Shown here: piece by piece, positions 1 to 64,000 of the stretch
Layout of the letters: every line of letters starts with the position of its first letter
Position numbering within the stretch: the stretch's first letter is position 1
Assembly: GCA_032139905.1 (NCBI GenBank)
Contig: JAQJDB010000006.1
Location: forward strand, 930,001-994,000
Direction: 5' to 3'
Length of the DNA stretch: 64,000 bases
From: Nitrospira sp. MA-1
Lineage (GTDB): Bacteria > Nitrospirota > Nitrospiria > Nitrospirales > UBA8639
The notes under the pieces: generated by a model
Seen by the model: only the letters and a program-made list of their open reading frames with translations
Told to the model about the DNA's origin: nothing
Databases searched by the model: none
Translations under genes and position numbers: made by a program

Positions 1-1075
1 TCCGCTGGGAGTGGTCGGAGTGATTACCGCCTTTAATTTTCCCGTCGCGGTGTGGGCGTGGAATGCGTTCCTTGCTGCCATTGCCGGTGATTCGGTGATC
101 TGGAAGCCTTCTCCGAAGGCGCCTCTCTGTGCCCTGGCCGTTCAACAAATCTGTAATCAGGTGATGAAAGAACAGAGCGTTCCTGGAATTTTTTCCGTGT
201 TCATTACCGATCAGGTAGAACTGGCCAAGACCATGGTCGCCGATGAGCGGTTGCCGCTCATTTCGTTCACCGGTTCTGTCCCAGTGGGGCGGAAAGTTGC
301 CAAAGTTGTTGGGCAGCGATTAGGGCGGAGCTTGTTGGAACTCAGCGGAAACAATGCGGTGATTGTGGACGAGACGGCAGATTTGGGACTGGCTATTCCG
401 GCAATTGTGTTCGGGGCTGTGGGCACTGCCGGCCAGCGCTGCACGACGACCAGACGGGTGTTGGTGCAGGAGACTCGCTACGAAGAAGTCGTGCAACGTC
501 TGCTCCATGCCTATCGGCAGGTGAAGATTGGAAATCCTTTAGATCAAGGGGTGTTGATGGGGCCGCTGATCGACGAACGGGCTTTGGAAGAGTATCGCAT
601 GACCCTTGAGGAAGTAGTTCAGGATGGCGGAGAGATCCTTTATGGCGGAAGAGTCCTTGAAGGCCCTGGGTTTTTTGTGGAGCCGACCATTGTGCGTGCG
701 GAGAATCGATGGAAAGTCGTGCAGCGGGAAACCTTTGCGCCGATCGTCTATGTGATACCATTCTCCACGCTGGATGAAGCTATTCTGCTTCAGAATCAGG
801 TACCGCAGGGATTATCCTCTGCTCTCTTTACCTTACACGTTCGGCATGCCGAACAATTTTTATCCGGACAAGGGAGCGACTGTGGAATTGCGAATGTGAA
901 TGTCGGTACGTCCGGCGCCGAGATTGGTGGTGCGTTTGGAGGGGAGAAGGACACGGGCGGGGGGCGAGAGGCCGGCTCCGATGCGTGGAAGGCGTATGTG
1001 CGTCGGCAAACCAATACGATTAATTGGGGAACTGAATTGCCACTGGCGCAAGGCATCGCATTTTCCAGGGACTAA
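1..1075 (+). CDS. ALDH7-family aldehyde dehydrogenase (5' end outside window)
   Basis: NAD(P)-dependent aldehyde dehydrogenase most like the ALDH7 (antiquitin / alpha-aminoadipic semialdehyde dehydrogenase) group. The frame is open from the first bases of the window, so the N-terminus is missing; about 358 of the roughly 500 residues normal for the family are present. Visible are the cofactor segment VITAFNFP, the ELSGNNA segment with the general-base Glu, and the catalytic cysteine in [12 protein letters not shown], a sequence typical of ALDH7. The C-terminal part holds the E-FAPI motif and a [19 protein letters not shown] stretch, also ALDH7-like. A VOC-fold gene follows after 15 bases on the same strand, suggesting one operon. 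In the family the usual role is lysine catabolism (aminoadipate semialdehyde to 2-aminoadipate), but the substrate here is inferred. Confidence 0.9.
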
Positions 1076-1090
1076 TCGGGAGGAACGGTT

Positions 1091-1687
1091 ATGAAGCAGG
1101 GGGTCGAACTTGAACAGGTCATCACTCGCTATATACACGACTATGTTGCCAGAAATCATGCAGCTGCCATGGTGAATCAGGCTTTGGAGGAGATTGGCAT
1201 TGGTTTGTTTCCGGTGGTCGATCATATTACGATACGTACAGGGTCAATTGATCCACGCGCTGAGGAATTTCTGTTGTTGGGATATGCCTATGCTGAAACG
1301 CTGGAGTATGACGATTGGTGGGCCAAAGTCTATCGGGCTCCTGGGTGTCCCGCGTTATTTGTGGATCAGGCGTATGATGGTGAACGAGGGAAAACAAGTA
1401 TTATTCCTGCTTGGGTGAAGCAATTTGGGGATCGAACATTACACCATATTGCGGTGCGGGTGGCGGATATTGAAGCTAGCATTCAACGGCTGACTGCCAA
1501 AGGGGTTATGTTTGCCGGACAGATTGTGGGCGAACGGGGAGGAGATTTACGGCAGATTTTTACGGTTCCCGAGCAGGTCAATGGGGATGCGTTCTCCGTC
1601 CTCGAACTTGCCGAGCGGCATAGGGGTTTCCAGGGATTTTCCCCACCACACGCAAATAGTCTGATGCAATCGACGGTGACCCGGTAA
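1091..1687 (+). CDS. VOC-superfamily metalloprotein, possible dioxygenase
   Basis: A 198-residue protein with two glyoxalase/bleomycin-resistance/dioxygenase (VOC) halves. Candidate metal ligands are His45 in VDHITIRT, His118/119 in LHHIAVRV and Glu172 in SVLELAERH, the His-His-Glu pattern of HPPD-like and DUF1338-like Fe(II) enzymes. The start ATG at 1091 is preceded by GGGAGGAACGGTT, a good ribosome binding site. It lies 15 bases after the ALDH7 gene. Because 2-oxoadipate dioxygenases of the DUF1338 type are VOC-fold proteins in lysine breakdown, a linked role is possible, but I cannot assign this protein to that family from motifs alone. Confidence 0.75.
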   Translation: MKQGVELEQVITRYIHDYVARNHAAAMVNQALEEIGIGLFPVVDHITIRTGSIDPRAEEFLLLGYAYAETLEYDDWWAKVYRAPGCPALFVDQAYDGERGKTSIIPAWVKQFGDRTLHHIAVRVADIEASIQRLTAKGVMFAGQIVGERGGDLRQIFTVPEQVNGDAFSVLELAERHRGFQGFSPPHANSLMQSTVTR

Positions 1688-1722
1688 GATATATTTGGAG
1701 AAAATCGGAATGATCGGGCTGG

Positions 1723-2112
1723 CTATGCGTCGGCCGCCTTGAGAACAAGTTTCGCATTTTTGGCTATAGCGCCTGGGTCTTTAGCCACGATCGCTGCAGC
1801 AAGCCCAACCGTGGCGGTGGCGACTTTGATGACTTCACCGACCTTTTCCAGTTTTTTGATTGCCCGCTTGGCTTTGCCCACCGAACTCTTAATGCTTTGG
1901 ACATTGATCTCTGATTCTTCCAAAGCCAACCCCACGGCTTTCGTGGTCATGTCCGAGGAGGAGTTCAACAGCGACCATTCCTCGTCCTCTAAATCACGCC
2001 GTTGTGTCGGGGTCAGATCATTCCAATTGGCAAACCGGTAATTGCCTAGGTTGATCCCGAGATCACGGAATTGTTTGGATAACTCAAAGGCGTCTTCAGC
2101 ACTCAGGGGCAT
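1723..2112 (-). CDS. Hypothetical protein, about 129 residues
   Basis: Small protein of unknown function. The ATG at 2112 is preferred to a GTG 12 bases upstream because GAGGAC lies 6-7 bases before it. The N-terminal half is acidic and helical (AEDAFELSKQF, DLEDEEWSLL); the middle is Lys-rich coiled helix (GKAKRAIKKLEKVGEV); the C-terminal third is an Ala-rich hydrophobic segment (ATATVGLAAAIVA) that could be a membrane or packing helix. It begins 12 bases after the stop of the lipoprotein gene upstream, so the two are probably co-transcribed. No family recognised. Confidence 0.6.
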   Translation of the reverse strand: MPLSAEDAFELSKQFRDLGINLGNYRFANWNDLTPTQRRDLEDEEWSLLNSSSDMTTKAVGLALEESEINVQSIKSSVGKAKRAIKKLEKVGEVIKVATATVGLAAAIVAKDPGAIAKNAKLVLKAADA

Positions 2113-2124
2113 TACGGTCCTCAC

Positions 2125-2982
2125 TTACAGGTTTTTAATGGTTTTCAGCAATGTTCGAAGGTCTTTAACCGAGTTTCCAACCTGTTGTAACACCTCTTTC
2201 TTGGTCAAATTTTGACGTTCTTCGAAAAGCCGTTGGTGTCCGTCAGAAATTTTGTCCAGGACCTTCCCGTAAATTTTGACAGCTTCAGACCGTTCATCCA
2301 CCTGGGACATTCTAAATTCTTTCCACTCAGCTAATGCGGCTTTTCCTGCGGGATCTTGGGATTCCATGGTCAGAGTCATGTAATAATTTTGGATGGCGGC
2401 TTCTTCAGTTTGGAGATCTCCACCAAATCCGTCTGACACAATGCGGTGTAAGGATTCGAGAATTTGTTGAATCGGTGGATTGGCTTGTTCGATAAGATTC
2501 TGAAGTTGATCTTGTCGCCATCGTTTCACCGCCACAGTGGTCACGATGCCGGCTATTTTTTTGTAGGCCTCTGCCTCTTGTGGATTGGTGGCAGGCTGAG
2601 ACTGTAGGGCTGCGGAGAGTTGCGTCAGTTCTTCGGTATTATCGACAACTTCATCAGCCGCCAGATGTCCTAGGGATTTCATATATGTCTCAATAATAGA
2701 TTGGCGGAGGAGTAAAGCTGTTTTTTGTGTGGCACGGTCCTGCGCCATTACATCCAAATTGGCATGACGACTTTGGGGTTGATAGCGTTTTTGCCGGTTG
2801 GGAAATTCCAGGTACTCATCAACCAGGGTGGTGTACTGGGCGGATTCTGCGGACAGATTACCGAAATCTTGAATAGCTTTAAGGTTCGTCGTACAACCTT
2901 GCGTGAATGCGAGCAGGACCATCGCAGTGAGGATAATTGTGGTGGAGCGGAAGAGGGAGAGAGAAATGTGACGGGTCATCAT
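2125..2982 (-). CDS. Predicted lipoprotein of unknown function
   Basis: The frame opens at 3021, but the start at 2982 (Met-Met-Thr-Arg-His) gives a clean lipoprotein signal: basic n-region, hydrophobic TIILTAMVLLAF and lipobox TQGC. The mature part of about 255 residues is highly helical and charged with no recognised domain. It looks like a periplasmic, membrane-anchored coiled-helix protein. The following 129-residue gene is 12 bases downstream. Function unknown; the signal peptide is the firm observation. Confidence 0.65.
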   Translation of the reverse strand: MMTRHISLSLFRSTTIILTAMVLLAFTQGCTTNLKAIQDFGNLSAESAQYTTLVDEYLEFPNRQKRYQPQSRHANLDVMAQDRATQKTALLLRQSIIETYMKSLGHLAADEVVDNTEELTQLSAALQSQPATNPQEAEAYKKIAGIVTTVAVKRWRQDQLQNLIEQANPPIQQILESLHRIVSDGFGGDLQTEEAAIQNYYMTLTMESQDPAGKAALAEWKEFRMSQVDERSEAVKIYGKVLDKISDGHQRLFEERQNLTKKEVLQQVGNSVKDLRTLLKTIKNL

Positions 2983-3368
2983 CCGGCCTGTGGTCAATCC
3001 GATCTGGAGAAAAAGCTCCATGATTTGTCGGCCATGTCAGGGTTGAGTTGCAACCATAGGGGATTATCAAAAAAGTGTCAAGAGAAATTCACGTTTCTTA
3101 TCTCAGAGTGAACATCAGATTAAGAACATTACGGCGGGATGAAATCGGAAATGACGAGCAGACCAAATCTCGACTCTGATGCCATAGAGCGATGGAGCCG
3201 TACAAGTCATTTGAACAGTGGCATTGGACCTGTCGATATTATGCGGCGAGCAGGTGATCCGTGGTCGCTTGACCGAAGAGATTGTAGAGGAAAATGCCTC
3301 GTCCCCCACAGATTGGGCTTCATCTCTATACACATCTCTAGAGGTATTGTGGGATGTTGATGAGGTCT
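2983..3368. other. Intergenic stretch without a supported gene
   Basis: This gap separates the lipoprotein (which may use the upstream start at 3021) from the SGNH-like gene; both are read leftward. Short open frames cross it on the + strand but one runs into the 3' end of the SGNH gene and none has a convincing start or recognisable protein. Nothing else supported. Confidence 0.4.
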
Positions 3369-4547
3369 TTATAGAATGGAAGGATCCTCACATATCCGTT
3401 TGGATATCAATTTCGCTGCTAAATCGTGACCCTTTTCATTCCAATGCCCTGCGCCAAGTTTCGTATTCGGGAACCCGTGAAAATGCACGTGATGTTGCTC
3501 CGCATATTGTTGAAATTCATATAACAGATTGAGCACGGGAAATCCCTCGTCTTCGCCAAGTTTTCTGAGCCGTTTCTCCGGGTAATCCAGTTTTTGGGCA
3601 TGAAGGCGCTCCTGCAACAATAACTTACTTTCCTGGTCGATTTGATCAGGGCTTGTGGTGGTGACCAGAAAAAATTTTGCGCCATGCTCCAGGACTTCCT
3701 TATGCATTAATTTTAGAATGGCTTCGGTAATGTCCCATGCTTCACGATGAATCGGTGTCTGGGGTTGAGCATAGACAAAGTCTGCTAGACCAGTGTTGCT
3801 AGAGACGTTTTTGTGACTTTCCCCAATTTGTCGTGCCGCCAATACCCGGTTGGCTTGGTTGAGCAGTTCCAACGTACGAAAATTATGTACTCCCCAAAGC
3901 AGGAGTCGATATTTGAGGAGCGGTGGAGACCACTCTTGAAAATTGTACACTAGCTTCAATTCTCCCTGATCAAGATGAAAGTACGGACGAGGGATGTACT
4001 CTGGTTCGCGCAGCTCAGCGCGGGGAAAATTGTCTATGAGATCATTCCCGCTGAAAAACATGGTGAGCACTAGGTCGGGGTCATAGTCCCAACCACGGGA
4101 GCGCAGCGTGATTAATTCTTCTGCATTTCCATACCCTGGGACGCCAAAATTAATAATTTCTACATTGTGCGGGAGTAATCGCTCACATGATCGGAGCTGT
4201 TGTTCGACTTTTCTCCCGAAGGTGTCTTCCAGCATGACTTGCCTTGCCTCCGTATAGGAGTCTCCCAAGAGCAAAATCCGGTAAGTGTTTTTTGGCTTTT
4301 GAAGTGGATGTTCGACATCCCGAAATCCGGCTGAGTTAATTTTGATGTAGGCGTTTCCCTCACCATGAAACCACCCTTCCATTCCCGGTTCAAGAACTCG
4401 TCCTCTTTCAGGGTCAAACCCGTGAAATACCGGATAGGATATGTCCAATAGTCGAAGCCCAGCTTCTGCAATCAGGAAACCTCCAAAGACACCAATCAGC
4501 ATTACCAGGCCAATTTTCGCGAAGTAATTGAAATTTTTATTCCTCAC
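3369..4547 (-). CDS. SGNH/GDSL-fold hydrolase-like membrane protein
   Basis: A 392-residue protein with one N-terminal membrane segment (about residues 10-30, IGLVMLIGVFGGFLIAEAGL) and an SGNH hydrolase-like domain. Block I is LLLGDSYTEA with the nucleophile serine; the glycine block is INFGVPGYGNAEE; the Asn block is FFSGNDL; the C-terminal catalytic His motif is GHWNEKGH. The start is GTG at 4547 with GAGGAG about 11 bases upstream. Proteins of this build act as envelope esterases or O-acetyl hydrolase/transferases (AlgX/AlgJ-like fold), but the acetyl substrate is unknown. Monocistronic as seen. Confidence 0.8.
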   Translation of the reverse strand: MRNKNFNYFAKIGLVMLIGVFGGFLIAEAGLRLLDISYPVFHGFDPERGRVLEPGMEGWFHGEGNAYIKINSAGFRDVEHPLQKPKNTYRILLLGDSYTEARQVMLEDTFGRKVEQQLRSCERLLPHNVEIINFGVPGYGNAEELITLRSRGWDYDPDLVLTMFFSGNDLIDNFPRAELREPEYIPRPYFHLDQGELKLVYNFQEWSPPLLKYRLLLWGVHNFRTLELLNQANRVLAARQIGESHKNVSSNTGLADFVYAQPQTPIHREAWDITEAILKLMHKEVLEHGAKFFLVTTTSPDQIDQESKLLLQERLHAQKLDYPEKRLRKLGEDEGFPVLNLLYEFQQYAEQHHVHFHGFPNTKLGAGHWNEKGHDLAAKLISKRICEDPSIL

Positions 4548-5485
4548 TGTTAGCCATTCTCCTCTATCAGGTCAGCGGCCTTGCTCATTTTTTCCCAAAC
4601 GCGGAACATGCGCCGTATTTAATGATAAGTCCTCCGGGTATTGACCACGGGCATATTTCAAAGTGATCCTGACTCCCCGAAAAAGGTTACAACGGTTTTC
4701 GTTTCTGACGAACGGGAGAAGACACATTTTTCATGAAATGTCGGAGGTTAGATTTTGACCAAAGCGACGCTTCTCTTATGTGCCATGGACGTCCTCGACT
4801 ACGGCATGTTTGTGCTCTCTAGGTTCAGATCGGTTTTTTACACGTTCGGCTTAAATGAAATAATGTTGAGCGATCAATGGGAAGTGAATTTCTGAGCAAT
4901 CTTGTCGCTGAGCGAAAGAAGAGGTTCCTGTGAAATGGGATTGCGTTCCAAGATATTTTCGTATGCGGGTGATCCCATTCCGCAGCAAATAGAGTATTTT
5001 AGGACTTGGGATGGGGACGTTGAAAAAGGAAGACGGGCCTACCCCTTCATAGCGAGTGTGGGCAGTGAGCTTCTCCTGATTAACCGCACGAAATTGAATT
5101 GGTTTCAAAGGGGTAAATGGCGTCTCATGAAGGAGAGGGGACCGAAGGAAAGTTAGCCATGAATTTAAACGCGGTGCGGTTTAACTGGCTATTCAAGGGA
5201 CCTTAATGTCGGGATGGCTTGGCGGCAGCCATGTGGGGGTAAACGGGTTTTAACGGATGAGATGCTAATAGGATCAAGCGAGTATTTGGCCTAGGCCAGA
5301 CAGAGGGTTGTGAACGAGATAATTGGGTAGAAGGAATGATCCTATTTTAGCAGAGTTGGGCTTTGAGTCAGGAGCGTGAGAACGTGTGGCCCGAGGTCTC
5401 GATGCCACCTGGGCCACAACCTTATGAAGGTAGCCTATTCCAGGACCGGATTCAGTGATGTGAGAACATGCCTTGAGGATAGCTC
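4548..5485. other. Long intergenic region, no supported gene
   Basis: About 940 bases between two leftward genes. Opposite-strand open frames of about 85 codons overlap around 4850-5156 and neither has a ribosome binding site or recognisable protein. I see no tRNA, repeat array or strong hairpin. It presumably contains the promoter of the SGNH-like gene near 4560-4700. Confidence 0.4.
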
Positions 5486-6718
5486 CTATCCCGGAGAAGA
5501 TGTCAGTGTAGGATTATTTTTTTCGTGAATGGCATTGGCCCTCGTTTCATGCGTGACTGCGTCCTCGGTTCGACCTATTTTTCGCAATAGGGTGGCGTAA
5601 TTTCTAAGCGCTCGTTCCACCCGAAAATGATCTTTCCCCATGGTCTGTTCCGTGAGAGTGATGGTCTGTTGAAACAAGGGTTCGGCTTTATCATATTGTC
5701 CTGTTGTGACATACAGTAACGCTAAATTATTGAGAGGGCCGCTCAAGCTTGAATGTTCGGGCCCTTCTGCCTGTTCAATAATGGCAATGGCGCGTTGGAT
5801 TAAGAGGATGGCTTGCTCAGGTTGGTCTTGTAGTCTGTGGATTTCTCCCAATTGATTGAGAATGATGGCCACCCGGGGATGGTCCTTGCCAAACCCCTCT
5901 TCGCTAATAGTCAGCATTCTTTCTAACACAGGTGTCGCTTGTGAAAATTGCTTAGCCGTACTATAGAGAAGCGCCAGATTGTTCAAGCTGCCGAGGAGAT
6001 GGGGGTTGGTGGGGCCAATTTGCTTCTCTTTGATGGCTAAAGCCCGGAGTAATAACGCCTCTGCCTGGGCATACTGTTCCTGGGCGCGATGTAGGAGTGC
6101 AAGATTATTGAGCGGTTCAACGAGTTCGGGCGCATCCGGTCCTTTAGTTCTTTCCTTGCTGTCCAGAATGCGCTTTAAATATGATTCGGCCTCGGCATAG
6201 TGGGATTGCCGGACAAACAGTGCGGCCAGGTTCTCTAGGTCACGGATCACCTCCGGGTTATCAGGACCCAGTGCCTGTTCCCGAACGGCCAAAGCTCGTT
6301 CAAATGAGGATTGAGCCTGGTCGAACTTTTGTTGGGTGACATACAACGCACCAAGATTACTGAGGCTTGCTGCTAACTCGGCTGTCTGAGGGTTTGGTCC
6401 TTCTTTATGAATGTCCACAGCTTTTAAAAGCAGGGTTTCAGCCTGTTTGGGCTCGCCTTTCGCATTGTGCAGAATCGCAAGGTTGGTGATGGATTGGATG
6501 AGGCGAGGGTCTTGGCCTTCGAACTGTTCTGCCAGTTCAAGAGCGGTCTTAAGCTCCTGCTCAGCTTCCGGGAACTTTCCCTGTTCCATGAGGGTCGTGC
6601 CTTGTTCCGTGTGGAGCTGCCAGGGCGTTTTGTCTTCGCTGCACCCGACGAGGGTGATGGCGAACAGGGTGAGGGTCAGGGAGCGGAGAATATGTGAGGG
6701 CCAAGAGAGAAGCATCAT
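5486..6718 (-). CDS. Kinesin-light-chain-type TPR lipoprotein
   Basis: A tetratricopeptide protein of about 410 residues. From the start at 6718 (Met-Met-Leu-Leu-Ser-Trp) there is a 26-residue lipoprotein signal ending in the lipobox ITLVGC; an upstream TTG at 6757 is possible but no better supported. The rest is an array of roughly eight 42-residue TPR units with the recurrent pattern LNNLALLY...Y.QAE.LL.RAL.I.E...GP.HP, characteristic of kinesin-light-chain TPRs. Such arrays bind peptides or proteins. It would sit on the periplasmic face of a membrane. No catalytic domain; partner unknown. Confidence 0.8.
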   Translation of the reverse strand: MMLLSWPSHILRSLTLTLFAITLVGCSEDKTPWQLHTEQGTTLMEQGKFPEAEQELKTALELAEQFEGQDPRLIQSITNLAILHNAKGEPKQAETLLLKAVDIHKEGPNPQTAELAASLSNLGALYVTQQKFDQAQSSFERALAVREQALGPDNPEVIRDLENLAALFVRQSHYAEAESYLKRILDSKERTKGPDAPELVEPLNNLALLHRAQEQYAQAEALLLRALAIKEKQIGPTNPHLLGSLNNLALLYSTAKQFSQATPVLERMLTISEEGFGKDHPRVAIILNQLGEIHRLQDQPEQAILLIQRAIAIIEQAEGPEHSSLSGPLNNLALLYVTTGQYDKAEPLFQQTITLTEQTMGKDHFRVERALRNYATLLRKIGRTEDAVTHETRANAIHEKNNPTLTSSPG

Positions 6719-6824
6719 GAGATGGGGTGTGTCCTTTGGTTTTGAGTGAGCAAGCAAAAATTTTCAGAAGGTGATTGTACTGAAGGGCTCTGGGTCTTGC
6801 CAAACCGAGTGTTTCCGGTTGAAG

Positions 6825-7853
6825 TTATGATTGAGGATCACCAAACAATGAGAGTTGTGCGGGGCTTGGCCGTCGAAACGTGGCAGGAATTGGTGTATCG
6901 GGACTGTCCTGAAACCCATGTTTTCGGTAGGCGGTCTCAAACAGTTGGGCAATGACATCCCACGTTCTCCCCTCGCCGACATGGCGTTTAAAAAAAATTC
7001 GTTCTCCGACCTGCCCTTCCCGAACCTCTTTGAGGCGGGCGAGGATTTTCTGGATGCGGTCGGGAAAATGGTGTGTCATCCGTTCAACAAACACCTCTTC
7101 TACGTTATCGTTTAGGCGAAGCAGGATATAGGTGGCATGTTGGGCCCCGGCCTCGCGGGCTTGAGATAGAATCTGGGGAATGTCGTGTTCATTGAGTCCT
7201 GGAATCACCGGGGCAATGGAGACCGCTGTGGAAATCCCGGCTTTGGACAAAAGTTCTAACGTCTCAAACCGTTTCGTAATTGAGGGGGCTTGTGGTTCAA
7301 CTTTCCTCGCAATGTCATCTGAGGCAAATGGAATACTCATAAAAACACGCACCCAGGCCTTGTCACGCAGTTCCTGTAACACTTCAATATCTCGCACGAT
7401 GAGGGCTGATTTCGTAATGAGTCCCACGGGATTCTGGAATTCTGCACAGACTTGGAGGCATGATCGAGTGAGTTGGTAAGTGGCCTCCAGGGGTTGGTAG
7501 GGATCGGTATTGCCCGAAAAAACTATTAATTCGCCTTGCCAGGAAGGTTTGAGCAATGATTCTTGAAGTTTAGCCGGGGCATTCACCTTGACGACCAGCT
7601 TGGATTCGAAGTCCGTTCCGGATCCGAACCCCCAGTATTCGTGGGTAGGGCGTGCATAACAATAGGTGCAAGCATGAAAGCAGCCTCGATAGGGATTCAC
7701 GCTCCATCGAAAGGGGAGGTCCGGGCTGGTATTGTGGCTGAGGATGGTCTTGACCCTTTCTTCGTAAATGTCCGGAGTCACGGGTGCGGCCGGCTCCAGG
7801 CGCTCCCGGACTTCAGGAACAAAAGGATTTTGGGGGTTTGAGATCGGTTTCAT
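6825..7853 (-). CDS. PA0069-family radical SAM protein
   Basis: Radical SAM enzyme of 342 residues. The iron-sulfur cysteines are in GCFHACTYC, preceded by SVNPYRG and followed by ARPTHEYWGFGSGTDFESK, the signature of the PA0069 / spore-photoproduct-lyase-like family. A SAM-binding region VFSGNTDPYQPLE follows. ATG at 7853 is preceded by a weak purine-rich site. Reaction and substrate of this family are unsettled. It is the last ordinary chromosomal gene before the tRNA-associated island. Confidence 0.88.
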   Translation of the reverse strand: MKPISNPQNPFVPEVRERLEPAAPVTPDIYEERVKTILSHNTSPDLPFRWSVNPYRGCFHACTYCYARPTHEYWGFGSGTDFESKLVVKVNAPAKLQESLLKPSWQGELIVFSGNTDPYQPLEATYQLTRSCLQVCAEFQNPVGLITKSALIVRDIEVLQELRDKAWVRVFMSIPFASDDIARKVEPQAPSITKRFETLELLSKAGISTAVSIAPVIPGLNEHDIPQILSQAREAGAQHATYILLRLNDNVEEVFVERMTHHFPDRIQKILARLKEVREGQVGERIFFKRHVGEGRTWDVIAQLFETAYRKHGFQDSPDTPIPATFRRPSPAQLSLFGDPQS

Positions 7854-7970
7854 ATCAGGTCAAAGAATTCGCTGGCTCCTCTTGTTCCCACTAGGTAAAA
7901 AGGGTAACCTTTCACGTCTGCTGTGTGCCACCTGGACATTCTGGTATAAATATATATGACACACCAGGCA

Positions 7971-8000
7971 TTGTAGATGAAAACCACAGCTTTTTAACAT
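7971..8000 (+). promoter_or_regulatory. Possible native promoter of the tRNA-Arg gene
   Basis: TTGTAG at 7971-7976 and TAACAT at 7995-8000 are separated by 18 bases and end 10 bases before the orphan tRNA 5' half. Each box matches the sigma-70 consensus at four of six positions. If real, it is the original tRNA promoter, now cut off from the intact tRNA by element A. Confidence 0.3.
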
Positions 8001-8010
8001 AAAACTTGTT

Positions 8011-8049
8011 GCCCCCGTAGCTCAGTCGGATAGAGCAGCGGTTTCCTAA
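8011..8049 (+). pseudogene. Orphan 5' half of tRNA-Arg(CCT); left attachment site of element A
   Basis: These 39 bases are identical to positions 1-39 of the intact tRNA at 19009 and stop exactly at the end of the anticodon loop TTCCTAA. The next base differs and the sequence becomes island DNA. The fragment lacks anticodon 3' stem, T arm and acceptor 3' strand and cannot make a tRNA. It marks the chromosome-island junction on the left. Confidence 0.93.
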
Positions 8050-8651
8050 TCAACAAAAGGGGATTGTCGAATTACTTGAGAAATCGGCAGTCCCCTCCTC
8101 ATTCCCCTATAGACACTAGCGATTCATCTTCTCTGACTTTCTCTCCCTTTCCTCCTGATTCTTGCCTTATCTCCCTCTTCTTAACACTGTAATAACACCT
8201 GTTCTCTTTGCTAAGGGGTAGGGCATGCCATTGGGCCACTTCCCTATATGGGCGAGCTCAAGCCACCTGTAAACCCTGATGCAGTAGGGTACCAGTCGTT
8301 CAAAAAAAGCCCATTCTTTTGAGGGGGTATAATTGCTTTTTAAGCTGAGAGGAGTAGAGTAATCTAGCCTTACTTCCATTCCGGAGTTGCTTTGGAAATA
8401 ATTCCACTATCTGATTAGGAGGTACATGAAATGGCTAACATTTAACAGCAATTTGATTTATTCCTTGAGTTTAATTCAGCAGACGCTCTCAAAAATTTAG
8501 TTAATAGTTATGGAAAGATTAGGCTGGGCATTTGGGATTCCAGCAGTGCTTCCCAATTTTTTTGATTATGGATTTATATTATTTAATAATTAAAGTAGGG
8601 AGCCAATGGGATCCCCCCCTAGTCATCACAACAACAAAGGGAGGGTCAGAA
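8050..8651. other. Left end of element A, no supported gene
   Basis: About 600 bases from the attachment site to the first cargo gene. It contains the left arm-type repeat (8180-8201). Small open frames exist but none has convincing coding features; the long frame leading into the radical SAM gene begins at 8532 but the first 40 codons look non-coding. Confidence 0.4.
8180..8201 (+). repeat. Left arm-type repeat of element A
   Basis: Two TAACAC units 11 bases apart, within a 22-base block that matches 18938-18959 at 20 of 22 positions. It lies 131 bases inside the left attachment core, a typical place for integrase arm binding. Confidence 0.6.
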
Positions 8652-10064
8652 ATGAAGGTTATTTTGGCAGATAATCATGGACGTGTCCTCGGAAAGGATC
8701 AAACGAGTGCGAACTTGGCTTTATTGTATCTTGGGGCTTACCTTCAACATCAGGGAGATGTTGAGGTTGAATTGGAGTATATTCCTCAGGTCAAAAGCGA
8801 TACATTCCATCTGGAACGAATTCACAGTTTCGGCGCTGATATCTATGCTTGCTCCTTCACTTCGTTCTCTGCCCGCGAGACATACGAACTTATCAAGCGC
8901 ATCAAATCTACCTATCCTGATGTATTAGTGGTGTGTGGGGGGCCACATGCTGTTACTCATTCCGAAGAAATTTTACGCCGCTCTGGAACAGATATAGTTG
9001 TCATCGGCGAAGGTGAAGTAACTTTTCACGAGATTGTGAAACGATTCCCTACTCACAAAGAGCATTTGAGCGAAATTTCGGGAATTGCCTATTTGAAGGA
9101 TGGTATGTACCGGAAAACGCCACCTCGTGCGTTGATTTCAGATATCGATTCTATTCCCTTTCCCATTCGCAGTCTTGTTAATGACAGTGATTTTTGTGGA
9201 TTAACTTACAGTAAAGCAAGACCAAATACAGAAATGGTTATTACCCGTGGTTGTCCCTTGCGGTGTGTGTTTTGTGCAAATCCCGTTTTTCGTTTAAAAA
9301 ATGGTCCATTGTACCGGGCACGCTCTCCTCAAAATATCGTACTTGAAGTGGAGCAACTCTACGAACTTGGATATCGAGAAATTTATCTTCACTCGGACGA
9401 GTTAAATGTCAACTTGGAATGGTCGATTGATGTGTGCAAAGCTATCGCAGCCTTGGGCTTCAGAGATTTGTATTTCCAGTGCAACCTGCGGGTTGTTCCC
9501 ATGTCTGAGGAGCTTGCCTTTTGGATGAAACAGGCAAACTTCTGGCTCGTTCGCGTTGGTATTGAAAGCACTAGCGATAGGGTCCTCACAGGTATAAAAA
9601 AGAAAATGTCTTTTGATAAAACACGGAATGCCCTAGAAATGCTTACTGCTCAGAGGATTAAGGTTTTTGGTTTCATGATGCTATTCAATTTTTGGGAAGA
9701 AAACGGAGAGGTACAACACGAAACTGCAGCTGAGGTACGTAAAACTATTAGCGATATCTACTCGCTTTGGCGTAAACGTTTAATCCATTACACTAGCTGG
9801 CAATTCGCCAACCCTGTTCATGGAGCTGAATTTTATGATATCGCTCTGCGGCACGGCATGATCGATAAAAATTATTTTCCCAGTGACACTTGGAGTTCAT
9901 ACAAATATTTAAAGGAAATATCAAAGCGAGAGTTTGATGCCATTTATGCCTCTGCCCGTCGCCAGCAGGGTATAATGGCATTACTATCAGGCAATTTTGA
10001 ATGGCGAAATTATAGAGGTATTGCGCGAAAAGCTTACACCATGGTTGTTGGCCATCCGGGATAA
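8652..10064 (+). CDS. B12-binding-domain radical SAM protein
   Basis: A 470-residue enzyme with an N-terminal cobalamin-binding Rossmann-like domain (about residues 1-140, including YACSFTSFSARETYEL and VVCGGPHAVTHSEEIL) and a radical SAM domain whose iron-sulfur cysteines are Cys201, Cys205 and Cys208 in RGCPLRCVFCANP. The ATG at 8652 follows GGGAGGGTCAGAA; an earlier frame opening at 8532 is unlikely. Members of this class methylate or rearrange lipids, sugars and natural products; substrate unknown. It converges on a glycosyltransferase, stops one base apart, so a sugar or lipid-linked glycan role is plausible. Confidence 0.88.
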   Translation: MKVILADNHGRVLGKDQTSANLALLYLGAYLQHQGDVEVELEYIPQVKSDTFHLERIHSFGADIYACSFTSFSARETYELIKRIKSTYPDVLVVCGGPHAVTHSEEILRRSGTDIVVIGEGEVTFHEIVKRFPTHKEHLSEISGIAYLKDGMYRKTPPRALISDIDSIPFPIRSLVNDSDFCGLTYSKARPNTEMVITRGCPLRCVFCANPVFRLKNGPLYRARSPQNIVLEVEQLYELGYREIYLHSDELNVNLEWSIDVCKAIAALGFRDLYFQCNLRVVPMSEELAFWMKQANFWLVRVGIESTSDRVLTGIKKKMSFDKTRNALEMLTAQRIKVFGFMMLFNFWEENGEVQHETAAEVRKTISDIYSLWRKRLIHYTSWQFANPVHGAEFYDIALRHGMIDKNYFPSDTWSSYKYLKEISKREFDAIYASARRQQGIMALLSGNFEWRNYRGIARKAYTMVVGHPG

Positions 10065-10065
10065 A

Positions 10066-11094
10066 TTAATTCAACAATTTATCAAGCACCTTTACAAAGG
10101 TTATATCGCTATCAAATTTTTTAAACATTTCACGGGCCCCAGCACATAGCCTTGTGTATTTGTCATCGTCTATGGAGCGTATGGCATTGGCAAGAGCTTT
10201 TGCTGACCATGGTTTAATTAGAATGCCGGAAACCTCGTGTTGCACGATTTCGGGTATTGCCATCCAATCGGTCGCAATGACAGGCATGCCGATTGAGTAG
10301 GCCTCGATAATCACACCAGGATATCCTTCGCGGGGATAAACAGTTGGCAAGATTAAGACATCATAATACCCAAGTGTGTCCAAGACATCAGGGGGTAAAA
10401 CAGTACCTTTGTAATTTACCCACCCTCTGATAAGTTCTTCATCGAAACTGTTTAACGGGCCATAGACATGTATTGTGAAATTCTCAAGCTCCTCAAGAGC
10501 CTCTTTAATAATGTCAATTCCTTTTTCGGGACAAACTCTTGACAGAAAAATAAACCGGCGCGAGTAATGGCGTGATGCAGGAATCCCTTTAGGTTTTATA
10601 CGTCCCGATGGGAACCAGATTGCGTCGACTCCGAAACTCTTAAAATGGTCCAGTAAATGTTGTGTTTGCAAAAATAATACATCTGATTTAAATAACGTGT
10701 TGCGAATCAAAGTACGATGCCAGAATGGCCTCGAATGGTAGATATCAAGAAAATCTCCCCCAACAGGATAGAAACAGAATCGCGTCCTAAGCAATCTGCA
10801 GAGCAAGTAGAGTGGCGGATAAAGATAAAGGATTCCGTGGTAGCTGGCATAAACAAGCACTACGTTGCAGCGGGGAACATATAGTAAAACGCGGATTACA
10901 AGATTAATCAGATTGGCTATCGTACCGAAGGCCCCATCATAGGGACGTGTATCAATTAATTTGTAAGAAATGGAATTTTTTTTCAGAAAACTTCTAAAAG
11001 CATTGAAACCTATGGAGAGACCGCCAATATGTCGGTTATAGCGATCGATGGGTCCTATTAAGAGCAATTTCTCTTTGAGCTTTTGATGTGCCAT
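10066..11094 (-). CDS. GT4-family glycosyltransferase
   Basis: A 342-residue GT-B glycosyltransferase (GT4/glycosyl transferases group 1). The C-terminal nucleotide-sugar domain shows FLSRVCPEKGIDIIKEAL, then the EX7E-like segment YPGVIIEAYSIGMPVIATD followed by PEIV...SGILI. The N-terminal acceptor domain is shorter and hydrophobic, suggesting membrane association. ATG at 11094. It converges with the radical SAM gene. Together with the GT2 gene at 12669 it makes element A a carrier of glycan-modifying genes. Donor and acceptor sugars cannot be read from sequence. Confidence 0.88.
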   Translation of the reverse strand: MAHQKLKEKLLLIGPIDRYNRHIGGLSIGFNAFRSFLKKNSISYKLIDTRPYDGAFGTIANLINLVIRVLLYVPRCNVVLVYASYHGILYLYPPLYLLCRLLRTRFCFYPVGGDFLDIYHSRPFWHRTLIRNTLFKSDVLFLQTQHLLDHFKSFGVDAIWFPSGRIKPKGIPASRHYSRRFIFLSRVCPEKGIDIIKEALEELENFTIHVYGPLNSFDEELIRGWVNYKGTVLPPDVLDTLGYYDVLILPTVYPREGYPGVIIEAYSIGMPVIATDWMAIPEIVQHEVSGILIKPWSAKALANAIRSIDDDKYTRLCAGAREMFKKFDSDITFVKVLDKLLN

Positions 11095-11275
11095 CTTGTA
11101 AAAAAACTATAATAATTGGTTTTGACGCCTATTCTAGGAAATAGCATCTAATCTTGTTCAAAATGGCCCTTAAAAATCTAGAAAATAAAAATTGCAGAAA
11201 GGATATAAAAAGAATTTTCTCTGCGTAGTAATGTTATACACACCCTGATCTTCCCCCACGACACCGGACACAGAG

Positions 11276-12130
11276 TTAAGCTGCCTGTTCAAATACTATC
11301 GGGATCTGATGTCCGATAGCCGAATGCCTTCTCTGCCGATTGTAATACGTTTCAATGTACTCAAAAATACTGACTTTCGCCATGCGCCGTGTCGTGTACC
11401 GCATTCGATGAACAAGTTCGACCTTCAGCGTGTGAAAGAAACTTTCTGTGACGGCATTATCGTAACAGGTCGCCCTTCGCCCCATGCTACAACGCAACCG
11501 ATTGTTCGCCAGCAATCGCTGGTAGCATTTTGAGCAATACTGGCTGCCCCGATCAGAGTGGAGGATGGTGCCCTTTGGGAAGCTACGACGGAACAAAGCC
11601 ATGCTCAGGGCATCACACACCAGTTGTTGCGTCATGCGTCGGTTCATCGACCATCCCACAATCGCTCGTGAATACAAATCCATCACCACCGCGAGATACA
11701 GCCACCCCTCGGTTGTCCAGACATAGGTGATATCACTGGTCCATTTCTGATTCGGAGCCTCCGCGCGAAAGTCTTGTTCGAGCAGGTCTGGTGCCACTGG
11801 TTTTGAATGAGTCGAGTCAGTGGTGACTTTGAATTTCTTCGCCTGAATGGCTTTCAGCCCCAGTAGCTGCATCCTGCGGCCAATGCGGTTTTCGCTACAC
11901 CTGAGGCCCTCATGGCGTAAGGTCTTCGTAATCCGTGGCGCACCATACCGTTGGCGGTGCTCAGCAAAGATCTCGCGTATCCGTCTATCTAGTTGATGGT
12001 TCGAGCACACGTGCTGACTCTGGTCACGCACGGTCCAGTCATAATACCCACTTCGAGAGACGTCCAGAATGCCACACAGGAGGGTGACGGGCCAGGCCTT
12101 CTTCTGCTCAGCAATAAATTGATATCTCAT
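11276..12130 (-). CDS. IS3-family transposase OrfB (DDE integrase domain)
   Basis: A 284-residue rve-type transposase. An HTH-like N-terminus (GILDVSRSGYYDW) is followed by the DDE core: first Asp in WTSDITYVWT, second in LHSDRGSQY, and Glu in AVTESFFHTLK. The stop codon lies in the left inverted repeat. The start overlaps the stop of orfA as ATGA, and the frames differ by -1, so the active product is probably an OrfAB fusion made by frameshifting. Confidence 0.92.
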   Translation of the reverse strand: MRYQFIAEQKKAWPVTLLCGILDVSRSGYYDWTVRDQSQHVCSNHQLDRRIREIFAEHRQRYGAPRITKTLRHEGLRCSENRIGRRMQLLGLKAIQAKKFKVTTDSTHSKPVAPDLLEQDFRAEAPNQKWTSDITYVWTTEGWLYLAVVMDLYSRAIVGWSMNRRMTQQLVCDALSMALFRRSFPKGTILHSDRGSQYCSKCYQRLLANNRLRCSMGRRATCYDNAVTESFFHTLKVELVHRMRYTTRRMAKVSIFEYIETYYNRQRRHSAIGHQIPIVFEQAA

Positions 12131-12423
12131 GCGCTTTCCTTGGCAAAGAAGGCCGTAGCTTTTTTTAAGATGTCGCGCTCCATCCGCAGCCGACGATTCT
12201 CCGATTCGAGCTCATGGATCCGTTGTTGCTCGGTGGGGCGTTTCCTTTGTCCGGGAAAAGCTTCTGCCTTATGGGTTTCCAGTTCGTCCTTCCACCGCCC
12301 AATCAACGCGCCACTCACGCCTAAACTTCGCCCAGCGGCCGCACAACTGTAGCCATGTTCCACCACTAACGCGATTGCTTCCTGCTTAAATTCCCGACTG
12401 TGATGCCTGCGTGTTCGCTTCAT
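12127..12423 (-). CDS. IS3-family transposase OrfA (HTH)
   Basis: A 98-residue DNA-binding protein. HTH region REFKQEAIALVVEHGYSCAA followed by a leucine-zipper-like ELESENRRLRMERDILKKA. On the coding strand a run of seven A followed by G (12166 down to 12159) near the 3' end is a classic -1 slippery site, which would join it to OrfB. Confidence 0.9.
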   Translation of the reverse strand: MKRTRRHHSREFKQEAIALVVEHGYSCAAAGRSLGVSGALIGRWKDELETHKAEAFPGQRKRPTEQQRIHELESENRRLRMERDILKKATAFFAKESA

Positions 12424-12668
12424 TCAACACCTCGTTTCGAATTATTATATAATTCTTAACTCGGTGTCCGATATTCCAGGGGAAGATCACCCCTCATCAC
12501 TCTACCCAAAAAGAATTCCAGATGATCCTCGATCCATCAGCTATCCTTTTGTTCTGCTCCTTTCTGTTGTGCTGCCTCTATCATATTTCCATATCTTTAG
12601 AGTTGGCTCTTTCAATGAGCAAGCATAATGAAATTCCTGAGAACGGAATTTTTTAATGGATCTTCTTG

Positions 12669-13439
12669 ATGTCAAACATGTTTAAACTAAAGGTCTCTAT
12701 CATCACTCCGGTTTTTAATGGTAGTGAATTTTTGGAGGCCACCATTGATTCGGTTATATCTCAAACATATGGGGAGTGGGAGATGCTTCTAGTTGATGAT
12801 GTTTCAACAGACAATTCCTGGGACGTTATACAGTCATTCGTGGAGAAGGACGCGAGAATAAAAGGTTGGCGCCTTCCCAGTAATTCAGGTGCCGCGAAAG
12901 CGAGAAATTTTGCCATTAAGCAAGCTACCGGGCGTTTCATTGCATTCCTTGACGACGATGACCTTTGGCTGCCTGAAAAGTTGCAAAAGCAAGTTGAATT
13001 TTCATTGGCAAATTCAGCGGTTATTACTCATACTAATTACGAATATATGGATGCATCAGGAAAACGACTTGGAAAAGTTATTCGGGCCCATAAAGATGTA
13101 ACCTATCAGGAAATGCTAACTTGTAATTACATCGGGTGTCTCACAGCGATGTATGATACAGATAAGATTGGAAGCAAAATTTATATGCCTGATATTTCAA
13201 AACGTCAAGATTATGCTTTGTGGCTCAATATTCTGAGAAGGGGGCATCATGCTTATGGCTTAAATGAAATGTTGGCATTGTATAGAACCGGCGGGAATTC
13301 ATTATCAAAGAATAAGTTGAGTTCTGCTATGTACACGTTTAAAGTGCTGACAGAAATTGAGGGAATTTCAAGGTTGAAAGCCATTCACTATTTTGTGAAG
13401 CATTTAATGTTAGGGATAAGGAAATATTATTTGTCATAG
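12669..13439 (+). CDS. GT2-family glycosyltransferase
   Basis: A 256-residue GT-A glycosyltransferase. N-terminal nucleotide-binding signature VSIITPVFNGSEFLEATIDSVISQ, conserved VDDVSTDNSW, and the metal-binding acidic cluster FLDDDDLW. A C-terminal region has SKRQDYALWLNILRRG, equivalent to the catalytic-base segment. No strong membrane helix, so a soluble cytoplasmic enzyme adding sugar to a lipid-linked or nucleotide-linked acceptor. AT-rich relative to the chromosome. A hairpin with a T run follows the stop. Confidence 0.88.
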   Translation: MSNMFKLKVSIITPVFNGSEFLEATIDSVISQTYGEWEMLLVDDVSTDNSWDVIQSFVEKDARIKGWRLPSNSGAAKARNFAIKQATGRFIAFLDDDDLWLPEKLQKQVEFSLANSAVITHTNYEYMDASGKRLGKVIRAHKDVTYQEMLTCNYIGCLTAMYDTDKIGSKIYMPDISKRQDYALWLNILRRGHHAYGLNEMLALYRTGGNSLSKNKLSSAMYTFKVLTEIEGISRLKAIHYFVKHLMLGIRKYYLS

Positions 13440-13446
13440 AAAAACC

Positions 13447-13483
13447 CCAACTTCTATGGCTTTATGAAGTGGAGAGTCTTTTT
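13447..13483 (+). terminator. Possible rho-independent terminator after the GT2 gene
   Basis: CCAACTTC pairs with GAAGTGG around an 11-base loop, with one bulged base; a run of five T follows after six bases. Weak but well placed. Confidence 0.4.
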
Positions 13484-13676
13484 CAATTGTTCAAATTTTG
13501 GAAAAAGGTGGAGCTTGGTTAATGCGAGAAACAAATTTTTAACCTCGTAGGAAACCCTCCATTTATTTATAGGAAATTTTCGATCAGAAAGAGAAAGGAA
13601 AAAATAAAATTGGAAACAATGTCGTCATATATTGAGAAGTTATATCATTTACCTTAATCATGGTAATATTTCACGG

Positions 13677-14378
13677 TCAATCCCTCGGTCTCACAGGTCT
13701 CCCATACTGATCCATTCCTACCCCTGGTCCATATGCGTTGGGTTTCACTTTTAACGTGGGATCTGGATAGCCACTGCCACCAAAATCCGGTTGATAGGTG
13801 AATGGTCTTCCTGTTGCATCGCTGTTAATTCCTGGACCATAAGCATTGGGAGCAATGGGGCCAAGGTAAATCTGTCCCTCAGGGCTGCGAAACAAACCGG
13901 ATTCCATTCCACCCTGACTTTCTGGAGTATTTGCCTGTGAACCACTAGCGAGACTTTGTGGCATAGCTTGAGATTGAAAGGCTAAGCTCCTTAAGGCGTT
14001 CCAACCAATAGCCACTAGCGAATCATTCACAAAAAGATACGGGGTCAATTCGTCGTCAGTCAGTCTTCCATCTTGGCTCCAACCAGAACGAAAGTAATAC
14101 AAACTCCACAAACGCGTGCTTTTACCACTTCTAGAATCAATCCAAACTTCTGGTGCTCGTTTCAAATCTGCACTTAGATTAGCTTGTGTCGGCATCAGGA
14201 TTGCTAAAACATCTTCCCTGTTATCCCCCAGCTTAACCTTCGATTCCGCGGCTTGATAACGACTAATGGCCTGGGGAATTTGTATGTGATAACACCCCCC
14301 AATAGCTCCGATTTCTAAAAAAGTGATCAACAAAATACCGCTGAACTTTATTTTTGTAGATATCGAGGCATTTGGCAT
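13677..14378 (-). CDS. Lipoprotein with C-terminal Asn-Ala-Tyr-Gly-Pro repeats
   Basis: A 233-residue predicted lipoprotein: signal helix ILLITFLEIGAI and lipobox IGGC. Residues about 40-130 (VKLGDNREDVLAILMP...) resemble small SmpA/DUF3192-like outer-membrane lipoprotein domains. The C-terminus has two copies of a short repeat, PNAYGPGINSDATGRPF and PNAYGPGVGMDQYGRPV, separated by about 20 residues. Function unknown. The repeats look like a surface tail. It is a lone gene on the minus strand within element A. Confidence 0.65.
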   Translation of the reverse strand: MPNASISTKIKFSGILLITFLEIGAIGGCYHIQIPQAISRYQAAESKVKLGDNREDVLAILMPTQANLSADLKRAPEVWIDSRSGKSTRLWSLYYFRSGWSQDGRLTDDELTPYLFVNDSLVAIGWNALRSLAFQSQAMPQSLASGSQANTPESQGGMESGLFRSPEGQIYLGPIAPNAYGPGINSDATGRPFTYQPDFGGSGYPDPTLKVKPNAYGPGVGMDQYGRPVRPRD

Positions 14379-14870
14379 TTCACGATCTCCAAATTTCTCT
14401 TCCTGCAGGATTGATCAACCATGGCTGCGACTAAATATCCAAGAAATCATAAAAATGGATATACAGCCCCTCAAAGATTAAAAAAGTCGTAAGAAGTTAT
14501 CACGAATCCCCAATAACAGAGAGCTTTTTTCCCTCTTTTTCACAGACTGAGCCTGAATTTCTGACTCATACAGGGGGTACATATGGGAAGTTTTGTAAGA
14601 CAAAAAAGGGGGGGGCAAGTGGTATTAAATAGCTCGGATACCTCAATGATGCTCTCTTTTTTGGGCTACTATGGGGGTCAACAATGCTTACAAAGAATAT
14701 CTAATGAAAACAATATCTTAGGTTATTTTGCATACAAAAATCTCTACAAAAAGTGTACAACATTCTGCGACGGTTTAAATTGATTTCTCCTCAGCCCCTA
14801 TGTCTTCCTCATTAGCCTTTTTCCCTTCTTTGGCTAGTTCTTTTTGAAGGGGTTGGGTAGGATTAGGGCC
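14379..14870. other. Intergenic stretch in element A
   Basis: About 490 bases between divergent genes. A 66-codon open frame at 14583-14783 on the + strand has no recognisable product. Promoters for the lipoprotein (leftward) and the next gene (rightward) must lie here; none is convincing by eye. Confidence 0.35.
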
Positions 14871-15590
14871 ATGTCTCCTAAGCCTTCCAAAACACCCAAG
14901 GTAAAGAATTTAGAGGTTCCTGATTTTCCTACCATTGAAGACTTTATGAAAGAGGCTAGGAGTGTCTGGCAAAAGCACCACCCTGAAAGCCAAAAACAAA
15001 AGGGCCGCCCCTCTCAAATGAAACGGTATCTGGGGATCATCTGGGATCTGAAGAAGCAGGGGAAAATTAATGATCAAACCAAACAGACTGATATTTGCCG
15101 GTTAGTGCTAGAAGCTGAGGAAACCGAATTGAGGACCAAGCCAGAATTAGGGTTTGACGATTCTATAACCGTACATGATCTTGAATCACTAAAAGAACTA
15201 TCCGAGCAGAAAAAGCGGGCAATTAGAAAATATGTCCGATTCTGGAAATTGAACTATCAAATGGGTTTTGAGGCCTTAAATGAAAAGGAACACGTTTTTA
15301 TTGAAAAATTACTTTCTAATTTACAGAAAGGCCAGGAGGATTTATTTGAAGCCATTTTTACGAAATATGGAAGGGAGCTTTCCGAAACACAATTTCGAGA
15401 TATTGCTCCTGAGGTTATCGAAGAACACGGAATGCCTCATAAGCGTGTTGTGATTTTTCCGCAAGATGTTAATAAAATTCTTCCCTTTTTAGAAAACCTT
15501 CAGAAGGAACAAAAACGCCTTTTGCCTGATAATGCCCCTTCGGATTCAAAGAATTTTCCTGCCCTTCGAACTTTTTTTCCTTTTGATTAA
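14871..15590 (+). CDS. Hypothetical element-A protein
   Basis: A 239-residue charged, mostly helical protein starting at ATG 14871 (Met-Ser-Pro-Lys-Pro-Ser-Lys), with GTAGGATTAGGGCC upstream. It is Lys/Glu-rich, with segments such as KRYLGIIWDLKKQGKI and SLKELSEQKKRAIRKYVRFW. No family recognised. It precedes the DUF3631 ATPase on the same strand. A DNA-associated role in the element is a guess. Confidence 0.55.
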   Translation: MSPKPSKTPKVKNLEVPDFPTIEDFMKEARSVWQKHHPESQKQKGRPSQMKRYLGIIWDLKKQGKINDQTKQTDICRLVLEAEETELRTKPELGFDDSITVHDLESLKELSEQKKRAIRKYVRFWKLNYQMGFEALNEKEHVFIEKLLSNLQKGQEDLFEAIFTKYGRELSETQFRDIAPEVIEEHGMPHKRVVIFPQDVNKILPFLENLQKEQKRLLPDNAPSDSKNFPALRTFFPFD

Positions 15591-15882
15591 TCCCGCTGTT
15601 AATCAACCTTTCTGTTTGTTAATTCGGGAATAAAATACCCTTCCCCATTTGTGCCAACTGTCTGTTGGTTTAATAAAACTACAATAGAGAAAAATTCCCC
15701 CTGTTTGAGAGGTGGAATAAATTCTTCAGTTTAATTTATGCCGCTACCACTGTGTAATAATCAGCCTGAAGGAAAACTTTTAATGAAAAGGAAAATAAGA
15801 TTATGAGGAAAATTCGAGGACCGCCCAATTGAACCGAAAGAGTTTACTTTTAATTAAACTAAAACACCGGAGTTTAGAGAAA

Positions 15883-17253
15883 ATGGTTGAGATAGTTGAG
15901 CCAATTAGCCAGAAGCAAGGTAAATCAGAAAAAGAAAACGCCGCCTCAGATTCTGACCCAATCCAAGACGGCGAAGAGAGAAAACAACTTGTAAAAGAGA
16001 ACCTAGCAAAAGAGAACCTAGCAAAAGATTCCCCCGAATACAAGACGGAGGAAAAGAAGGAAGGAGAAGACAAACAACCGGAGGGATCCGAAGCTCAAAA
16101 CCGACTGGGAGATATCCTTGAACGGATTCAGGGGTTGATTACGACGTATATCAAACTACCCTCAGAGGAACTAGCCATGCTGGTAGCAATTTGGATTGCA
16201 GGAACCTATTGCTACAAGAGTTTTCAGTATTACGGGTATCTCTCAATCCGTTCGGCAACACCACGATGCGGGAAGAGTAAATTGTTAAAGTTGATTTCTT
16301 TACTTAGTGCGGAGAATCCGCCAGTGACCTCTTTTCCTACCGCAGCAGTCCTATATCGGAACCCGCGAAAAATACTGATTATGGACGAAGTAGATTAACT
16401 GCGGGATCAGGATAAGGAAACATTTGGAGCTGTGCTCTCCGTGCTCAATGCGGGGTTTGAACGTGGAGCTGTCATCGAAAGATTGGAAAAGGGCAAAGGC
16501 GATAAATTCGAGGTAAAAGCCTTCGAAGTTTTCGGGCCTAAAGCCTTTGCTGGAATTGAACGTCTAGCAGATACCTTAGCAGACCGAACCTTTGCCATCG
16601 TGTTGAAACGGGTATCGGATAGGATGCCTCGTTTCCGCGCTGATCGGCTCATGGAAGAGATAATTGAAATCCGTGAGCTTCTTTCCCTGTGGGTAGATGA
16701 ACATGAGGCGGCTGTCATTTCGACTTATGCCAACTTGCCTACCACCTTGGAAGTGTTAAAAGGGTTTGATGACCGATTCCAAGACATTGCCGAACCTTTA
16801 TGTACGTTGGCCATGCTTGCCGATCAAGAAAGACCTGAGGGACCTTCCATCCTGAGTAAGCTGGCAACCAGTCTTATTGCTTCTATCGTTCGCCGGGAAC
16901 CAACCGGACGGGAGGGGGCATTCCAATTCTTTTTGGATTTGGTGGAACCGATTATTTCTCGTCGGCCTTACAAAGAAGAGGACACAGGAATGCGATTTAT
17001 TTCAACACAACATTTATTGCAGAAATGCCAAGAACACCCTGATTTGTCATGGATTGAGAGCGGTGCGGCTTTAGCTGGGTTATTGCGGCGTTTTGATCTG
17101 ACACCGATCAACAATGGCCACGAAAGAGGGTACCGATTGACCCGCCAATGGTACGGGGAATGGCGCAACCGATACCCCAAGCAAGTGATTGATGTGACCG
17201 AAAGTAAGCAGCATGACGAGAAAGAGGAGCTTCCTCAATTCATGAACTGTTAA
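15883..17253 (+). pseudogene. DUF3631-type ATPase gene interrupted by an in-frame TAA
   Basis: One continuous reading frame (about 456 codons) split by a single TAA at 16396-16398. The 5' part, from ATG 15883 with GGAG upstream, has an acidic linker with a duplicated KENLAKENLAK motif, then the P-loop SATPRCGKSKLLKL and Walker B ILIMDEVD. The stop falls immediately after DEVD. The same frame resumes with LRDQDKETFGAVLSVLNAGFERGA, FGPKAFAGIERLADTLADRT and the C-terminal helicase-like region, all typical of DUF3631. The family occurs in mobile-element replication modules. The clean point-like interruption indicates loss of function or two separate products; TAA recoding is not expected. Confidence 0.75.
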
Positions 17254-17396
17254 CCCTTATCCCCTCTCTTTTGCCGTCAAAGTGTCAATGGCGCTCATGT
17301 AGCAAGGGAAGATTGCGTGTTTAAGGTGTCAATTTTGACACCTGAGAATATGGGTTTTCACCTGTCTCTAGTGGAGGTTTGACGTTTTGACGGTTC

Positions 17397-17654
17397 ATGG
17401 GGGGAGGTATCGAAAAACGAGGAGAACAAGTGGGAAAATCAGTAGCAACAAAAGAGCAGACATATTACCAAATCATCACCATTCAGGAAGCTTCCCAGTA
17501 TACAGGGTTAGCAGTCAAAACTTTGTATGCCATGGTCAGTCAAAGACGGATTCCTCATGTCAAAGTAGGACGGTTACTTCGGTTTGATGTGGGACTACTG
17601 AATCAATGGCTACAGGAGCAAACAGTATTGCCGATGCCAACAAAGATAGTTTGA
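17397..17654 (+). CDS. Excisionase-like MerR-type HTH protein
   Basis: An 85-residue protein with a winged-helix DNA-binding domain of the excisionase (helix_turn_helix_17) type: TIQEASQYTGLAVKTLYAMV followed by the wing IPHVKVGRLLRFDVGLLNQWL. ATG at 17397. With the XRE regulator and integrase directly downstream it makes a compact recombination-control module. Likely directionality factor for element A (inferred from family and position). Confidence 0.8.
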   Translation: MGGGIEKRGEQVGKSVATKEQTYYQIITIQEASQYTGLAVKTLYAMVSQRRIPHVKVGRLLRFDVGLLNQWLQEQTVLPMPTKIV

Positions 17655-17688
17655 CAAGTGGTAGCTAATTGACTGCCATACAGGAAGT

Positions 17689-17952
17689 ATGAATCTTAAG
17701 GCATTACGGGAGCAAAGAGGGTTATCTGTGCGGAAGCTGGGAGAACTGGCGGGGGTTCACTATGTCTCAATTGTCAAAATGGAGACAGGCAAGTTGGATC
17801 CTCGCCTTTCGACCCTTCAACGTGTGTCACGTGCTCTTAGTGTGACCGTATCGGAGTTAATCGGGGAACAACCATTAACCAAAGGAGGGAAATCAGATGG
17901 GACTCACAAAAAGGAAGGACGGGTATTACGTGGAGTTTCGCGTAGTCGATGA
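17689..17952 (+). CDS. XRE-family transcriptional regulator
   Basis: An 87-residue HTH_3 (XRE/Cro) protein: LKALREQRGLSVRKLGELAGVHYVSIVKMETG is the helix-turn-helix. CAGGAAG stands just before ATG 17689. The last 56 bases overlap the start of the integrase gene in another frame, so expression is probably coupled. Likely represses or times integrase expression. Confidence 0.82.
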   Translation: MNLKALREQRGLSVRKLGELAGVHYVSIVKMETGKLDPRLSTLQRVSRALSVTVSELIGEQPLTKGGKSDGTHKKEGRVLRGVSRSR

Positions 17953-18997
17953 TGACAAAGTATTGTCACTGTCTCCTGGTGGGGCAATTGGAAGGATGAA
18001 ACGATGGAAGACAGGTACTTTAAATAAAAAGGTGGCTAAACAATGGGAAGCTAAAATCAAAACTGATCTGTTAATGGGTAAAATCCCCTCCTCCCATGGA
18101 AAGGTTTTCGGTTTTAAGGAATGGGGAGAACAATATTTAAAACTAGAAGAAGTGAGGAGCCTCCGATCATATCAAGATCGTGTGGAAATTGTGCGGTTGC
18201 AATTGATTCCCTTTTTTGGGTCCAAGGCATTAAATGAAATTAAACCTGAGCATGTTGAAGCCTATCGCCAACAACGGAAACTCCGAAATGGAGAGTTGCC
18301 AAGTCTCCAAACCATTAACAACGATCATACGGTATTAAAGCATGTGTTAAGCCTTGCTGAACGGAGGGGATTGATCGAAGTGAATGTTGCTAAGAAAGTC
18401 AGAATGCCTGATCCTAAGAATGAGAGGGACAGGGTTTTAAGTCAAGAGGAGTGGGTCAAGCTCTATGAGCAAGCCGGTCCTCGACTGAAACCCATTCTCC
18501 TTATTGCCTATCATCTGGGAATGCGGTTGGGAGAGATTCTCAATCTGACTTGGGAGCAGGTTGACCTGCAAAGAGGATTTATCATCTTATCGGAGAGAGA
18601 CACCAAAAACGGGGAGTCTCGCCTGGTGCCGTTGACGGCCAATGTCCGACATGCTCTGACAGATTTATTTAAGGTGAGGAGTCTATTAACCAATAAGGTA
18701 TTTTTGTATAATGGGCGGAGCCTCGGTTCGATTAAAAAAGCATTTAAAACTGCTTTAGAGGATGCCGGGATTCAGAACTTTCGATTCCATGACCTGAGAC
18801 ATTGTGCTGCTACGAATCTCAGGAGAGCGGGGGTAGATACGGTGACAGCTATGAAGATTGTGGGTCACAAATCGGAGAAGATGTATAAGCGGTACAACAA
18901 CGTAAACGAAGAAGATTTGCTGAAGGCATCTGCTAAACTTAACACCCTAATAACACCTGCCCATTTACCTTCTCTGAAGGAATCTGTAACATGTTGA
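17897..18997 (+). CDS. Tyrosine integrase of element A
   Basis: A 366-residue site-specific recombinase. SAM-like core-binding domain about residues 70-160; catalytic domain with the first Arg in HLGMRLGEILNLTW, the His-x-x-Arg box HDLRHCAATNL, His in KIVGHKSEKM and the nucleophile Tyr in YKRYNNV. The start ATG at 17897 follows AAAGGAGGGAAATCAG. It ends 11 bases before the intact tRNA-Arg, and its 3' coding end carries one of the two arm-type repeats. It is expected to recombine within the anticodon loop. Family-level call firm; site specificity inferred from the duplicated tRNA half. Confidence 0.93.
   Translation: MGLTKRKDGYYVEFRVVDDDKVLSLSPGGAIGRMKRWKTGTLNKKVAKQWEAKIKTDLLMGKIPSSHGKVFGFKEWGEQYLKLEEVRSLRSYQDRVEIVRLQLIPFFGSKALNEIKPEHVEAYRQQRKLRNGELPSLQTINNDHTVLKHVLSLAERRGLIEVNVAKKVRMPDPKNERDRVLSQEEWVKLYEQAGPRLKPILLIAYHLGMRLGEILNLTWEQVDLQRGFIILSERDTKNGESRLVPLTANVRHALTDLFKVRSLLTNKVFLYNGRSLGSIKKAFKTALEDAGIQNFRFHDLRHCAATNLRRAGVDTVTAMKIVGHKSEKMYKRYNNVNEEDLLKASAKLNTLITPAHLPSLKESVTC
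18938..18959 (+). repeat. Right arm-type repeat of element A
   Basis: Paired TAACAC units 11 bases apart, inside the last codons of the integrase (Leu-Asn-Thr-Leu-Ile-Thr-Pro). It matches 8180-8201 at 20 of 22 bases and ends 82 bases before the attachment core. Confidence 0.6.
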
Positions 18998-19008
18998 TTA
19001 TAAAGGCT

Positions 19009-19085
19009 GCCCCCGTAGCTCAGTCGGATAGAGCAGCGGTTTCCTAAACCGCGGGCCGCACGTTCAATTCGTGTCGGGGGCACCA
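19009..19085 (+). tRNA. tRNA-Arg (anticodon CCT), complete, CCA encoded
   Basis: A 77-base cloverleaf. The acceptor strands GCCCCCG and CGGGGGC pair fully, followed by discriminator A and encoded CCA. Anticodon stem GCGGT/ACCGC closes the loop TTCCTAA at 19041-19047, anticodon CCT at 19043-19045. It is the only intact copy in the window and lies between two integrase genes, 11 bases after one and 5 bases before the other. Its original promoter seems to remain with the orphan half at 8011, so transcription must now come from element A DNA. Confidence 0.96.
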
Positions 19086-19090
19086 TCTTT

Positions 19091-20170
19091 TCAACAACTT
19101 ACGGCGGTCTCTCCCTCCTTCTCCTTCCCCATTGTGCTCGAAATTGTGCTCAAGGTGTTCAATTTGTCCTTAGCCTGAACCAGGTCTGCCTCACTCACAA
19201 TATTGTAGCGGTCAAAGACGGATCGGGTCCGATGGCCAGAAATATCCATAGCCACTCGTTCAGAAATGCCGGACCGGATGAGGTTTCGAACGCCTGTCCT
19301 TCGTAAGTCATGAAACAGTTTCTCTGGCATATGGGCCTTGTCACAGGCCTCTTTCCATGTTCTCTTGGGTATTCTCCGTAACCAGGTTCCTTTGTAATGG
19401 CACACCCACGGGCAATAAGGGTATTTCAGGCGGGATTCTCGCCACCATTGCCTGAGACCATGGGTGACCTCATTAGCCAAGGGAATGATTCGTCCCTCCC
19501 CATTTTTGGTGGTACCGGGGTCTAATCGGATCCACCCCTTTTCGAGATCAACGTGATCCCATTGAAGACCAAGAATCTCTCCTGATCGCATCCCCGTCCA
19601 ATAGGCAATGATGAAGGGAATTTTGAGGTAATCGGATAAACGGCCCCGGAGTAACTGATACTCTTCATGCGTAAAAAACCCGGTCCGAATATTGTTTTCC
19701 TTGAGTTTCGGGATGTGGGGGATGGTATAGGGCTTTACGAGAGGTGGGGTTTGTTTGATTGCTAAATTAAACATGCGTTTGAGGGCGGCCAATTCACGAT
19801 TTATAGTGGCAGGAGCGGCTTTTTCCTGTTGTCGTCTTTCGATATATCTCGAAAGGTGAGGGCTCGTTATATCGTGGGCTCGAAACTTGGCAAAGGATTC
19901 CTTGAGATGAGAAACGAGTTGTTCGACTCGGGTGAGGGTCTTCCGGCCATTATTGCGGTAATCTTGTATCAGTAGGTTGGTCAGATCCTCGAACGTGGTT
20001 CGATCAGCCTGTAAATTTGGCAACCGGCCATCGACGACTTCACCTTCCCGTTTTTTTAAGAACGCCGTCGCAACTGATTTTTGAGCGGAACGGCTACTTT
20101 CCCTAAACAATTGTCCCTGGTGGTAATATTGTATCCACCACGTGTGCCCTCTTTGGTAGACCCTTCCCAT
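19091..20170 (-). CDS. Tyrosine integrase of element B
   Basis: A 359-residue phage-type integrase. Catalytic residues visible: Arg in YWTGMRSGEILGLQW, the HDLRRTGVRNL box, His in DISGHRTRSV and the Tyr nucleophile in FDRYNIV. N-terminal arm-binding region starts GRVYQRGHTWWIQYY. Its C-terminal Lys-Leu-Asn-Thr-Leu segment resembles that of the element-A integrase, so the two are probably distant relatives. It is the last gene of a leftward unit (methyltransferase, serine recombinase, HTH, integrase). Confidence 0.93.
   Translation of the reverse strand: MGRVYQRGHTWWIQYYHQGQLFRESSRSAQKSVATAFLKKREGEVVDGRLPNLQADRTTFEDLTNLLIQDYRNNGRKTLTRVEQLVSHLKESFAKFRAHDITSPHLSRYIERRQQEKAAPATINRELAALKRMFNLAIKQTPPLVKPYTIPHIPKLKENNIRTGFFTHEEYQLLRGRLSDYLKIPFIIAYWTGMRSGEILGLQWDHVDLEKGWIRLDPGTTKNGEGRIIPLANEVTHGLRQWWRESRLKYPYCPWVCHYKGTWLRRIPKRTWKEACDKAHMPEKLFHDLRRTGVRNLIRSGISERVAMDISGHRTRSVFDRYNIVSEADLVQAKDKLNTLSTISSTMGKEKEGETAVSC
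19132..19151 (+). repeat. Left arm-type repeat of element B
   Basis: TTGTGCTC at 19132-19139 and again at 19144-19151, lying within the 3' coding end of the element-B integrase, 84 bases from the attachment core. The same pair recurs at 30998-31016 with 11-base spacing. Confidence 0.6.
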
Positions 20171-20218
20171 GGTTCATCTCCCTGACTCCTTGATGGATCG
20201 CTCCATTGAGTCCAAAAG

Positions 20219-20425
20219 TCAAGGCCCCTCCACCTTTTTGAGACTGGAAATGTAGGCATCCAGGTCTTGCCGATCAATGAGAATCCGGCGATGAATTTTG
20301 ATGGAAGGGAGTTCTCCCCGAAACCGCAAGTTTCGAACCGTCCAATAGGAGATGCCAAGATACTGAGCGGCTTCCTGTTCGGATACCAATCGAGACTCCA
20401 CAGGACTATGGCTGGGTTGTTTCAT
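20219..20425 (-). CDS. Excisionase-like HTH protein
   Basis: A 68-residue helix-turn-helix protein: LVSEQEAAQYLGISYWTVRN then wing LPSIKIHRRILIDRQDLDAYI, the helix_turn_helix_17/excisionase pattern. It overlaps the 3' end of the serine recombinase gene by 20 bases and precedes the integrase by 48 bases. Likely directionality factor of element B. Confidence 0.82.
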   Translation of the reverse strand: MKQPSHSPVESRLVSEQEAAQYLGISYWTVRNLRFRGELPSIKIHRRILIDRQDLDAYISSLKKVEGP

Positions 20426-20999
20426 GATGGGCCTCTCGAAGACGACGGCGAATGGTGGACCGACTACACTTCAACTTCCGAGCGATGGCCGGAATAGACA
20501 GGCCTTCCCGATGCAAAAAGACAATATAAGAAATATTTTTTGCGACGGGCGGTCGGCCTAACCGAATCCCACGGGCTTTGGCTCGGTCTAATCCAGCCTT
20601 GACGCGATCGCGAATAATATCCCGTTCAAGATGGGCCATCGCGCCGATAATGGTAAACATGGCGTGGCCAATGGGCGTGGAGGTATCGAATTGTTCCTGG
20701 AGCGAAATAAAATGGATATTTAAAGATCGGAAATTTTCTAATGTCGAGAGCAGATGTTTGACCGAACGGGCAAACTGATCAAACCGCCAGACCAGAACCG
20801 CTTGAAACTGTCCATGCCAGGCGGTCTTATTCAGTCGATCTAAGCTGGGACGTTTTTCTTTTGCCCCCGACACCCCCTTGTCAATAAATTCCTCCACAAT
20901 CGTGAATCCTCGCTGCTCGCAATGCTGCCGAAGGGCTCCTAATTGAACCTCAGGATCTTGGCTCCCGGTACTCACACGTGCATATAAGGCCACTTGCAT
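20406..20999 (-). CDS. Serine recombinase (resolvase/invertase family)
   Basis: A 197-residue small serine recombinase. The N-terminal catalytic domain has VALYARVSTGSQDPEVQL with the nucleophile Ser10, then VLVWRFDQFARSVKHLL (usually Arg-Leu-Asp-Arg) and the E-helix region AMAHLERDIIRDRVKAGL. A C-terminal HTH (LSIPAIARKLKCSRSTIRRRL) completes the family length. It shares one base with the upstream methyltransferase stop and overlaps the HTH gene downstream, so it is part of the same operon as a tyrosine integrase, which is uncommon. Confidence 0.92.
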   Translation of the reverse strand: MQVALYARVSTGSQDPEVQLGALRQHCEQRGFTIVEEFIDKGVSGAKEKRPSLDRLNKTAWHGQFQAVLVWRFDQFARSVKHLLSTLENFRSLNIHFISLQEQFDTSTPIGHAMFTIIGAMAHLERDIIRDRVKAGLDRAKARGIRLGRPPVAKNISYIVFLHREGLSIPAIARKLKCSRSTIRRRLREAHHETTQP

Positions 21000-21811
21000 C
21001 AGGTGTTCTCCTTTTGGAAGATCAACAAATATTCATGCAAGGTAGGAATAAATGGGGTCGGGCCGTAACGAAAGAATTGCGCCCGGCGCTGATGGTCCCC
21101 TTCCTTAATAAGGACTACTTCGAGGCGCAAGAGATTCCATTGGATGATTTCGTTGTGTATGGGATAAAATTTCCCTTGTTTCCGGCCATCCCCGATAAGA
21201 AGGGCAAGATGTCCTCTTGGGGCGAGACAATCAATCAGACGGGTAAACGCGGCATGAAGGGCCAGCAAAAATTGTTTGATATTCTTGGCTGAAGAAAGAT
21301 CGTTTGGATGAGTCGAATATTGGTGGCCGGGCCAATAAGGGGGATGCCAAAAAATCGATTCAAAATCTCGATTGGGGAGAGGAGAACTGAGGAGATCAAA
21401 TCCTAGTTGTAAATCTCCCCCGCAATAGTCCACCTCAAAATCAAAGCAGACATCTCCTGCGGTTCCCGATCCTTCCATCGGGTCAAATAGAGATTTTGGT
21501 TTTAAGTAATCCAATAAATCCACCACCAGATAACCGGGGCAGTTTCCAAAATAATTGGAAATTCCCCACGGCCCCCGCTCGGGGTAGCGCAGTACGGACG
21601 TTAACCGAGGGCGGGATTGGAGATGCTGTCGGATCAGTGTCTGCCGGGTTTTGGCTTGGATGAGATGGTGCTCAAGGTCTTTTCTGGAGAATCCAAATAG
21701 GGTTTCGGCTTCCATCAGAGAATGTCCGGCTTCCACAAACCGTAGGGCTTGCCGAAGGTTTTCTTTCGGAGAAGTGTTCATAATTGGTTGATTCGGTTCC
21801 AAAGTATTCAT
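20999..21811 (-). CDS. DNA methyltransferase-like protein
   Basis: A 270-residue protein. After a helical N-terminus (possible HTH, MEAETLFGFSRKDLEHHL) it shows a SAM-binding motif SLFDPMEGSGTAGDV and a catalytic-type motif SIFWHPPYWPG, with His replacing the usual Asp/Asn/Ser of the (D/N/S)PPY motif. The C-terminal LAPRGHLALLIGDGRKQG fits the rest of the amino-methyltransferase fold. Target base and site unknown. Its stop overlaps the start of the serine recombinase by one base. It could mark element DNA; no cognate restriction gene is next to it. Confidence 0.75.
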   Translation of the reverse strand: MNTLEPNQPIMNTSPKENLRQALRFVEAGHSLMEAETLFGFSRKDLEHHLIQAKTRQTLIRQHLQSRPRLTSVLRYPERGPWGISNYFGNCPGYLVVDLLDYLKPKSLFDPMEGSGTAGDVCFDFEVDYCGGDLQLGFDLLSSPLPNRDFESIFWHPPYWPGHQYSTHPNDLSSAKNIKQFLLALHAAFTRLIDCLAPRGHLALLIGDGRKQGKFYPIHNEIIQWNLLRLEVVLIKEGDHQRRAQFFRYGPTPFIPTLHEYLLIFQKENT

Positions 21812-22178
21812 ACGCTTTTTATTCCTTTCCTAGTCTGTATGGTCTATGTCCGGGTTACGCTGATTTCGTGTGTCACTATCCTTCCTAGAGGTTTTTGTAC
21901 ACCCTCTGGGAGGGTTCCCTTGGATGTTTCTTTACCCTTCCACATGAGAAAACTGAAAAGACAGAAATTATGTTGTCGATGATTCCCTGTTTGTTTTCCT
22001 CAAGGGGTTCAATGGGCTTTTCCGTCAACAACTTGATGGCATTCATGGCATTTGTTTTTTCATCTCAACCTCCCTTGCTTTTTTTAAGGTTTTACCTTCT
22101 ACTAACGAATGACCACAAAGTAATCCCTGCGAAAAAGTTTTCCTATGGGAGATAAGGGGATTCCCCTTATTTTGCGGA
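21812..22178. other. Divergent intergenic region in element B
   Basis: About 370 bases between the leftward recombination operon and a rightward gene. Promoters for both are expected. Overlapping short frames have no recognisable product. Confidence 0.35.
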
Positions 22179-22943
22179 ATGGCTAGAGCAAGTAAGAAGG
22201 ATGAGCAGACATGGGCGAGGAAGTTATATTTTTTTCATCGAGAATGCGTACGGAGGAATCCACAATACGGGCGTGAATATAAACGGTGGGTCGAATCTGG
22301 AAAACCGAAGGTTTCCCCCTTTGAAGCTCTTCAGGGAAAATGGAAAGTTTATGAATCAGACCTTCCCAATCCCGAAGATATTTCAGATTTGGATGAGGTG
22401 TTAAGAAACGGGGAATTCCCAAAGTCTGTGTGGAAAATTTTGGGGATCCCTGAGAATGAATTAATGGCTTATGGAACAATTAATAATTGCTTTAAACGCG
22501 AGGATTTTACAGAAACCCAAATGGGAAATTTAAAGGGGCACCTTTTTTTGTTGTATTTTCCGGAGGAAAAGGAATTTAATTGGAATGATACGGTTGGAGT
22601 TGTTGATATGCGACGACCGAAGGACGAAATTAAAACGAGTATTTCTGAAAAAATTAGTTCCTGGTTAACTGAACGAACGGAAGCCGGACTCAAACAAGAA
22701 AAGGGGAAAGAGAGAATTCGTTTATCGGAAGCCTTCCAATATCTCAAGGCCTTTGATTTACGTAAGCAGAAAATGACGTATGAAAAAATTTCTCTACAAC
22801 TGAAAAAGGGAAGAGCAAGTTCTTTTGATGCCAGAGAGGCGAAAAGGTACTGGCAAAAGGGGGAGGAATTTATCACTAATCCTCCCCTTTTAAAATATTC
22901 AGAGAAAGATTATCAGGAAAAAATTCAGCGTTTTCTCCGATAA
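22179..22943 (+). CDS. Hypothetical element-B protein
   Basis: A 254-residue, strongly charged protein. N-terminus WARKLYFFHRECVRRNPQYG resembles the start of small island-encoded regulator-like domains (for example DUF6499/DUF2285 neighbours), but this is a weak likeness. C-terminal part is Lys/Arg-rich (AFQYLKAFDLRKQKMTYEKI, REAKRYWQKGEEF), suggesting nucleic-acid binding. It faces away from the recombination operon. Not confidently assigned. Confidence 0.55.
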   Translation: MARASKKDEQTWARKLYFFHRECVRRNPQYGREYKRWVESGKPKVSPFEALQGKWKVYESDLPNPEDISDLDEVLRNGEFPKSVWKILGIPENELMAYGTINNCFKREDFTETQMGNLKGHLFLLYFPEEKEFNWNDTVGVVDMRRPKDEIKTSISEKISSWLTERTEAGLKQEKGKERIRLSEAFQYLKAFDLRKQKMTYEKISLQLKKGRASSFDAREAKRYWQKGEEFITNPPLLKYSEKDYQEKIQRFLR

Positions 22944-23544
22944 GGTTTTAACTTTAGGGAGGGTTTAATTAAATTAAAATGGGGTGAGTGCTTTTTAATT
23001 TGTTTGGGAAGGTAGGAGGGATTATACCTCAGGTGTTAAAAGGCCATCAGGAAATGGCTTAGAATAGTTTTTTGCGGGAAAAGATAAACGGGATTAGTAT
23101 TTATCAAGAATTTGGTGTATTTTTTAAATACCTTTTGGGAAAACCATCCCTTTAAGGTTGATTTATCGGAAATTAATATCTCATTTTTTTAGGGTCAAAA
23201 AGAAATATCTATGAAACCTCAGAGGCGGAGAATGGATGGAAACGACCCAAAGCGGGCATTGCAGATTCTACATGCATAAGTCATATCCCTGCAAAAATGC
23301 TAAGTATTAATTGTTATGCCTAAAAACAAAGGAGAAAATAAAAGGCGTATAGGGATTTAAAAATGATCTAAAGCTGGTTAAGAAATAATCGCTACACCTC
23401 TTTTATTGCTACTATTTATTCAGCCCTTAATTATTCTTTTAGAATAACTACCAATGCCCCATTGTGATTTTACTTATTTTTATTCCATTGAAAAATTAAT
23501 AAAAACTAAATCACTTCTATTAACAATTAAATTGCATTCAAATA
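22944..23544. other. AT-rich gap before the SIR2 gene
   Basis: About 600 bases, AT-rich, without a usable open frame. It contains the first copy of the 55-base repeat (23203-23257). Promoter of the SIR2 gene is presumably in 23400-23540, where several A/T runs occur. Confidence 0.4.
23203..23257 (+). repeat. 55-base direct repeat, copy 1
   Basis: Matches 28539-28593 at 52 of 55 positions in the same orientation. Contains CCTCAGAGGCGGAGAATGG and GGAAACGACCCAA. The two copies bracket the SIR2 gene and the IS30 element, 5.3 kb apart. Confidence 0.85.
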
Positions 23545-23717
23545 ATGCTTAATTCTAACGATAAATCAACAATATATAATATCAATTGTCTAAGCGATAT
23601 AGCTTCAAAAAAGGAGCGTAATATTGTTTTTTGGATTGGCGCAGGCGCAAGTAAGTGGCGCGGTAGAAGTGGACCCCGATTTCTGGACAGGGCGCTAAGT
23701 GAAACTTCTGCTGGGCA

Positions 23718-24563
23718 TTATGCCGCCTTCGTTGCCATTGGACCTGCCCAATATACGGTATCCGGTGTCTGTCGATTCAAGGACTGGTGACGGCGTTCCG
23801 TGTTATAGAACGTGAAATAGCCAGTCAGCCCAGCCCGTAGCGCTGCGGGCGTCTCATAGGCTCGCAGGTACACGTCCTCATACTTCACACTGCGCCATAG
23901 TCGTTCGACGAATACGTTGTCGACCCAACGCCCCTTACCATCCATACTGATTTGCACCCCACGATCTTTGAGTGTCGCGGTGAATGCCTCACTGGTATAT
24001 TGGGCACCCTGATCCGTATTGAAGATCTCTGGCGCCCCATAGCGCAAGAGGGCTTCTTCCAGCGCCTCCACACAGGCATCCGTTTCCAGCGTATTCGAAA
24101 CGCGCCACGCCAACACCCGACGTGAGTACCAGTCTATGATGGCGGTGAGATACATGAACCCCTTGGCCATCGGGATATAACAGATATCACTCGCCCACAC
24201 CTGGTTTGGACGTTCAATTCTCAGGCCTCTTAATAAGTAGGGATAAATTTTGTGCCCCAGTCCTGGTTGACTCGTTCGCGGCTTCGGGTAAATCGCTCGG
24301 ATCCCCATCTTGCGCATCAACCGTTGAACGCGTTTACGATTCACTCTATGGCCCTGTTGTTGAAGCTCAACACACAGGCGACGGCTGCCATAGAACGGCC
24401 ATTTCAGATAGAGCTCGTCGAGTTGGCGCATCAAAACAAGGTCTGCCGCTGAGACATCCTGGGGCCGTGCATAGGCACTCGAACGCGGCACGGCTAACAG
24501 CTGACATTGACGAGTCACCGAAAGTCCTTGCTGGGCCTTGAGCATCGCTTTGCGCTCAGTCAT
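23718..24563 (-). CDS. IS3-family transposase OrfB, IS-beta copy 1
   Basis: A 281-residue rve-type transposase. DDE core: Asp in VWASDICYIPM, Asp in IFNTDQGAQYTS, Glu in FVERLWRSVKYEDVY. An HTH_21 region (LKWPFYGSRRLCVEL) precedes it. Start ATGA overlaps the orfA stop. Identical to the protein at 55876-56721. Confidence 0.95.
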   Translation of the reverse strand: MTERKAMLKAQQGLSVTRQCQLLAVPRSSAYARPQDVSAADLVLMRQLDELYLKWPFYGSRRLCVELQQQGHRVNRKRVQRLMRKMGIRAIYPKPRTSQPGLGHKIYPYLLRGLRIERPNQVWASDICYIPMAKGFMYLTAIIDWYSRRVLAWRVSNTLETDACVEALEEALLRYGAPEIFNTDQGAQYTSEAFTATLKDRGVQISMDGKGRWVDNVFVERLWRSVKYEDVYLRAYETPAALRAGLTGYFTFYNTERRHQSLNRQTPDTVYWAGPMATKAA

Positions 24564-24871
24564 CGGCCGGGTCCGAGCGCGGTGGCTAAAAAATCCTTCT
24601 CCATGGTCAGCTGGCCAATCTTGGCATGCAGCTTCTGCTGGACCTGTTCATGGTCGGCAGCAGCAACGAGACTGGCGCCAAAAACATGTTCTGCCTTGCT
24701 CAGCAGCTGCTTCTTCCAATCTTGGATCTGATTCGGATGTACGTCAAACTGCTCGGCCAATTCCGCCAACGTGCGTTCGCCCTTGACGGCGGCCAAGGCC
24801 ACCTTGGCCTTAAACGCTGGGGAATGATTCCGTCGGGATCGTCGTGCCATCTTCTGCTCCTTTCGTTGCAA
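24560..24871 (-). CDS. IS3-family transposase OrfA, IS-beta copy 1
   Basis: A 103-residue HTH protein (HSPAFKAKVALAAVKGERTL … HPNQIQDWKKQLL). A T-TTT-TTA heptamer near the 3' end could allow the -1 frameshift to OrfB. GAAAGGAGCAGAAG precedes the start. Confidence 0.93.
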   Translation of the reverse strand: MQRKEQKMARRSRRNHSPAFKAKVALAAVKGERTLAELAEQFDVHPNQIQDWKKQLLSKAEHVFGASLVAAADHEQVQQKLHAKIGQLTMEKDFLATALGPGR

Positions 24872-27033
24872 ACAAATATAGCGCAGAAGATTTCACTTAG
24901 CATCCTCATTATTCTGTCCAAGGACTGGGGACCACTTCTGGTTACAAACTTTGGGGTGAGCTTGCTTCTTTTATGCACAGTGGTTATCTACGATATGAAG
25001 AAAGCTATGATAAAGAAATAGCAATTAAATTATTAGAATTTTTTGAATACCCTAAGTTTTTTTCATATTGCAAATCAATATCGAAACAAAGATATCATAC
25101 TATTTTATCTGAAGAATTATCCCTTAAAAAAACCACTCCTGTATACGAAAGATTTTGTCAAATTATTCAGGGCATAAATCCATCCTATATATTAACCACG
25201 AATGTTGATGGATGTTTAGAAACAAGCCTAGAAGGTTGTGAGTTAATTGAAAAAACCGATATCGAAAGAATAATACCTCAAATCAAAATTAATAAATCAT
25301 TTATTTGTAAGTTGCACGGTTCGATAAGCTCTATTGAGTCGATTGTCTTTACAGAGGAAGATTATAAAGAATTGTTATCTAATAATGCTTATCAAAATAT
25401 TTTAAAAAATATTTTGATGGAGTCATGCGTTGTCTTTATTGGGTATAGTATGGCTGATGAATATTTAATGAAAATTATATCGGAGAATAACGATATTAAA
25501 GAGTTATTTGGTGATGGCCCGCATTTTCTTGTTTCATCTAGCGATAACAATAATTTACCAATAAGCGTTAAAACTATTAAATACTTCAATGATATCCATG
25601 CAGACCATAGGTCCTCTATTCTTGTGGCCGACATAATCAAATCAAAACGTAATATAGTAGTTACTGATGATTATGCTTATGTTAATAAAAAATCTCAGTA
25701 CAAAAGCTCATATTATATCTCTGACGTTATTCCACCTGGACTTTGGACAAGCTCTTATACTTTTGTAGTAAAAGGTGCTGATGAAATTGAGAGAAATATG
25801 ATTGTCGGTACTGGGTTTAATAATAGTGAGCTCAGTTCATCTGTGTCCACTGCAATGCACGATTTAGTAGTTGGGCTTATTTGCTTTGATCATATATATC
25901 TTCCGTTGGCATCAATCACCAAAATTTATAATCTGTTTGGTTCAGTATTATTTTGGAATTTAATAGAAGAAGACTCTCTTAGATTCGTGGCTCACCAGAT
26001 TGATGCAGCGGTTATATATCCTAATAAAGAAGATATAACTGGGGGTGACATTGGGATAGTCTCAATATTGAATCAAACTGCATCTAAACCTATTTCGGGT
26101 ACAGAAGAAATTCGAAAAAGTTTAGCTGCTGTACCAGGGTACGAGGACATTACTGAGGCAAGATTTGCATTATTAGCGTCCAAAATAGAAAGTTTCGAAA
26201 ACAGCCCAGGTGTGAACATTGCCGATGTAATAAGAAGTAGCCTTTTATATCCTAGTGTAAAAGAATTACTTGGCATTAGTGATGCAGTTATTCCAACCAG
26301 CGTTCCAAAGTGGCATGTATTTTCTGTTTTGAGAGTTGCACATATTATTATGGCTGGTGTGACTTGTGAAAAACTTAATATCCCAGCGTTGAAAATACAC
26401 TTTGGCGGAAATATTTTGGCAGGAGTTATATTTTCTGCTGTCGCAGCAAGGAATTGGGCAGCGGAAGCGGCGAGTTACGTTGTGACTGGAAGGTTTTCAT
26501 CTGACCTTGGTGGTGCTGTATTGAATGATCCTGGTTTAATGCAAGGAATATTGAAATTTAGAAACACACAAAATGGTATGTCGCTTAGAAAAGAAATATT
26601 AAATGAGTTATCTGTGAATGAAGGGGGTGAGGTAGTGACTTCAATTGAGGCTGGTTTGAGGCATTGTCTCCCTAATGCTATTTTAGAAAATGCGCGTGAT
26701 GAATTGTCGAGTTTTCTTTTGGCAGAAAAAGGTTCAAAAGTAATTCCAGCTATATGGGGTAACCCTGCTCATGATGACAAAGCATTAAAGCTTTGGCGTA
26801 TAAGAAGTGATGCAGAGTTTAAGAAATTTTGCAATGTAAATAAAATAGGTGCATATGATGCTTGTCCTTGCGGTTCAGGCGAAAAGTTAAAATTTTGTTG
26901 TTCTAATTCATTTAACTTAAATTAAGGAACAATGAAAATCAATTGGGATCTGAGATCAATGGTTTCTAGTAAACTAATTAAATGCGAATTAAATGATACT
27001 GCCCCCTTAAGTGCTAACAGTTAAACATGAAAT

Positions 27034-27095
27034 GCATAACAAATCGTTTAGGCGGTACCCCCGCTTTGCTACGGCAACTTAACTCGAACGTGATT
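27034..27095 (+). other. attC-like recombination site (tentative)
   Basis: GCATAACAAATCGTTTAGGC at the left and CTTAACTCGAACGTGAT at the right resemble the two arms of an integron attC site, around a short central stem. The right-hand core does not match the GTTRRRY consensus fully. It lies between the SIR2 gene and the IS30 element. Could be a decayed gene-cassette site or chance. Confidence 0.35.
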
Positions 27096-27106
27096 TCCGC
27101 TATTGA

Positions 27107-28337
27107 CTGCGGTTTCAACCGGTCGCTGCAACATCTAATCTCTAATAATAGAGAGGAGGATGTTGAAAATGAAGCGGCGCCCAAGGATTTATTACACAGA
27201 AGAACAAAAGGCCTTAATGTGGGATCGCTGGAAGAAAGGTGAATCTCTGGAGTCGATTGCGCGGTTATTTGATCGGCATCATCCGTCGATTGAACGTATC
27301 CTTCGAGAGCATGGGGGGATACGCCCGCCAGAGCGTCGACGATCATCATGCGCACTAACCCTGGCGGAGCGGGAGGAAATATCACGCGGCATAGCTACAG
27401 GTTGCTCCATTCGTTCCATCGCAGCCTCCCTGAATCGTGCGCCTTCGACCATCAGTCGGGAAATCAAACGCAACCATGGGCAAGGCGGTTACCGGGCAAG
27501 TCAGGCTGATCAGGCGGCCTGGGCTCGGGCCCATCGCCCCAAAACCTGTAAACTAGTAGAGAACCGTGCACTGGCTCGAATCGTAGCCAGGAAGCTACAA
27601 TTGGAGTGGTCACCCGAGCAGATTGCCGGTTGGCTTAAGCACACCTATCCGGACGATGAACGTTACCAGGTGTCCCACGAGACGATCTATAGGAGCCTAT
27701 TCATCCAGGCACGTGGTGCCTTGAAGAAAGAGTTGATGCAGCATTTGAGGCGCACACGAATGATGCGTCGTTCACGCCACCACACACAAAAAACGGAGGA
27801 GCACGGCCGGATTACCGACACCGTATCGATCCGTGAGCGGCCTGCCTCTGCGGCAGACCGAGCCTTACCGGGACACTGGGAGGGTGATCTGCTATTCGGT
27901 AGTCATAACAGCCAGATGGCGACGCTGGTCGAACGTCATACACGCTACCTGATGCTGGTCAAAGTCGACAGCAAAGACACCGAGACGGTGATCAATGCCT
28001 TGATCAAGCAAGCGCATAAGTTACCTCGGGAGCTTTACAAGTCACTCACCTGGGACCGAGGCAAAGAGATGGCCGACCATAAACGCTTCACGCTGGCGAC
28101 CGACATAAAGGTATACTTTTGTGATCCACACAATCCCTGGCAGCGAGGGTCCAACGAAAATACCAATGGTCTGTTAAGGCAATACTTCCCGAAAGGAATG
28201 GATCTGTCGAGAGTTCCACAAGCCAAGCTAAACGCCGTTGCACGGCGTCTCAACGAACGACCAAGAAAAACGTTAAACTTTGAAACACCTGCTGAACGAT
28301 TTAACCCATGTGTTGCAGCGACCGGTTGAAACCGCAG
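27107..28337 (+). mobile_element. IS30-family insertion sequence
   Basis: A 1,231-base element bounded by perfect 27-base inverted repeats (27107-27133 and 28311-28337; outer part CTGCGGTTTCAACC). One transposase gene fills it. No clear target duplication is visible, so one flank may have rearranged. Confidence 0.92.
27169..28329 (+). CDS. IS30-family transposase
   Basis: A 386-residue DDE transposase. ATG at 27169 is chosen because GAGGAGG lies 9 bases upstream; an ATG at 27160 is too close to it. Two HTH regions (LESIARLFDRHHPSIERIL and IRSIAASLNRAPSTISREI), then the catalytic core with Asp in LPGHWEGDLLFG, Asp in LTWDRGKEMADH and Glu in WQRGSNENTNGLLRQYFP, the standard IS30 signature. The 3' end runs into the right inverted repeat. 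Confidence 0.95.
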   Translation: MKRRPRIYYTEEQKALMWDRWKKGESLESIARLFDRHHPSIERILREHGGIRPPERRRSSCALTLAEREEISRGIATGCSIRSIAASLNRAPSTISREIKRNHGQGGYRASQADQAAWARAHRPKTCKLVENRALARIVARKLQLEWSPEQIAGWLKHTYPDDERYQVSHETIYRSLFIQARGALKKELMQHLRRTRMMRRSRHHTQKTEEHGRITDTVSIRERPASAADRALPGHWEGDLLFGSHNSQMATLVERHTRYLMLVKVDSKDTETVINALIKQAHKLPRELYKSLTWDRGKEMADHKRFTLATDIKVYFCDPHNPWQRGSNENTNGLLRQYFPKGMDLSRVPQAKLNAVARRLNERPRKTLNFETPAERFNPCVAATG

Positions 28338-28401
28338 CCGTTTCCAGCCACTCGTGAACTGACCTTGAATTTGTTCTGCACGCATGGCCCGATAGCCGCA
28401 A

Positions 28402-28436
28402 GGTTGGATTGGCCTCTAGAGCCTGGGAAGGAGATT
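28402..28436 (+). repeat. Degenerate 35-base repeat, copy 1
   Basis: 28 of 35 bases match 30827-30861 (GGTTG.AT.GGCCT.TAG). Copies lie before and after the nuclease/small-protein unit. Confidence 0.45.
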
Positions 28437-28538
28437 GCTTCTAATCGGAATGTGCTTGTCAAATACCCCTCTCATTGGCGGAGTCTAGACCCTTGATTTC
28501 ATTTGATCTTGAGGGCCTTTATTTACGGTGGCAAAAAC

Positions 28539-28593
28539 AAATATCTATGAAACCTCAGAGGCGGAGAATGGCTGGAAACGACCCAAGGCGGAC
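28539..28593 (+). repeat. 55-base direct repeat, copy 2
   Basis: Second copy of the block at 23203, three mismatches. It ends 28 bases before the nuclease gene, so it forms the boundary between the SIR2/IS30 segment and the nuclease unit. Confidence 0.85.
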
Positions 28594-28620
28594 GCTAGGA
28601 GAGATTTATAAGGTAAAGAT

Positions 28621-29985
28621 GTGATTGTAAGGCCAAGATTAAATGATTTTCATAACTTACCTTTTGCGCAGGCGGAAGCTGATTTTGCTGTTCCTTTCTT
28701 AGACGAAGATATTCCTCTTTATCTAGACCCATTTCTGCTATGGAAAAGCCCATCTCAACAAGATAACTCATTGCATTCTTCAATAATAAATTCGTTTAAC
28801 TATCTAGGAACATTATTCTTTAAAGACGAAAATGCTGCAATTTCAATTCTGATAAAAATATCAGAGTGTGATGAAGTTGGTTTGGGAGATTCAAAAACTA
28901 AACACGGGAAAAAGATCGGTGACAAAATGGCTAGGCAAATATTGTCAACCTTTAAGGATGTCCCGCAAATAAACAGGCAGGGTTTTACTCACCTTGAGGA
29001 ACTGCAACTTTTAATAGAGAATTTTTCTAAAGATCGAGTGAGCGATATTTCTTGTAATTTTTTAAAGTCCTTTTTAATTGATTACACTATTCAGCAATGT
29101 GAAAAATACAACATTCCTACAAAGTTGGTAAACATACAATATTTTGACTGCAAGAGTCTTAAATTTGTCAATGAAAGTCTTAATTTGCCGGTAAATCCAA
29201 ATTCCAAAGAATCTATATTATTAGTGCCTAAAAGATGGCTACGATTTGTTCCATGGCTGAATTATGAGGACTATTTTCAAGAGTATATTTCAATATCTGA
29301 TAAAATATTAGATGGAAAAGAAATACCGAGAATACAAATACTGGAATACAACAGAAAGAACTATGACCAGATACAAGCTTATGTGGAACGAAAACGTTTA
29401 CAGCAAAAAGACTGCAAAAATGACCCTTTATTCTCACAAATACCAGTGCTGTCCTCAAAAAGGAAACTCACAGAAATATTAAAACTACCAACTGGTAAGG
29501 TAGACAAAGCAGATCAGGAATATGAAAGAATTTTATGTCCTTTGCTAGCTTCTATGCTTTATCCGGAATTGGATTTTGCCCAACCTCAATCAAGAACAGT
29601 AGAGGGTGTTCTGATTAGAGATCTGATTTTCTACAACAATGTCTCCCACCAATTGCTTAAAGAAATATATGAAAAATATGAAAGCAAGCAAATAGTGATC
29701 GAAATAAAAAACACAAACGAGGTCACTTCAACCCATATAAATCAATTGAATCGTTATCTTAACGATGAATTTGGCAGTTTTGGAATTGTATTTACTAGAA
29801 ATAAACCACCAAAAAACGTTTTTAAAAACACTATTGCTCTATGGGCCGGGCAAAGAAGATGTATATTAATACTGGACGATGAAGATCTGAAACTTATGTG
29901 TCAAGTTTATGAAAATAAACAAAGAAACCCAATTGATGTGATTAATAAAAAATATGTAGAGTTTATGCGGGCTTGTCCCTCTTAA
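28621..29985 (+). CDS. PD-(D/E)XK nuclease-like protein, candidate defence effector
   Basis: A 454-residue protein with start GTG 28621 after AAGGTAAAGAT. The N-terminal 300 residues match no family I know. The C-terminal third fits a restriction-endonuclease fold: upstream Glu in QEYERILCPLLASM, Asp334 in IRDLIFYN, then Glu361-x-Lys363 in IVIEIKNT and Gln in HINQLNRYL, followed by a strand GSFGIVFTRN. It is the first of three closely spaced genes with two paralogous small proteins after it. AT-rich like the SIR2 gene and unlike the chromosome. DNA or RNA cleavage is inferred; no partner methyltransferase adjoins it. Confidence 0.7.
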   Translation: MIVRPRLNDFHNLPFAQAEADFAVPFLDEDIPLYLDPFLLWKSPSQQDNSLHSSIINSFNYLGTLFFKDENAAISILIKISECDEVGLGDSKTKHGKKIGDKMARQILSTFKDVPQINRQGFTHLEELQLLIENFSKDRVSDISCNFLKSFLIDYTIQQCEKYNIPTKLVNIQYFDCKSLKFVNESLNLPVNPNSKESILLVPKRWLRFVPWLNYEDYFQEYISISDKILDGKEIPRIQILEYNRKNYDQIQAYVERKRLQQKDCKNDPLFSQIPVLSSKRKLTEILKLPTGKVDKADQEYERILCPLLASMLYPELDFAQPQSRTVEGVLIRDLIFYNNVSHQLLKEIYEKYESKQIVIEIKNTNEVTSTHINQLNRYLNDEFGSFGIVFTRNKPPKNVFKNTIALWAGQRRCILILDDEDLKLMCQVYENKQRNPIDVINKKYVEFMRACPS

Positions 29986-30001
29986 TATTTGGGAAACTAT
30001 T

Positions 30002-30382
30002 ATGAATGAAGAGGAAGTAGAAACGTTTTTAAAGCTTCAACCCCAGGTCAAGAGTGCTTACGATGAAGTAGCTCTTTTATCAAAAAAGAAGCCAACCGAT
30101 TCTCTAAACAAATTTAAGCTAAAGTTTGTAAATAGCATTCTTTCGAGAGCAAACGACATATTAAGAGATAGTTACAAGCCATTTCCCGAAGAGTTTTCTT
30201 TATTTGATGAAAATGATATGCCAAACAATAGCGATGTCATTTTCATTCTTTCTCATTATTTAACATCTTTAGAGAAGCTACGATGCGATAATATAATGAG
30301 ATCGCCTACTGATTCTCATTGGTATTGGTTTATTGATGACACTCTGTCTTCCCTAAGAACTGATCCTCCCACAATAAAATGA
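30002..30382 (+). CDS. Small protein 1 of a tandem paralog pair
   Basis: A 126-residue acidic helical protein, 16 bases after the nuclease gene. It shares LLSKKKPTDSLNKFKLKFVN and DENDMPNNSDVIFILSHYL with the next protein (LLSKKKPDDQLNKMKLKMVN, DEDEMPTYSDVVLIISQYE-like), showing tandem duplication. No known domain. Could be an immunity or sensor subunit for the nuclease. Confidence 0.65.
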   Translation: MNEEEVETFLKLQPQVKSAYDEVALLSKKKPTDSLNKFKLKFVNSILSRANDILRDSYKPFPEEFSLFDENDMPNNSDVIFILSHYLTSLEKLRCDNIMRSPTDSHWYWFIDDTLSSLRTDPPTIK

Positions 30383-30408
30383 AAAGTTTGATGAGGTAAG
30401 AAAATCTA

Positions 30409-30819
30409 ATGAGTGATGAAAAAGATTGGCTCCCAACGGAAAAAAACATTGAAGATTATGAATTACTGAAGGATATGCTTGATTCTCAAAAAAGGGAATT
30501 TGACCTTTTGTCAAAGAAAAAACCAGATGACCAGCTGAATAAAATGAAATTAAAAATGGTAAATAGAGTATTAGAACCACTGAAAAAAATCTGCGAAAAT
30601 GAACCATCCTACATGTTTTTAGATACACTGAATGAAGATGAAATGCCTACATATAGTGATGTTGTCTTGATTATTAGTCAGTATGAGACAGCATTAGATG
30701 AATTTAAAGAAACACATCATTTTAGAGATGATTATCGGTTGGAACATAGGTGGATGACGCAAGAATACCCGCCAGACTATTATGGTGGCGAAGATGAAGG
30801 AGATGAAGGAGAAGAGTAA
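30409..30819 (+). CDS. Small protein 2 of a tandem paralog pair
   Basis: A 136-residue paralog of the preceding protein with a longer N-terminus and a strongly acidic tail (YYGGEDEGDEGEE). GAGGTAAG precedes ATG 30409; gap to the previous gene is 26 bases. The acidic tail would suit a nucleic-acid mimic or inhibitor, which is only a hypothesis. Confidence 0.65.
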   Translation: MSDEKDWLPTEKNIEDYELLKDMLDSQKREFDLLSKKKPDDQLNKMKLKMVNRVLEPLKKICENEPSYMFLDTLNEDEMPTYSDVVLIISQYETALDEFKETHHFRDDYRLEHRWMTQEYPPDYYGGEDEGDEGEE

Positions 30820-30826
30820 TTCATAG

Positions 30827-30861
30827 GGTTGAATCGGCCTATAGGGTCTGGGAGGTAGATT
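30827..30861 (+). repeat. Degenerate 35-base repeat, copy 2
   Basis: Matches 28402-28436 at 28 of 35 bases, directly after the second small-protein gene. Confidence 0.45.
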
Positions 30862-30997
30862 CAAAATCAGTTGTTTTTGGAGTCCCTAAATTAAAAAAAA
30901 CTTTATTAAACCGCAGTTTGAGTTTTCTCCAATTCATAGGAATTTTGGTTTGGCGAGGTAGTTCTTTGTTTCCCTGCATGTGATAAAAATTTGAAAA

Positions 30998-31016
30998 TTG
31001 TGCTCATTTTGTGCTC
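30998..31016 (+). repeat. Right arm-type repeat of element B
   Basis: TTGTGCTC at 30998-31005 and 31009-31016, same orientation as the pair at 19132-19151, 121 bases before the attachment core. Confidence 0.6.
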
Positions 31017-31136
31017 AACCCCACCACTTTTCAGCATATTTAGGCCTACTCCAGCAAAAGTTTCAATAAAGCTAAACGCTCGTTGGAATTGGCCGGAATG
31101 AGTTTGAGTGGGGTAGAGAGAAGTGAATGTTTTGCC

Positions 31137-31181
31137 TTCCTAAACCGCGGGCCGCACGTTCAATTCGTGTCGGGGGCACCA
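31137..31181 (+). pseudogene. Orphan 3' half of tRNA-Arg(CCT); right attachment site of element B
   Basis: 45 bases identical to the intact tRNA from the first base of the anticodon loop to CCA. The preceding base differs. This is the original 3' half, displaced by element B. It marks the right junction of the double island. Confidence 0.93.
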
Positions 31182-31715
31182 AATTTTTTCATACTCTGCA
31201 GGTCTTTCCGCAGCACATTTTTTACGCATTTTTCTGCCTTGTCCCGCCTACATTTCCTCTCACAGTGTTGGGTCTTTTAGGTTCAAATCAAGACCTACAC
31301 GGAATGTTCTAACTTATTTATTCGGACATATTATGTAACCACTTGTACATTGGAAGTGGTTCTGCCCCAGATTTCTGCTTCGGGGTGTTCATAGCCCCGC
31401 TCACTTCTTTTTAATTTTTTTCTCTCAGCCTCGTTGCAGCCATGTGTGTGAATCACGCAATTGCAAGATTCTCGACTATTATTTAATTTTCATCCGCTAT
31501 TCACCGATTGATAGTTTATTGAGCGGGTTCTGAATGCAAACCAGTGTGCTGATCAAGTTGAAAGTCAACAAAGGAAGTGGATTTAAGACGTACTGTGGCC
31601 TGTTTCGTCTATGAATTTGCCCGAATGATACCGTCATGGTCTTTGTGTCGATGAAGCGGTTAGAGCTTAACTTACAGGGGTGTGTGGAGAACTTTCACGG
31701 GGAATGAGGTGAGTT
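31182..31715. other. Intergenic region before the exopolysaccharide locus
   Basis: About 530 bases. Holds a strong hairpin with a T run (31353-31420) and presumably the promoter of the exporter genes. No gene supported. Confidence 0.4.
31353..31420 (+). terminator. Structured terminator-like hairpin
   Basis: CGGGG (31381) pairs with CCCCG (31395) and an outer GAAGTG (31353) can pair with CACTTC (31402), followed by TTTTTAATTTTTTT. Probably ends tRNA-side transcription before the exopolysaccharide genes. Confidence 0.55.
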
Positions 31716-32390
31716 ATGATGCAGAGTGTGTATCGTAGGAGTGTCCAGGTCTTCTTTCTGGTAACTGGTTTGTTGACTCTAAACCTTACCGGGTTGGCTT
31801 GTGCTGATTCAAACATGGGTTCAATATCCGAAGAGGCGAAACGAGCCGAAAGTCGTGCCGAAAAACGGGCATTAATTGTGATTGATGATTACATCATTGG
31901 TCCGGAAGACATTTTGGAAATCAGTGTTTGGCGCAATCCCGATTTGTCGAGAGAAGTGATGGTTCGACCCGATGGGAAAATTTCGTTGCCACTGATTGGG
32001 GATGTGAAAGCGGTGGGGCGCTCCACCTCTGAACTTCGCGATGACATTACGCAAAAACTCAAGTCCTATAAGGAAAATCCGACAGTGGCCATTGTGGTCA
32101 AGGCGGTGAATAGCTATTACTTTTATGTGCAAGGGGCCGTCGGAAAAATTGGAAAATTGCCTTTGTTAAGCCGAACGACTCTTATCCAGGCCATTACATT
32201 GGCGGGTGGAATGGCGCCTGATGCAGTGCGGAGTCGGATTACCATTTTTCGATTGGGAATGGATAACGAGGCACCTCAGAAATTAGTGGTCAGCTACGAT
32301 GATATTATTTTGCGGGGGGCTGACAATGTGGAGTTAAAGCCCGGAGATACGATTGTCGTGCCTTCTGAGACCATGGTTCTGATTCCGTAA
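31716..32390 (+). CDS. Outer-membrane polysaccharide export protein (OPX/Wza-like), paralog 1
   Basis: A 224-residue exporter with an N-terminal signal segment (FFLVTGLLTLNLTGLACA), a Poly_export domain (IGPEDILEISVWRNPDLS, VRPDGKISLPLIGDVKA) and one SLBB domain (YYFYVQGAVGKIGKLPL … LKPGDTIVVP). Such proteins form the periplasmic/outer-membrane export channel. Shorter than E. coli Wza (about 380 residues), as in XrtA-type loci. A paralog follows after 30 bases. Confidence 0.9.
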   Translation: MMQSVYRRSVQVFFLVTGLLTLNLTGLACADSNMGSISEEAKRAESRAEKRALIVIDDYIIGPEDILEISVWRNPDLSREVMVRPDGKISLPLIGDVKAVGRSTSELRDDITQKLKSYKENPTVAIVVKAVNSYYFYVQGAVGKIGKLPLLSRTTLIQAITLAGGMAPDAVRSRITIFRLGMDNEAPQKLVVSYDDIILRGADNVELKPGDTIVVPSETMVLIP

Positions 32391-32420
32391 ATACTCATTT
32401 TTTAGTTTGATTGAGGGCAT

Positions 32421-33032
32421 ATGAGGAATACCTTTCCATCCATAGGCAGCAAGGTGTGTATTCTCCTGATGGGTTTTCTGACCTGTATGGGGTGTTTAAA
32501 GCCTGACGTGGTTGTTTCACCAGGCCACCCTGAAGAGGGCTTTGTATTGGGTCCGGAAGATGTCATTGAAGTGATCGTCTGGAAAAACCCCGATTTGTCG
32601 AGGCAGGTGGTGATCCGGCCGGACGGAAAAATTTCTTTAGCCTTAATCGGTGATGTGGTAGCCAGCGGGTTGACGGCTGATCAGGTCGCCAAAAAAATTG
32701 CAGAAAAATTTAAGGCAGTAAAAGAAAATCCTTCGGTGTCTGTGAATGTGATCGAAGTCAATAGTTACTATGTCTTTATTGTTGGAGAAGTGGTGAAGCC
32801 AGGGAAATTGCCATTGAAATCCTATACGACGATCCTCCAGGCCATGTCGTTAGCCGGTGGATTTACCCAATTCGCTTCCCGAAATGACATCATTGTCGTT
32901 CGCACGGAAAAAGATGAAAAGGGGCATCTCATAGAAACACGTATCCCGCTTCGATATTCCGATCTTATTTCGGAGGATGGGGGAGTGTATAACATCACTC
33001 TCCGGTCGGGGGATACAGTCATCGTCCCGTAA
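32421..33032 (+). CDS. OPX/Wza-like export lipoprotein, paralog 2
   Basis: A 203-residue paralog of the preceding protein (LGPEDVIEVIVWKNPDLSRQ, IRPDGKISLALIGDV). It carries a lipobox (LTCMGC), so it is a lipoprotein, unlike the first. A single SLBB domain ends in TLRSGDTVIVP. Tandem duplication suggests the two form a mixed or layered channel. Confidence 0.9.
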   Translation: MRNTFPSIGSKVCILLMGFLTCMGCLKPDVVVSPGHPEEGFVLGPEDVIEVIVWKNPDLSRQVVIRPDGKISLALIGDVVASGLTADQVAKKIAEKFKAVKENPSVSVNVIEVNSYYVFIVGEVVKPGKLPLKSYTTILQAMSLAGGFTQFASRNDIIVVRTEKDEKGHLIETRIPLRYSDLISEDGGVYNITLRSGDTVIVP

Positions 33033-33099
33033 ATCAGGAAGCCGCTTAAAAACCGGATTGGCCAGGTAGATCCTGGGATCTCGCAATAGAAAGAATATC

Positions 33100-35457
33100 A
33101 TGGGCTCCATGTCTGGTCCTACTGCAGCGCATAACAACACCGATCCTGCACTTATTGTCCAAAAATATCTCAAAGATTTTTGGGATTTGGCGGTTCGACG
33201 GAAGTGGTTGATTCTGAGTTTTGTCATACTGGGAATAGCCATTGGTGGAACTTTGGCTTGGCTGAAAGTGGATATGTATCGCTCGGAGACAGTCATTCTC
33301 ATCGAACAACAAAAAATTCCTGAAAAATATGTCTCGTCCGTGGTCGGAGGCAGTACCGCCGACCGAGTGTCTACTATGACCCAGCAGGTGTTAAGCCGAA
33401 CCAGTTTGCTGAAAATCATAGAAGAATTTCACTTATACTCTGACGATATAAAAGCCCGGGGGTATGAGGGGGTGATTGAGGCATTACGAACAAACATTCT
33501 GATTGAAACGAAGGGGAGTGGTGGGCAAATCGAGGCTTTTAACATATCGTTTGCGCACCGTGATCCGAAGGTGGCCATGAAAGTGACGGAAAGGTTGGCT
33601 TCTCAATATATCGATGAAAATATCAAGATTCGCGAACAATTTATTGAAGGGGCGATGGAGTTTTTGGACCAAGAGCTTATTTCGGCGAAAGAAGCCTTAG
33701 ATCAAAAAGAAAAGGCCTTGTCGGAATATAGGATGAAGTATGTCGGGGAGTTGCCTGCCCAATTGGAGGCGAATTTTAGGACGCTCGATCGATTACAACT
33801 CGAAAAAACCCGGATTCAAGATTCCATGAATTCCATCAATACCCGGTTGGATCTGTTGGAAAAAACCATTTTGGATTATGAGGCAAATCCCGGAGCGGTC
33901 GCTAAAATCCCGGGATCCCTCCTTCCGGGGAAAACGGATCCCCTGACCCAGCGTTTACATGAGCTGACCCGTGAACTGGCGAAGTTGTCGAGTGAATACA
34001 AAGAATCCTATCCGGATATCATTTCCTTGAAGAAACAAATCAAAGATGCGGAGCAGCAACTGGCGAACCGCCCCATGGTGCGTGGAGGACAACAGACTCC
34101 TTCTGATCCCTATCTGGCCGAGCTGTTGAACACCAAGAAAGAATTAAATTCTCAACTCCCTCCGTTGAAATCACAGTTGGCCGATGTTTCCAAAAACATG
34201 AAAAACCTTGAGAAGCGCCTTGAGGACACGCCTCATCATGAACAGGCATTGCTTGCCCTTGAACGGGACTACGACAATATCCAGAGGCACTATCAACGCC
34301 TGCATGAAAATCGGATTAATGCCAGGATTTCTGAAAATCTAGATAAACGACAAAAGGGAGAGCGATTTCGTATTTTAGATCCGGCCAATTTGCCGACCAA
34401 GCCGGAGGGAAAGCCTCGGGAATTAATTGCGGTGGGTGGGTTTATTGTAGGGACCGGATTAGGCTTTGGACTCGCCTTTCTTTTGGATTTGTTATGGCCG
34501 ACGTTCCGACGTTCGGAGGAAGCTGAAATATCTTTAGGGCTTGCCACCCTGGCCACCATACCCAGTTTTAAAATGGCTTACGGGAAATCGATGAAGATGG
34601 TGGCAAGTGAATTGGAAGCTCAGAATGGCTCCAATGGGAAGCACCTTGCATTGTCTCAGTGCGTCGATTCCCTGTTGAAAGGGAATGGTTCTGACACGGA
34701 AAAGGAGGAAACCGAAAGTGGGGCCTCTGGACACCGCCACAAAACCTTTCAGGAGGCGTTTCTCCCTCAGTTGAATTTAGTGACCAAATGGCGTCCTCAA
34801 TCCATTGTGGCTGAGCAGTACCGGGTGGCCGCGACTCGGCTGGATCTTCTGGATCCCGGTGCTTCCAACCAGGTGGTGTTAATTACGAGTGCCATGAAGG
34901 GAGAGGGAAAAACCAGCACATCTGCGAATATCGCCTATACTCTGGCAAGGGATTTGAATGAGCCGACCCTCATCATTGATTGTGACTTTAAATGTCCGAA
35001 TTTGCACAGGGTTCTAGGTTTAAATCAGGCGCCAGGTGTTGCAGAATATTTTTCCGGGACTAATCGGTTGTTGGAACCCTGTCTGCAAAAAATTCCTGAT
35101 CTGCCGTTGTGGTGCATGACGGTGGGGGATGTTGGTCGGTATCCTGTTCCGCTTGCCAAGTTGCAAAATCTCTCTTCTATGTTAGAGATGATGACATCAC
35201 GTTACCGGTTTATTATTCTCGACGCCCCACCCGTGTTGCCATTGGCGGATGTGAATGTCTTAAGCGGATTGGCTCAAGTCGTGTTGATGGTTGTTCGGTC
35301 CGGGGTCACCCCAAAGGATGCGGTGCAAAAAGCTGCTGAAATGATTCATCATGCAGGCCCCACAAGACTCGTGTTGACCGATGCTTGGACGCAAGGTGTG
35401 CCTTACTATGTGCGGCAAAGTTACATTATTCCTTATTCCTTGGGTAGCAAGGGGTAG
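33100..35457 (+). CDS. Wzc-like chain-length regulator fused to a tyrosine kinase
   Basis: A 785-residue inner-membrane protein. N-terminal Wzz domain with first membrane helix at about 36-56 (LILSFVILGIAIGGTLAWL), a long periplasmic coiled coil (residues 190-420), second helix at about 445-467 (VGGFIVGTGLGFGLAFLLDLL), then a BY-kinase domain with Walker A SAMKGEGKTSTSAN (about 597-610), Walker A' LIIDCDF and Walker B FIILDAPPVLPLAD. The C-terminus has a small tyrosine cluster (PYYVRQSYIIPYS) that could be autophosphorylated. Controls polymer length and export with the OPX proteins 68 bases upstream. Confidence 0.93.
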   Translation: MGSMSGPTAAHNNTDPALIVQKYLKDFWDLAVRRKWLILSFVILGIAIGGTLAWLKVDMYRSETVILIEQQKIPEKYVSSVVGGSTADRVSTMTQQVLSRTSLLKIIEEFHLYSDDIKARGYEGVIEALRTNILIETKGSGGQIEAFNISFAHRDPKVAMKVTERLASQYIDENIKIREQFIEGAMEFLDQELISAKEALDQKEKALSEYRMKYVGELPAQLEANFRTLDRLQLEKTRIQDSMNSINTRLDLLEKTILDYEANPGAVAKIPGSLLPGKTDPLTQRLHELTRELAKLSSEYKESYPDIISLKKQIKDAEQQLANRPMVRGGQQTPSDPYLAELLNTKKELNSQLPPLKSQLADVSKNMKNLEKRLEDTPHHEQALLALERDYDNIQRHYQRLHENRINARISENLDKRQKGERFRILDPANLPTKPEGKPRELIAVGGFIVGTGLGFGLAFLLDLLWPTFRRSEEAEISLGLATLATIPSFKMAYGKSMKMVASELEAQNGSNGKHLALSQCVDSLLKGNGSDTEKEETESGASGHRHKTFQEAFLPQLNLVTKWRPQSIVAEQYRVAATRLDLLDPGASNQVVLITSAMKGEGKTSTSANIAYTLARDLNEPTLIIDCDFKCPNLHRVLGLNQAPGVAEYFSGTNRLLEPCLQKIPDLPLWCMTVGDVGRYPVPLAKLQNLSSMLEMMTSRYRFIILDAPPVLPLADVNVLSGLAQVVLMVVRSGVTPKDAVQKAAEMIHHAGPTRLVLTDAWTQGVPYYVRQSYIIPYSLGSKG

Positions 35458-35700
35458 AGATAGATTGTGGGGAAGTAAAATTTCCACGATGGGTCGTAGG
35501 CTGAATGTGAGAGATCCGGTGTGCGACGGGTGATTTTTATTTTGACTTCATTCGGATTGCCTGCTTAGTCGTCTTCCAGTCTGTTGTTGGAGACGTTGAG
35601 GCATGTGCTAGGGCATGAGGCTGCTTAAATACCTACCACCGGGTGTGAGACAAAGCAGGGAGGCTCAATCCAATATCCAACCAGGGCTTGACCGAGTATA

Positions 35701-36777
35701 TTGAATGTGATGCTGATGAGGTGGACTCGCCTCGGATTGCTAAGGCTTTTTATGCGAAGTCAATGGAGGACGTATTTTTTTACATTGGCCCCAAAGCGGT
35801 GGCCCAAAAAACGTGTTCTCATTGTAGGGGATGGGGTTTTGGCCCAAGCCCTTGCGCGTGTCTTAGTGTTCGATCGATCCTACCGGTATGACGTCAAAGG
35901 GTTTTTGTCGAATAATCCTGCCTTGGTCGGAACTTCATTGGTCAATCCCATGGTTCTTGGGACGACCGAGCAGTTGTTTGAAGTCGTTGAAAAATGTGAA
36001 ATAGAGACGGTTGCGGTCTGTGTAGAGGATCGTCGGGGAGGCTTGCCCCTGGATTCTCTTCTGGATGTAAAATCCATGGGCCTGGAGGTGATTGATGGAC
36101 ACCGCCTGTATGAAACTGAGTGTGGTCGCCTGTCGATTGATGAGCTCAAGCCCAGCTTTCTCATTTTTTCGTCAGGGTTCAGAAGAAAACCAATCGTTAT
36201 GTTTCTTAAGCGTGTGGGGGATGTCCTCGGCGCGTTTCTGGGCCTGATTGCGTTAGCCCCCTTATTTGGTTTAATAGCCTTATTGGTAAAATCAGACTCT
36301 CCTGGACCGATCTTTTATCGCCAGACTCGAGTGGGACATCATGGGTATCCCTATGTCCTGTTGAAATTTCGTTCGATGCGAAATGATGCGGAGGCCCAAG
36401 GGATTCAGTGGGCGAGCCTGGGAGATGTGCGCGTGACGAAAACGGGGGCCTGGCTTCGAAAGCTTCGGTTGGATGAATTACCCCAATTGATTAATGTTTT
36501 AAAAGGGGATATGAGCTTGGTCGGCCCTCGACCTGAGCGTCCACATTTTGTGCAGGAACTGCGCAAATCCATTCCCTATTATGACCTTCGACACACCGTT
36601 CGCCCAGGAATCTCAGGCTGGGCGCAGATCTGTTTCCAGTATGCGGGGTCGCTGGAGGATTCGCATGTTAAATTGCAATATGATCTCTATTATGTCAAAA
36701 ATCTCTCGTTATGTTTGGACCTACGAATCCTGATGAGAACCATTGGTGTCATGTTTACGGGAGAGGGTGCGCGATAA
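35701..36777 (+). CDS. Initiating sugar-phosphate transferase (polyprenyl-phosphate), short N-terminus
   Basis: A bacterial_transf domain protein: membrane re-entrant helix KRVGDVLGAFLGLIALAPLFGL, then FYRQTRVGHHGYPYVLLKFRSM, LRKLRLDELPQLINVLKGDMSLVGPRPE and RPGISGWAQI. It moves a sugar phosphate from a nucleotide sugar to undecaprenyl phosphate. A CoA-binding-like Rossmann segment (KKRVLIVGDGVLAQAL) precedes it. Family members are usually about 460 residues with four or five N-terminal helices; here the frame is closed by a stop at 35689, so at most 358 residues remain (start TTG 35701 or ATG 35710, neither with a good ribosome site). Confidence 0.88.
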   Translation: MNVMLMRWTRLGLLRLFMRSQWRTYFFTLAPKRWPKKRVLIVGDGVLAQALARVLVFDRSYRYDVKGFLSNNPALVGTSLVNPMVLGTTEQLFEVVEKCEIETVAVCVEDRRGGLPLDSLLDVKSMGLEVIDGHRLYETECGRLSIDELKPSFLIFSSGFRRKPIVMFLKRVGDVLGAFLGLIALAPLFGLIALLVKSDSPGPIFYRQTRVGHHGYPYVLLKFRSMRNDAEAQGIQWASLGDVRVTKTGAWLRKLRLDELPQLINVLKGDMSLVGPRPERPHFVQELRKSIPYYDLRHTVRPGISGWAQICFQYAGSLEDSHVKLQYDLYYVKNLSLCLDLRILMRTIGVMFTGEGAR

Positions 36778-37219
36778 GCGAAATTGACAAGGAGTTCGCT
36801 GGACTTTTTTAGAATGACTCCACGTGATCAGCCTCGGGCAGTATTTCGTAAGGCATAACGGGTGAGGCGTGAAGAGTGTAATGGTAGTCGAATCTCTTCC
36901 TGTCATGCAGCACAGGCTGTTCCGGGCATCCATCTTTTAGTTTTATGAAACACGTGAGAAGTGAGGGGTAAAGGGTGAGACAAATGTGTTGGAGTTCTAC
37001 ATCGTAGATTTTCTCTCTCCAGCGTCACTCAAAAATCCCCTCCTACTTCTCTTCCTCTATTCCTATCACCTCCCGCTTTTCTGCCTCATGCTTTCAAGTT
37101 CCCACAGTTGAATCGTGAAGGATCCCTCGCAGCGCCACTCGTTCATCTTCAACGGACTTCAGTGTACCCTCCGATAAACCGAAAGGGTCTGAAAATATGT
37201 TAAAGGATGGACATTCATT
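36778..37219. other. Intergenic gap in the exopolysaccharide locus
   Basis: About 440 bases of pyrimidine-rich and mixed sequence (for example TCTCTCTCCAGCG and TTCTCTTCCTCTATTCC near 37010-37080). No gene seen. Promoter for the deacetylase likely here. Confidence 0.35.
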
Positions 37220-38044
37220 ATGATCCACGGGTTGAGCTTCGATATTGAAGAACATTTTCAGGTTGCTGCCTTTGATTGTGTGGCCCGCCGTCGCCATTGG
37301 GAGAGACATGAAAGCCGGGTAGAGCGTAACACTCATCTTATCCTGGATCTCCTGGAGAAGCAGGGGATTCATGCCACGATGTTTGTGCTGGGTTGGGTGG
37401 CCGAACGACACAAGGGGTTAATCAGGCGTATTGTGGAGTCGGGGCATGAATTGGCCTCTCATGGGTATGGGCACGAACTCATTACAGGGCAAACGCCTCA
37501 GGCGTTTCGGGAAGATATTCGCCAAGCCAAACATATTTTGGAAGATATTGGAGGGGTGCCCATCATCGGTTACCGTGCCCCGACCTTCTCGATTACGAAG
37601 GAATCGGAATGGGCCTTGCCGATTCTTGTAGAGGAAGGGTACCACTATGATTCCAGTATCATGGCCGTCGTGCACGATTACTATGGAATTCCTGGGGCCA
37701 TCCCAACCATTCACACCATCTCCACCGATTCAGGGCCAATTTGGGAGGTGCCACCGTCAACCTGTAAATGGGCAGGGATGACCTTTCCGGTTGCAGGAGG
37801 CGGATATTTTCGTCTGTTTCCTTATCGGTTGCTCAAGCCACTCCTGCAGCGAATCGAATCACAGGGGCATCCGCTTATTATGTACCTCCATCCGTGGGAG
37901 CTGGACCCTACTCAACCCCGTATGAGGGGCTCCATGCTTTCAGAGTTTCGTCATTACTTGAATCTCGAAAAGGTTCATGGTCGTCTCATTCAACTCATTC
38001 AGGATTTTTCCTTCGGGCCGTATCGCAATCTCATTACCTCCTAA
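37220..38044 (+). CDS. XrtA-type polysaccharide deacetylase
   Basis: A 274-residue NodB-fold deacetylase. Metal/catalytic residues: Asp-Glu in LSFDIEEHFQ and the HxxxH motif in ELASHGYGHEL; further conserved GYRAPTFSIT and the C-terminal DUF3473-like YLHPWELDP. This combination is typical of the deacetylases of exosortase-A-linked exopolysaccharide loci. Removes N-acetyl groups from the polymer or a lipid-linked precursor. No signal peptide, as usual for this family. Confidence 0.9.
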   Translation: MIHGLSFDIEEHFQVAAFDCVARRRHWERHESRVERNTHLILDLLEKQGIHATMFVLGWVAERHKGLIRRIVESGHELASHGYGHELITGQTPQAFREDIRQAKHILEDIGGVPIIGYRAPTFSITKESEWALPILVEEGYHYDSSIMAVVHDYYGIPGAIPTIHTISTDSGPIWEVPPSTCKWAGMTFPVAGGGYFRLFPYRLLKPLLQRIESQGHPLIMYLHPWELDPTQPRMRGSMLSEFRHYLNLEKVHGRLIQLIQDFSFGPYRNLITS

Positions 38045-38500
38045 TTCGTAGACGGTGCCTGTCAGGAAATCACGCGCATCCTCTATTTAATAATTTTTTT
38101 CGTGCTAAGGGGCATTAGTAGGGGACCTTTACATTTATTCCTCCAATTGTCTAACGCACCCATGTCCTTCCAATAGTAGGCCCACATCTTTATTGCAAAT
38201 CTCCTTAAACCTTCTGAAGTGAGCCACAAATTAAGCCACCTCATCAGTTCTCGGGGGAAATAGTTGTTTCTCGTCGTGAACTGCAGTCAAGTCAGAAAGA
38301 ATTTTTCATGGCCCAATATTGAGACTGAATTATTTTTGGACTTGTGGCTTATTTTTTCATCTTTTTGACCGATACATAACATTATGCACGGTTTTATCGG
38401 TTGTTTCCCTTGTATTGAGGTTGGGAGGCGACAGTGCCAGATTTTTGCAGGGCTTGGGGTAGTGTCTGTTTGACCAGATGAGGAGGATGTGATTTAGAAC
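38045..38500. other. Intergenic gap
   Basis: About 455 bases before the outer-membrane barrel gene. No gene; an imperfect sigma-54-like motif near 38440 has the wrong spacing and is not claimed. Confidence 0.35.
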
Positions 38501-39865
38501 ATGCGAAATCAAAACGTCTTTCGTCCAGGTATGGTTTTCCTTTGCTTGGCTATCGCTTACCCTTCGAGTCTCGTTTTAGCTGCTCTTACTCTGGAATCCT
38601 CCTTCAACCTTACTGAAACCTATACAGACAATCTATTTTATAATGATAAAGATAAAGAGGATGATTTTGGAACCTTAGCAGGCCCTAATCTTGAGCTGAG
38701 ATATGACAATCCAGATATTGTGTTAGGTGCGACGTATTTCGGCAGGTTTGCGGCATTCGTCAACAATCCTGATCAAAATCGCTATATTCAAAACGCGAAT
38801 ATTCTGTTGGACCTCCCTTTCCTTACTAAACGATATAAGAAATTGATTGTGACTATTGATGAAACTATGAATTTTACTCCTCAATTAGATGCCTTCTCTT
38901 TGTCTGGAGCACAGGATGCTTCTACTACGTATTCTGGGAGAGGGGGAACAGATTCTGGAGGCACGGGAGGAACTGTGGGCGCCGCAGGAGGAGCTTTGGG
39001 GGGATCTGGAATTTCACAAGGAACCGGTGGCACCCAGGGAGTGTTTACTTCCCGAGCCAGTGCGTTTTCGAATATGTCCGGAATTACCGTAGGCTATGCC
39101 ATGACGCCTTCGGTGACTCCGACTTTTAGCTACAAAAACCAGTACCTTCACTTTTTTTCCAGTGGTTTCCAGGATCAGTTGACACATATCGGAAGATTTG
39201 CATTGAGCTATGGGAAGTCTGAGCAAACCACGATCATCCCTTCCTATACCTATTTGCAAACAGACTATCTCGGCACACCGACCCAGGTCACCGTTTCGGA
39301 TAAACTGATTTCTCACCAGCCTCGATTAACCATTTCCCATAACTTCACTCCGTTGTTGACAGGAGCTCTACAGGGCGGGGCCGCGTTTAGCAAGCAAATA
39401 GGTGCTAAAGAGACTCAGGATAATGGGGCAACCACCCAAGAGCTTTCTGATAAGTGGCAGAGCACATTTATTGGGGGGGCGACAATTACGAAAAGCTACC
39501 GAAACGGAAACATTTCCCTGAATGTGGATCAAACTATCGGGGGTGGTGGAGGGTTGGCCTCTCAAGAGACTCGCACACAAACCCTTACGGGAAGGATTCA
39601 ACACAGCCTGAGCACAAAGTTAAATGGCTTTGCGTCTTTCGGTTACGCGAGGAACAAATCGACTCAAGACGGCAATGCCTTTGATACCAATACCTATCGG
39701 GTTCAGGGGGGAATCTCTTATGCCTTTCTGAACTGGCTTTCCGGCAATGTGAGCTACTCCCATATTAATCAGAAGTCCAAGGGCCTGGCGGTCGGTGATA
39801 TTAAAGTCAATCAGGTCTTTTTTGGGTTGACGGCCTTTGCTGATCCTTGGGTGCTGATGCGATGA
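38501..39865 (+). CDS. Outer-membrane beta-barrel protein of the exopolysaccharide locus
   Basis: A 454-residue protein with a signal peptide (MVFLCLAIAYPSSLVLA) and alternating beta strands (SFNLTETYTDNLFYND, FSYKNQYLHFFSSG, GGISYAFLNWLSGNVSYSH). It resembles the PEP-CTERM-system-associated TIGR03016-type barrel. An unusual Gly/Ser/Thr-rich loop (residues about 147-185, GGTDSGGTGGTVGAAGGALG) is inserted. The last residue is not Phe but the barrel ends in aromatic-rich strands. Probably an outer-membrane pore or scaffold for secreted polymer. Confidence 0.8.
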   Translation: MRNQNVFRPGMVFLCLAIAYPSSLVLAALTLESSFNLTETYTDNLFYNDKDKEDDFGTLAGPNLELRYDNPDIVLGATYFGRFAAFVNNPDQNRYIQNANILLDLPFLTKRYKKLIVTIDETMNFTPQLDAFSLSGAQDASTTYSGRGGTDSGGTGGTVGAAGGALGGSGISQGTGGTQGVFTSRASAFSNMSGITVGYAMTPSVTPTFSYKNQYLHFFSSGFQDQLTHIGRFALSYGKSEQTTIIPSYTYLQTDYLGTPTQVTVSDKLISHQPRLTISHNFTPLLTGALQGGAAFSKQIGAKETQDNGATTQELSDKWQSTFIGGATITKSYRNGNISLNVDQTIGGGGGLASQETRTQTLTGRIQHSLSTKLNGFASFGYARNKSTQDGNAFDTNTYRVQGGISYAFLNWLSGNVSYSHINQKSKGLAVGDIKVNQVFFGLTAFADPWVLMR

Positions 39866-40314
39866 GGATGGGTCCAGAAAATGTTCAGAATTGGGACCAA
39901 AAAATCCTTTCGTTGCCAATCGCATCAAGCTTCATCCTGCCCGCACCATTCCTTATCCCATCAATATGCTCAATCGGTTGTCTGAATACAAATTCAGTGA
40001 CCACGCCTCTAACCGCGCCCGCCTGTGGATTTGGTCATCTTCCTCGTGACAAATCTTCAATTCGTCTCGCGAATTAACCGATAGATTTCTAAAAGTGTTG
40101 TCTGGGTAACTTTAGGATTTTCTCTTTTAAACCTAGAACCTGTGGAAGGTTTGGTATTGGCAACAGGTAGGAATCCTAGTGGTCAAGTCATGGCTGAGAA
40201 AAATCCTGATCCCGATTTTCGTGAGGCTTAATCCCTCGGTAAGGAAACCCAGGTGTGAATAATCGTAAACATTCGCTACGGATTTCCTTATTAAGAATTT
40301 CATGAAAGTCTGAT
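39866..40314. other. Intergenic gap
   Basis: About 450 bases; overlapping frames on both strands, none convincing. Likely holds the promoter of the glycosyltransferase operon starting at 40315. Confidence 0.35.
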
Positions 40315-41493
40315 ATGGATATTTTGCTGCTAGCACCCCATCCTTTTTATCAGGATCGAGGGACTCCCATTGCAGTCAATCTTGTCCTCAAGGTCTTATC
40401 CGAACGGGGGGATCACGTTGATGTGCTTACGTTCCACGAAGGAAGGGCTGTGGACTATCCAAACGTCAGTATTTACCGAATACCCGCATGGCCGTTCCTC
40501 CGCAACATTCGACCAGGATTTTCGTTGAAAAAGTTGCTGTGCGATGGATTGCTGGGCGTCAAGTTGATCTTGCTGCTTTGTCAAAAGCGATATCACCTGG
40601 TTCATGCTGTGGAAGAATCGGCCTTTATGGCGCTGGTGGTGAAGTGGATATTACGGATTCCCTATCTCTATGACATGGACTCTTCGTTGGCACAACAAAT
40701 GATTGAGAAATATCCTCGTCTGGCTATTCTGTCCCAGGCATTCACATATTGCGAACGTCGGATCGTCAAGTCTGCCTCTGTCGTGCTGCCTGTCTGTGAA
40801 GCACTGGTCAAGAGAATTGAACCGTATCGCCCGTTAAAAGTCATACTCCTTGAAGATGTCCCCCTTCTTGGAGAATCGACAAATTCCTTCACAGCGGTGA
40901 ACCAGGATCTGGATGTCCCAGGCATACGGATCTTATATGTCGGAAATCTCGAGGCCTATCAAGGCATCGATTTGTTGTTGGAAAGCTTTGCTCTGGCCTT
41001 GAGGGAGGTCTCACCGATCACGTTGTTTATTGTTGGCGGGGAAAAGGACGATAGAGATTCATATTACCGGAAAGCCGGAAAATTAGGTGTCGACGGCCAC
41101 GTGTATTTCCTGGGGCCACGGCCTCTTGACCAATTATCTGTTTATCTTTCGCAAGCGGATATTTTGGTGTCGCCAAGAATCAAAGGCAATAATACTCCGA
41201 TGAAATTGTATTCCTATCTCGCCAGTGGAAAGGCCGTCCTCGCCACAAATTTGATGACCCATACCCAGGTTATCAATCGGGATGTGGCCATGTTGGCCGA
41301 CCCGACTCCGGAATTATTTGCTGATGGGTTGCTTCAGCTTATTCGGAACCGACCCTTGCGAGTGTCTCTTGGGCAGGCCGCGCAGAAACTGGTTGAGGAG
41401 AAATACAGTTATCCCGCATATCGCATGAAATTGAATGCGGCCTATGATCATCTCATGACGACCATACAACAGCCCTCCGAATCTATAACTTAG
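40315..41493 (+). CDS. GT4-family glycosyltransferase
   Basis: A 392-residue GT-B enzyme. N-terminal domain begins ILLLAPHPFYQDRGTPIAVN, typical of exopolysaccharide GT4 enzymes; the C-terminal domain has ILYVGNLEAYQGIDLLLESF, LSQADILVSPRIKGNNTPMKLYSYLASGKAVLAT, the donor-binding region. First gene of a tight series (GT4, GlpD-like, methyltransferase, epimerase). Sugar specificity not readable. Confidence 0.9.
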   Translation: MDILLLAPHPFYQDRGTPIAVNLVLKVLSERGDHVDVLTFHEGRAVDYPNVSIYRIPAWPFLRNIRPGFSLKKLLCDGLLGVKLILLLCQKRYHLVHAVEESAFMALVVKWILRIPYLYDMDSSLAQQMIEKYPRLAILSQAFTYCERRIVKSASVVLPVCEALVKRIEPYRPLKVILLEDVPLLGESTNSFTAVNQDLDVPGIRILYVGNLEAYQGIDLLLESFALALREVSPITLFIVGGEKDDRDSYYRKAGKLGVDGHVYFLGPRPLDQLSVYLSQADILVSPRIKGNNTPMKLYSYLASGKAVLATNLMTHTQVINRDVAMLADPTPELFADGLLQLIRNRPLRVSLGQAAQKLVEEKYSYPAYRMKLNAAYDHLMTTIQQPSESIT

Positions 41494-41521
41494 GTCGGAC
41501 TTTCTATTTATTTTAGCTGCG

Positions 41522-43195
41522 ATGTTGACCAGAAATTTACCTCGTTTAGCGAACGCCCGGTACGATGTCGCGGTGGTAGGCGGAGGAATTTATGGTGCCT
41601 GTGTGGCCTGGGATGCGAGTCTTCGTGGATTATCGGTGGTGCTGTTTGAGCAAGGGGATATCGGTTCAGGGACATCGGCCAATAGCTTAAAGATCATTCA
41701 TGGAGGATTTAGATATTTACAGCATGGGGATGTTACGCGAATGCGGGAATCCATGCAGGAGCAAATGGCTCTTATGCGGGTTGCCCCCCATTTGGTTCAT
41801 CCCTTGCCTGTCCTTATTCCCACCTATGGGCATGGCCTGCGAGGAAAAGAGGTTTTTGCATGTGCCTTAGCAATCAACGATCTTATCGGGTTTGATCGAA
41901 ACCGATTGGACGACCCGCAAAAACATATTCCACGAGGACGAATTCTCTCCCGACGTCAGGTACTGGAGCTGTTGCCGAATATTCCTGAACATGATCTGAC
42001 GGGTGGTGGAGTGTTTCATGACGGTATGGTGTACAACTCAGAGCGATTGCTTCTGTCATTTCTCCATTCGGCCGAATCAATGGGGGCGGAAGTGGCGAAT
42101 TATGTCAAGGTGGTGGGATATCTCAAAACGAAGGATCAGATTCGTGGGGTAGAAGCTGAGGATCAGCTCTCAGGGGAGCGCTTTCAAGTCGAAGCCAACG
42201 TGGTGGTGAATGCGTGCGGACCCTGGTTGGATCAAACGGAAGACATGTTGTCTGATCGACCCGGATACCACAAGATCCCGTGGGTCAAGGCTTTTAATAT
42301 TATTACCCGTCCATTGTTCTCTTCCTATGCGGTCGGGCTGGCGGCCAGAGAAGTCTATTCCGATGACCGAGCTCTGCTGAAAAAGGGGAAACGATTGCTC
42401 TTTATGGTGCCCTGGCGTGATTGTTCCCTCATCGGAACATCCTATCGCTCCTATGAAGGCAAGCCGGATGAGTTCAGGATTTCCGAGGAAGATATTCATG
42501 AATTTTTGGAGGAGATTAATCAGTCCTATCCCCACGCGGCTCTCACGATGGAAGATGTGGCCATGGTCAATGGCGGATTGCTCCCTGGAGCGAAGGCGGA
42601 GTCTCGTCGAAGAGATATTCAACTGGAAAGTGGAGTTTACATCCGTACAAGGGAAGATGTGGGCGCGCGAAATGTTATCTCGCTGGTGGGGGTGAAATTC
42701 ACAACGGCACGAAGAGTGGCCGAGCATGTGGTTGATCGGGTGTTTCGGGTGTTGGGCAGAAATCCATCACCTTCACAAACGGCTATAACTCCTCTTTATG
42801 GAGGAAATATTGGCAGGTTTCAGGAATTTTTAAATCAGGAAATGAAAAGTGCACCAGGGAAATTGAGTCAAAAAACTGTACATCGCTTGATTCACAATTA
42901 TGGGTCTTCTTATCGCATGGTACTTCAGTATTTGCCTGATTCGGGCGAGAGAAACACCTCCGACGGGTCAGAATCTATGGAGATTCTCCAAGCAGAAGTC
43001 CGGTATGCCTTGCGGGAGGAAATGGCCCAACGATTAAGTGATGTGGTTTTTCGCCGAACAGAGTTAGGGACGGCTGGTTATCCAGGCGATATGGCCCTGG
43101 ATTTGTGTGCGGATATTCTTTCCCAAGAGTTGGGATGGAGTGAATGCCGGACCCTAGAGGAGTTGGCCATGGTGCGAGGTCGGTATCCGGGATGA
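41522..43195 (+). CDS. FAD-dependent glycerol-3-phosphate dehydrogenase-like protein
   Basis: A 557-residue GlpD-type oxidoreductase. FAD-binding GGGIYGACVAWDASLRG and GSGTSANSLKIIHGGFRYLQHGD are diagnostic; NACGPWLDQ and GVKFTTARRVAEHVVD complete the fold, and a C-terminal GlpD domain follows. Oxidises sn-glycerol 3-phosphate to dihydroxyacetone phosphate at the membrane. Its place inside a polysaccharide operon is unusual: its stop overlaps the next start as ATGA. It may supply or recycle a glycerol-phosphate substituent, or act on a related substrate. Confidence 0.88.
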   Translation: MLTRNLPRLANARYDVAVVGGGIYGACVAWDASLRGLSVVLFEQGDIGSGTSANSLKIIHGGFRYLQHGDVTRMRESMQEQMALMRVAPHLVHPLPVLIPTYGHGLRGKEVFACALAINDLIGFDRNRLDDPQKHIPRGRILSRRQVLELLPNIPEHDLTGGGVFHDGMVYNSERLLLSFLHSAESMGAEVANYVKVVGYLKTKDQIRGVEAEDQLSGERFQVEANVVVNACGPWLDQTEDMLSDRPGYHKIPWVKAFNIITRPLFSSYAVGLAAREVYSDDRALLKKGKRLLFMVPWRDCSLIGTSYRSYEGKPDEFRISEEDIHEFLEEINQSYPHAALTMEDVAMVNGGLLPGAKAESRRRDIQLESGVYIRTREDVGARNVISLVGVKFTTARRVAEHVVDRVFRVLGRNPSPSQTAITPLYGGNIGRFQEFLNQEMKSAPGKLSQKTVHRLIHNYGSSYRMVLQYLPDSGERNTSDGSESMEILQAEVRYALREEMAQRLSDVVFRRTELGTAGYPGDMALDLCADILSQELGWSECRTLEELAMVRGRYPG

Positions 43196-43998
43196 ACAGG
43201 ACGAAACACGCAGAGCCCATATGGCCCTTGCGACTCTTTAAAAAATCCGTCTTGAAACAACGGAAATACAAAGAACTCACCGAAGCACTTGGCGAAACGA
43301 CGACATTACACTGTCTGGATATTGGCGCGGATAATGGTGTGATCAGCTATCTGCTTCGTCAACGGGGAGGACAGTGGAAAAGCGCGGACTTGGATCAAAC
43401 CACTGTGGAAACGATTCAAGATTTGATTCAGGAGCCGGTGTTTCAGATTGATGATCGTCCAACACCATTTGCCGACAATGAATTCGACCGTGTGGCCGTG
43501 ATCGATTTCCTTGAACATATTCACAATGATGAGGCCTTTATCCGTGAGCTGCATCGGATTGTGAAGCCTCATGGACGAGTCGTTCTGAATGTGCCGCACA
43601 TAAAACCGACTCTCCTCAGAAAAATTCGATTGGCCATTGGCCAGACTGATGAAAAACATGGGCATCTCCGCCCGGGATATACCCTCGGTGACATCAATCG
43701 GATACTGGGCGATCATTTCCAGGTGGTATCGGAGAAGACCTATTCCAAATTCTTTTCAGAATGTATCGATACGTTGATCACGTTTGCGTTTGATCTCCTG
43801 AAGAGAGGGAAGCGGACTTCTGCGAAAGGGCTGGTGGTGACCGGGAAAGATCTGAAGCAATATCAAAAAATGTTCACCATGTATTCATTGCTCTACCCGA
43901 TTATTTGGACGATCTCGAAACTTGATACCGCCTTATTTTTTACGAGTGGATACATGCTTTTAGTGGTTGCTCAAAACAAAAAGGATGCAAACGCGTAA
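43192..43998 (+). CDS. Class I SAM-dependent methyltransferase
   Basis: A 268-residue protein, start ATG 43192 overlapping the upstream stop. SAM motif I is LHCLDIGADNGVISYLL; motif II region FPFADNEFD-like is TPFADNEFDRVAVIDFLEHI, and VKPHGRVVLNVPH is motif III. A hydrophobic C-terminal region (YSLLYPIIWTISKLDTALFF) suggests membrane contact. Likely methylates a lipid-linked sugar or related acceptor. Translationally coupled to both neighbours. Confidence 0.85.
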   Translation: MNRTKHAEPIWPLRLFKKSVLKQRKYKELTEALGETTTLHCLDIGADNGVISYLLRQRGGQWKSADLDQTTVETIQDLIQEPVFQIDDRPTPFADNEFDRVAVIDFLEHIHNDEAFIRELHRIVKPHGRVVLNVPHIKPTLLRKIRLAIGQTDEKHGHLRPGYTLGDINRILGDHFQVVSEKTYSKFFSECIDTLITFAFDLLKRGKRTSAKGLVVTGKDLKQYQKMFTMYSLLYPIIWTISKLDTALFFTSGYMLLVVAQNKKDANA

Positions 43999-44987
43999 TG
44001 GGACGAGTCATGGTCACGGGCGGAAAAGGGTTTTTGGGGACCCATCTTGTCAGGCGGTTACTCGCAGACGGTCAGGAGGTTCGGGTCTTTGCGCATCGGG
44101 GGAGCAAGCAGGGTGAGGCCTCGCCAGCCACTACGGGGTGTGAAGTCATATGGGGGGACATCCGTAATCTCCAGGATGTGGAGCAGGCCGTGAAAGGAGT
44201 GGAGAAAATATTTCACTTGGTCTCCAACTTTCGAAAAGGGGGATCGGATAAGACCGATGCCTATGCCGTGAATGTCGAAGGGACAAAGAATGTGCTCGGT
44301 GCCGCCAAGAAATATGGGGTTGGTCGGGTGGTGCATTGCAGTACAATCGGCGTCCATGGGGATGTGCAGTCGATTCCGGCTCATGAAGAAACCCCGTTCA
44401 ACCCCACGGATTTATATCAGGAAACGAAGCTCCTGGCGGAACAGTACGTGTGGAAATTTCATCAGGAAACAGGGTTGCCCATTAGCGTCGTTCGACCGAT
44501 TTCTCTGTATGGGCCGGAAGATCTTCGAATGCTGAAACTGTTTCGCACCATAAAAAAGCGACAGTTTATCTATATCGGGCAAGGCAATGTATTTTTTCAT
44601 CCCGCCTATATTGATGATGTGATTGAAGGGTTTCTGCTTTGTGCATCACATGAGAAGGCCGTAGGTGAAGCGTTCATCATCGGAGGAGATGGATACCTTC
44701 CCTTACATGACCTCGTGGATCGCATTTCCGCGCAACTTCAGGTTCCTGCCCCGAGTATGCATATTCCCCTTAGGCCCGTGGAATGGCTTGCCGGTCTCTG
44801 TGAGTCGGTCTGCACCCCACTGGGAATAGAACCTCCTCTGCACAAACGACGGGTGAGTTTTTTTAAAAACAATCGGGCTTTTTCCATCGAAAAAGTCAAA
44901 CGCGTGCTTGGCTATGCTCCACGCGTATCCTTAGAGGAAGGGCTGAAACGAACCATCCGTTGGTATGAGGATCATGGACTCCTCTAA
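43998..44987 (+). CDS. NAD-dependent sugar epimerase/dehydratase family protein
   Basis: A 329-residue extended SDR enzyme. Rossmann VTGGKGFLGTHLVRRL at the N-terminus, catalytic Tyr140-x-x-x-Lys144 in DLYQETKLLAEQY and Ser/Thr in HCSTIGVHG. The C-terminal substrate part has HPAYIDDVIEGFLLC. Starts on the last base of the preceding stop. Probably makes a modified nucleotide sugar or reduces a ketosugar; specificity unknown. Confidence 0.88.
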   Translation: MGRVMVTGGKGFLGTHLVRRLLADGQEVRVFAHRGSKQGEASPATTGCEVIWGDIRNLQDVEQAVKGVEKIFHLVSNFRKGGSDKTDAYAVNVEGTKNVLGAAKKYGVGRVVHCSTIGVHGDVQSIPAHEETPFNPTDLYQETKLLAEQYVWKFHQETGLPISVVRPISLYGPEDLRMLKLFRTIKKRQFIYIGQGNVFFHPAYIDDVIEGFLLCASHEKAVGEAFIIGGDGYLPLHDLVDRISAQLQVPAPSMHIPLRPVEWLAGLCESVCTPLGIEPPLHKRRVSFFKNNRAFSIEKVKRVLGYAPRVSLEEGLKRTIRWYEDHGLL

Positions 44988-45070
44988 ACGTTGCCCATGG
45001 TCCATATCAAGAATCTACGGGGATCTCTAAACACTATGTATCTGTTTGCAATCGGCAAGGGAGCACCGGG

Positions 45071-45811
45071 ATGAATGAGAGACCGCTAGTCGAGTCGCTT
45101 GGGGACGAAAAACTTTCTCCGTATCGTCAATACCTCAGCATGTTCGTTGGCGAGGAATCTCTTGGTGCGCTGGCCAAATATGAACTGTTTATCTCGGTGC
45201 TGGGTCGATTACCCGGTGCCATCGGGTATTTCGTACGGGGCAAGTGTTATCCAAGGCTGCTGGGGTCCGTGGGTCGAGGGACGGTCTTTGGTGCAGGGGG
45301 CGTGCTCCGTTGTCCGGGAAGAATTCACCTGGGGGGGGGAGTGATGATTGATGATTGCGTAGTTCTTGATGCCAAAGGACACGGCTCTTCCATCGTGCTT
45401 GGCGATCAGATCCTCCTGGGCCGGAATAGTATTCTCAGTTGTAATGACTCCTCGATGTCCATCGGCAACTTCGTGTCGATTGGCCCATTTTGTTTTCTGG
45501 TTTCACGCAGTCATTTGACGATAGGGTCAAATGTCGCGATCGGAGCAGGAACGCACATGCTTGGTGGCGGCCATGCGCATGATGACCCCGATGTGCCGGT
45601 CATTCAGCAAGCCCGGACATCGAAGGGGATTACCGTTGAAGACGGTGCTTGGATTGGCATTGGCGCAAAGATTCTTGATGGCGTGACGATTGGGAAAAAT
45701 AGCATTGTCGGTGCGGGCGCCGTCGTCTCCAAGGATGTCCCCCCATGGACCGTGGTGTTGGGTAACCCCGCCCGAGTCGTCGAGAAACGAAAGCAGGTCA
45801 ACGGAGCATGA
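45071..45811 (+). CDS. Hexapeptide-repeat acyltransferase
   Basis: A 246-residue left-handed beta-helix acyltransferase. Repeats such as IHLGGGVMIDDCVVLDAKG, VSIGPFCFLVSRSHLTIGSNVAIGAG, DGAWIGIGAKILDGVTIGKNSIVGAGAVVSKDVPPWTVVLGNPARVV are of the LacA/NodL type, with the catalytic His in GGHAHDD. Overlaps the ligase start by four bases, so it is coupled to the ligase/carrier pair and may use their acyl carrier as donor. Confidence 0.88.
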   Translation: MNERPLVESLGDEKLSPYRQYLSMFVGEESLGALAKYELFISVLGRLPGAIGYFVRGKCYPRLLGSVGRGTVFGAGGVLRCPGRIHLGGGVMIDDCVVLDAKGHGSSIVLGDQILLGRNSILSCNDSSMSIGNFVSIGPFCFLVSRSHLTIGSNVAIGAGTHMLGGGHAHDDPDVPVIQQARTSKGITVEDGAWIGIGAKILDGVTIGKNSIVGAGAVVSKDVPPWTVVLGNPARVVEKRKQVNGA

Positions 45812-47376
45812 AGAGTCTTCCCATAGTCTGGCAAGAAGCGGAAGGTCTGTGGCCGGATAAGATTGCTCTGATCACTGCGGAAGAAGAACTGACCTATCGT
45901 GAATTGGCTCGGCGTATACGTCGTGTATCCAACGCACTCATTCGTCAATGGGACGTTCGGCCGGGCCACGTGGTGGCTTTGCTGGCCCCGAACAGCGTTG
46001 AGTTCGTCGTGAGTTACTTTGCGGTGACCGTGATTGCCGGGATTGTTCATCCTGTCGATGAGCGTCTGAAGCCTGAGGAGATCGGCTTTCTTCTTGAAGA
46101 CTCCGGTGCCCGGTGCGCGATTGTTCATCAGGCGCTCTGGTCCAAATTTTCGACGGTGTGGAAGACACTTCCCGCCCTCGAACATGTATTGTCTATTGGC
46201 AAGGTTGAAACACATTCAAATGTTGAATGTTTCGATAGGTGGTTGAACCTGCCGGCCGATCCCGGGGATCTCCATGAATCGGGGATTTCACCAGCGCCTG
46301 ACGCCATCGCCGAGTTCATGTATACCTCGGGTACGATAGGCAAGCCGAAGGGCGCCATGCGGTCCCATGGCAATGCCAGAGCTGCATCCGGTAACGCACG
46401 TCGGGCATTTGGCTACCGGCATGAGGATGTCATTGCCATCGTCATGCCACTCAGCCATTCCAGTGCCCTGGTTAGTCAGATGTTGCCCATGATTGAAGTG
46501 GGAGGAACAGCCGTGTTGGTAGAACGTTTTGATGCGGTTGATCTTCTGGCACGAATTCGTAAGTGGAACGTCACCTGCTTCCGTGCGGTGCCGGCCACCT
46601 TCAAAATGTTAATGGTCTATCCGGAGTTTCATGCCGATTATCTTCCCTCTTTGCGTTTGTTGATGAATTCCAGCGCGGCGATCGAGTCTCAAACCCATTT
46701 GGCCATCAAGGAGCGGTTCCCCAACGTAGAGTTGGTCAATTCGTACGGGCTGACCGAAGCCTCTACCTGCACGATACTCTCAGATACCGTCGGACTGGAA
46801 CATCCGGATTCCATCGGTGTTCCGATACCCGGTGTGGAGATGGCAGTTATGGACGACGAGGGTTGCCCTGTGGAGGAGGGACTGACGGGCGAGATTTGGG
46901 TTCGAGGTCCGCATGCGTGCCTTGGTTACCATCGACTTCCGGCGGAAACGGAAGCGTTGTTTGCACCCGGAGGTTGGTTGAAAACCGGTGACATGGGCCA
47001 CAAGGATTCCCTAGGGCTTTTTTACTTTCATGGACGTAAAGTTGATGTCATTAACTGTGGGGGTAGGAAGTATGCCCCCGTAGAAGTGGAACAATGCATA
47101 TTGGAGCTCAAGGATGTTGCCGAGGTGGCGGTGCTTGGTGTGCCCCATCGTGTCCTTGGCCAGGTTGCCAAGGCCTATGTGGTTTTTCGGGACCGCGCGA
47201 CTGGAGATCTTAAAGCGGTGACCCGCCATTGTGCCAGGTCTCTTCCGAGTCACAAGGTCCCGTTTTTTATGGAGGCGGTTGATGCCTTGCCGAGAAACAG
47301 TCTTGGCAAGATGCTGCATCGGGAGCTGAAGGCAGAGTCACCACCAGCGTTGCACAAAGTGTCACGGAATGGATAA
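45808..47376 (+). CDS. Adenylate-forming ligase (acyl-CoA synthetase/ANL family)
   Basis: A 522-residue ANL enzyme. P-loop-like motif MYTSGTIGKPKGAM, adenylation motif NSYGLTEASTC, GEIWVRGPH, WLKTGDMGHKD and the C-terminal catalytic Lys region PRNSLGKMLHREL. It resembles exosortase-A-associated ligases. It activates a carboxylic or amino acid as the adenylate and loads it on the 86-residue carrier protein 11 bases downstream. Substrate unknown. Confidence 0.9.
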   Translation: MKSLPIVWQEAEGLWPDKIALITAEEELTYRELARRIRRVSNALIRQWDVRPGHVVALLAPNSVEFVVSYFAVTVIAGIVHPVDERLKPEEIGFLLEDSGARCAIVHQALWSKFSTVWKTLPALEHVLSIGKVETHSNVECFDRWLNLPADPGDLHESGISPAPDAIAEFMYTSGTIGKPKGAMRSHGNARAASGNARRAFGYRHEDVIAIVMPLSHSSALVSQMLPMIEVGGTAVLVERFDAVDLLARIRKWNVTCFRAVPATFKMLMVYPEFHADYLPSLRLLMNSSAAIESQTHLAIKERFPNVELVNSYGLTEASTCTILSDTVGLEHPDSIGVPIPGVEMAVMDDEGCPVEEGLTGEIWVRGPHACLGYHRLPAETEALFAPGGWLKTGDMGHKDSLGLFYFHGRKVDVINCGGRKYAPVEVEQCILELKDVAEVAVLGVPHRVLGQVAKAYVVFRDRATGDLKAVTRHCARSLPSHKVPFFMEAVDALPRNSLGKMLHRELKAESPPALHKVSRNG

Positions 47377-47387
47377 GGACGAACATT

Positions 47388-47648
47388 ATGTCAAACACAC
47401 ATGCGAAGGTGATCGAGTTTCTTTCAGGATTGCTTCAGGTGGATATTCCTCCGGATATCGACGATCTGCACCGCAGGGAATTCTCCGACTGGGATTCCAT
47501 CAATCATCTGCGTCTGATCATGGAGCTTGAAGAAATGTTAGGTGTGAGTCTTGAGGACGAACAAGCCGCAGACCTATCCTCATCGCGACAAATTGAGGCC
47601 CTGTTCCTTAAACATGGTTTGACGTTACCTGGAGAGGAATCCTCATGA
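47388..47648 (+). CDS. Acyl carrier protein
   Basis: An 86-residue phosphopantetheine-binding protein: FSDWDSINHLRLIMELEEML, with Ser37 as the attachment site. It lies between an adenylating ligase and a glycosyltransferase whose start overlaps its stop by four bases. It should be loaded by the ligase and feed an acyl- or aminoacyltransferase of the locus. Confidence 0.93.
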   Translation: MSNTHAKVIEFLSGLLQVDIPPDIDDLHRREFSDWDSINHLRLIMELEEMLGVSLEDEQAADLSSSRQIEALFLKHGLTLPGEESS

Positions 47649-48754
47649 AAATAGGCATTTGTGCCAGAACATGGGGAGAAAATGGCGGCATTGGTGTCTA
47701 TACGCGAAGCGTTATTGAGGCCATTTTACATTTGGATACTCGAAACGAGTATCACATTCTTTACTCCAACAAGGCACACCTTGGATCGCTTCCTGGCACG
47801 GATCGCGTCCGGGAGGTGTACCTGTCTGCCAAAGGCAAGTGGATGTGGGATCAATGGGCAGTGCCGAGGTATGCGCATCGTGAGGGTCTCGACCTGATCT
47901 TTCACACCAAGTTTGCCATCCCGTTCCTGGCGCGATGTAAAACAGCCATGGTACTCCATGGGACTGAACGGTTTGTCCACCCTGAGTTTCATCAGACTGC
48001 GGATCTCTGGTTTTTTAAAACCGTCTATCCCCAGTATTTAAAGCAGGCCTCCCTTATCATTGCGGTATCCAATCGAGCGAAGGAGGATATTATTTCCTAC
48101 TTGGGTATTGATCCGGATAAAGTGAAGCTGGCCTACCTTGCCACTGATCCTATCTTTCGATCGATTACTGATCCAAGACAGCTGGACCCGGTCAGAGTTA
48201 AATACAAACTACCATCGCGATTTATTCTGTTTGCCGGCCATATCTATCCTGGGAAGAATTTCACACGCCTTTTGGAGGCTTTTTCGAAGGTAAGAAAACA
48301 TGTCGATGTTCATCTTGTCGTGGCCGGCGGTATGCGTTGGAAGTATCAAGAAGACATGAAAACTCTAGAAAGCTTGGGATTACAAGACTGCGTTCATTTC
48401 GCCGGGTATGTTCCGCAACATGAACTTGTCGCGTTTTACAACCTCGCTGCTGCAACAGTGTTTCCTTCACACTACGAAAGCTTTGGCCTGCCAAACATAG
48501 AGGCGAATGCGTGCGGATGCCCGTTAGTCACCAGTCGTACAGGAGGAAGTCCTGAAGCGGCAGGAAATGCCGCTATCTATGTCGATCCACTGGACGTTGC
48601 GGAAATTGCAAATGCCATTGGTCGGGTCTTGACCGATGACGCCCTGCGGCAAACACTTATTGCCAAGGGATATGAAAACGCGGCACGGTTTTCTTGGGAG
48701 AAAACGGCAAAAGCCACGCTGGATGCCTTTGAGTGGGTCGTTGCTCCTGCCTAA
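47645..48754 (+). CDS. GT4-family glycosyltransferase
   Basis: A 369-residue GT-B enzyme. Starts ICARTWGENGGIGVYTRSV; the donor domain shows ILFAGHIYPGKNFTRLLEAF, AGYVPQHELVAFYNLAAATVFPS and YESFGLPNIEANACGCPLVTS with the EX7E-like pair. Overlaps the carrier-protein gene by four bases. Cytoplasmic sugar addition to the lipid-linked repeat unit. Confidence 0.92.
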   Translation: MKIGICARTWGENGGIGVYTRSVIEAILHLDTRNEYHILYSNKAHLGSLPGTDRVREVYLSAKGKWMWDQWAVPRYAHREGLDLIFHTKFAIPFLARCKTAMVLHGTERFVHPEFHQTADLWFFKTVYPQYLKQASLIIAVSNRAKEDIISYLGIDPDKVKLAYLATDPIFRSITDPRQLDPVRVKYKLPSRFILFAGHIYPGKNFTRLLEAFSKVRKHVDVHLVVAGGMRWKYQEDMKTLESLGLQDCVHFAGYVPQHELVAFYNLAAATVFPSHYESFGLPNIEANACGCPLVTSRTGGSPEAAGNAAIYVDPLDVAEIANAIGRVLTDDALRQTLIAKGYENAARFSWEKTAKATLDAFEWVVAPA

Positions 48755-48763
48755 GGTGCAACA

Positions 48764-49888
48764 TTGACTATACGACATTTCAAGAGAAGCTTTGAGAAGA
48801 ACCGTAACGAGCTGCTTGGATTGGGGCTCGGACGGTATCCTCTATTTGTGCGTTCGGATGTGCAACCCGAACAGATCCCTGTCTTTCAGTTTCACGACGT
48901 TTCAACGGCCACCCTCCAACCGATCTTGGAATTTATTGCCCGAAATGCCTATGTCACCCTGACGGGAGATGAGTATTACGAACGGACAGTCGGGGCTTCG
49001 CCACGTGGGGATCGTGAAGTGTTGCTGACGTTCGATGATGGTCAAGCCAGCCTCTATACCGTCGCCTTTCCCTTACTCGGTAAGTTCAAGCAAAGGGCCG
49101 TGGCCTATATCGTCCCTGGGCGAGTGCCAAATGGCGGAACGAATTTGTCTGGAACCGATTTAGAGGGTGCTCTTTGCAGTTGGCCACAGATACGCGAAAT
49201 GCATTCAAGTGGTGTCATAGATTTCCAGTCACATTCTCTGTATCACCACAGTATCGCCATCTCTCCGACGGTAGTGGATTTCAAAAGGCCAGGCCTTTCC
49301 ACTTCGTTTCTGGAGTCAGATCTTGCGCCGATTCGTCAGCAAACTTTGGATAGTTCTCGCACCGAACTTCATAACCTTTGGGGATCGCCGATATATCAAT
49401 GGAATGCACGTATGTGTGCCAATCCAGCGTTTATCGAAAACGTTCAAATCGAAGACCTGTGTGTCAGATACGTGGCAGATCACGGCGGTCAAGAATTCTT
49501 TTACGATCGGGACTGGCGGCGTCAACTCAAACAAATCATAAAGAATGCACAGGGAAAATGCGCTCCAATTGAATTCGAAACTGCCGATGAACAACGAAAC
49601 GCTATCCTCACGGATCTGTGTCAGTCGAAGGCAGCCATTGAAGCCAACCTACCAGGTAGCCGGGTGCGGCATTTTTGTTTTCCCTGGTACAGGGGGTCTG
49701 CACTTGCAGCGGAGCTTTCCCTTGAGGCCGGGTACGTCACCAACGCTTGGGGGAGTCTCCTGCCGCAATTCGTGAATAAGGATGGGGTCCAACCGCTCCC
49801 AATCTCACGGCTTCAACCGAAGTATATCTTTAGGCTTCCGGGCGTTGGGCGTAGGCCATTATGGAGGCTATTCGGTCGAGCAATGTAG
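48764..49888 (+). CDS. Polysaccharide deacetylase-like protein
   Basis: A 374-residue protein with a NodB-type region: LLTFDDGQASLYTVAFPLLG (metal Asp pair) and FQSHSLYHHS, the His motif. The usual later motif RHFCFPWYRGS matches the conserved Arg/Pro strand. The start is TTG 48764, 9 bases after the previous stop. Longer than minimal NodB (about 200 residues). Deacetylates a polysaccharide or precursor. Second deacetylase in the locus. Confidence 0.8.
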   Translation: MTIRHFKRSFEKNRNELLGLGLGRYPLFVRSDVQPEQIPVFQFHDVSTATLQPILEFIARNAYVTLTGDEYYERTVGASPRGDREVLLTFDDGQASLYTVAFPLLGKFKQRAVAYIVPGRVPNGGTNLSGTDLEGALCSWPQIREMHSSGVIDFQSHSLYHHSIAISPTVVDFKRPGLSTSFLESDLAPIRQQTLDSSRTELHNLWGSPIYQWNARMCANPAFIENVQIEDLCVRYVADHGGQEFFYDRDWRRQLKQIIKNAQGKCAPIEFETADEQRNAILTDLCQSKAAIEANLPGSRVRHFCFPWYRGSALAAELSLEAGYVTNAWGSLLPQFVNKDGVQPLPISRLQPKYIFRLPGVGRRPLWRLFGRAM

Positions 49889-49990
49889 TGGGTGGTTGTC
49901 ACATGGATGGGGTAACGAGGAAGGGTAGAGATGTTACGTTGCCGAATTTTAGGAACGAACCATTTGTTCCCATGAGAGATTAGCTGTCTT

Positions 49991-51469
49991 ATGAATGAAG
50001 ATGCCAATAATGATGTTGGGGCAGGAGCAAGGATATTCAGGAATTTCGGGTATTTAACCATCGGGAAGCTCCTTGCTGATGGATGCACATTTCTGTTCTT
50101 CCTTGTTCTCGCTCGAACCTATGGCCAAGAAGGCATCGGGCAGTATTCGTTTGCCATGGCCTTGACGGGTGTACTTTCCGTTTTTGCCGATTTCGGGATC
50201 CAAACCCTGTCCATAAAGAATCTGAGCCGTTACAGGGATCAGGTAACGACCTACTATGGCCGCCTACTGGCGGTTCGTCTTTTGCTATCGGGAATGGTTA
50301 TATCTCTGCTGCTGGTGATGACGGCCCTGTTCCCCTTCCCGGATGAGATGAAGCTTCTCATCGTTGTGATCGGAGCCTATCAAATTTTTCTCACCCTGGT
50401 TGAGGGATTTGGAGCTGTATTTGTCGCCTGGGAGGATATGCACATCACGAGTCTTTTTGAGGTCTCCCTTCGAATCACGACAGCTTTAACAGGGATGGTG
50501 ATTGTTTATCTGGGTGGAAGCCTGTTACTCGCCGTATCATCCCTGCCAGTCATGACCTTACTTCATGTGGCACTTGGGTATCACTTAATTCTCAGGCGTT
50601 GTGGGGCGCTTCGTATTTCGGTTAGGACTGCCGGTGTTCGTCAGGTGTTGCGCGAAGCGTTCCCCTATGCCCTGTATTCCCTGTTGGATCTATTCTCCTC
50701 CAGGGTTGCCTTATTATTTGTCGGGTTCATGCTTACTGTATCCGCCACCGGGGTCTTTAATGTCGCCTATCGATTTATTGTGGTCCTGTTGTTTATGCCG
50801 ATATTCGCCGGCCTCGCAATCTTACCGCTTGCATCCCGTCTTTATGTCAGTTCGTTGGAGGAGTTTCAGGAACTCTATCGAGTCACGCTAAACGTGGCTA
50901 TTGTTCTTGGTCTTCCAATGGCGGGGGGTATTTGGCTGATTGCACCAAGATTGATCGAGCTTCTTTATGGATTAGAGTTTGTTGAATCAATTGTCATACT
51001 CCGTTGGCTTGCCTGGCTCGTCCCGGTGGTATTTCTCAGGTGTATCATGCGGGTTTTTCTCATAGCCAGTGATCGCCAGGAGGCCGTCACCAGAAGCCAA
51101 TTTCTTGTTGCGTGTGTCGGGGGCATTCTTCACTACTGGCTTATTAGCAGGTTTGGTTTGCAAGGGGCAGCGGTAGCAACGCTCTTGGCGGAACTTTTGC
51201 TCATTGGGCTTCTTGGCTTTCAGCTTAAGAAGTTTTTTGTGTGGCAGAACGTCGGTATCAGAATTGTTGTTAGTAGCACTGCGGTCGCCGTTTTTCTGAT
51301 GATCTTAGTGTTTTGGTTCAGTTTGCCACTGTCTGCCACGATACTTTGTGCTGTCCTCATTTATAGTGGCGTGTTGGTTCTTTTTAGCGATATTCGACAG
51401 GATGAACTTCGGCTGCTTCTCAACTATTTATCGCATAATCGTCCAATACAGAGTGGTCTTACCAAATAA
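49991..51469 (+). CDS. Wzx-like oligosaccharide flippase
   Basis: A 492-residue membrane protein with about 12-14 hydrophobic helices (for example LADGCTFLFFLVLARTYG, LLLVMTALFPFP, AGLAILPLASRLYV). The family signature of polysaccharide-biosynthesis MOP exporters is seen: N-terminal gene product starts IFRNFGYLTIGKLLADG and FADFGIQTLSIKNLSR. Moves lipid-linked repeat units from the inner to the outer face of the inner membrane. Confidence 0.92.
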   Translation: MNEDANNDVGAGARIFRNFGYLTIGKLLADGCTFLFFLVLARTYGQEGIGQYSFAMALTGVLSVFADFGIQTLSIKNLSRYRDQVTTYYGRLLAVRLLLSGMVISLLLVMTALFPFPDEMKLLIVVIGAYQIFLTLVEGFGAVFVAWEDMHITSLFEVSLRITTALTGMVIVYLGGSLLLAVSSLPVMTLLHVALGYHLILRRCGALRISVRTAGVRQVLREAFPYALYSLLDLFSSRVALLFVGFMLTVSATGVFNVAYRFIVVLLFMPIFAGLAILPLASRLYVSSLEEFQELYRVTLNVAIVLGLPMAGGIWLIAPRLIELLYGLEFVESIVILRWLAWLVPVVFLRCIMRVFLIASDRQEAVTRSQFLVACVGGILHYWLISRFGLQGAAVATLLAELLLIGLLGFQLKKFFVWQNVGIRIVVSSTAVAVFLMILVFWFSLPLSATILCAVLIYSGVLVLFSDIRQDELRLLLNYLSHNRPIQSGLTK

Positions 51470-51703
51470 CAAGCTAAAAAACCGGGCAGAACTAGAGAAG
51501 GTAAGTGAGACATGTGCCCTATGAACATAAAAATACTCGACCATGCCGGTGGTCCGGCGTTGAATAAAGAGTACACTTTTAGGCCGAAGGGGTGTTCGAA
51601 TGAAACTCCATCTGTTCACGAGCAAAATTTGAAGTGGGGAGCAAGCGTCCATAAAGGATCGTAAGAAAGTTGTGTTCATATACTCGTGGTCTAATTTAAA
51701 AGG

Positions 51704-52852
51704 ATGATGCCAGTGAACATACAGGTAGTGAGATCGAGTCAAGATTTGGACCGCTTGGGCCCGGTCTGGGACGAGGTAGCGAGAACCAACACTACCTGTC
51801 CTCCCTGGGCCACATATGATTGGTTTAGCTCATGGTACTACGCGTCTTCCGAAGCGATTAGTCCTTTCATTATCCTATTTCTGGAAAATGGAAAGCCCAT
51901 CGGTCTGGCACCGCTTGTACGAACTGTAGTCAGGCACTATGGGATGTCGTTTGTTCAGCTAGGCTTTGTATCTGACACTAATCCCAATGAAATAATCATT
52001 GGTCAGTCTGATCAATCCCGGTGTGTTGCGGCATTCTTCTCGTACCTTTATGAGGCGGAAAACGAATGGGATGTCATGAAATTGCGGGGCTTGAAGAAAC
52101 AGTCAACGACAATGCATTTATTAGAGGATTTTTTGAAGAAAAATCCACGTAGATGGATATGGGATACCAGTATTGAATCACCCTTCTTGCCTATTAAAAC
52201 TGACTGGGAGAATTACTACAAAAATCTTTCAAAAAATCTTCGAAATTCTATACGTAGGGGTATCAAGGATATTCAGAAGTGCGGAACGCTCAAGACGTTA
52301 GATTATTCAACCCCTGATAGGGTAGACGTAGGAATTGAAATTATTTATGAAATATCCGAACGGAGCTGGCAGGCTCAAGAGGGCACTGATATTTCCTCAG
52401 GCAAGGACGGTCGATTTTATGCTTCCTTTGCGAAAGCGGCGGCCGATCGTGGGTGGTTGAATCTCAAAATTCTATTTCTCGATGACCATCCCATAGCCTT
52501 TGAATACAATATATGTTTTGGAGGTACCGTGTACGAACTCAAGTCTGGCTACGACCAAGCTTATCGGCAATTTTCCCCGGGGAAAATATTAATGAGGTAC
52601 AACGTCGAGTATTTTATTTCCAATAAATTCAGTGAAATTGATTTTATGGGGGCGTCAGATGACTATAAGCTGCAGTGGACAAAGCTGGTTTGCCCATATA
52701 CGAACCTCTGGATGTATGCACAAAAGAAGAAGTCGATGGTCCATTACTTCATAAGAGCCAAAATTATTTCAAAAGTTAGGCACTATAAGAGCATTAAAAA
52801 GCTTCAGCGTAAGATTAGTCGCCTAGGGAGCAGACCCGACAAACAACTATAG
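51704..52852 (+). CDS. FemAB/GNAT-like acyl- or aminoacyltransferase 1
   Basis: A 382-residue Acetyltransf_6 (BioF2-like) protein. C-terminal GNAT-like segment: AFEYNICFGGTVYELKSGYD, SPGKILMRYNVEYFI and EIDFMGASDDYKLQWTK. Proteins of this type attach acyl or amino-acid groups to amino sugars. With its neighbour at 52910 and the ligase/carrier pair it suggests a peptide- or acyl-decorated polymer. ATG-ATG start after AAAAGGATG. Confidence 0.82.
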   Translation: MMPVNIQVVRSSQDLDRLGPVWDEVARTNTTCPPWATYDWFSSWYYASSEAISPFIILFLENGKPIGLAPLVRTVVRHYGMSFVQLGFVSDTNPNEIIIGQSDQSRCVAAFFSYLYEAENEWDVMKLRGLKKQSTTMHLLEDFLKKNPRRWIWDTSIESPFLPIKTDWENYYKNLSKNLRNSIRRGIKDIQKCGTLKTLDYSTPDRVDVGIEIIYEISERSWQAQEGTDISSGKDGRFYASFAKAAADRGWLNLKILFLDDHPIAFEYNICFGGTVYELKSGYDQAYRQFSPGKILMRYNVEYFISNKFSEIDFMGASDDYKLQWTKLVCPYTNLWMYAQKKKSMVHYFIRAKIISKVRHYKSIKKLQRKISRLGSRPDKQL

Positions 52853-52909
52853 ATATTGGTCGCTTGCAATGGTACTTGCCGGCCCGAGGGCATTACAGGA
52901 GACTGTGAC

Positions 52910-54028
52910 ATGAAATTGAAGATCAAGAGAATCCAGACCTATAAAGAATTGGACGGCTTAAAGGTAATCTGGGAAGAATTTCAGAACGCTAAAAATGGGC
53001 CATCGGTATTTCAATCGTGGACCTGGAATCGTGCATGGTGTGAGGAAGTTCTCCAATCACAAAAATATGCCAATTTAGATGTCCGGGTGGCAGAAGAATC
53101 AAATGGAAAGATAGTAGCTATTCTACCAACGTATCTCGACAAAAGGACGATACCGGGAATTTCCACACTGCAATTCCTTGCCCACCGGATGTCGATCTAC
53201 AACGATATACTACTCTGTGAGCCTGAAAATCAGGAACTTGCCCTGGCTGTAGCTGAATCGCTCATTGAATCCCTCGGTCCAACTACCATAGTCCACCTCC
53301 GTCACTTGGGAGGGGAGTCAACCTTCACAAAGGCACTTCTCCTGAAGAATTGGGCGCAGATTCAGTGCCCACGATTATTGCTGAGGAATGATCCCGCTAT
53401 CACCGATCAAAGCAAACGCCTTGGTCAGACAAGGCGAAAAGCTTTTCGTTCAGCGCATAATCGACTAATGAAAGAGTATTCGATCGAATACCGGGTAGTT
53501 AAGTCGCAGGACTTCAGTCCTGCCATGAGTGAACTCATTGAACTTCATTTGCGACGATTTGACGCAAAAGGCCAGTCCAGTTTGTTGCAGGGGCAAACTC
53601 TTCCATTTCTTCAACGGGCCATGCAAGATAGCACGAACCGGAATCAATTTGAGATCGTCCAGCTTCGAGCTAATGACACCACAGTGGCAGCCGTCTTAAT
53701 GGTAAAGGATCGAAAGAGTTATATTTACTTTCAAGGCGGTTTTGAACCAGAGTTTTCCCGTTATTCACCCATGCGCCTTCTTTTAACAGAGACGATTCGT
53801 AGAGGTTTTGAGGAACTCGGCTGTGAAGTTTATGACTTAGGTGATGGTTACGGGACCTACAAGTGCGACTGGTCGCCAACAGCTGCTATGAATTATTTCT
53901 GTTGTCGAGGTAATAATCCCCTCTACGCAAATGTTTTTGCGACAGCAACAAGATATGCATTTCAGCGGAGAACCTTGAGCTGTCTTTCCGAAGAAGTCCT
54001 AGAATTATCTGGAATTCAACCGCACTAG
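52910..54028 (+). CDS. FemAB/GNAT-like acyl- or aminoacyltransferase 2
   Basis: A 372-residue paralog-type protein of the same fold. ATG 52910 follows CAGGAGACTGTGAC, better than the frame opening at 52856. C-terminal domain: SYIYFQGGFEPEFSRYSPMRLLLTETI and CEVYDLGDGYGTYKCDW. N-terminal FQSWTWNRAWCEEV is typical. Likely a second decoration step, maybe acting on the product of the first enzyme. Confidence 0.82.
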   Translation: MKLKIKRIQTYKELDGLKVIWEEFQNAKNGPSVFQSWTWNRAWCEEVLQSQKYANLDVRVAEESNGKIVAILPTYLDKRTIPGISTLQFLAHRMSIYNDILLCEPENQELALAVAESLIESLGPTTIVHLRHLGGESTFTKALLLKNWAQIQCPRLLLRNDPAITDQSKRLGQTRRKAFRSAHNRLMKEYSIEYRVVKSQDFSPAMSELIELHLRRFDAKGQSSLLQGQTLPFLQRAMQDSTNRNQFEIVQLRANDTTVAAVLMVKDRKSYIYFQGGFEPEFSRYSPMRLLLTETIRRGFEELGCEVYDLGDGYGTYKCDWSPTAAMNYFCCRGNNPLYANVFATATRYAFQRRTLSCLSEEVLELSGIQPH

Positions 54029-54109
54029 CCACCAATTCACTCACCAGATTTCAGGGAGCAGGCTCTGATTGCTGTCATTAACTTGGCTAGGAAGGGGGAG
54101 TGAGATCGA

Positions 54110-54982
54110 TTAAATTACAATTTTCTCCTGCGTGGATCCGGGGTCCTCGTGGCCGAGTTCCCCCTGAGATTGCCGTATGTCCCCAAAGTATTTAATGACC
54201 TCTGCAGGGCGATTGGGAATACGCAATAGACCAAAAGTCCTTTTCGAGTGATACTCGATCCGTTTCCGGATAGTACGCTCCTTCTTCTTGTAATTTCTCC
54301 CAGCACCCGTTTGCGGTATCCCCGGAACAGCGTGAGACTGCTCGATGAGTGCCAAGAATTCCAGAAGGACTCCAGGCAGAAGATGCGTTATCTTAAATTC
54401 AACAGATAGCAGCCCGTCTTTCGGCTGGAGAGCGGGGCGAATCACCGCGAGCAGGTTCCCCGTATCAACACCCTTCGTCAGATGGTGTATGCAGGCGCCG
54501 AGATTTTTGAAATCCCGCTTTAGCATCGGCCAGAACAGGGTGTTGTTGCCGCGGTAATGAGGAGGGATTCCGTAATGTATATTGATAGCTGCTAGCTTTG
54601 GTATCCCGATCAGCTCGGCGCTGAGCATTGGCGCACCGCAGGACATCAGTACATCAGGCTGAAGGCTGTCGATCAGTTCAACTCCCGGGCGAGAATTCAT
54701 ATCTGATTCAGGAAACGGAACGATGTTCGGGATCGATGGCTGTGTTCCGCCGGGGTAGAGCCTATTAATCAGGCGGTCCCTGTGGCGCCTTTCACCCATC
54801 TTTCCGAGCCAGTTTCGAAGTAATCGAGTTGCACCCGTGAGGGAGCTGATATGTACCTCGGGTGTTTTCTGCGAACGGACGGGTTGAATGATGACGGTTG
54901 ACGGATATTGCTCAATGATTTTCCTGGCCACATAGGCTTCGCTGGCGCCGCAATAGCTAATTATGACGACCTTCAATGACAC
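54110..54982 (-). CDS. Formyltransferase-family protein
   Basis: A 290-residue formyl_trans_N-type protein on the opposite strand to the rest of the locus. The active-site pattern is AINIHYGIPPHYRGNNTLFW (Asn and His) with the later Asp in LTKGVDTGNLL. Uses 10-formyltetrahydrofolate to formylate an amine, probably an amino sugar. Opposite orientation and the neighbouring IS suggest separate acquisition. Confidence 0.85.
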   Translation of the reverse strand: MSLKVVIISYCGASEAYVARKIIEQYPSTVIIQPVRSQKTPEVHISSLTGATRLLRNWLGKMGERRHRDRLINRLYPGGTQPSIPNIVPFPESDMNSRPGVELIDSLQPDVLMSCGAPMLSAELIGIPKLAAINIHYGIPPHYRGNNTLFWPMLKRDFKNLGACIHHLTKGVDTGNLLAVIRPALQPKDGLLSVEFKITHLLPGVLLEFLALIEQSHAVPGIPQTGAGRNYKKKERTIRKRIEYHSKRTFGLLRIPNRPAEVIKYFGDIRQSQGELGHEDPGSTQEKIVI

Positions 54983-55499
54983 CTCGTGAATCCTTTTGCC
55001 GAACCCGGTTCGATCGCGTGAACTGCCAATGAAAACAACCTATCGCTGGACCATAATTATGTCAAGGCGAGCCTGATAATTGAGTGAATTGGGAATAACA
55101 CATCGCAAATACTTGGGACCGCATAGAGTGTGCCGAATGATCATGGACCACTCACTAATTTTCGCGCACCTTCACAGGGTCTGTGCAGAGCTCTCATTGC
55201 TGGTATACAAATTTCTTCGCTTTTACTCCACATTCCAGATTCTCAGGGGTTTGGATCGTACCCCACGTTGTCGTGGCATTCAGCATAGTCCACTTTATTT
55301 GAACACTCCACGTTCCTCCTTAAATGGAAAGTGGTCCAAGGAACGACTCGACTTTAGTTGTCGACAACAGGGTGACATACGCCCCCTCGGGTGTTTGTCA
55401 CCCTGGGCCTGATAGTGGCTACTGGTATTGTTTAAGGCAATACGGCCTCTGTTCTTGTGTAAACTCAATTGTGATCTCATAGGCGTGCAAGTTCAGATC
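54983..55499. other. Intergenic region before IS-beta copy 2
   Basis: About 515 bases with no supported gene. Holds a strong hairpin at 55368-55405. The IS begins directly after. Confidence 0.4.
55368..55405 (+). repeat. Perfect 10-base inverted repeat (hairpin)
   Basis: CAGGGTGACA (55368) and TGTCACCCTG (55396) enclose an 18-base loop. There is no T run, so it is not a simple terminator. Confidence 0.6.
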
Positions 55500-55567
55500 A
55501 GAAGTGGTCCCCAGTCCTTGGACAGAATAATGAGGATGCTAAGTGAAATCTTCTGCGCTATATTTGT

Positions 55568-55879
55568 TTGCAACGAAAGGAGCAGAAGATGGCACGACGA
55601 TCCCGACGGAATCATTCCCCAGCGTTTAAGGCCAAGGTGGCCTTGGCCGCCGTCAAGGGCGAACGCACGTTGGCGGAATTGGCCGAGCAGTTTGACGTAC
55701 ATCCGAATCAGATCCAAGATTGGAAGAAGCAGCTGCTGAGCAAGGCAGAACATGTTTTTGGCGCCAGTCTCGTTGCTGCTGCCGACCATGAACAGGTCCA
55801 GCAGAAGCTGCATGCCAAGATTGGCCAGCTGACCATGGAGAAGGATTTTTTAGCCACCGCGCTCGGACCCGGCCGATGA
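55568..55879 (+). CDS. IS3-family transposase OrfA, IS-beta copy 2
   Basis: Identical 103-residue protein to that at 24560-24871. HTH domain, then the T-TTT-TTA heptamer at 55846-55852 as a possible -1 frameshift site into OrfB. Confidence 0.93.
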   Translation: MQRKEQKMARRSRRNHSPAFKAKVALAAVKGERTLAELAEQFDVHPNQIQDWKKQLLSKAEHVFGASLVAAADHEQVQQKLHAKIGQLTMEKDFLATALGPGR

Positions 55880-56721
55880 CTGAGCGCAAAGCGATGCTCA
55901 AGGCCCAGCAAGGACTTTCGGTGACTCGTCAATGTCAGCTGTTAGCCGTGCCGCGTTCGAGTGCCTATGCACGGCCCCAGGATGTCTCAGCGGCAGACCT
56001 TGTTTTGATGCGCCAACTCGACGAGCTCTATCTGAAATGGCCGTTCTATGGCAGCCGTCGCCTGTGTGTTGAGCTTCAACAACAGGGCCATAGAGTGAAT
56101 CGTAAACGCGTTCAACGGTTGATGCGCAAGATGGGGATCCGAGCGATTTACCCGAAGCCGCGAACGAGTCAACCAGGACTGGGGCACAAAATTTATCCCT
56201 ACTTATTAAGAGGCCTGAGAATTGAACGTCCAAACCAGGTGTGGGCGAGTGATATCTGTTATATCCCGATGGCCAAGGGGTTCATGTATCTCACCGCCAT
56301 CATAGACTGGTACTCACGTCGGGTGTTGGCGTGGCGCGTTTCGAATACGCTGGAAACGGATGCCTGTGTGGAGGCGCTGGAAGAAGCCCTCTTGCGCTAT
56401 GGGGCGCCAGAGATCTTCAATACGGATCAGGGTGCCCAATATACCAGTGAGGCATTCACCGCGACACTCAAAGATCGTGGGGTGCAAATCAGTATGGATG
56501 GTAAGGGGCGTTGGGTCGACAACGTATTCGTCGAACGACTATGGCGCAGTGTGAAGTATGAGGACGTGTACCTGCGAGCCTATGAGACGCCCGCAGCGCT
56601 ACGGGCTGGGCTGACTGGCTATTTCACGTTCTATAACACGGAACGCCGTCACCAGTCCTTGAATCGACAGACACCGGATACCGTATATTGGGCAGGTCCA
56701 ATGGCAACGAAGGCGGCATAA
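55876..56721 (+). CDS. IS3-family transposase OrfB, IS-beta copy 2
   Basis: Identical 281-residue DDE transposase to that at 23718-24563: WASDICYIP, FNTDQGAQYTS, FVERLWRSVKY. In the -1 frame relative to OrfA with an ATGA overlap. Confidence 0.95.
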   Translation: MTERKAMLKAQQGLSVTRQCQLLAVPRSSAYARPQDVSAADLVLMRQLDELYLKWPFYGSRRLCVELQQQGHRVNRKRVQRLMRKMGIRAIYPKPRTSQPGLGHKIYPYLLRGLRIERPNQVWASDICYIPMAKGFMYLTAIIDWYSRRVLAWRVSNTLETDACVEALEEALLRYGAPEIFNTDQGAQYTSEAFTATLKDRGVQISMDGKGRWVDNVFVERLWRSVKYEDVYLRAYETPAALRAGLTGYFTFYNTERRHQSLNRQTPDTVYWAGPMATKAA

Positions 56722-56869
56722 TGCCCAGCAGAAGTTTCACTTAGCGCCCTGTCCAGAAATCGGGGTCCACTTCTATCTTTAAATTAACTGAGCACCTCAG
56801 TCATTCAACAATAACAATGTCAGTACAGGTTCCTCTTCCGTTAATGCGCACGTAAATAATTTTATCTTT

Positions 56870-57340
56870 ACATGTTTGAGTGAAGTGTTCACGGGTAAAT
56901 TGGCTGCCTTGATCGGAGTTCATGCTAACTGGGCAGTCATATTCTTCAGTCGCTCCTTTCAAGACATCCATGGGGGAATATAATTATTTGGGACTCTCTC
57001 ACTTAAGAGATGTCAAGTTATCCGTGGCCACCTCACTGGAACATGGAACGGCCACCAGGTGACATGACGGATCACCGAGAGTTTTTACTTGGGCTTGGTC
57101 ATGGCTATGCGCCTAGTCATTGGCCGGGTCCAAGGCGGATCAAAACACACCCCTCCATCGGCAACTGCCCGATGTTGCATGCGGCTTTTGCTGTAACGGT
57201 TTAGGGGTAACAGAGGTGGCTATCCCTGTCCAAATACGTTCTCCCCCCTGGCGATTTGGTGCTTCTTCCAGTCCTGCACCTGATCGTGATGTAGGTCGAA
57301 CCGTTTGGCTCATTCCACCAGGGTGCGGTCCACTCCGTAT
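56870..57340 (-). pseudogene. Decayed remnant of an IS-beta-like transposase
   Basis: On the minus strand, 57110-57340 resembles the orfA/orfB junction and orfA of IS-beta at roughly 70% (CATTGGCCGGGTCC against CATCGGCCGGGTCC; TGCTTCTTCCAGTCCTGCAC against TGCTTCTTCCAATCTTGGAT). The part near 56870-57000 matches the DDE region (GGTAAATTGGCTGCCTTGATC). Frames are broken and the middle is missing. An older insertion of a related IS. Confidence 0.7.
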
Positions 57341-57915
57341 AGTTAAAGTGGTCTTTCACCTTGAGGTTCGGAGAGGGAAAATGCCGCGCGCTTTGCATCT
57401 TCAGAAATATTGGTTAAAAGGAAACATACTGCAGAAAATTTCCCTGAGAATCCCATGCTTTCTGTCTATGGTTGCAGTGGTCTTCCTGACTATCGACTTA
57501 GTCAAGTATTCGTTTTATGCTAATTACTGAATTTAATTAATGCTACGAGGCCCATTAGCCTCGCCGGTTTTTGGCCATGGAAAGCATCTACGGGGAGGTT
57601 GGATATGTGGCATGTATGGTTAATATATTGTCCCGGGTTTTTTGGAGCGGTCTGATGAAGCGTACAATTCTAGTTTGAAGCGTGAACGTCCATGAGTTCC
57701 TTTCCAACTCTGGGTGCCAGCAACGTCCTATTGGCAGCTAAAGGATTTCAGGCAGCGATCAGCAATACTTGGCGATAAAAAGTCACTGCCCAAAGCTGTG
57801 GCTAGTCACAAATTGTGGGAAAGATAATTGTGGGTACCGTGCCGGTGTCGCATCTTCTCATGATCTTAGTGCATTAAGAGCGTGTTCGAAAGGTGAGAAT
57901 TCTAAGGAGGGAAAA
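57341..57915. other. Intergenic region
   Basis: About 575 bases between the IS remnant and the methyltransferase. The frame of the next gene is open from 57769, but the good ribosome binding site places its start at 57916. Nothing else supported. Confidence 0.35.
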
Positions 57916-58923
57916 ATGATTGATGGAATGGTCAGCCGAATAACCGGCCTCGCAAAGAAGGTCATCATGTCTAATAAAGCTCTAGACAGGCTGTTTTATG
58001 ATTTTTCTAATATGGGGGAGTTTAGCAGTCTTTACCAGCATGAAAAAATGTTGGCAGACCATTTACGCGTCGATACCTATCATGACGCTATCCGTGCGCA
58101 TGTTAAGGCGGGAGATACGGTTATTGATCTGGGAACCGGTACGGGCATTCTTGCACTTTTTGCGGCACGACAAGGAGCCAAGGTTTACGCCATTGATCAT
58201 TCCAGTTTCATTGACATCGCACGGACAACAGCCGCAAAGAATGGTATCGACACCATCACATTCGTACGTTCTAACAGCCAGCGCTTCAATCCCCCGGAGA
58301 AAGTTGACTTCATCATACATGAACAAATGGGCGATGATCTGTTTAACGAGAATATGATACATAACCTGCTGGACTTGAAACGACGGGCTTTAAAGAGCAC
58401 CGGAAAGATTTTACCTGGGCGATTCGAACTGTTTCTGGAACCTGTTGCTCTGAAGAAAGGTCGCAGAATGCCCTTTCTCTGGGAGAAGCCTGTTACCGTG
58501 CGTGACCTTCCTCAGGGGGTTGACTTCAGCTTCTTGCGTGATCTTCCAGAAGCCAAGGCATTCCAACCACCTGGTTATATCCGACACATGGTGGAAGAAG
58601 CTGCAGTGGATTTTTTCCTTTGTGAGCCTCAGCCAATTATGACATTTGATCTGAATAAGATGGATGATGCCAGTACGGTACCAATGCATTGGCAGGCGAA
58701 CAAACGTGTTAATCGGGCTGGAGGTCTTGATGGATTTTGTCTGTACTTCCTGGCTGACTTTGGAGAGGGTTTTCAGCTTGACACTCGTCCTGGGCGTACC
58801 CATTGGCCAAACCGGCTTTTCCGAATGCCTCGTGTGGAGTATGCCGTTGGGGATACGATTCGATATGCAGTGCACGTCGGGGATATTAGGAGATCATATA
58901 CTTGGACCTTCACAGTTGAATAA
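57916..58923 (+). CDS. PRMT-like SAM-dependent methyltransferase
   Basis: A 335-residue protein, ATG 57916 with AAGGAGG six bases upstream. SAM motif VIDLGTGTGILALFAARQGAKVYAID matches the PRMT type; the double-Glu loop HEQMGDDLFNENM has Glu136 and Glu145 nine residues apart, as in protein arginine methyltransferases (E-W-MG-x-L-x-x-E-S-M); near the end GRTHWPNRLF has the THW motif. A beta-barrel-like C-terminal half follows. PRMT-like enzymes are uncommon in bacteria; the substrate might be a protein arginine, a guanidino group or another amine on the polymer. Confidence 0.82.
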   Translation: MIDGMVSRITGLAKKVIMSNKALDRLFYDFSNMGEFSSLYQHEKMLADHLRVDTYHDAIRAHVKAGDTVIDLGTGTGILALFAARQGAKVYAIDHSSFIDIARTTAAKNGIDTITFVRSNSQRFNPPEKVDFIIHEQMGDDLFNENMIHNLLDLKRRALKSTGKILPGRFELFLEPVALKKGRRMPFLWEKPVTVRDLPQGVDFSFLRDLPEAKAFQPPGYIRHMVEEAAVDFFLCEPQPIMTFDLNKMDDASTVPMHWQANKRVNRAGGLDGFCLYFLADFGEGFQLDTRPGRTHWPNRLFRMPRVEYAVGDTIRYAVHVGDIRRSYTWTFTVE

Positions 58924-59654
58924 ACGATACTGGCATGTATCCAACCAACCAACCAATCAATCCCAGAATTCTCAAACTAATTTGGACTTATTGGCCTAGA
59001 GGAATGGGAACTTTCCGCCTGAAAAGATAAATGAGTGAACAAGGTCTCAGGTATCCTGCGATAGAAATTTGAAGCTAAGAATAGCTGCAAAGGCTGCTCT
59101 TACTGAGGTCCCTTGTGCTGATTGCCTCCTGTATGAGGAGTTATCCTGGCTAAGGGGACAGTTGTTTCGCACAAGGTGCTCTTGTAAGGAGTGCGAAAAA
59201 ATCATGAGCAAAGCCAAAAGCATGCTTTCCCTTCGTTGGCCTGTCAATCTAATCCTGACGCCAACGCTCTAGAATTTTTATGATTAAACAGATTGGCCTC
59301 AATACTGGTTTCTTTGCAGCTACGTATTATTGATGAATGATTATGACTGCGTTTAAGGTTTTTATTTTGATGCACTGGTCTATTATTGATTTAGTTTTCT
59401 TATTCCATATTTTTATGGAAATGAACTTTTTTGCATTACCAGCGACTCCAACTTACTTCCTGGTACCTTGATATGCCTTAAGATTTGGCTTTTTCTCCGA
59501 ATGGAAGAAAGGGATTTCTTGGGGTAAAACCCATTCCTTTGAATCGCATCCAGCATGCTCCTGGTACGATGGCGTAGATTTTGCTTGCGCTTACAATCAG
59601 TTTTTAGTGAACCACAAATCTTACCACAGGTTGAAAAAACTAAACGGGGGCGAA
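58924..59654. other. Intergenic region
   Basis: About 730 bases. A 67-codon frame at 59069-59272 (containing CADCLLYEELSW and CSCKECEK) has cysteine pairs but no good start signal; I do not call it a gene. Short CCAACCAACCAACCAATCAA run near 58940. Confidence 0.35.
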
Positions 59655-60800
59655 ATGAAAATGGAAAAGAGCAAAACAGGAAAAGTGTCAATTTTGAAAA
59701 TTCAAGGAAGGCATGACGTATGTATCACAATGCGAATTTTATTCCTTGGAATTATAAGTTTGGCAATGCTAGGGCAGGCGTTTGCCCTTGATACGATTCC
59801 GGAAAAACTCTCTGATTGGACTGAAAAAGGGGTTGTTCTCCAAAACAGTTCAGGCGTTGCTTGGGAAAATAAACCTGGTATCGCCGTGAGTGGTATCTCG
59901 AAAGTGGGCGGGATCTATTATCTCCATTATCTCGCAGGGTTTAACGGGTGTTGGGATGCGGATGGTGATGTCAACCATCAATCTCTCGGTCTTGCCACCA
60001 GTACGGACGGAGTGAATTTTACGAAATTCACAGGTAATCCATTGTTGAAACCCCATGATTTTGTATCTGTAAGTTCCCAGGAAGAGGGGATCCGAACTGC
60101 GTATATTCAGTATCTTCCCTCGAAGGGGAAGTTTTACGGATACTTTGGTGTTGAATCGCCAGGGGGTTCTCAGACATGTAACTTTGGTGGTGGAGGAACC
60201 TGTGGATGTAATATTAGTGTTGATTCTCGGGTGTATGGAGCGACGTCGGTTGACGGGAAAGCTTGGACGGTGGAAGGGTCAGTCGGTGGCACATATTCCT
60301 CAAGTGGGAGCGAAGTCTATGCTGCAGGTTGGGTTTATGATAGCAGCCAATTTGGTCTGTACGTGACTACTGCTGAGGGTGGCCAGCTAAAATCTGCCTC
60401 TAGAGGATCAAATGCATGGAGCCTCAATGAATTGGGCGGTATCAGTGCATTGGACTGGGGCTGGTCCGGACTCGATGTCTATTTACACGATGATAACAAC
60501 ACTCTCACATTAATATATAATCCCCAGGGTGGTAGTCATCCCGGGAGTAGCAATGACAATCTGTATTTTGCTACCACTCACCTCGACGACATGAGGAACA
60601 TACAAAATGAGCGGGTCATCACGACATCAGGAGTACTACAAAATAAAATATTGCGGGATGGCAATGAATGGAAATGGTATTACAGTGATGACCCGAGTTG
60701 GAATAATAATGTCATCAGGCTTCGCACGCACCCGATTGCCAATTCAGACAATGTGCCACCCGAACCTCCCAAAAATCTGAATGTCGCGCCCATTCCTTAA
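59655..60800 (+). CDS. Secreted beta-propeller protein (glycosyl hydrolase 32/43-like fold)
   Basis: A 381-residue protein with start ATG 59655 after CGGGGGCGAA; a signal peptide appears at MRILFLGIISLAMLGQAFA, so the export signal is slightly internal unless ATG 59730 is the start. The mature part has repeated blades: GIYYLHYLAGF, LGLATSTDGVNFTKFTGNPLL, AYIQYLPSKGKFYGYFG, GATSVDGKAWTVEG, typical of five-bladed propeller glycosidases. Catalytic acids cannot be assigned with confidence. Extracellular cleavage or binding of the polymer is likely. Confidence 0.7.
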   Translation: MKMEKSKTGKVSILKIQGRHDVCITMRILFLGIISLAMLGQAFALDTIPEKLSDWTEKGVVLQNSSGVAWENKPGIAVSGISKVGGIYYLHYLAGFNGCWDADGDVNHQSLGLATSTDGVNFTKFTGNPLLKPHDFVSVSSQEEGIRTAYIQYLPSKGKFYGYFGVESPGGSQTCNFGGGGTCGCNISVDSRVYGATSVDGKAWTVEGSVGGTYSSSGSEVYAAGWVYDSSQFGLYVTTAEGGQLKSASRGSNAWSLNELGGISALDWGWSGLDVYLHDDNNTLTLIYNPQGGSHPGSSNDNLYFATTHLDDMRNIQNERVITTSGVLQNKILRDGNEWKWYYSDDPSWNNNVIRLRTHPIANSDNVPPEPPKNLNVAPIP

Positions 60801-61765
60801 TTGCATTTTTCAGTGCAACTCTTGCTCTTGATTGAGTGAATGGTTTTGATAGCCTCGTGGCTTTCTTTCGCCGATCAATAATGAACGGTGCGCATACAGG
60901 AGCAGCTAGATGCGGCTGATCTGTGAGTAAGGTTACCAATTGCGCATTGATTGTGAACGGTTGAGAATCAACTTCTAGCAGTCTAGATAATGGGAGTGAA
61001 TATTTCCAGGATCAGTCGTGAACTTTCATTAAGCTGAAGCCTTTCTCTCTATCATTTTCAAATGCCCATTCGCCCTCCCTTTCCGCACTTTTAGATTTCA
61101 GATTGGTTCGCAGATATCGTCTTTTACCTACAAGACTTTTTTCTTTTTGAGATTCCTTCTATGACGAGGCACCCAGTCACCGTTTTGTGCTCCGCCTAGA
61201 CCTCGATTTTAATCCTATCCACCCAGTTCACAGAATCAATTCGTTGTAGTTGCCAGGGACCCATCCCCCGCATGTTAGTGGCATGGAATGGACGGAGCGT
61301 CCTATGGTTTTCTGTTCAACTTGGATTTGTAGGAAGGCTTGTATCTCCATGGTGGAGTTGTATTAAAAGATAGGACAGCAGGTCTTTCGCCTGCCTACTA
61401 ACGAATAGAGTTGTTCAGAAGGTGACAGGTTCCTCTCGACGACTTTGGCCTGTGCGGTCACTTGGCTAAGGACCTTTAGTTTCGTCTTTCCCTATCCGAA
61501 ACATAACTACATATTCATTTTTGTCAGTTCTCATGATAAATAGGAATTCTGTGTTGTTTGTTCCCTATTTTCTTTGCTTGGGATTCCTTGTCTTTGAGAA
61601 ATGTGGTTGAGCGTAAGGGGAGCTCATGACTTTCTCCCGAAATAGTCCTTGTGACCACGCTTGATCGGTGTAGGGAATGCGAGCGGAAACACAGGTGAGT
61701 CATTTGAGTTCATTATTCAAAGGCGCATAGGTTTCTGTTCGGAGTTTCTTGGATAAAGGTTTTGG
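60801..61765. other. Long intergenic region, no supported gene
   Basis: About 965 bases with no convincing frame, tRNA or repeat array. Probably carries the promoter of the GT2 pair; no box can be chosen by eye. Confidence 0.4.
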
Positions 61766-62689
61766 ATGATGCGACCTCTCCTTTCTATTGTTGTTCCAAT
61801 TTACAATGAGGAGGAATGTGTCCATCCCCTTTATGAAGCGATACGAACGGCCTGTGAGAGGAATGAACAATCGTATGAAATCGTGTTTGCGGATGATGGA
61901 AGCAAGGACCGTACCTATGAGTTACTTGAAGACATTCATCGAAAAAATCCTGAAGTCACCGTGATTCGTTTACGAAAGAATTTTGGACAGACCGCAGCGA
62001 TGGCTGCAGGGTTCAGAGCGGCTCGCGGGCACATTATTATCAGTATGGATGGGGATCTTCAAAATGATCCCAGTGATATCCCGCAATTGTTGGCCAAGAT
62101 CGCAGAAGGCTATGACGTGGTCTGTGGATGGAGGAAGGAGCGGAAAGATAAATTTCTTTCTCGGCGATTTCCTTCACTCATTGCAAACTGGCTTATCGGC
62201 AAAATCACAGGAGTAGCCATTCATGATAATGGATGTTCACTGAAAGCCTATCGAGCCTCCATTATTAAACGCGTAGCTCTATATTCAGAATTGCATCGGT
62301 TTATTCCGGCAATGGCAACTTTGTCCGGTGCGAGAATTACTGAATTGGTTGTCACCCACCATCCACGGATGTTCGGAAAAAGCAAATATGGAATTTCAAG
62401 AGCGTGGCGTGTGTTTTTGGATTTGTTTTTAGTGAAAATGGTGACCGGGTTTGCCGCCAGGCCGGCATTGTGGTTTGGCATACTCGCCATTCCTGGAGCG
62501 TTGTTGGCGGGGCTGAGTTTGGTCGGCATGGTTTTCTCAGATACCATTGGAATTGTATTCCCTGCTACGACTTTTTTGTTATGCGCACTGACAGGGCATT
62601 TGCTGACTATGGGAATGCTTGGTGAAATGATTCTCTTTTCCGGGGATTTTCGTCCGGATCAGATGATTTGGAGAGATCAGACTCAATGA
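61766..62689 (+). CDS. GT2 membrane glycosyltransferase (DPM1/GtrB/ArnC-like)
   Basis: A 307-residue enzyme. GT-A signature LSIVVPIYNEEECVHPLYEAI, FADDGSKDRT and the metal-binding MDGDLQNDP; then KDNG-type region HDNGCSLKAYRAS. Two C-terminal helices (ALWFGILAIPGALLAGLSLVG and ATTFLLCALTGHLLTMGMLG) anchor it. Such enzymes make polyprenyl-phosphate sugars. A paralog follows 223 bases later. Confidence 0.92.
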   Translation: MMRPLLSIVVPIYNEEECVHPLYEAIRTACERNEQSYEIVFADDGSKDRTYELLEDIHRKNPEVTVIRLRKNFGQTAAMAAGFRAARGHIIISMDGDLQNDPSDIPQLLAKIAEGYDVVCGWRKERKDKFLSRRFPSLIANWLIGKITGVAIHDNGCSLKAYRASIIKRVALYSELHRFIPAMATLSGARITELVVTHHPRMFGKSKYGISRAWRVFLDLFLVKMVTGFAARPALWFGILAIPGALLAGLSLVGMVFSDTIGIVFPATTFLLCALTGHLLTMGMLGEMILFSGDFRPDQMIWRDQTQ

Positions 62690-62912
62690 TTCTTTCGTCC
62701 AGTCTTCAAAATTGGCAAGGGAATGACCTAAATCGGTTTGGAATGATGTATCGACCGCCTCACGCATATGTCCGGACGGGGGTGGACTTTCATTGGATTG
62801 CCAGTCTTTTTGAAGGCCAATGCATATCCCAAATACACAGGGTTCTCTCCTACCTTCTCCCATTTGTCATTTCTTGTGCTTTGCCATGCTTAACATTAAA
62901 AGGCGAATTCTC

Positions 62913-63902
62913 ATGACTGTCCATTCCGTCCATCCAGCATGTGTCACTTCAGAGCCATTGCAGGTTGCCGTTTCGGTTGTCGTCCCGGTAACAGAACGGT
63001 GTGATGCCCTCGATGAGGTTTATCGTCTGCATGCGGACATCTTACGTCGTATGGTTCCCTCCTTTGAATTTATATTCGTCCTGGACGAAGGGTTTGAGCA
63101 ACAAGCCGAATCTCTCAATGCCCTGATAGCCAAGGGTGAACCGATTCGAATGGTTCCGCTTCAGCGACATTTTGGAGAGGCCACTGTTCTGATGGTGGGG
63201 TTTCAGGAGGCCAAGGCTGAGGTCATTATTACGTTATCAGCCTATTTTCAGACACTGCCTGAAGGTCTGCACACGGTGATGGATTCCCTTAAGGAGGGAT
63301 ATGATTTGGTGGCGACTCGCCGTTATCCCCGAAAAGATCCCTGGATCAATCGTCTGCAAAATCGCATCTTCCATTTTGCCATGGGATTGCTGACTGGCGT
63401 GGAGTTTCATGATATGAGCTGCAGCCTTCGTGGCATTCGAAGGCCTGTGGTTCGTGAAGTCAATCTTTATGGAGATCTTCACCGATTCCTTCCCTTGCTT
63501 GCCTATCAACGGGGGTTCCGGGTAGTGGAGCGAGATGTCGCCCAGCATCCGGCCGATTGCCACTCCCGAATGCTTCGGCCCGGCGTATACCTTCGCCGTT
63601 TTCTGGACATCATTACGGTCGCCTTCCTCTTTAAATTCACAAAAAAACCATTGCGATTTTTTGGGCTGATCGGAGCGGGATTGTTTTCAGGTGGCCTGGT
63701 CATTTCTATGATTTTGGCTATCCAAAAACTCTTTGGTCTCACTGGACTCACCGATCGGCCACTGTTAATCCTGGGTGTCCTATTGATGGTACTCGGAGTC
63801 CAAACCGCCTCGGTCGGCCTCCTTGGTGAAATGATCGTTTTCACTCATGCCAGGAAGATGAAAGACTACACCATCAAAGATCTCTTAAAGGCAAAACCTT
63901 AA
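62913..63902 (+). CDS. GT2-like membrane protein lacking the metal-binding motif
   Basis: A 329-residue paralog of the preceding enzyme (GIRRP…LYGDLHRFLP, two C-terminal helices, LLGEMIVF). Acidic motifs are altered: FADDGS is VLDEGF and MDGDLQNDP is LSAYFQTLP, so the DxD metal ligands are missing. Start ATG 62913 after AAAAGGCG; ATG 62886 is possible. Probably a pseudo-glycosyltransferase, an adaptor or a binding partner, or an enzyme with changed chemistry. Confidence 0.85.
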   Translation: MTVHSVHPACVTSEPLQVAVSVVVPVTERCDALDEVYRLHADILRRMVPSFEFIFVLDEGFEQQAESLNALIAKGEPIRMVPLQRHFGEATVLMVGFQEAKAEVIITLSAYFQTLPEGLHTVMDSLKEGYDLVATRRYPRKDPWINRLQNRIFHFAMGLLTGVEFHDMSCSLRGIRRPVVREVNLYGDLHRFLPLLAYQRGFRVVERDVAQHPADCHSRMLRPGVYLRRFLDIITVAFLFKFTKKPLRFFGLIGAGLFSGGLVISMILAIQKLFGLTGLTDRPLLILGVLLMVLGVQTASVGLLGEMIVFTHARKMKDYTIKDLLKAKP

Positions 63903-64000
63903 GAATAGTCGCCAAATCAATATCAAGTAAGAAAACGATAGTCTGAAGTTAGGTAGCTCGAACACGATTTCTGGTCACTCTGTTCTTATGAATTCCCCTC

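Follow-up and report, generated by a model that had tools for sequence, protein, structure and literature searches.

The window analysed here is a stretch of 64,000 nucleotides of Nitrospira sp. MA-1 that carries an exopolysaccharide locus, with an XrtA polysaccharide deacetylase gene at 37220 (TIGR03006, 354.8 bits, when compared with a cut-off of 276.2), export and chain-length genes recognised by eye, glycosyltransferases, two Acetyltransf_6 genes and a formyltransferase-like gene. Glycan genes flank an open reading frame of 335 codons with an ATG start and a TAA stop, whose product, resembling protein arginine methyltransferases (PRMTs), is referred to as P0001; the AAGGAGG directly upstream of its ATG is a strong ribosome-binding site. 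The features discussed below are the following.

51704..54028, + strand: two genes of the GNAT fold (Acetyltransf_6), with homologues near the PRMT-like gene in L049, L050, L034 and L033
54110..54982, - strand: formyltransferase-like gene, a neighbour conserved within the genus
55499..56775, + strand: insertion sequence, with a second copy of 100% identity at 23664-24940
57904..57911, + strand: ribosome-binding site AAGGAGGG of the PRMT-like gene, read from the sequence and kept in the sister genome G251
57916..58923, + strand: PRMT-like gene, coding for a predicted PRMT-fold methyltransferase of 335 residues (open reading frame, profile, model and fold comparison)
58039..58068, + strand: N-terminal helix motif HEKMLADHLR, residues 42-51, the equivalent of HEEMLKDEVR of PRMTs, with invariant Met45, Asp48 and Arg51
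58120..58146, + strand: motif I, VIDLGTGTG, residues 69-77, predicted to bind SAM (Pfam, alignment)
58318..58356, + strand: double-Glu loop HEQMGDDLFNENM, residues 135-147, with Glu136 and Glu145 (alignment, profile)
58798..58806, + strand: THW motif, residues 295-297 (sequence, alignment)
59607..60800, + strand: predicted secreted protein without a Pfam match, a neighbour kept in the sister genome

The gene order around the PRMT-like gene is common to the window and G251, where the open reading frame and its ribosome-binding site are also kept and the protein is 93% identical. When the two genomes are compared, the dN/dS value of the PRMT-like gene is 0.084, the second lowest among six genes (0.055-0.22 for the five neighbours), and this purifying selection indicates that the protein is very probably functional. 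The glycan genes and the insertion sequence that a preliminary description had placed on its flanks are both found. The insertion sequence at 55499-56775 sits in a stretch that is missing from G251, leaves the PRMT-like gene untouched and is a local insertion. The two 1277-base copies of this element, in opposite orientation and about 32 kb apart, bracket much of the exopolysaccharide locus.

The likeness of P0001 to PRMTs extends over nearly its whole length. In a phmmer search of the PDB the best match is PRMT2 (5.7e-26, aligned over residues 27-319), followed by PRMT10 (3r0q), PRMT6, PRMT8, PRMT1, CARM1 and PRMT3; 70 distinct PDB sequences are matched at E<=1e-3 and, among the 60 listed, nearly all are named PRMTs, which puts the likeness beyond chance. 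With a profile of 16 sequences the values become 3.3e-43 for 3r0q (Arabidopsis PRMT10), 3.8e-39 for 5g02 and 7.2e-39 for rat PRMT1, and the alignment to the PRMT structures is full length, taking in both the barrel and the THW loop. The Rossmann SAM domain is recognised by Methyltransf_25 (39.6 bits, cut-off 27). In the AlphaFold2 model (pLDDT 81.2, pTM 0.78) this domain is joined to a C-terminal β-barrel, the strands of which lie within residues 159-334; the segment at about residues 200-229, a candidate for the dimerisation arm, is of low confidence in this monomer model (pLDDT 52-57). A Foldseek search with the model finds zebrafish PRMT2 (4.2e-25, TM 0.72, 343 columns) and, more generally, PRMT2, PRMT6, PRMT3 and PRMT1 over about 300-343 columns, with E values of 4e-25 to 1e-21 and TM scores of 0.67-0.76; all 50 matches listed are PRMTs. 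P0001 itself has no match to the Pfam family PRMT_C (PF22528), but L032, a relative with 52% identity, exceeds the cut-off of this family (33.1 against 27 bits), as do more distant sister subfamilies. As judged from sequence and model, P0001 is a genuine member of the PRMT-fold family, barrel included, beyond the generic SAM fold. An assignment as PrmA or another named methyltransferase was rejected, the Pfam and NCBIfam matches spanning the Rossmann half only and every listed NCBIfam match of P0001 being under its cut-off; likewise rejected was a defence system, for which there is just one partial mad2 match, restricted to the Rossmann half.

The active-site motifs are also in agreement with this assignment. 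Motif I, the Glu136/Glu145 pair with its nine-residue spacing and the THW motif at 295-297 are all present where the preliminary description had placed them; its proposal of a PRMT-like enzyme is borne out by sequence profile, fold and conservation, and the structure prediction that it suggested as a check gives a barrel and, as far as model and alignment show, a Glu pair situated in the double-Glu loop. This loop aligns with SEWMGYCLFYESM of PRMT1 in the profile of 16 sequences. Across these sequences, which come from three bacterial groups, both glutamates are invariant, as are Met45, Asp48, Arg51, Asp94, His135, Gln137, Gly139, Asp140 and Met147, and motif I is near-invariant. The surroundings of the first glutamate are not those of type I PRMTs: the signature HEQ[MI]GD replaces SEWMGY, such that Ser, Trp and Tyr become His, Gln and Asp, all three invariant within the clade. 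The THW motif, regarded in the preliminary description as a hallmark, is intact in P0001, but its histidine is variable in the clade, being Ser, Cys or Asn in L004, L033 and L041, with the tryptophan kept; the equivalents in relatives are TSW, TCW, TNW and PHW.

Met45 and Met147 are presumably the counterparts of Met48 and Met155 of PRMT1, and we take Phe36 and Asp94 to occupy the positions of Tyr39 and Glu100 of PRMT1. The methionine pair of PRMT1 is tied to type I methylation, and its retention suggests type I-like methylation by P0001. The altered HEQMGD surround, together with Phe36, calls for caution as regards the substrate: on this sequence evidence, the pocket may not accept peptidyl-arginine.

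Nineteen close relatives, of 40-93% identity, are distributed patchily over probable Nitrospirota, Rhodospirillales and Opitutales. When scanning the phylum, a match at E<=1e-10 is found in 37 of 396 genomes, and just three of the 37 (G000, G251 and G247) have a close-clade gene that is intact; a collection scan added Aquibaculum, a second Rhodospirillales genome, a Nitrospiraceae MAG and 14 Opitutales/Verrucomicrobiota contigs. The gene is single copy, there being no second PRMT homologue above E 1e-8 in any of the 8 genomes tested. These counts, and the finding of PRMT_C in none of 14 named control genomes, agree with the notion that such enzymes are rare in bacteria, but this rarity is only relative, since every one of the 14 genomes listed for a single genus (g2), from the same family as the window genome, has PRMT_C. 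In another genome, of the same genus as the window genome, what remains of the close PRMT-like gene is interrupted by four in-frame stops (G367:C68:12905-13168), a case of gene decay. A plasmid or phage origin was considered and rejected, since a tblastn search of 72,556 plasmid and 50,697 phage records gave no match. A literature search found no paper on arginine methyltransferases with Nitrospira; for bacterial PRMTs, BlsL is the sole directly relevant case found, and Rv1988 is named as a histone arginine methyltransferase of mycobacteria.

Only in Nitrospirota loci does the PRMT-like gene retain its polysaccharide context. In G247 and L034 it also lies among polysaccharide genes, after the three-gene run described below; its neighbours in L034 share 74-77% identity with those in G247, a genome of the same taxonomic order as the window genome. 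Rhodospirillales and Opitutales relatives have unrelated neighbours, L033 with its GNAT-type gene being the exception, and the polysaccharide link of the preliminary description thus holds as a Nitrospirota habit and not as a rule of the family. No operon partner conserved across phyla is found, and no RiPP-like precursor, RiPP partner gene or conserved small open reading frame is recognised beside the PRMT-like gene. In two relatives, a three-gene run that the window genome lacks (L034:4524-7896 and L050:13492-16998) immediately precedes the close PRMT-like gene and codes for a 2'-5' RNA ligase-like protein, an Asn-synthetase-like protein and a protein of 357-376 residues; a GNAT gene also precedes the PRMT-like gene there.

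A sister group of the same order (group C: L009, L017, L022, L026, L027, L030, L031 and others) shares with P0001 the SAM motif and the PRMT fold, at about 28% identity, and matches PRMT_C. Unlike P0001, its members have ADQIG...A where the Glu pair would be, lack the THW motif and have a RiPP operon setting. The Glu-less gene adjoins a lasso-cyclase-like gene in 10 of the 12 genomes examined (just one of these cyclase-like genes is above the NCBIfam cut-off, the rest scoring lower), and an HprK-related kinase and an NTP_transf_5 gene come next in the loci examined. Precursor-like open reading frames with the pattern YxxPxLxxYGxxxxLT occupy the gap before the Glu-less gene in L055, L056 and L082, and apparent RRE and B2 protease genes are seen by eye in L056, where the predicted core peptide has no arginine. 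Lasso-peptide-like clusters with a Glu-less PRMT-fold protein are located at L055:6862-12488 and L056:10240-16499 and in L077-L084. The position of this sister group in lasso-peptide clusters suggests that the PRMT fold has been re-used for other jobs in the phylum. As far as covered here, the enzymes named in a review of lasso-peptide modifications are O-methyltransferases and those of the PIMT type, with no PRMT fold among them (PMC9266682).

The relation of these proteins to eukaryotic PRMTs was assessed with an unrooted tree of 36 rows, in which eukaryotes are represented by only four, though diverse, PRMTs taken from the PDB alignments. A branch with support of 100/99 sets off the clade of P0001, and another, also supported at 100/99 (100/98 in the drawing), sets off the four eukaryotic PRMTs; three further bacterial groups stand apart from both. 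The phylogeny therefore separates P0001 from the four eukaryotic sequences, against the transfer from eukaryotes raised in the preliminary description; as read from this tree, the close clade would be a bacterial lineage of its own and no recent eukaryotic gift. That the gene is a eukaryotic PRMT gained by horizontal transfer is highly improbable. The best solved relatives are indeed eukaryotic PRMT2 and plant PRMT10, but this ranking says little because the listed PDB matches are almost all eukaryotic. Moreover, the bacterial clades fall outside the branch holding the four eukaryotic PRMTs, and P0001 is 28-33% identical to its bacterial sister groups, no lower than to eukaryotic PRMTs. That the gene occurs so patchily, and that Rhodospirillales rows group with Nitrospirota rows in the tree, suggests that it has spread between bacteria by transfer.

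When compared with eukaryotic type I PRMTs (PRMT1, PRMT2, PRMT6 and plant PRMT10), P0001 has the whole fold, Rossmann half and barrel, as well as the HExML.D..R helix, motif I, the nine-spaced double Glu, a THW-like loop and the Met pair. It differs from them in having only about 25% identity, in the HEQ[MI]GD signature, in the variable THW histidine of its clade and in its place outside the eukaryotic clade, and from PRMT1 in the residues at the Tyr39 and Glu100 positions.

Beyond fold, conserved residues, selection and phylogenetic separation, we infer the activity, the methylation type and the substrate. On the evidence of sequence and model, P0001 is probably a SAM-dependent guanidino-N-methyltransferase, whose most likely substrate would be an arginine in a protein or peptide of the cell, the gene for which lies elsewhere in the genome. 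The Rossmann half would hold SAM, while Glu136 and Glu145 would clamp and activate the guanidinium group, such that a terminal nitrogen could attack the methyl group; the helix of residues 36-51 and the THW-like barrel loop would shut the pocket, and the products would be mono- and asymmetrically dimethylated arginine, as for type I enzymes. The same chemistry could also serve another target, either a free small-molecule guanidino group or a guanidino or arginyl group that decorates the exopolysaccharide, or its lipid, made by the surrounding XrtA-type locus; this is considered rather unlikely, though the most serious of the alternatives. It would suit the location of the gene in an XrtA-type exopolysaccharide locus with export, chain-length and glycosyltransferase genes, the GNAT, 2'-5' RNA ligase-like and Asn-synthetase-like genes that precede it in L034 and L050, and the clade-specific HEQxGD loop, which suits a different pocket. 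There is a bacterial precedent in BlsL, the SAM-dependent guanidine N-methyltransferase of blasticidin S, described as distantly PRMT/GAMT-like and reported to have low PRMT similarity (PMC5572114); BlsL, likened to P0001 by description only, acts on a small molecule and not, as in the leading reading for P0001, on protein or peptide arginine. Against such a target, the Rhodospirillales and Opitutales orthologues lie outside exopolysaccharide loci, no guanidino-sugar gene is recognised near the PRMT-like gene, and the window genome has no real counterpart of the Asn-synthetase-like module of L034 and L050, weak matches only being found. The more specific proposal that the HEQxGD clade equips a target other than protein with methylated guanidino groups, for example a guanidino-bearing component of the exopolysaccharide of the XrtA-type locus, is doubtful.

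It is also conceivable, if improbable, that the fold of P0001 has been repurposed for a target other than a guanidine, such as a carboxylate, an amine or a peptide side chain, as may be presumed for group C. The lasso-cluster setting of group C, with its replaced Glu pair and the one predicted core peptide that holds no Arg, speaks for such an idea, but the clade of P0001 retains both glutamates without exception and has no adjacent RiPP partners or conserved small open reading frame.

Arginine methylation is usually regarded as a eukaryotic trait. Here, a complete PRMT architecture with a strictly conserved catalytic pair occurs in free-living bacteria, outside the eukaryotic clade. This bacterial clade makes the origin of PRMTs testable, and hints at a bacterial guanidine methylation that has been overlooked in these groups, while the lasso-cluster sister group points to re-use of the PRMT fold in peptide natural products.

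A third PRMT-like group of the same family (L005, L008 and L011; VTETMGTFGFEEG, HW kept), the ETMGTFGFEEG-type PRMT_C group, resembles P0001 in fold, in both glutamates and in HW, at about 33% identity. Unlike P0001, it forms a separate deep clade and is found in all the listed g2 genomes, in some of them beside DNA ligase and other housekeeping genes. Given this presence and these neighbours, PRMT-like enzymes may be core in g2.
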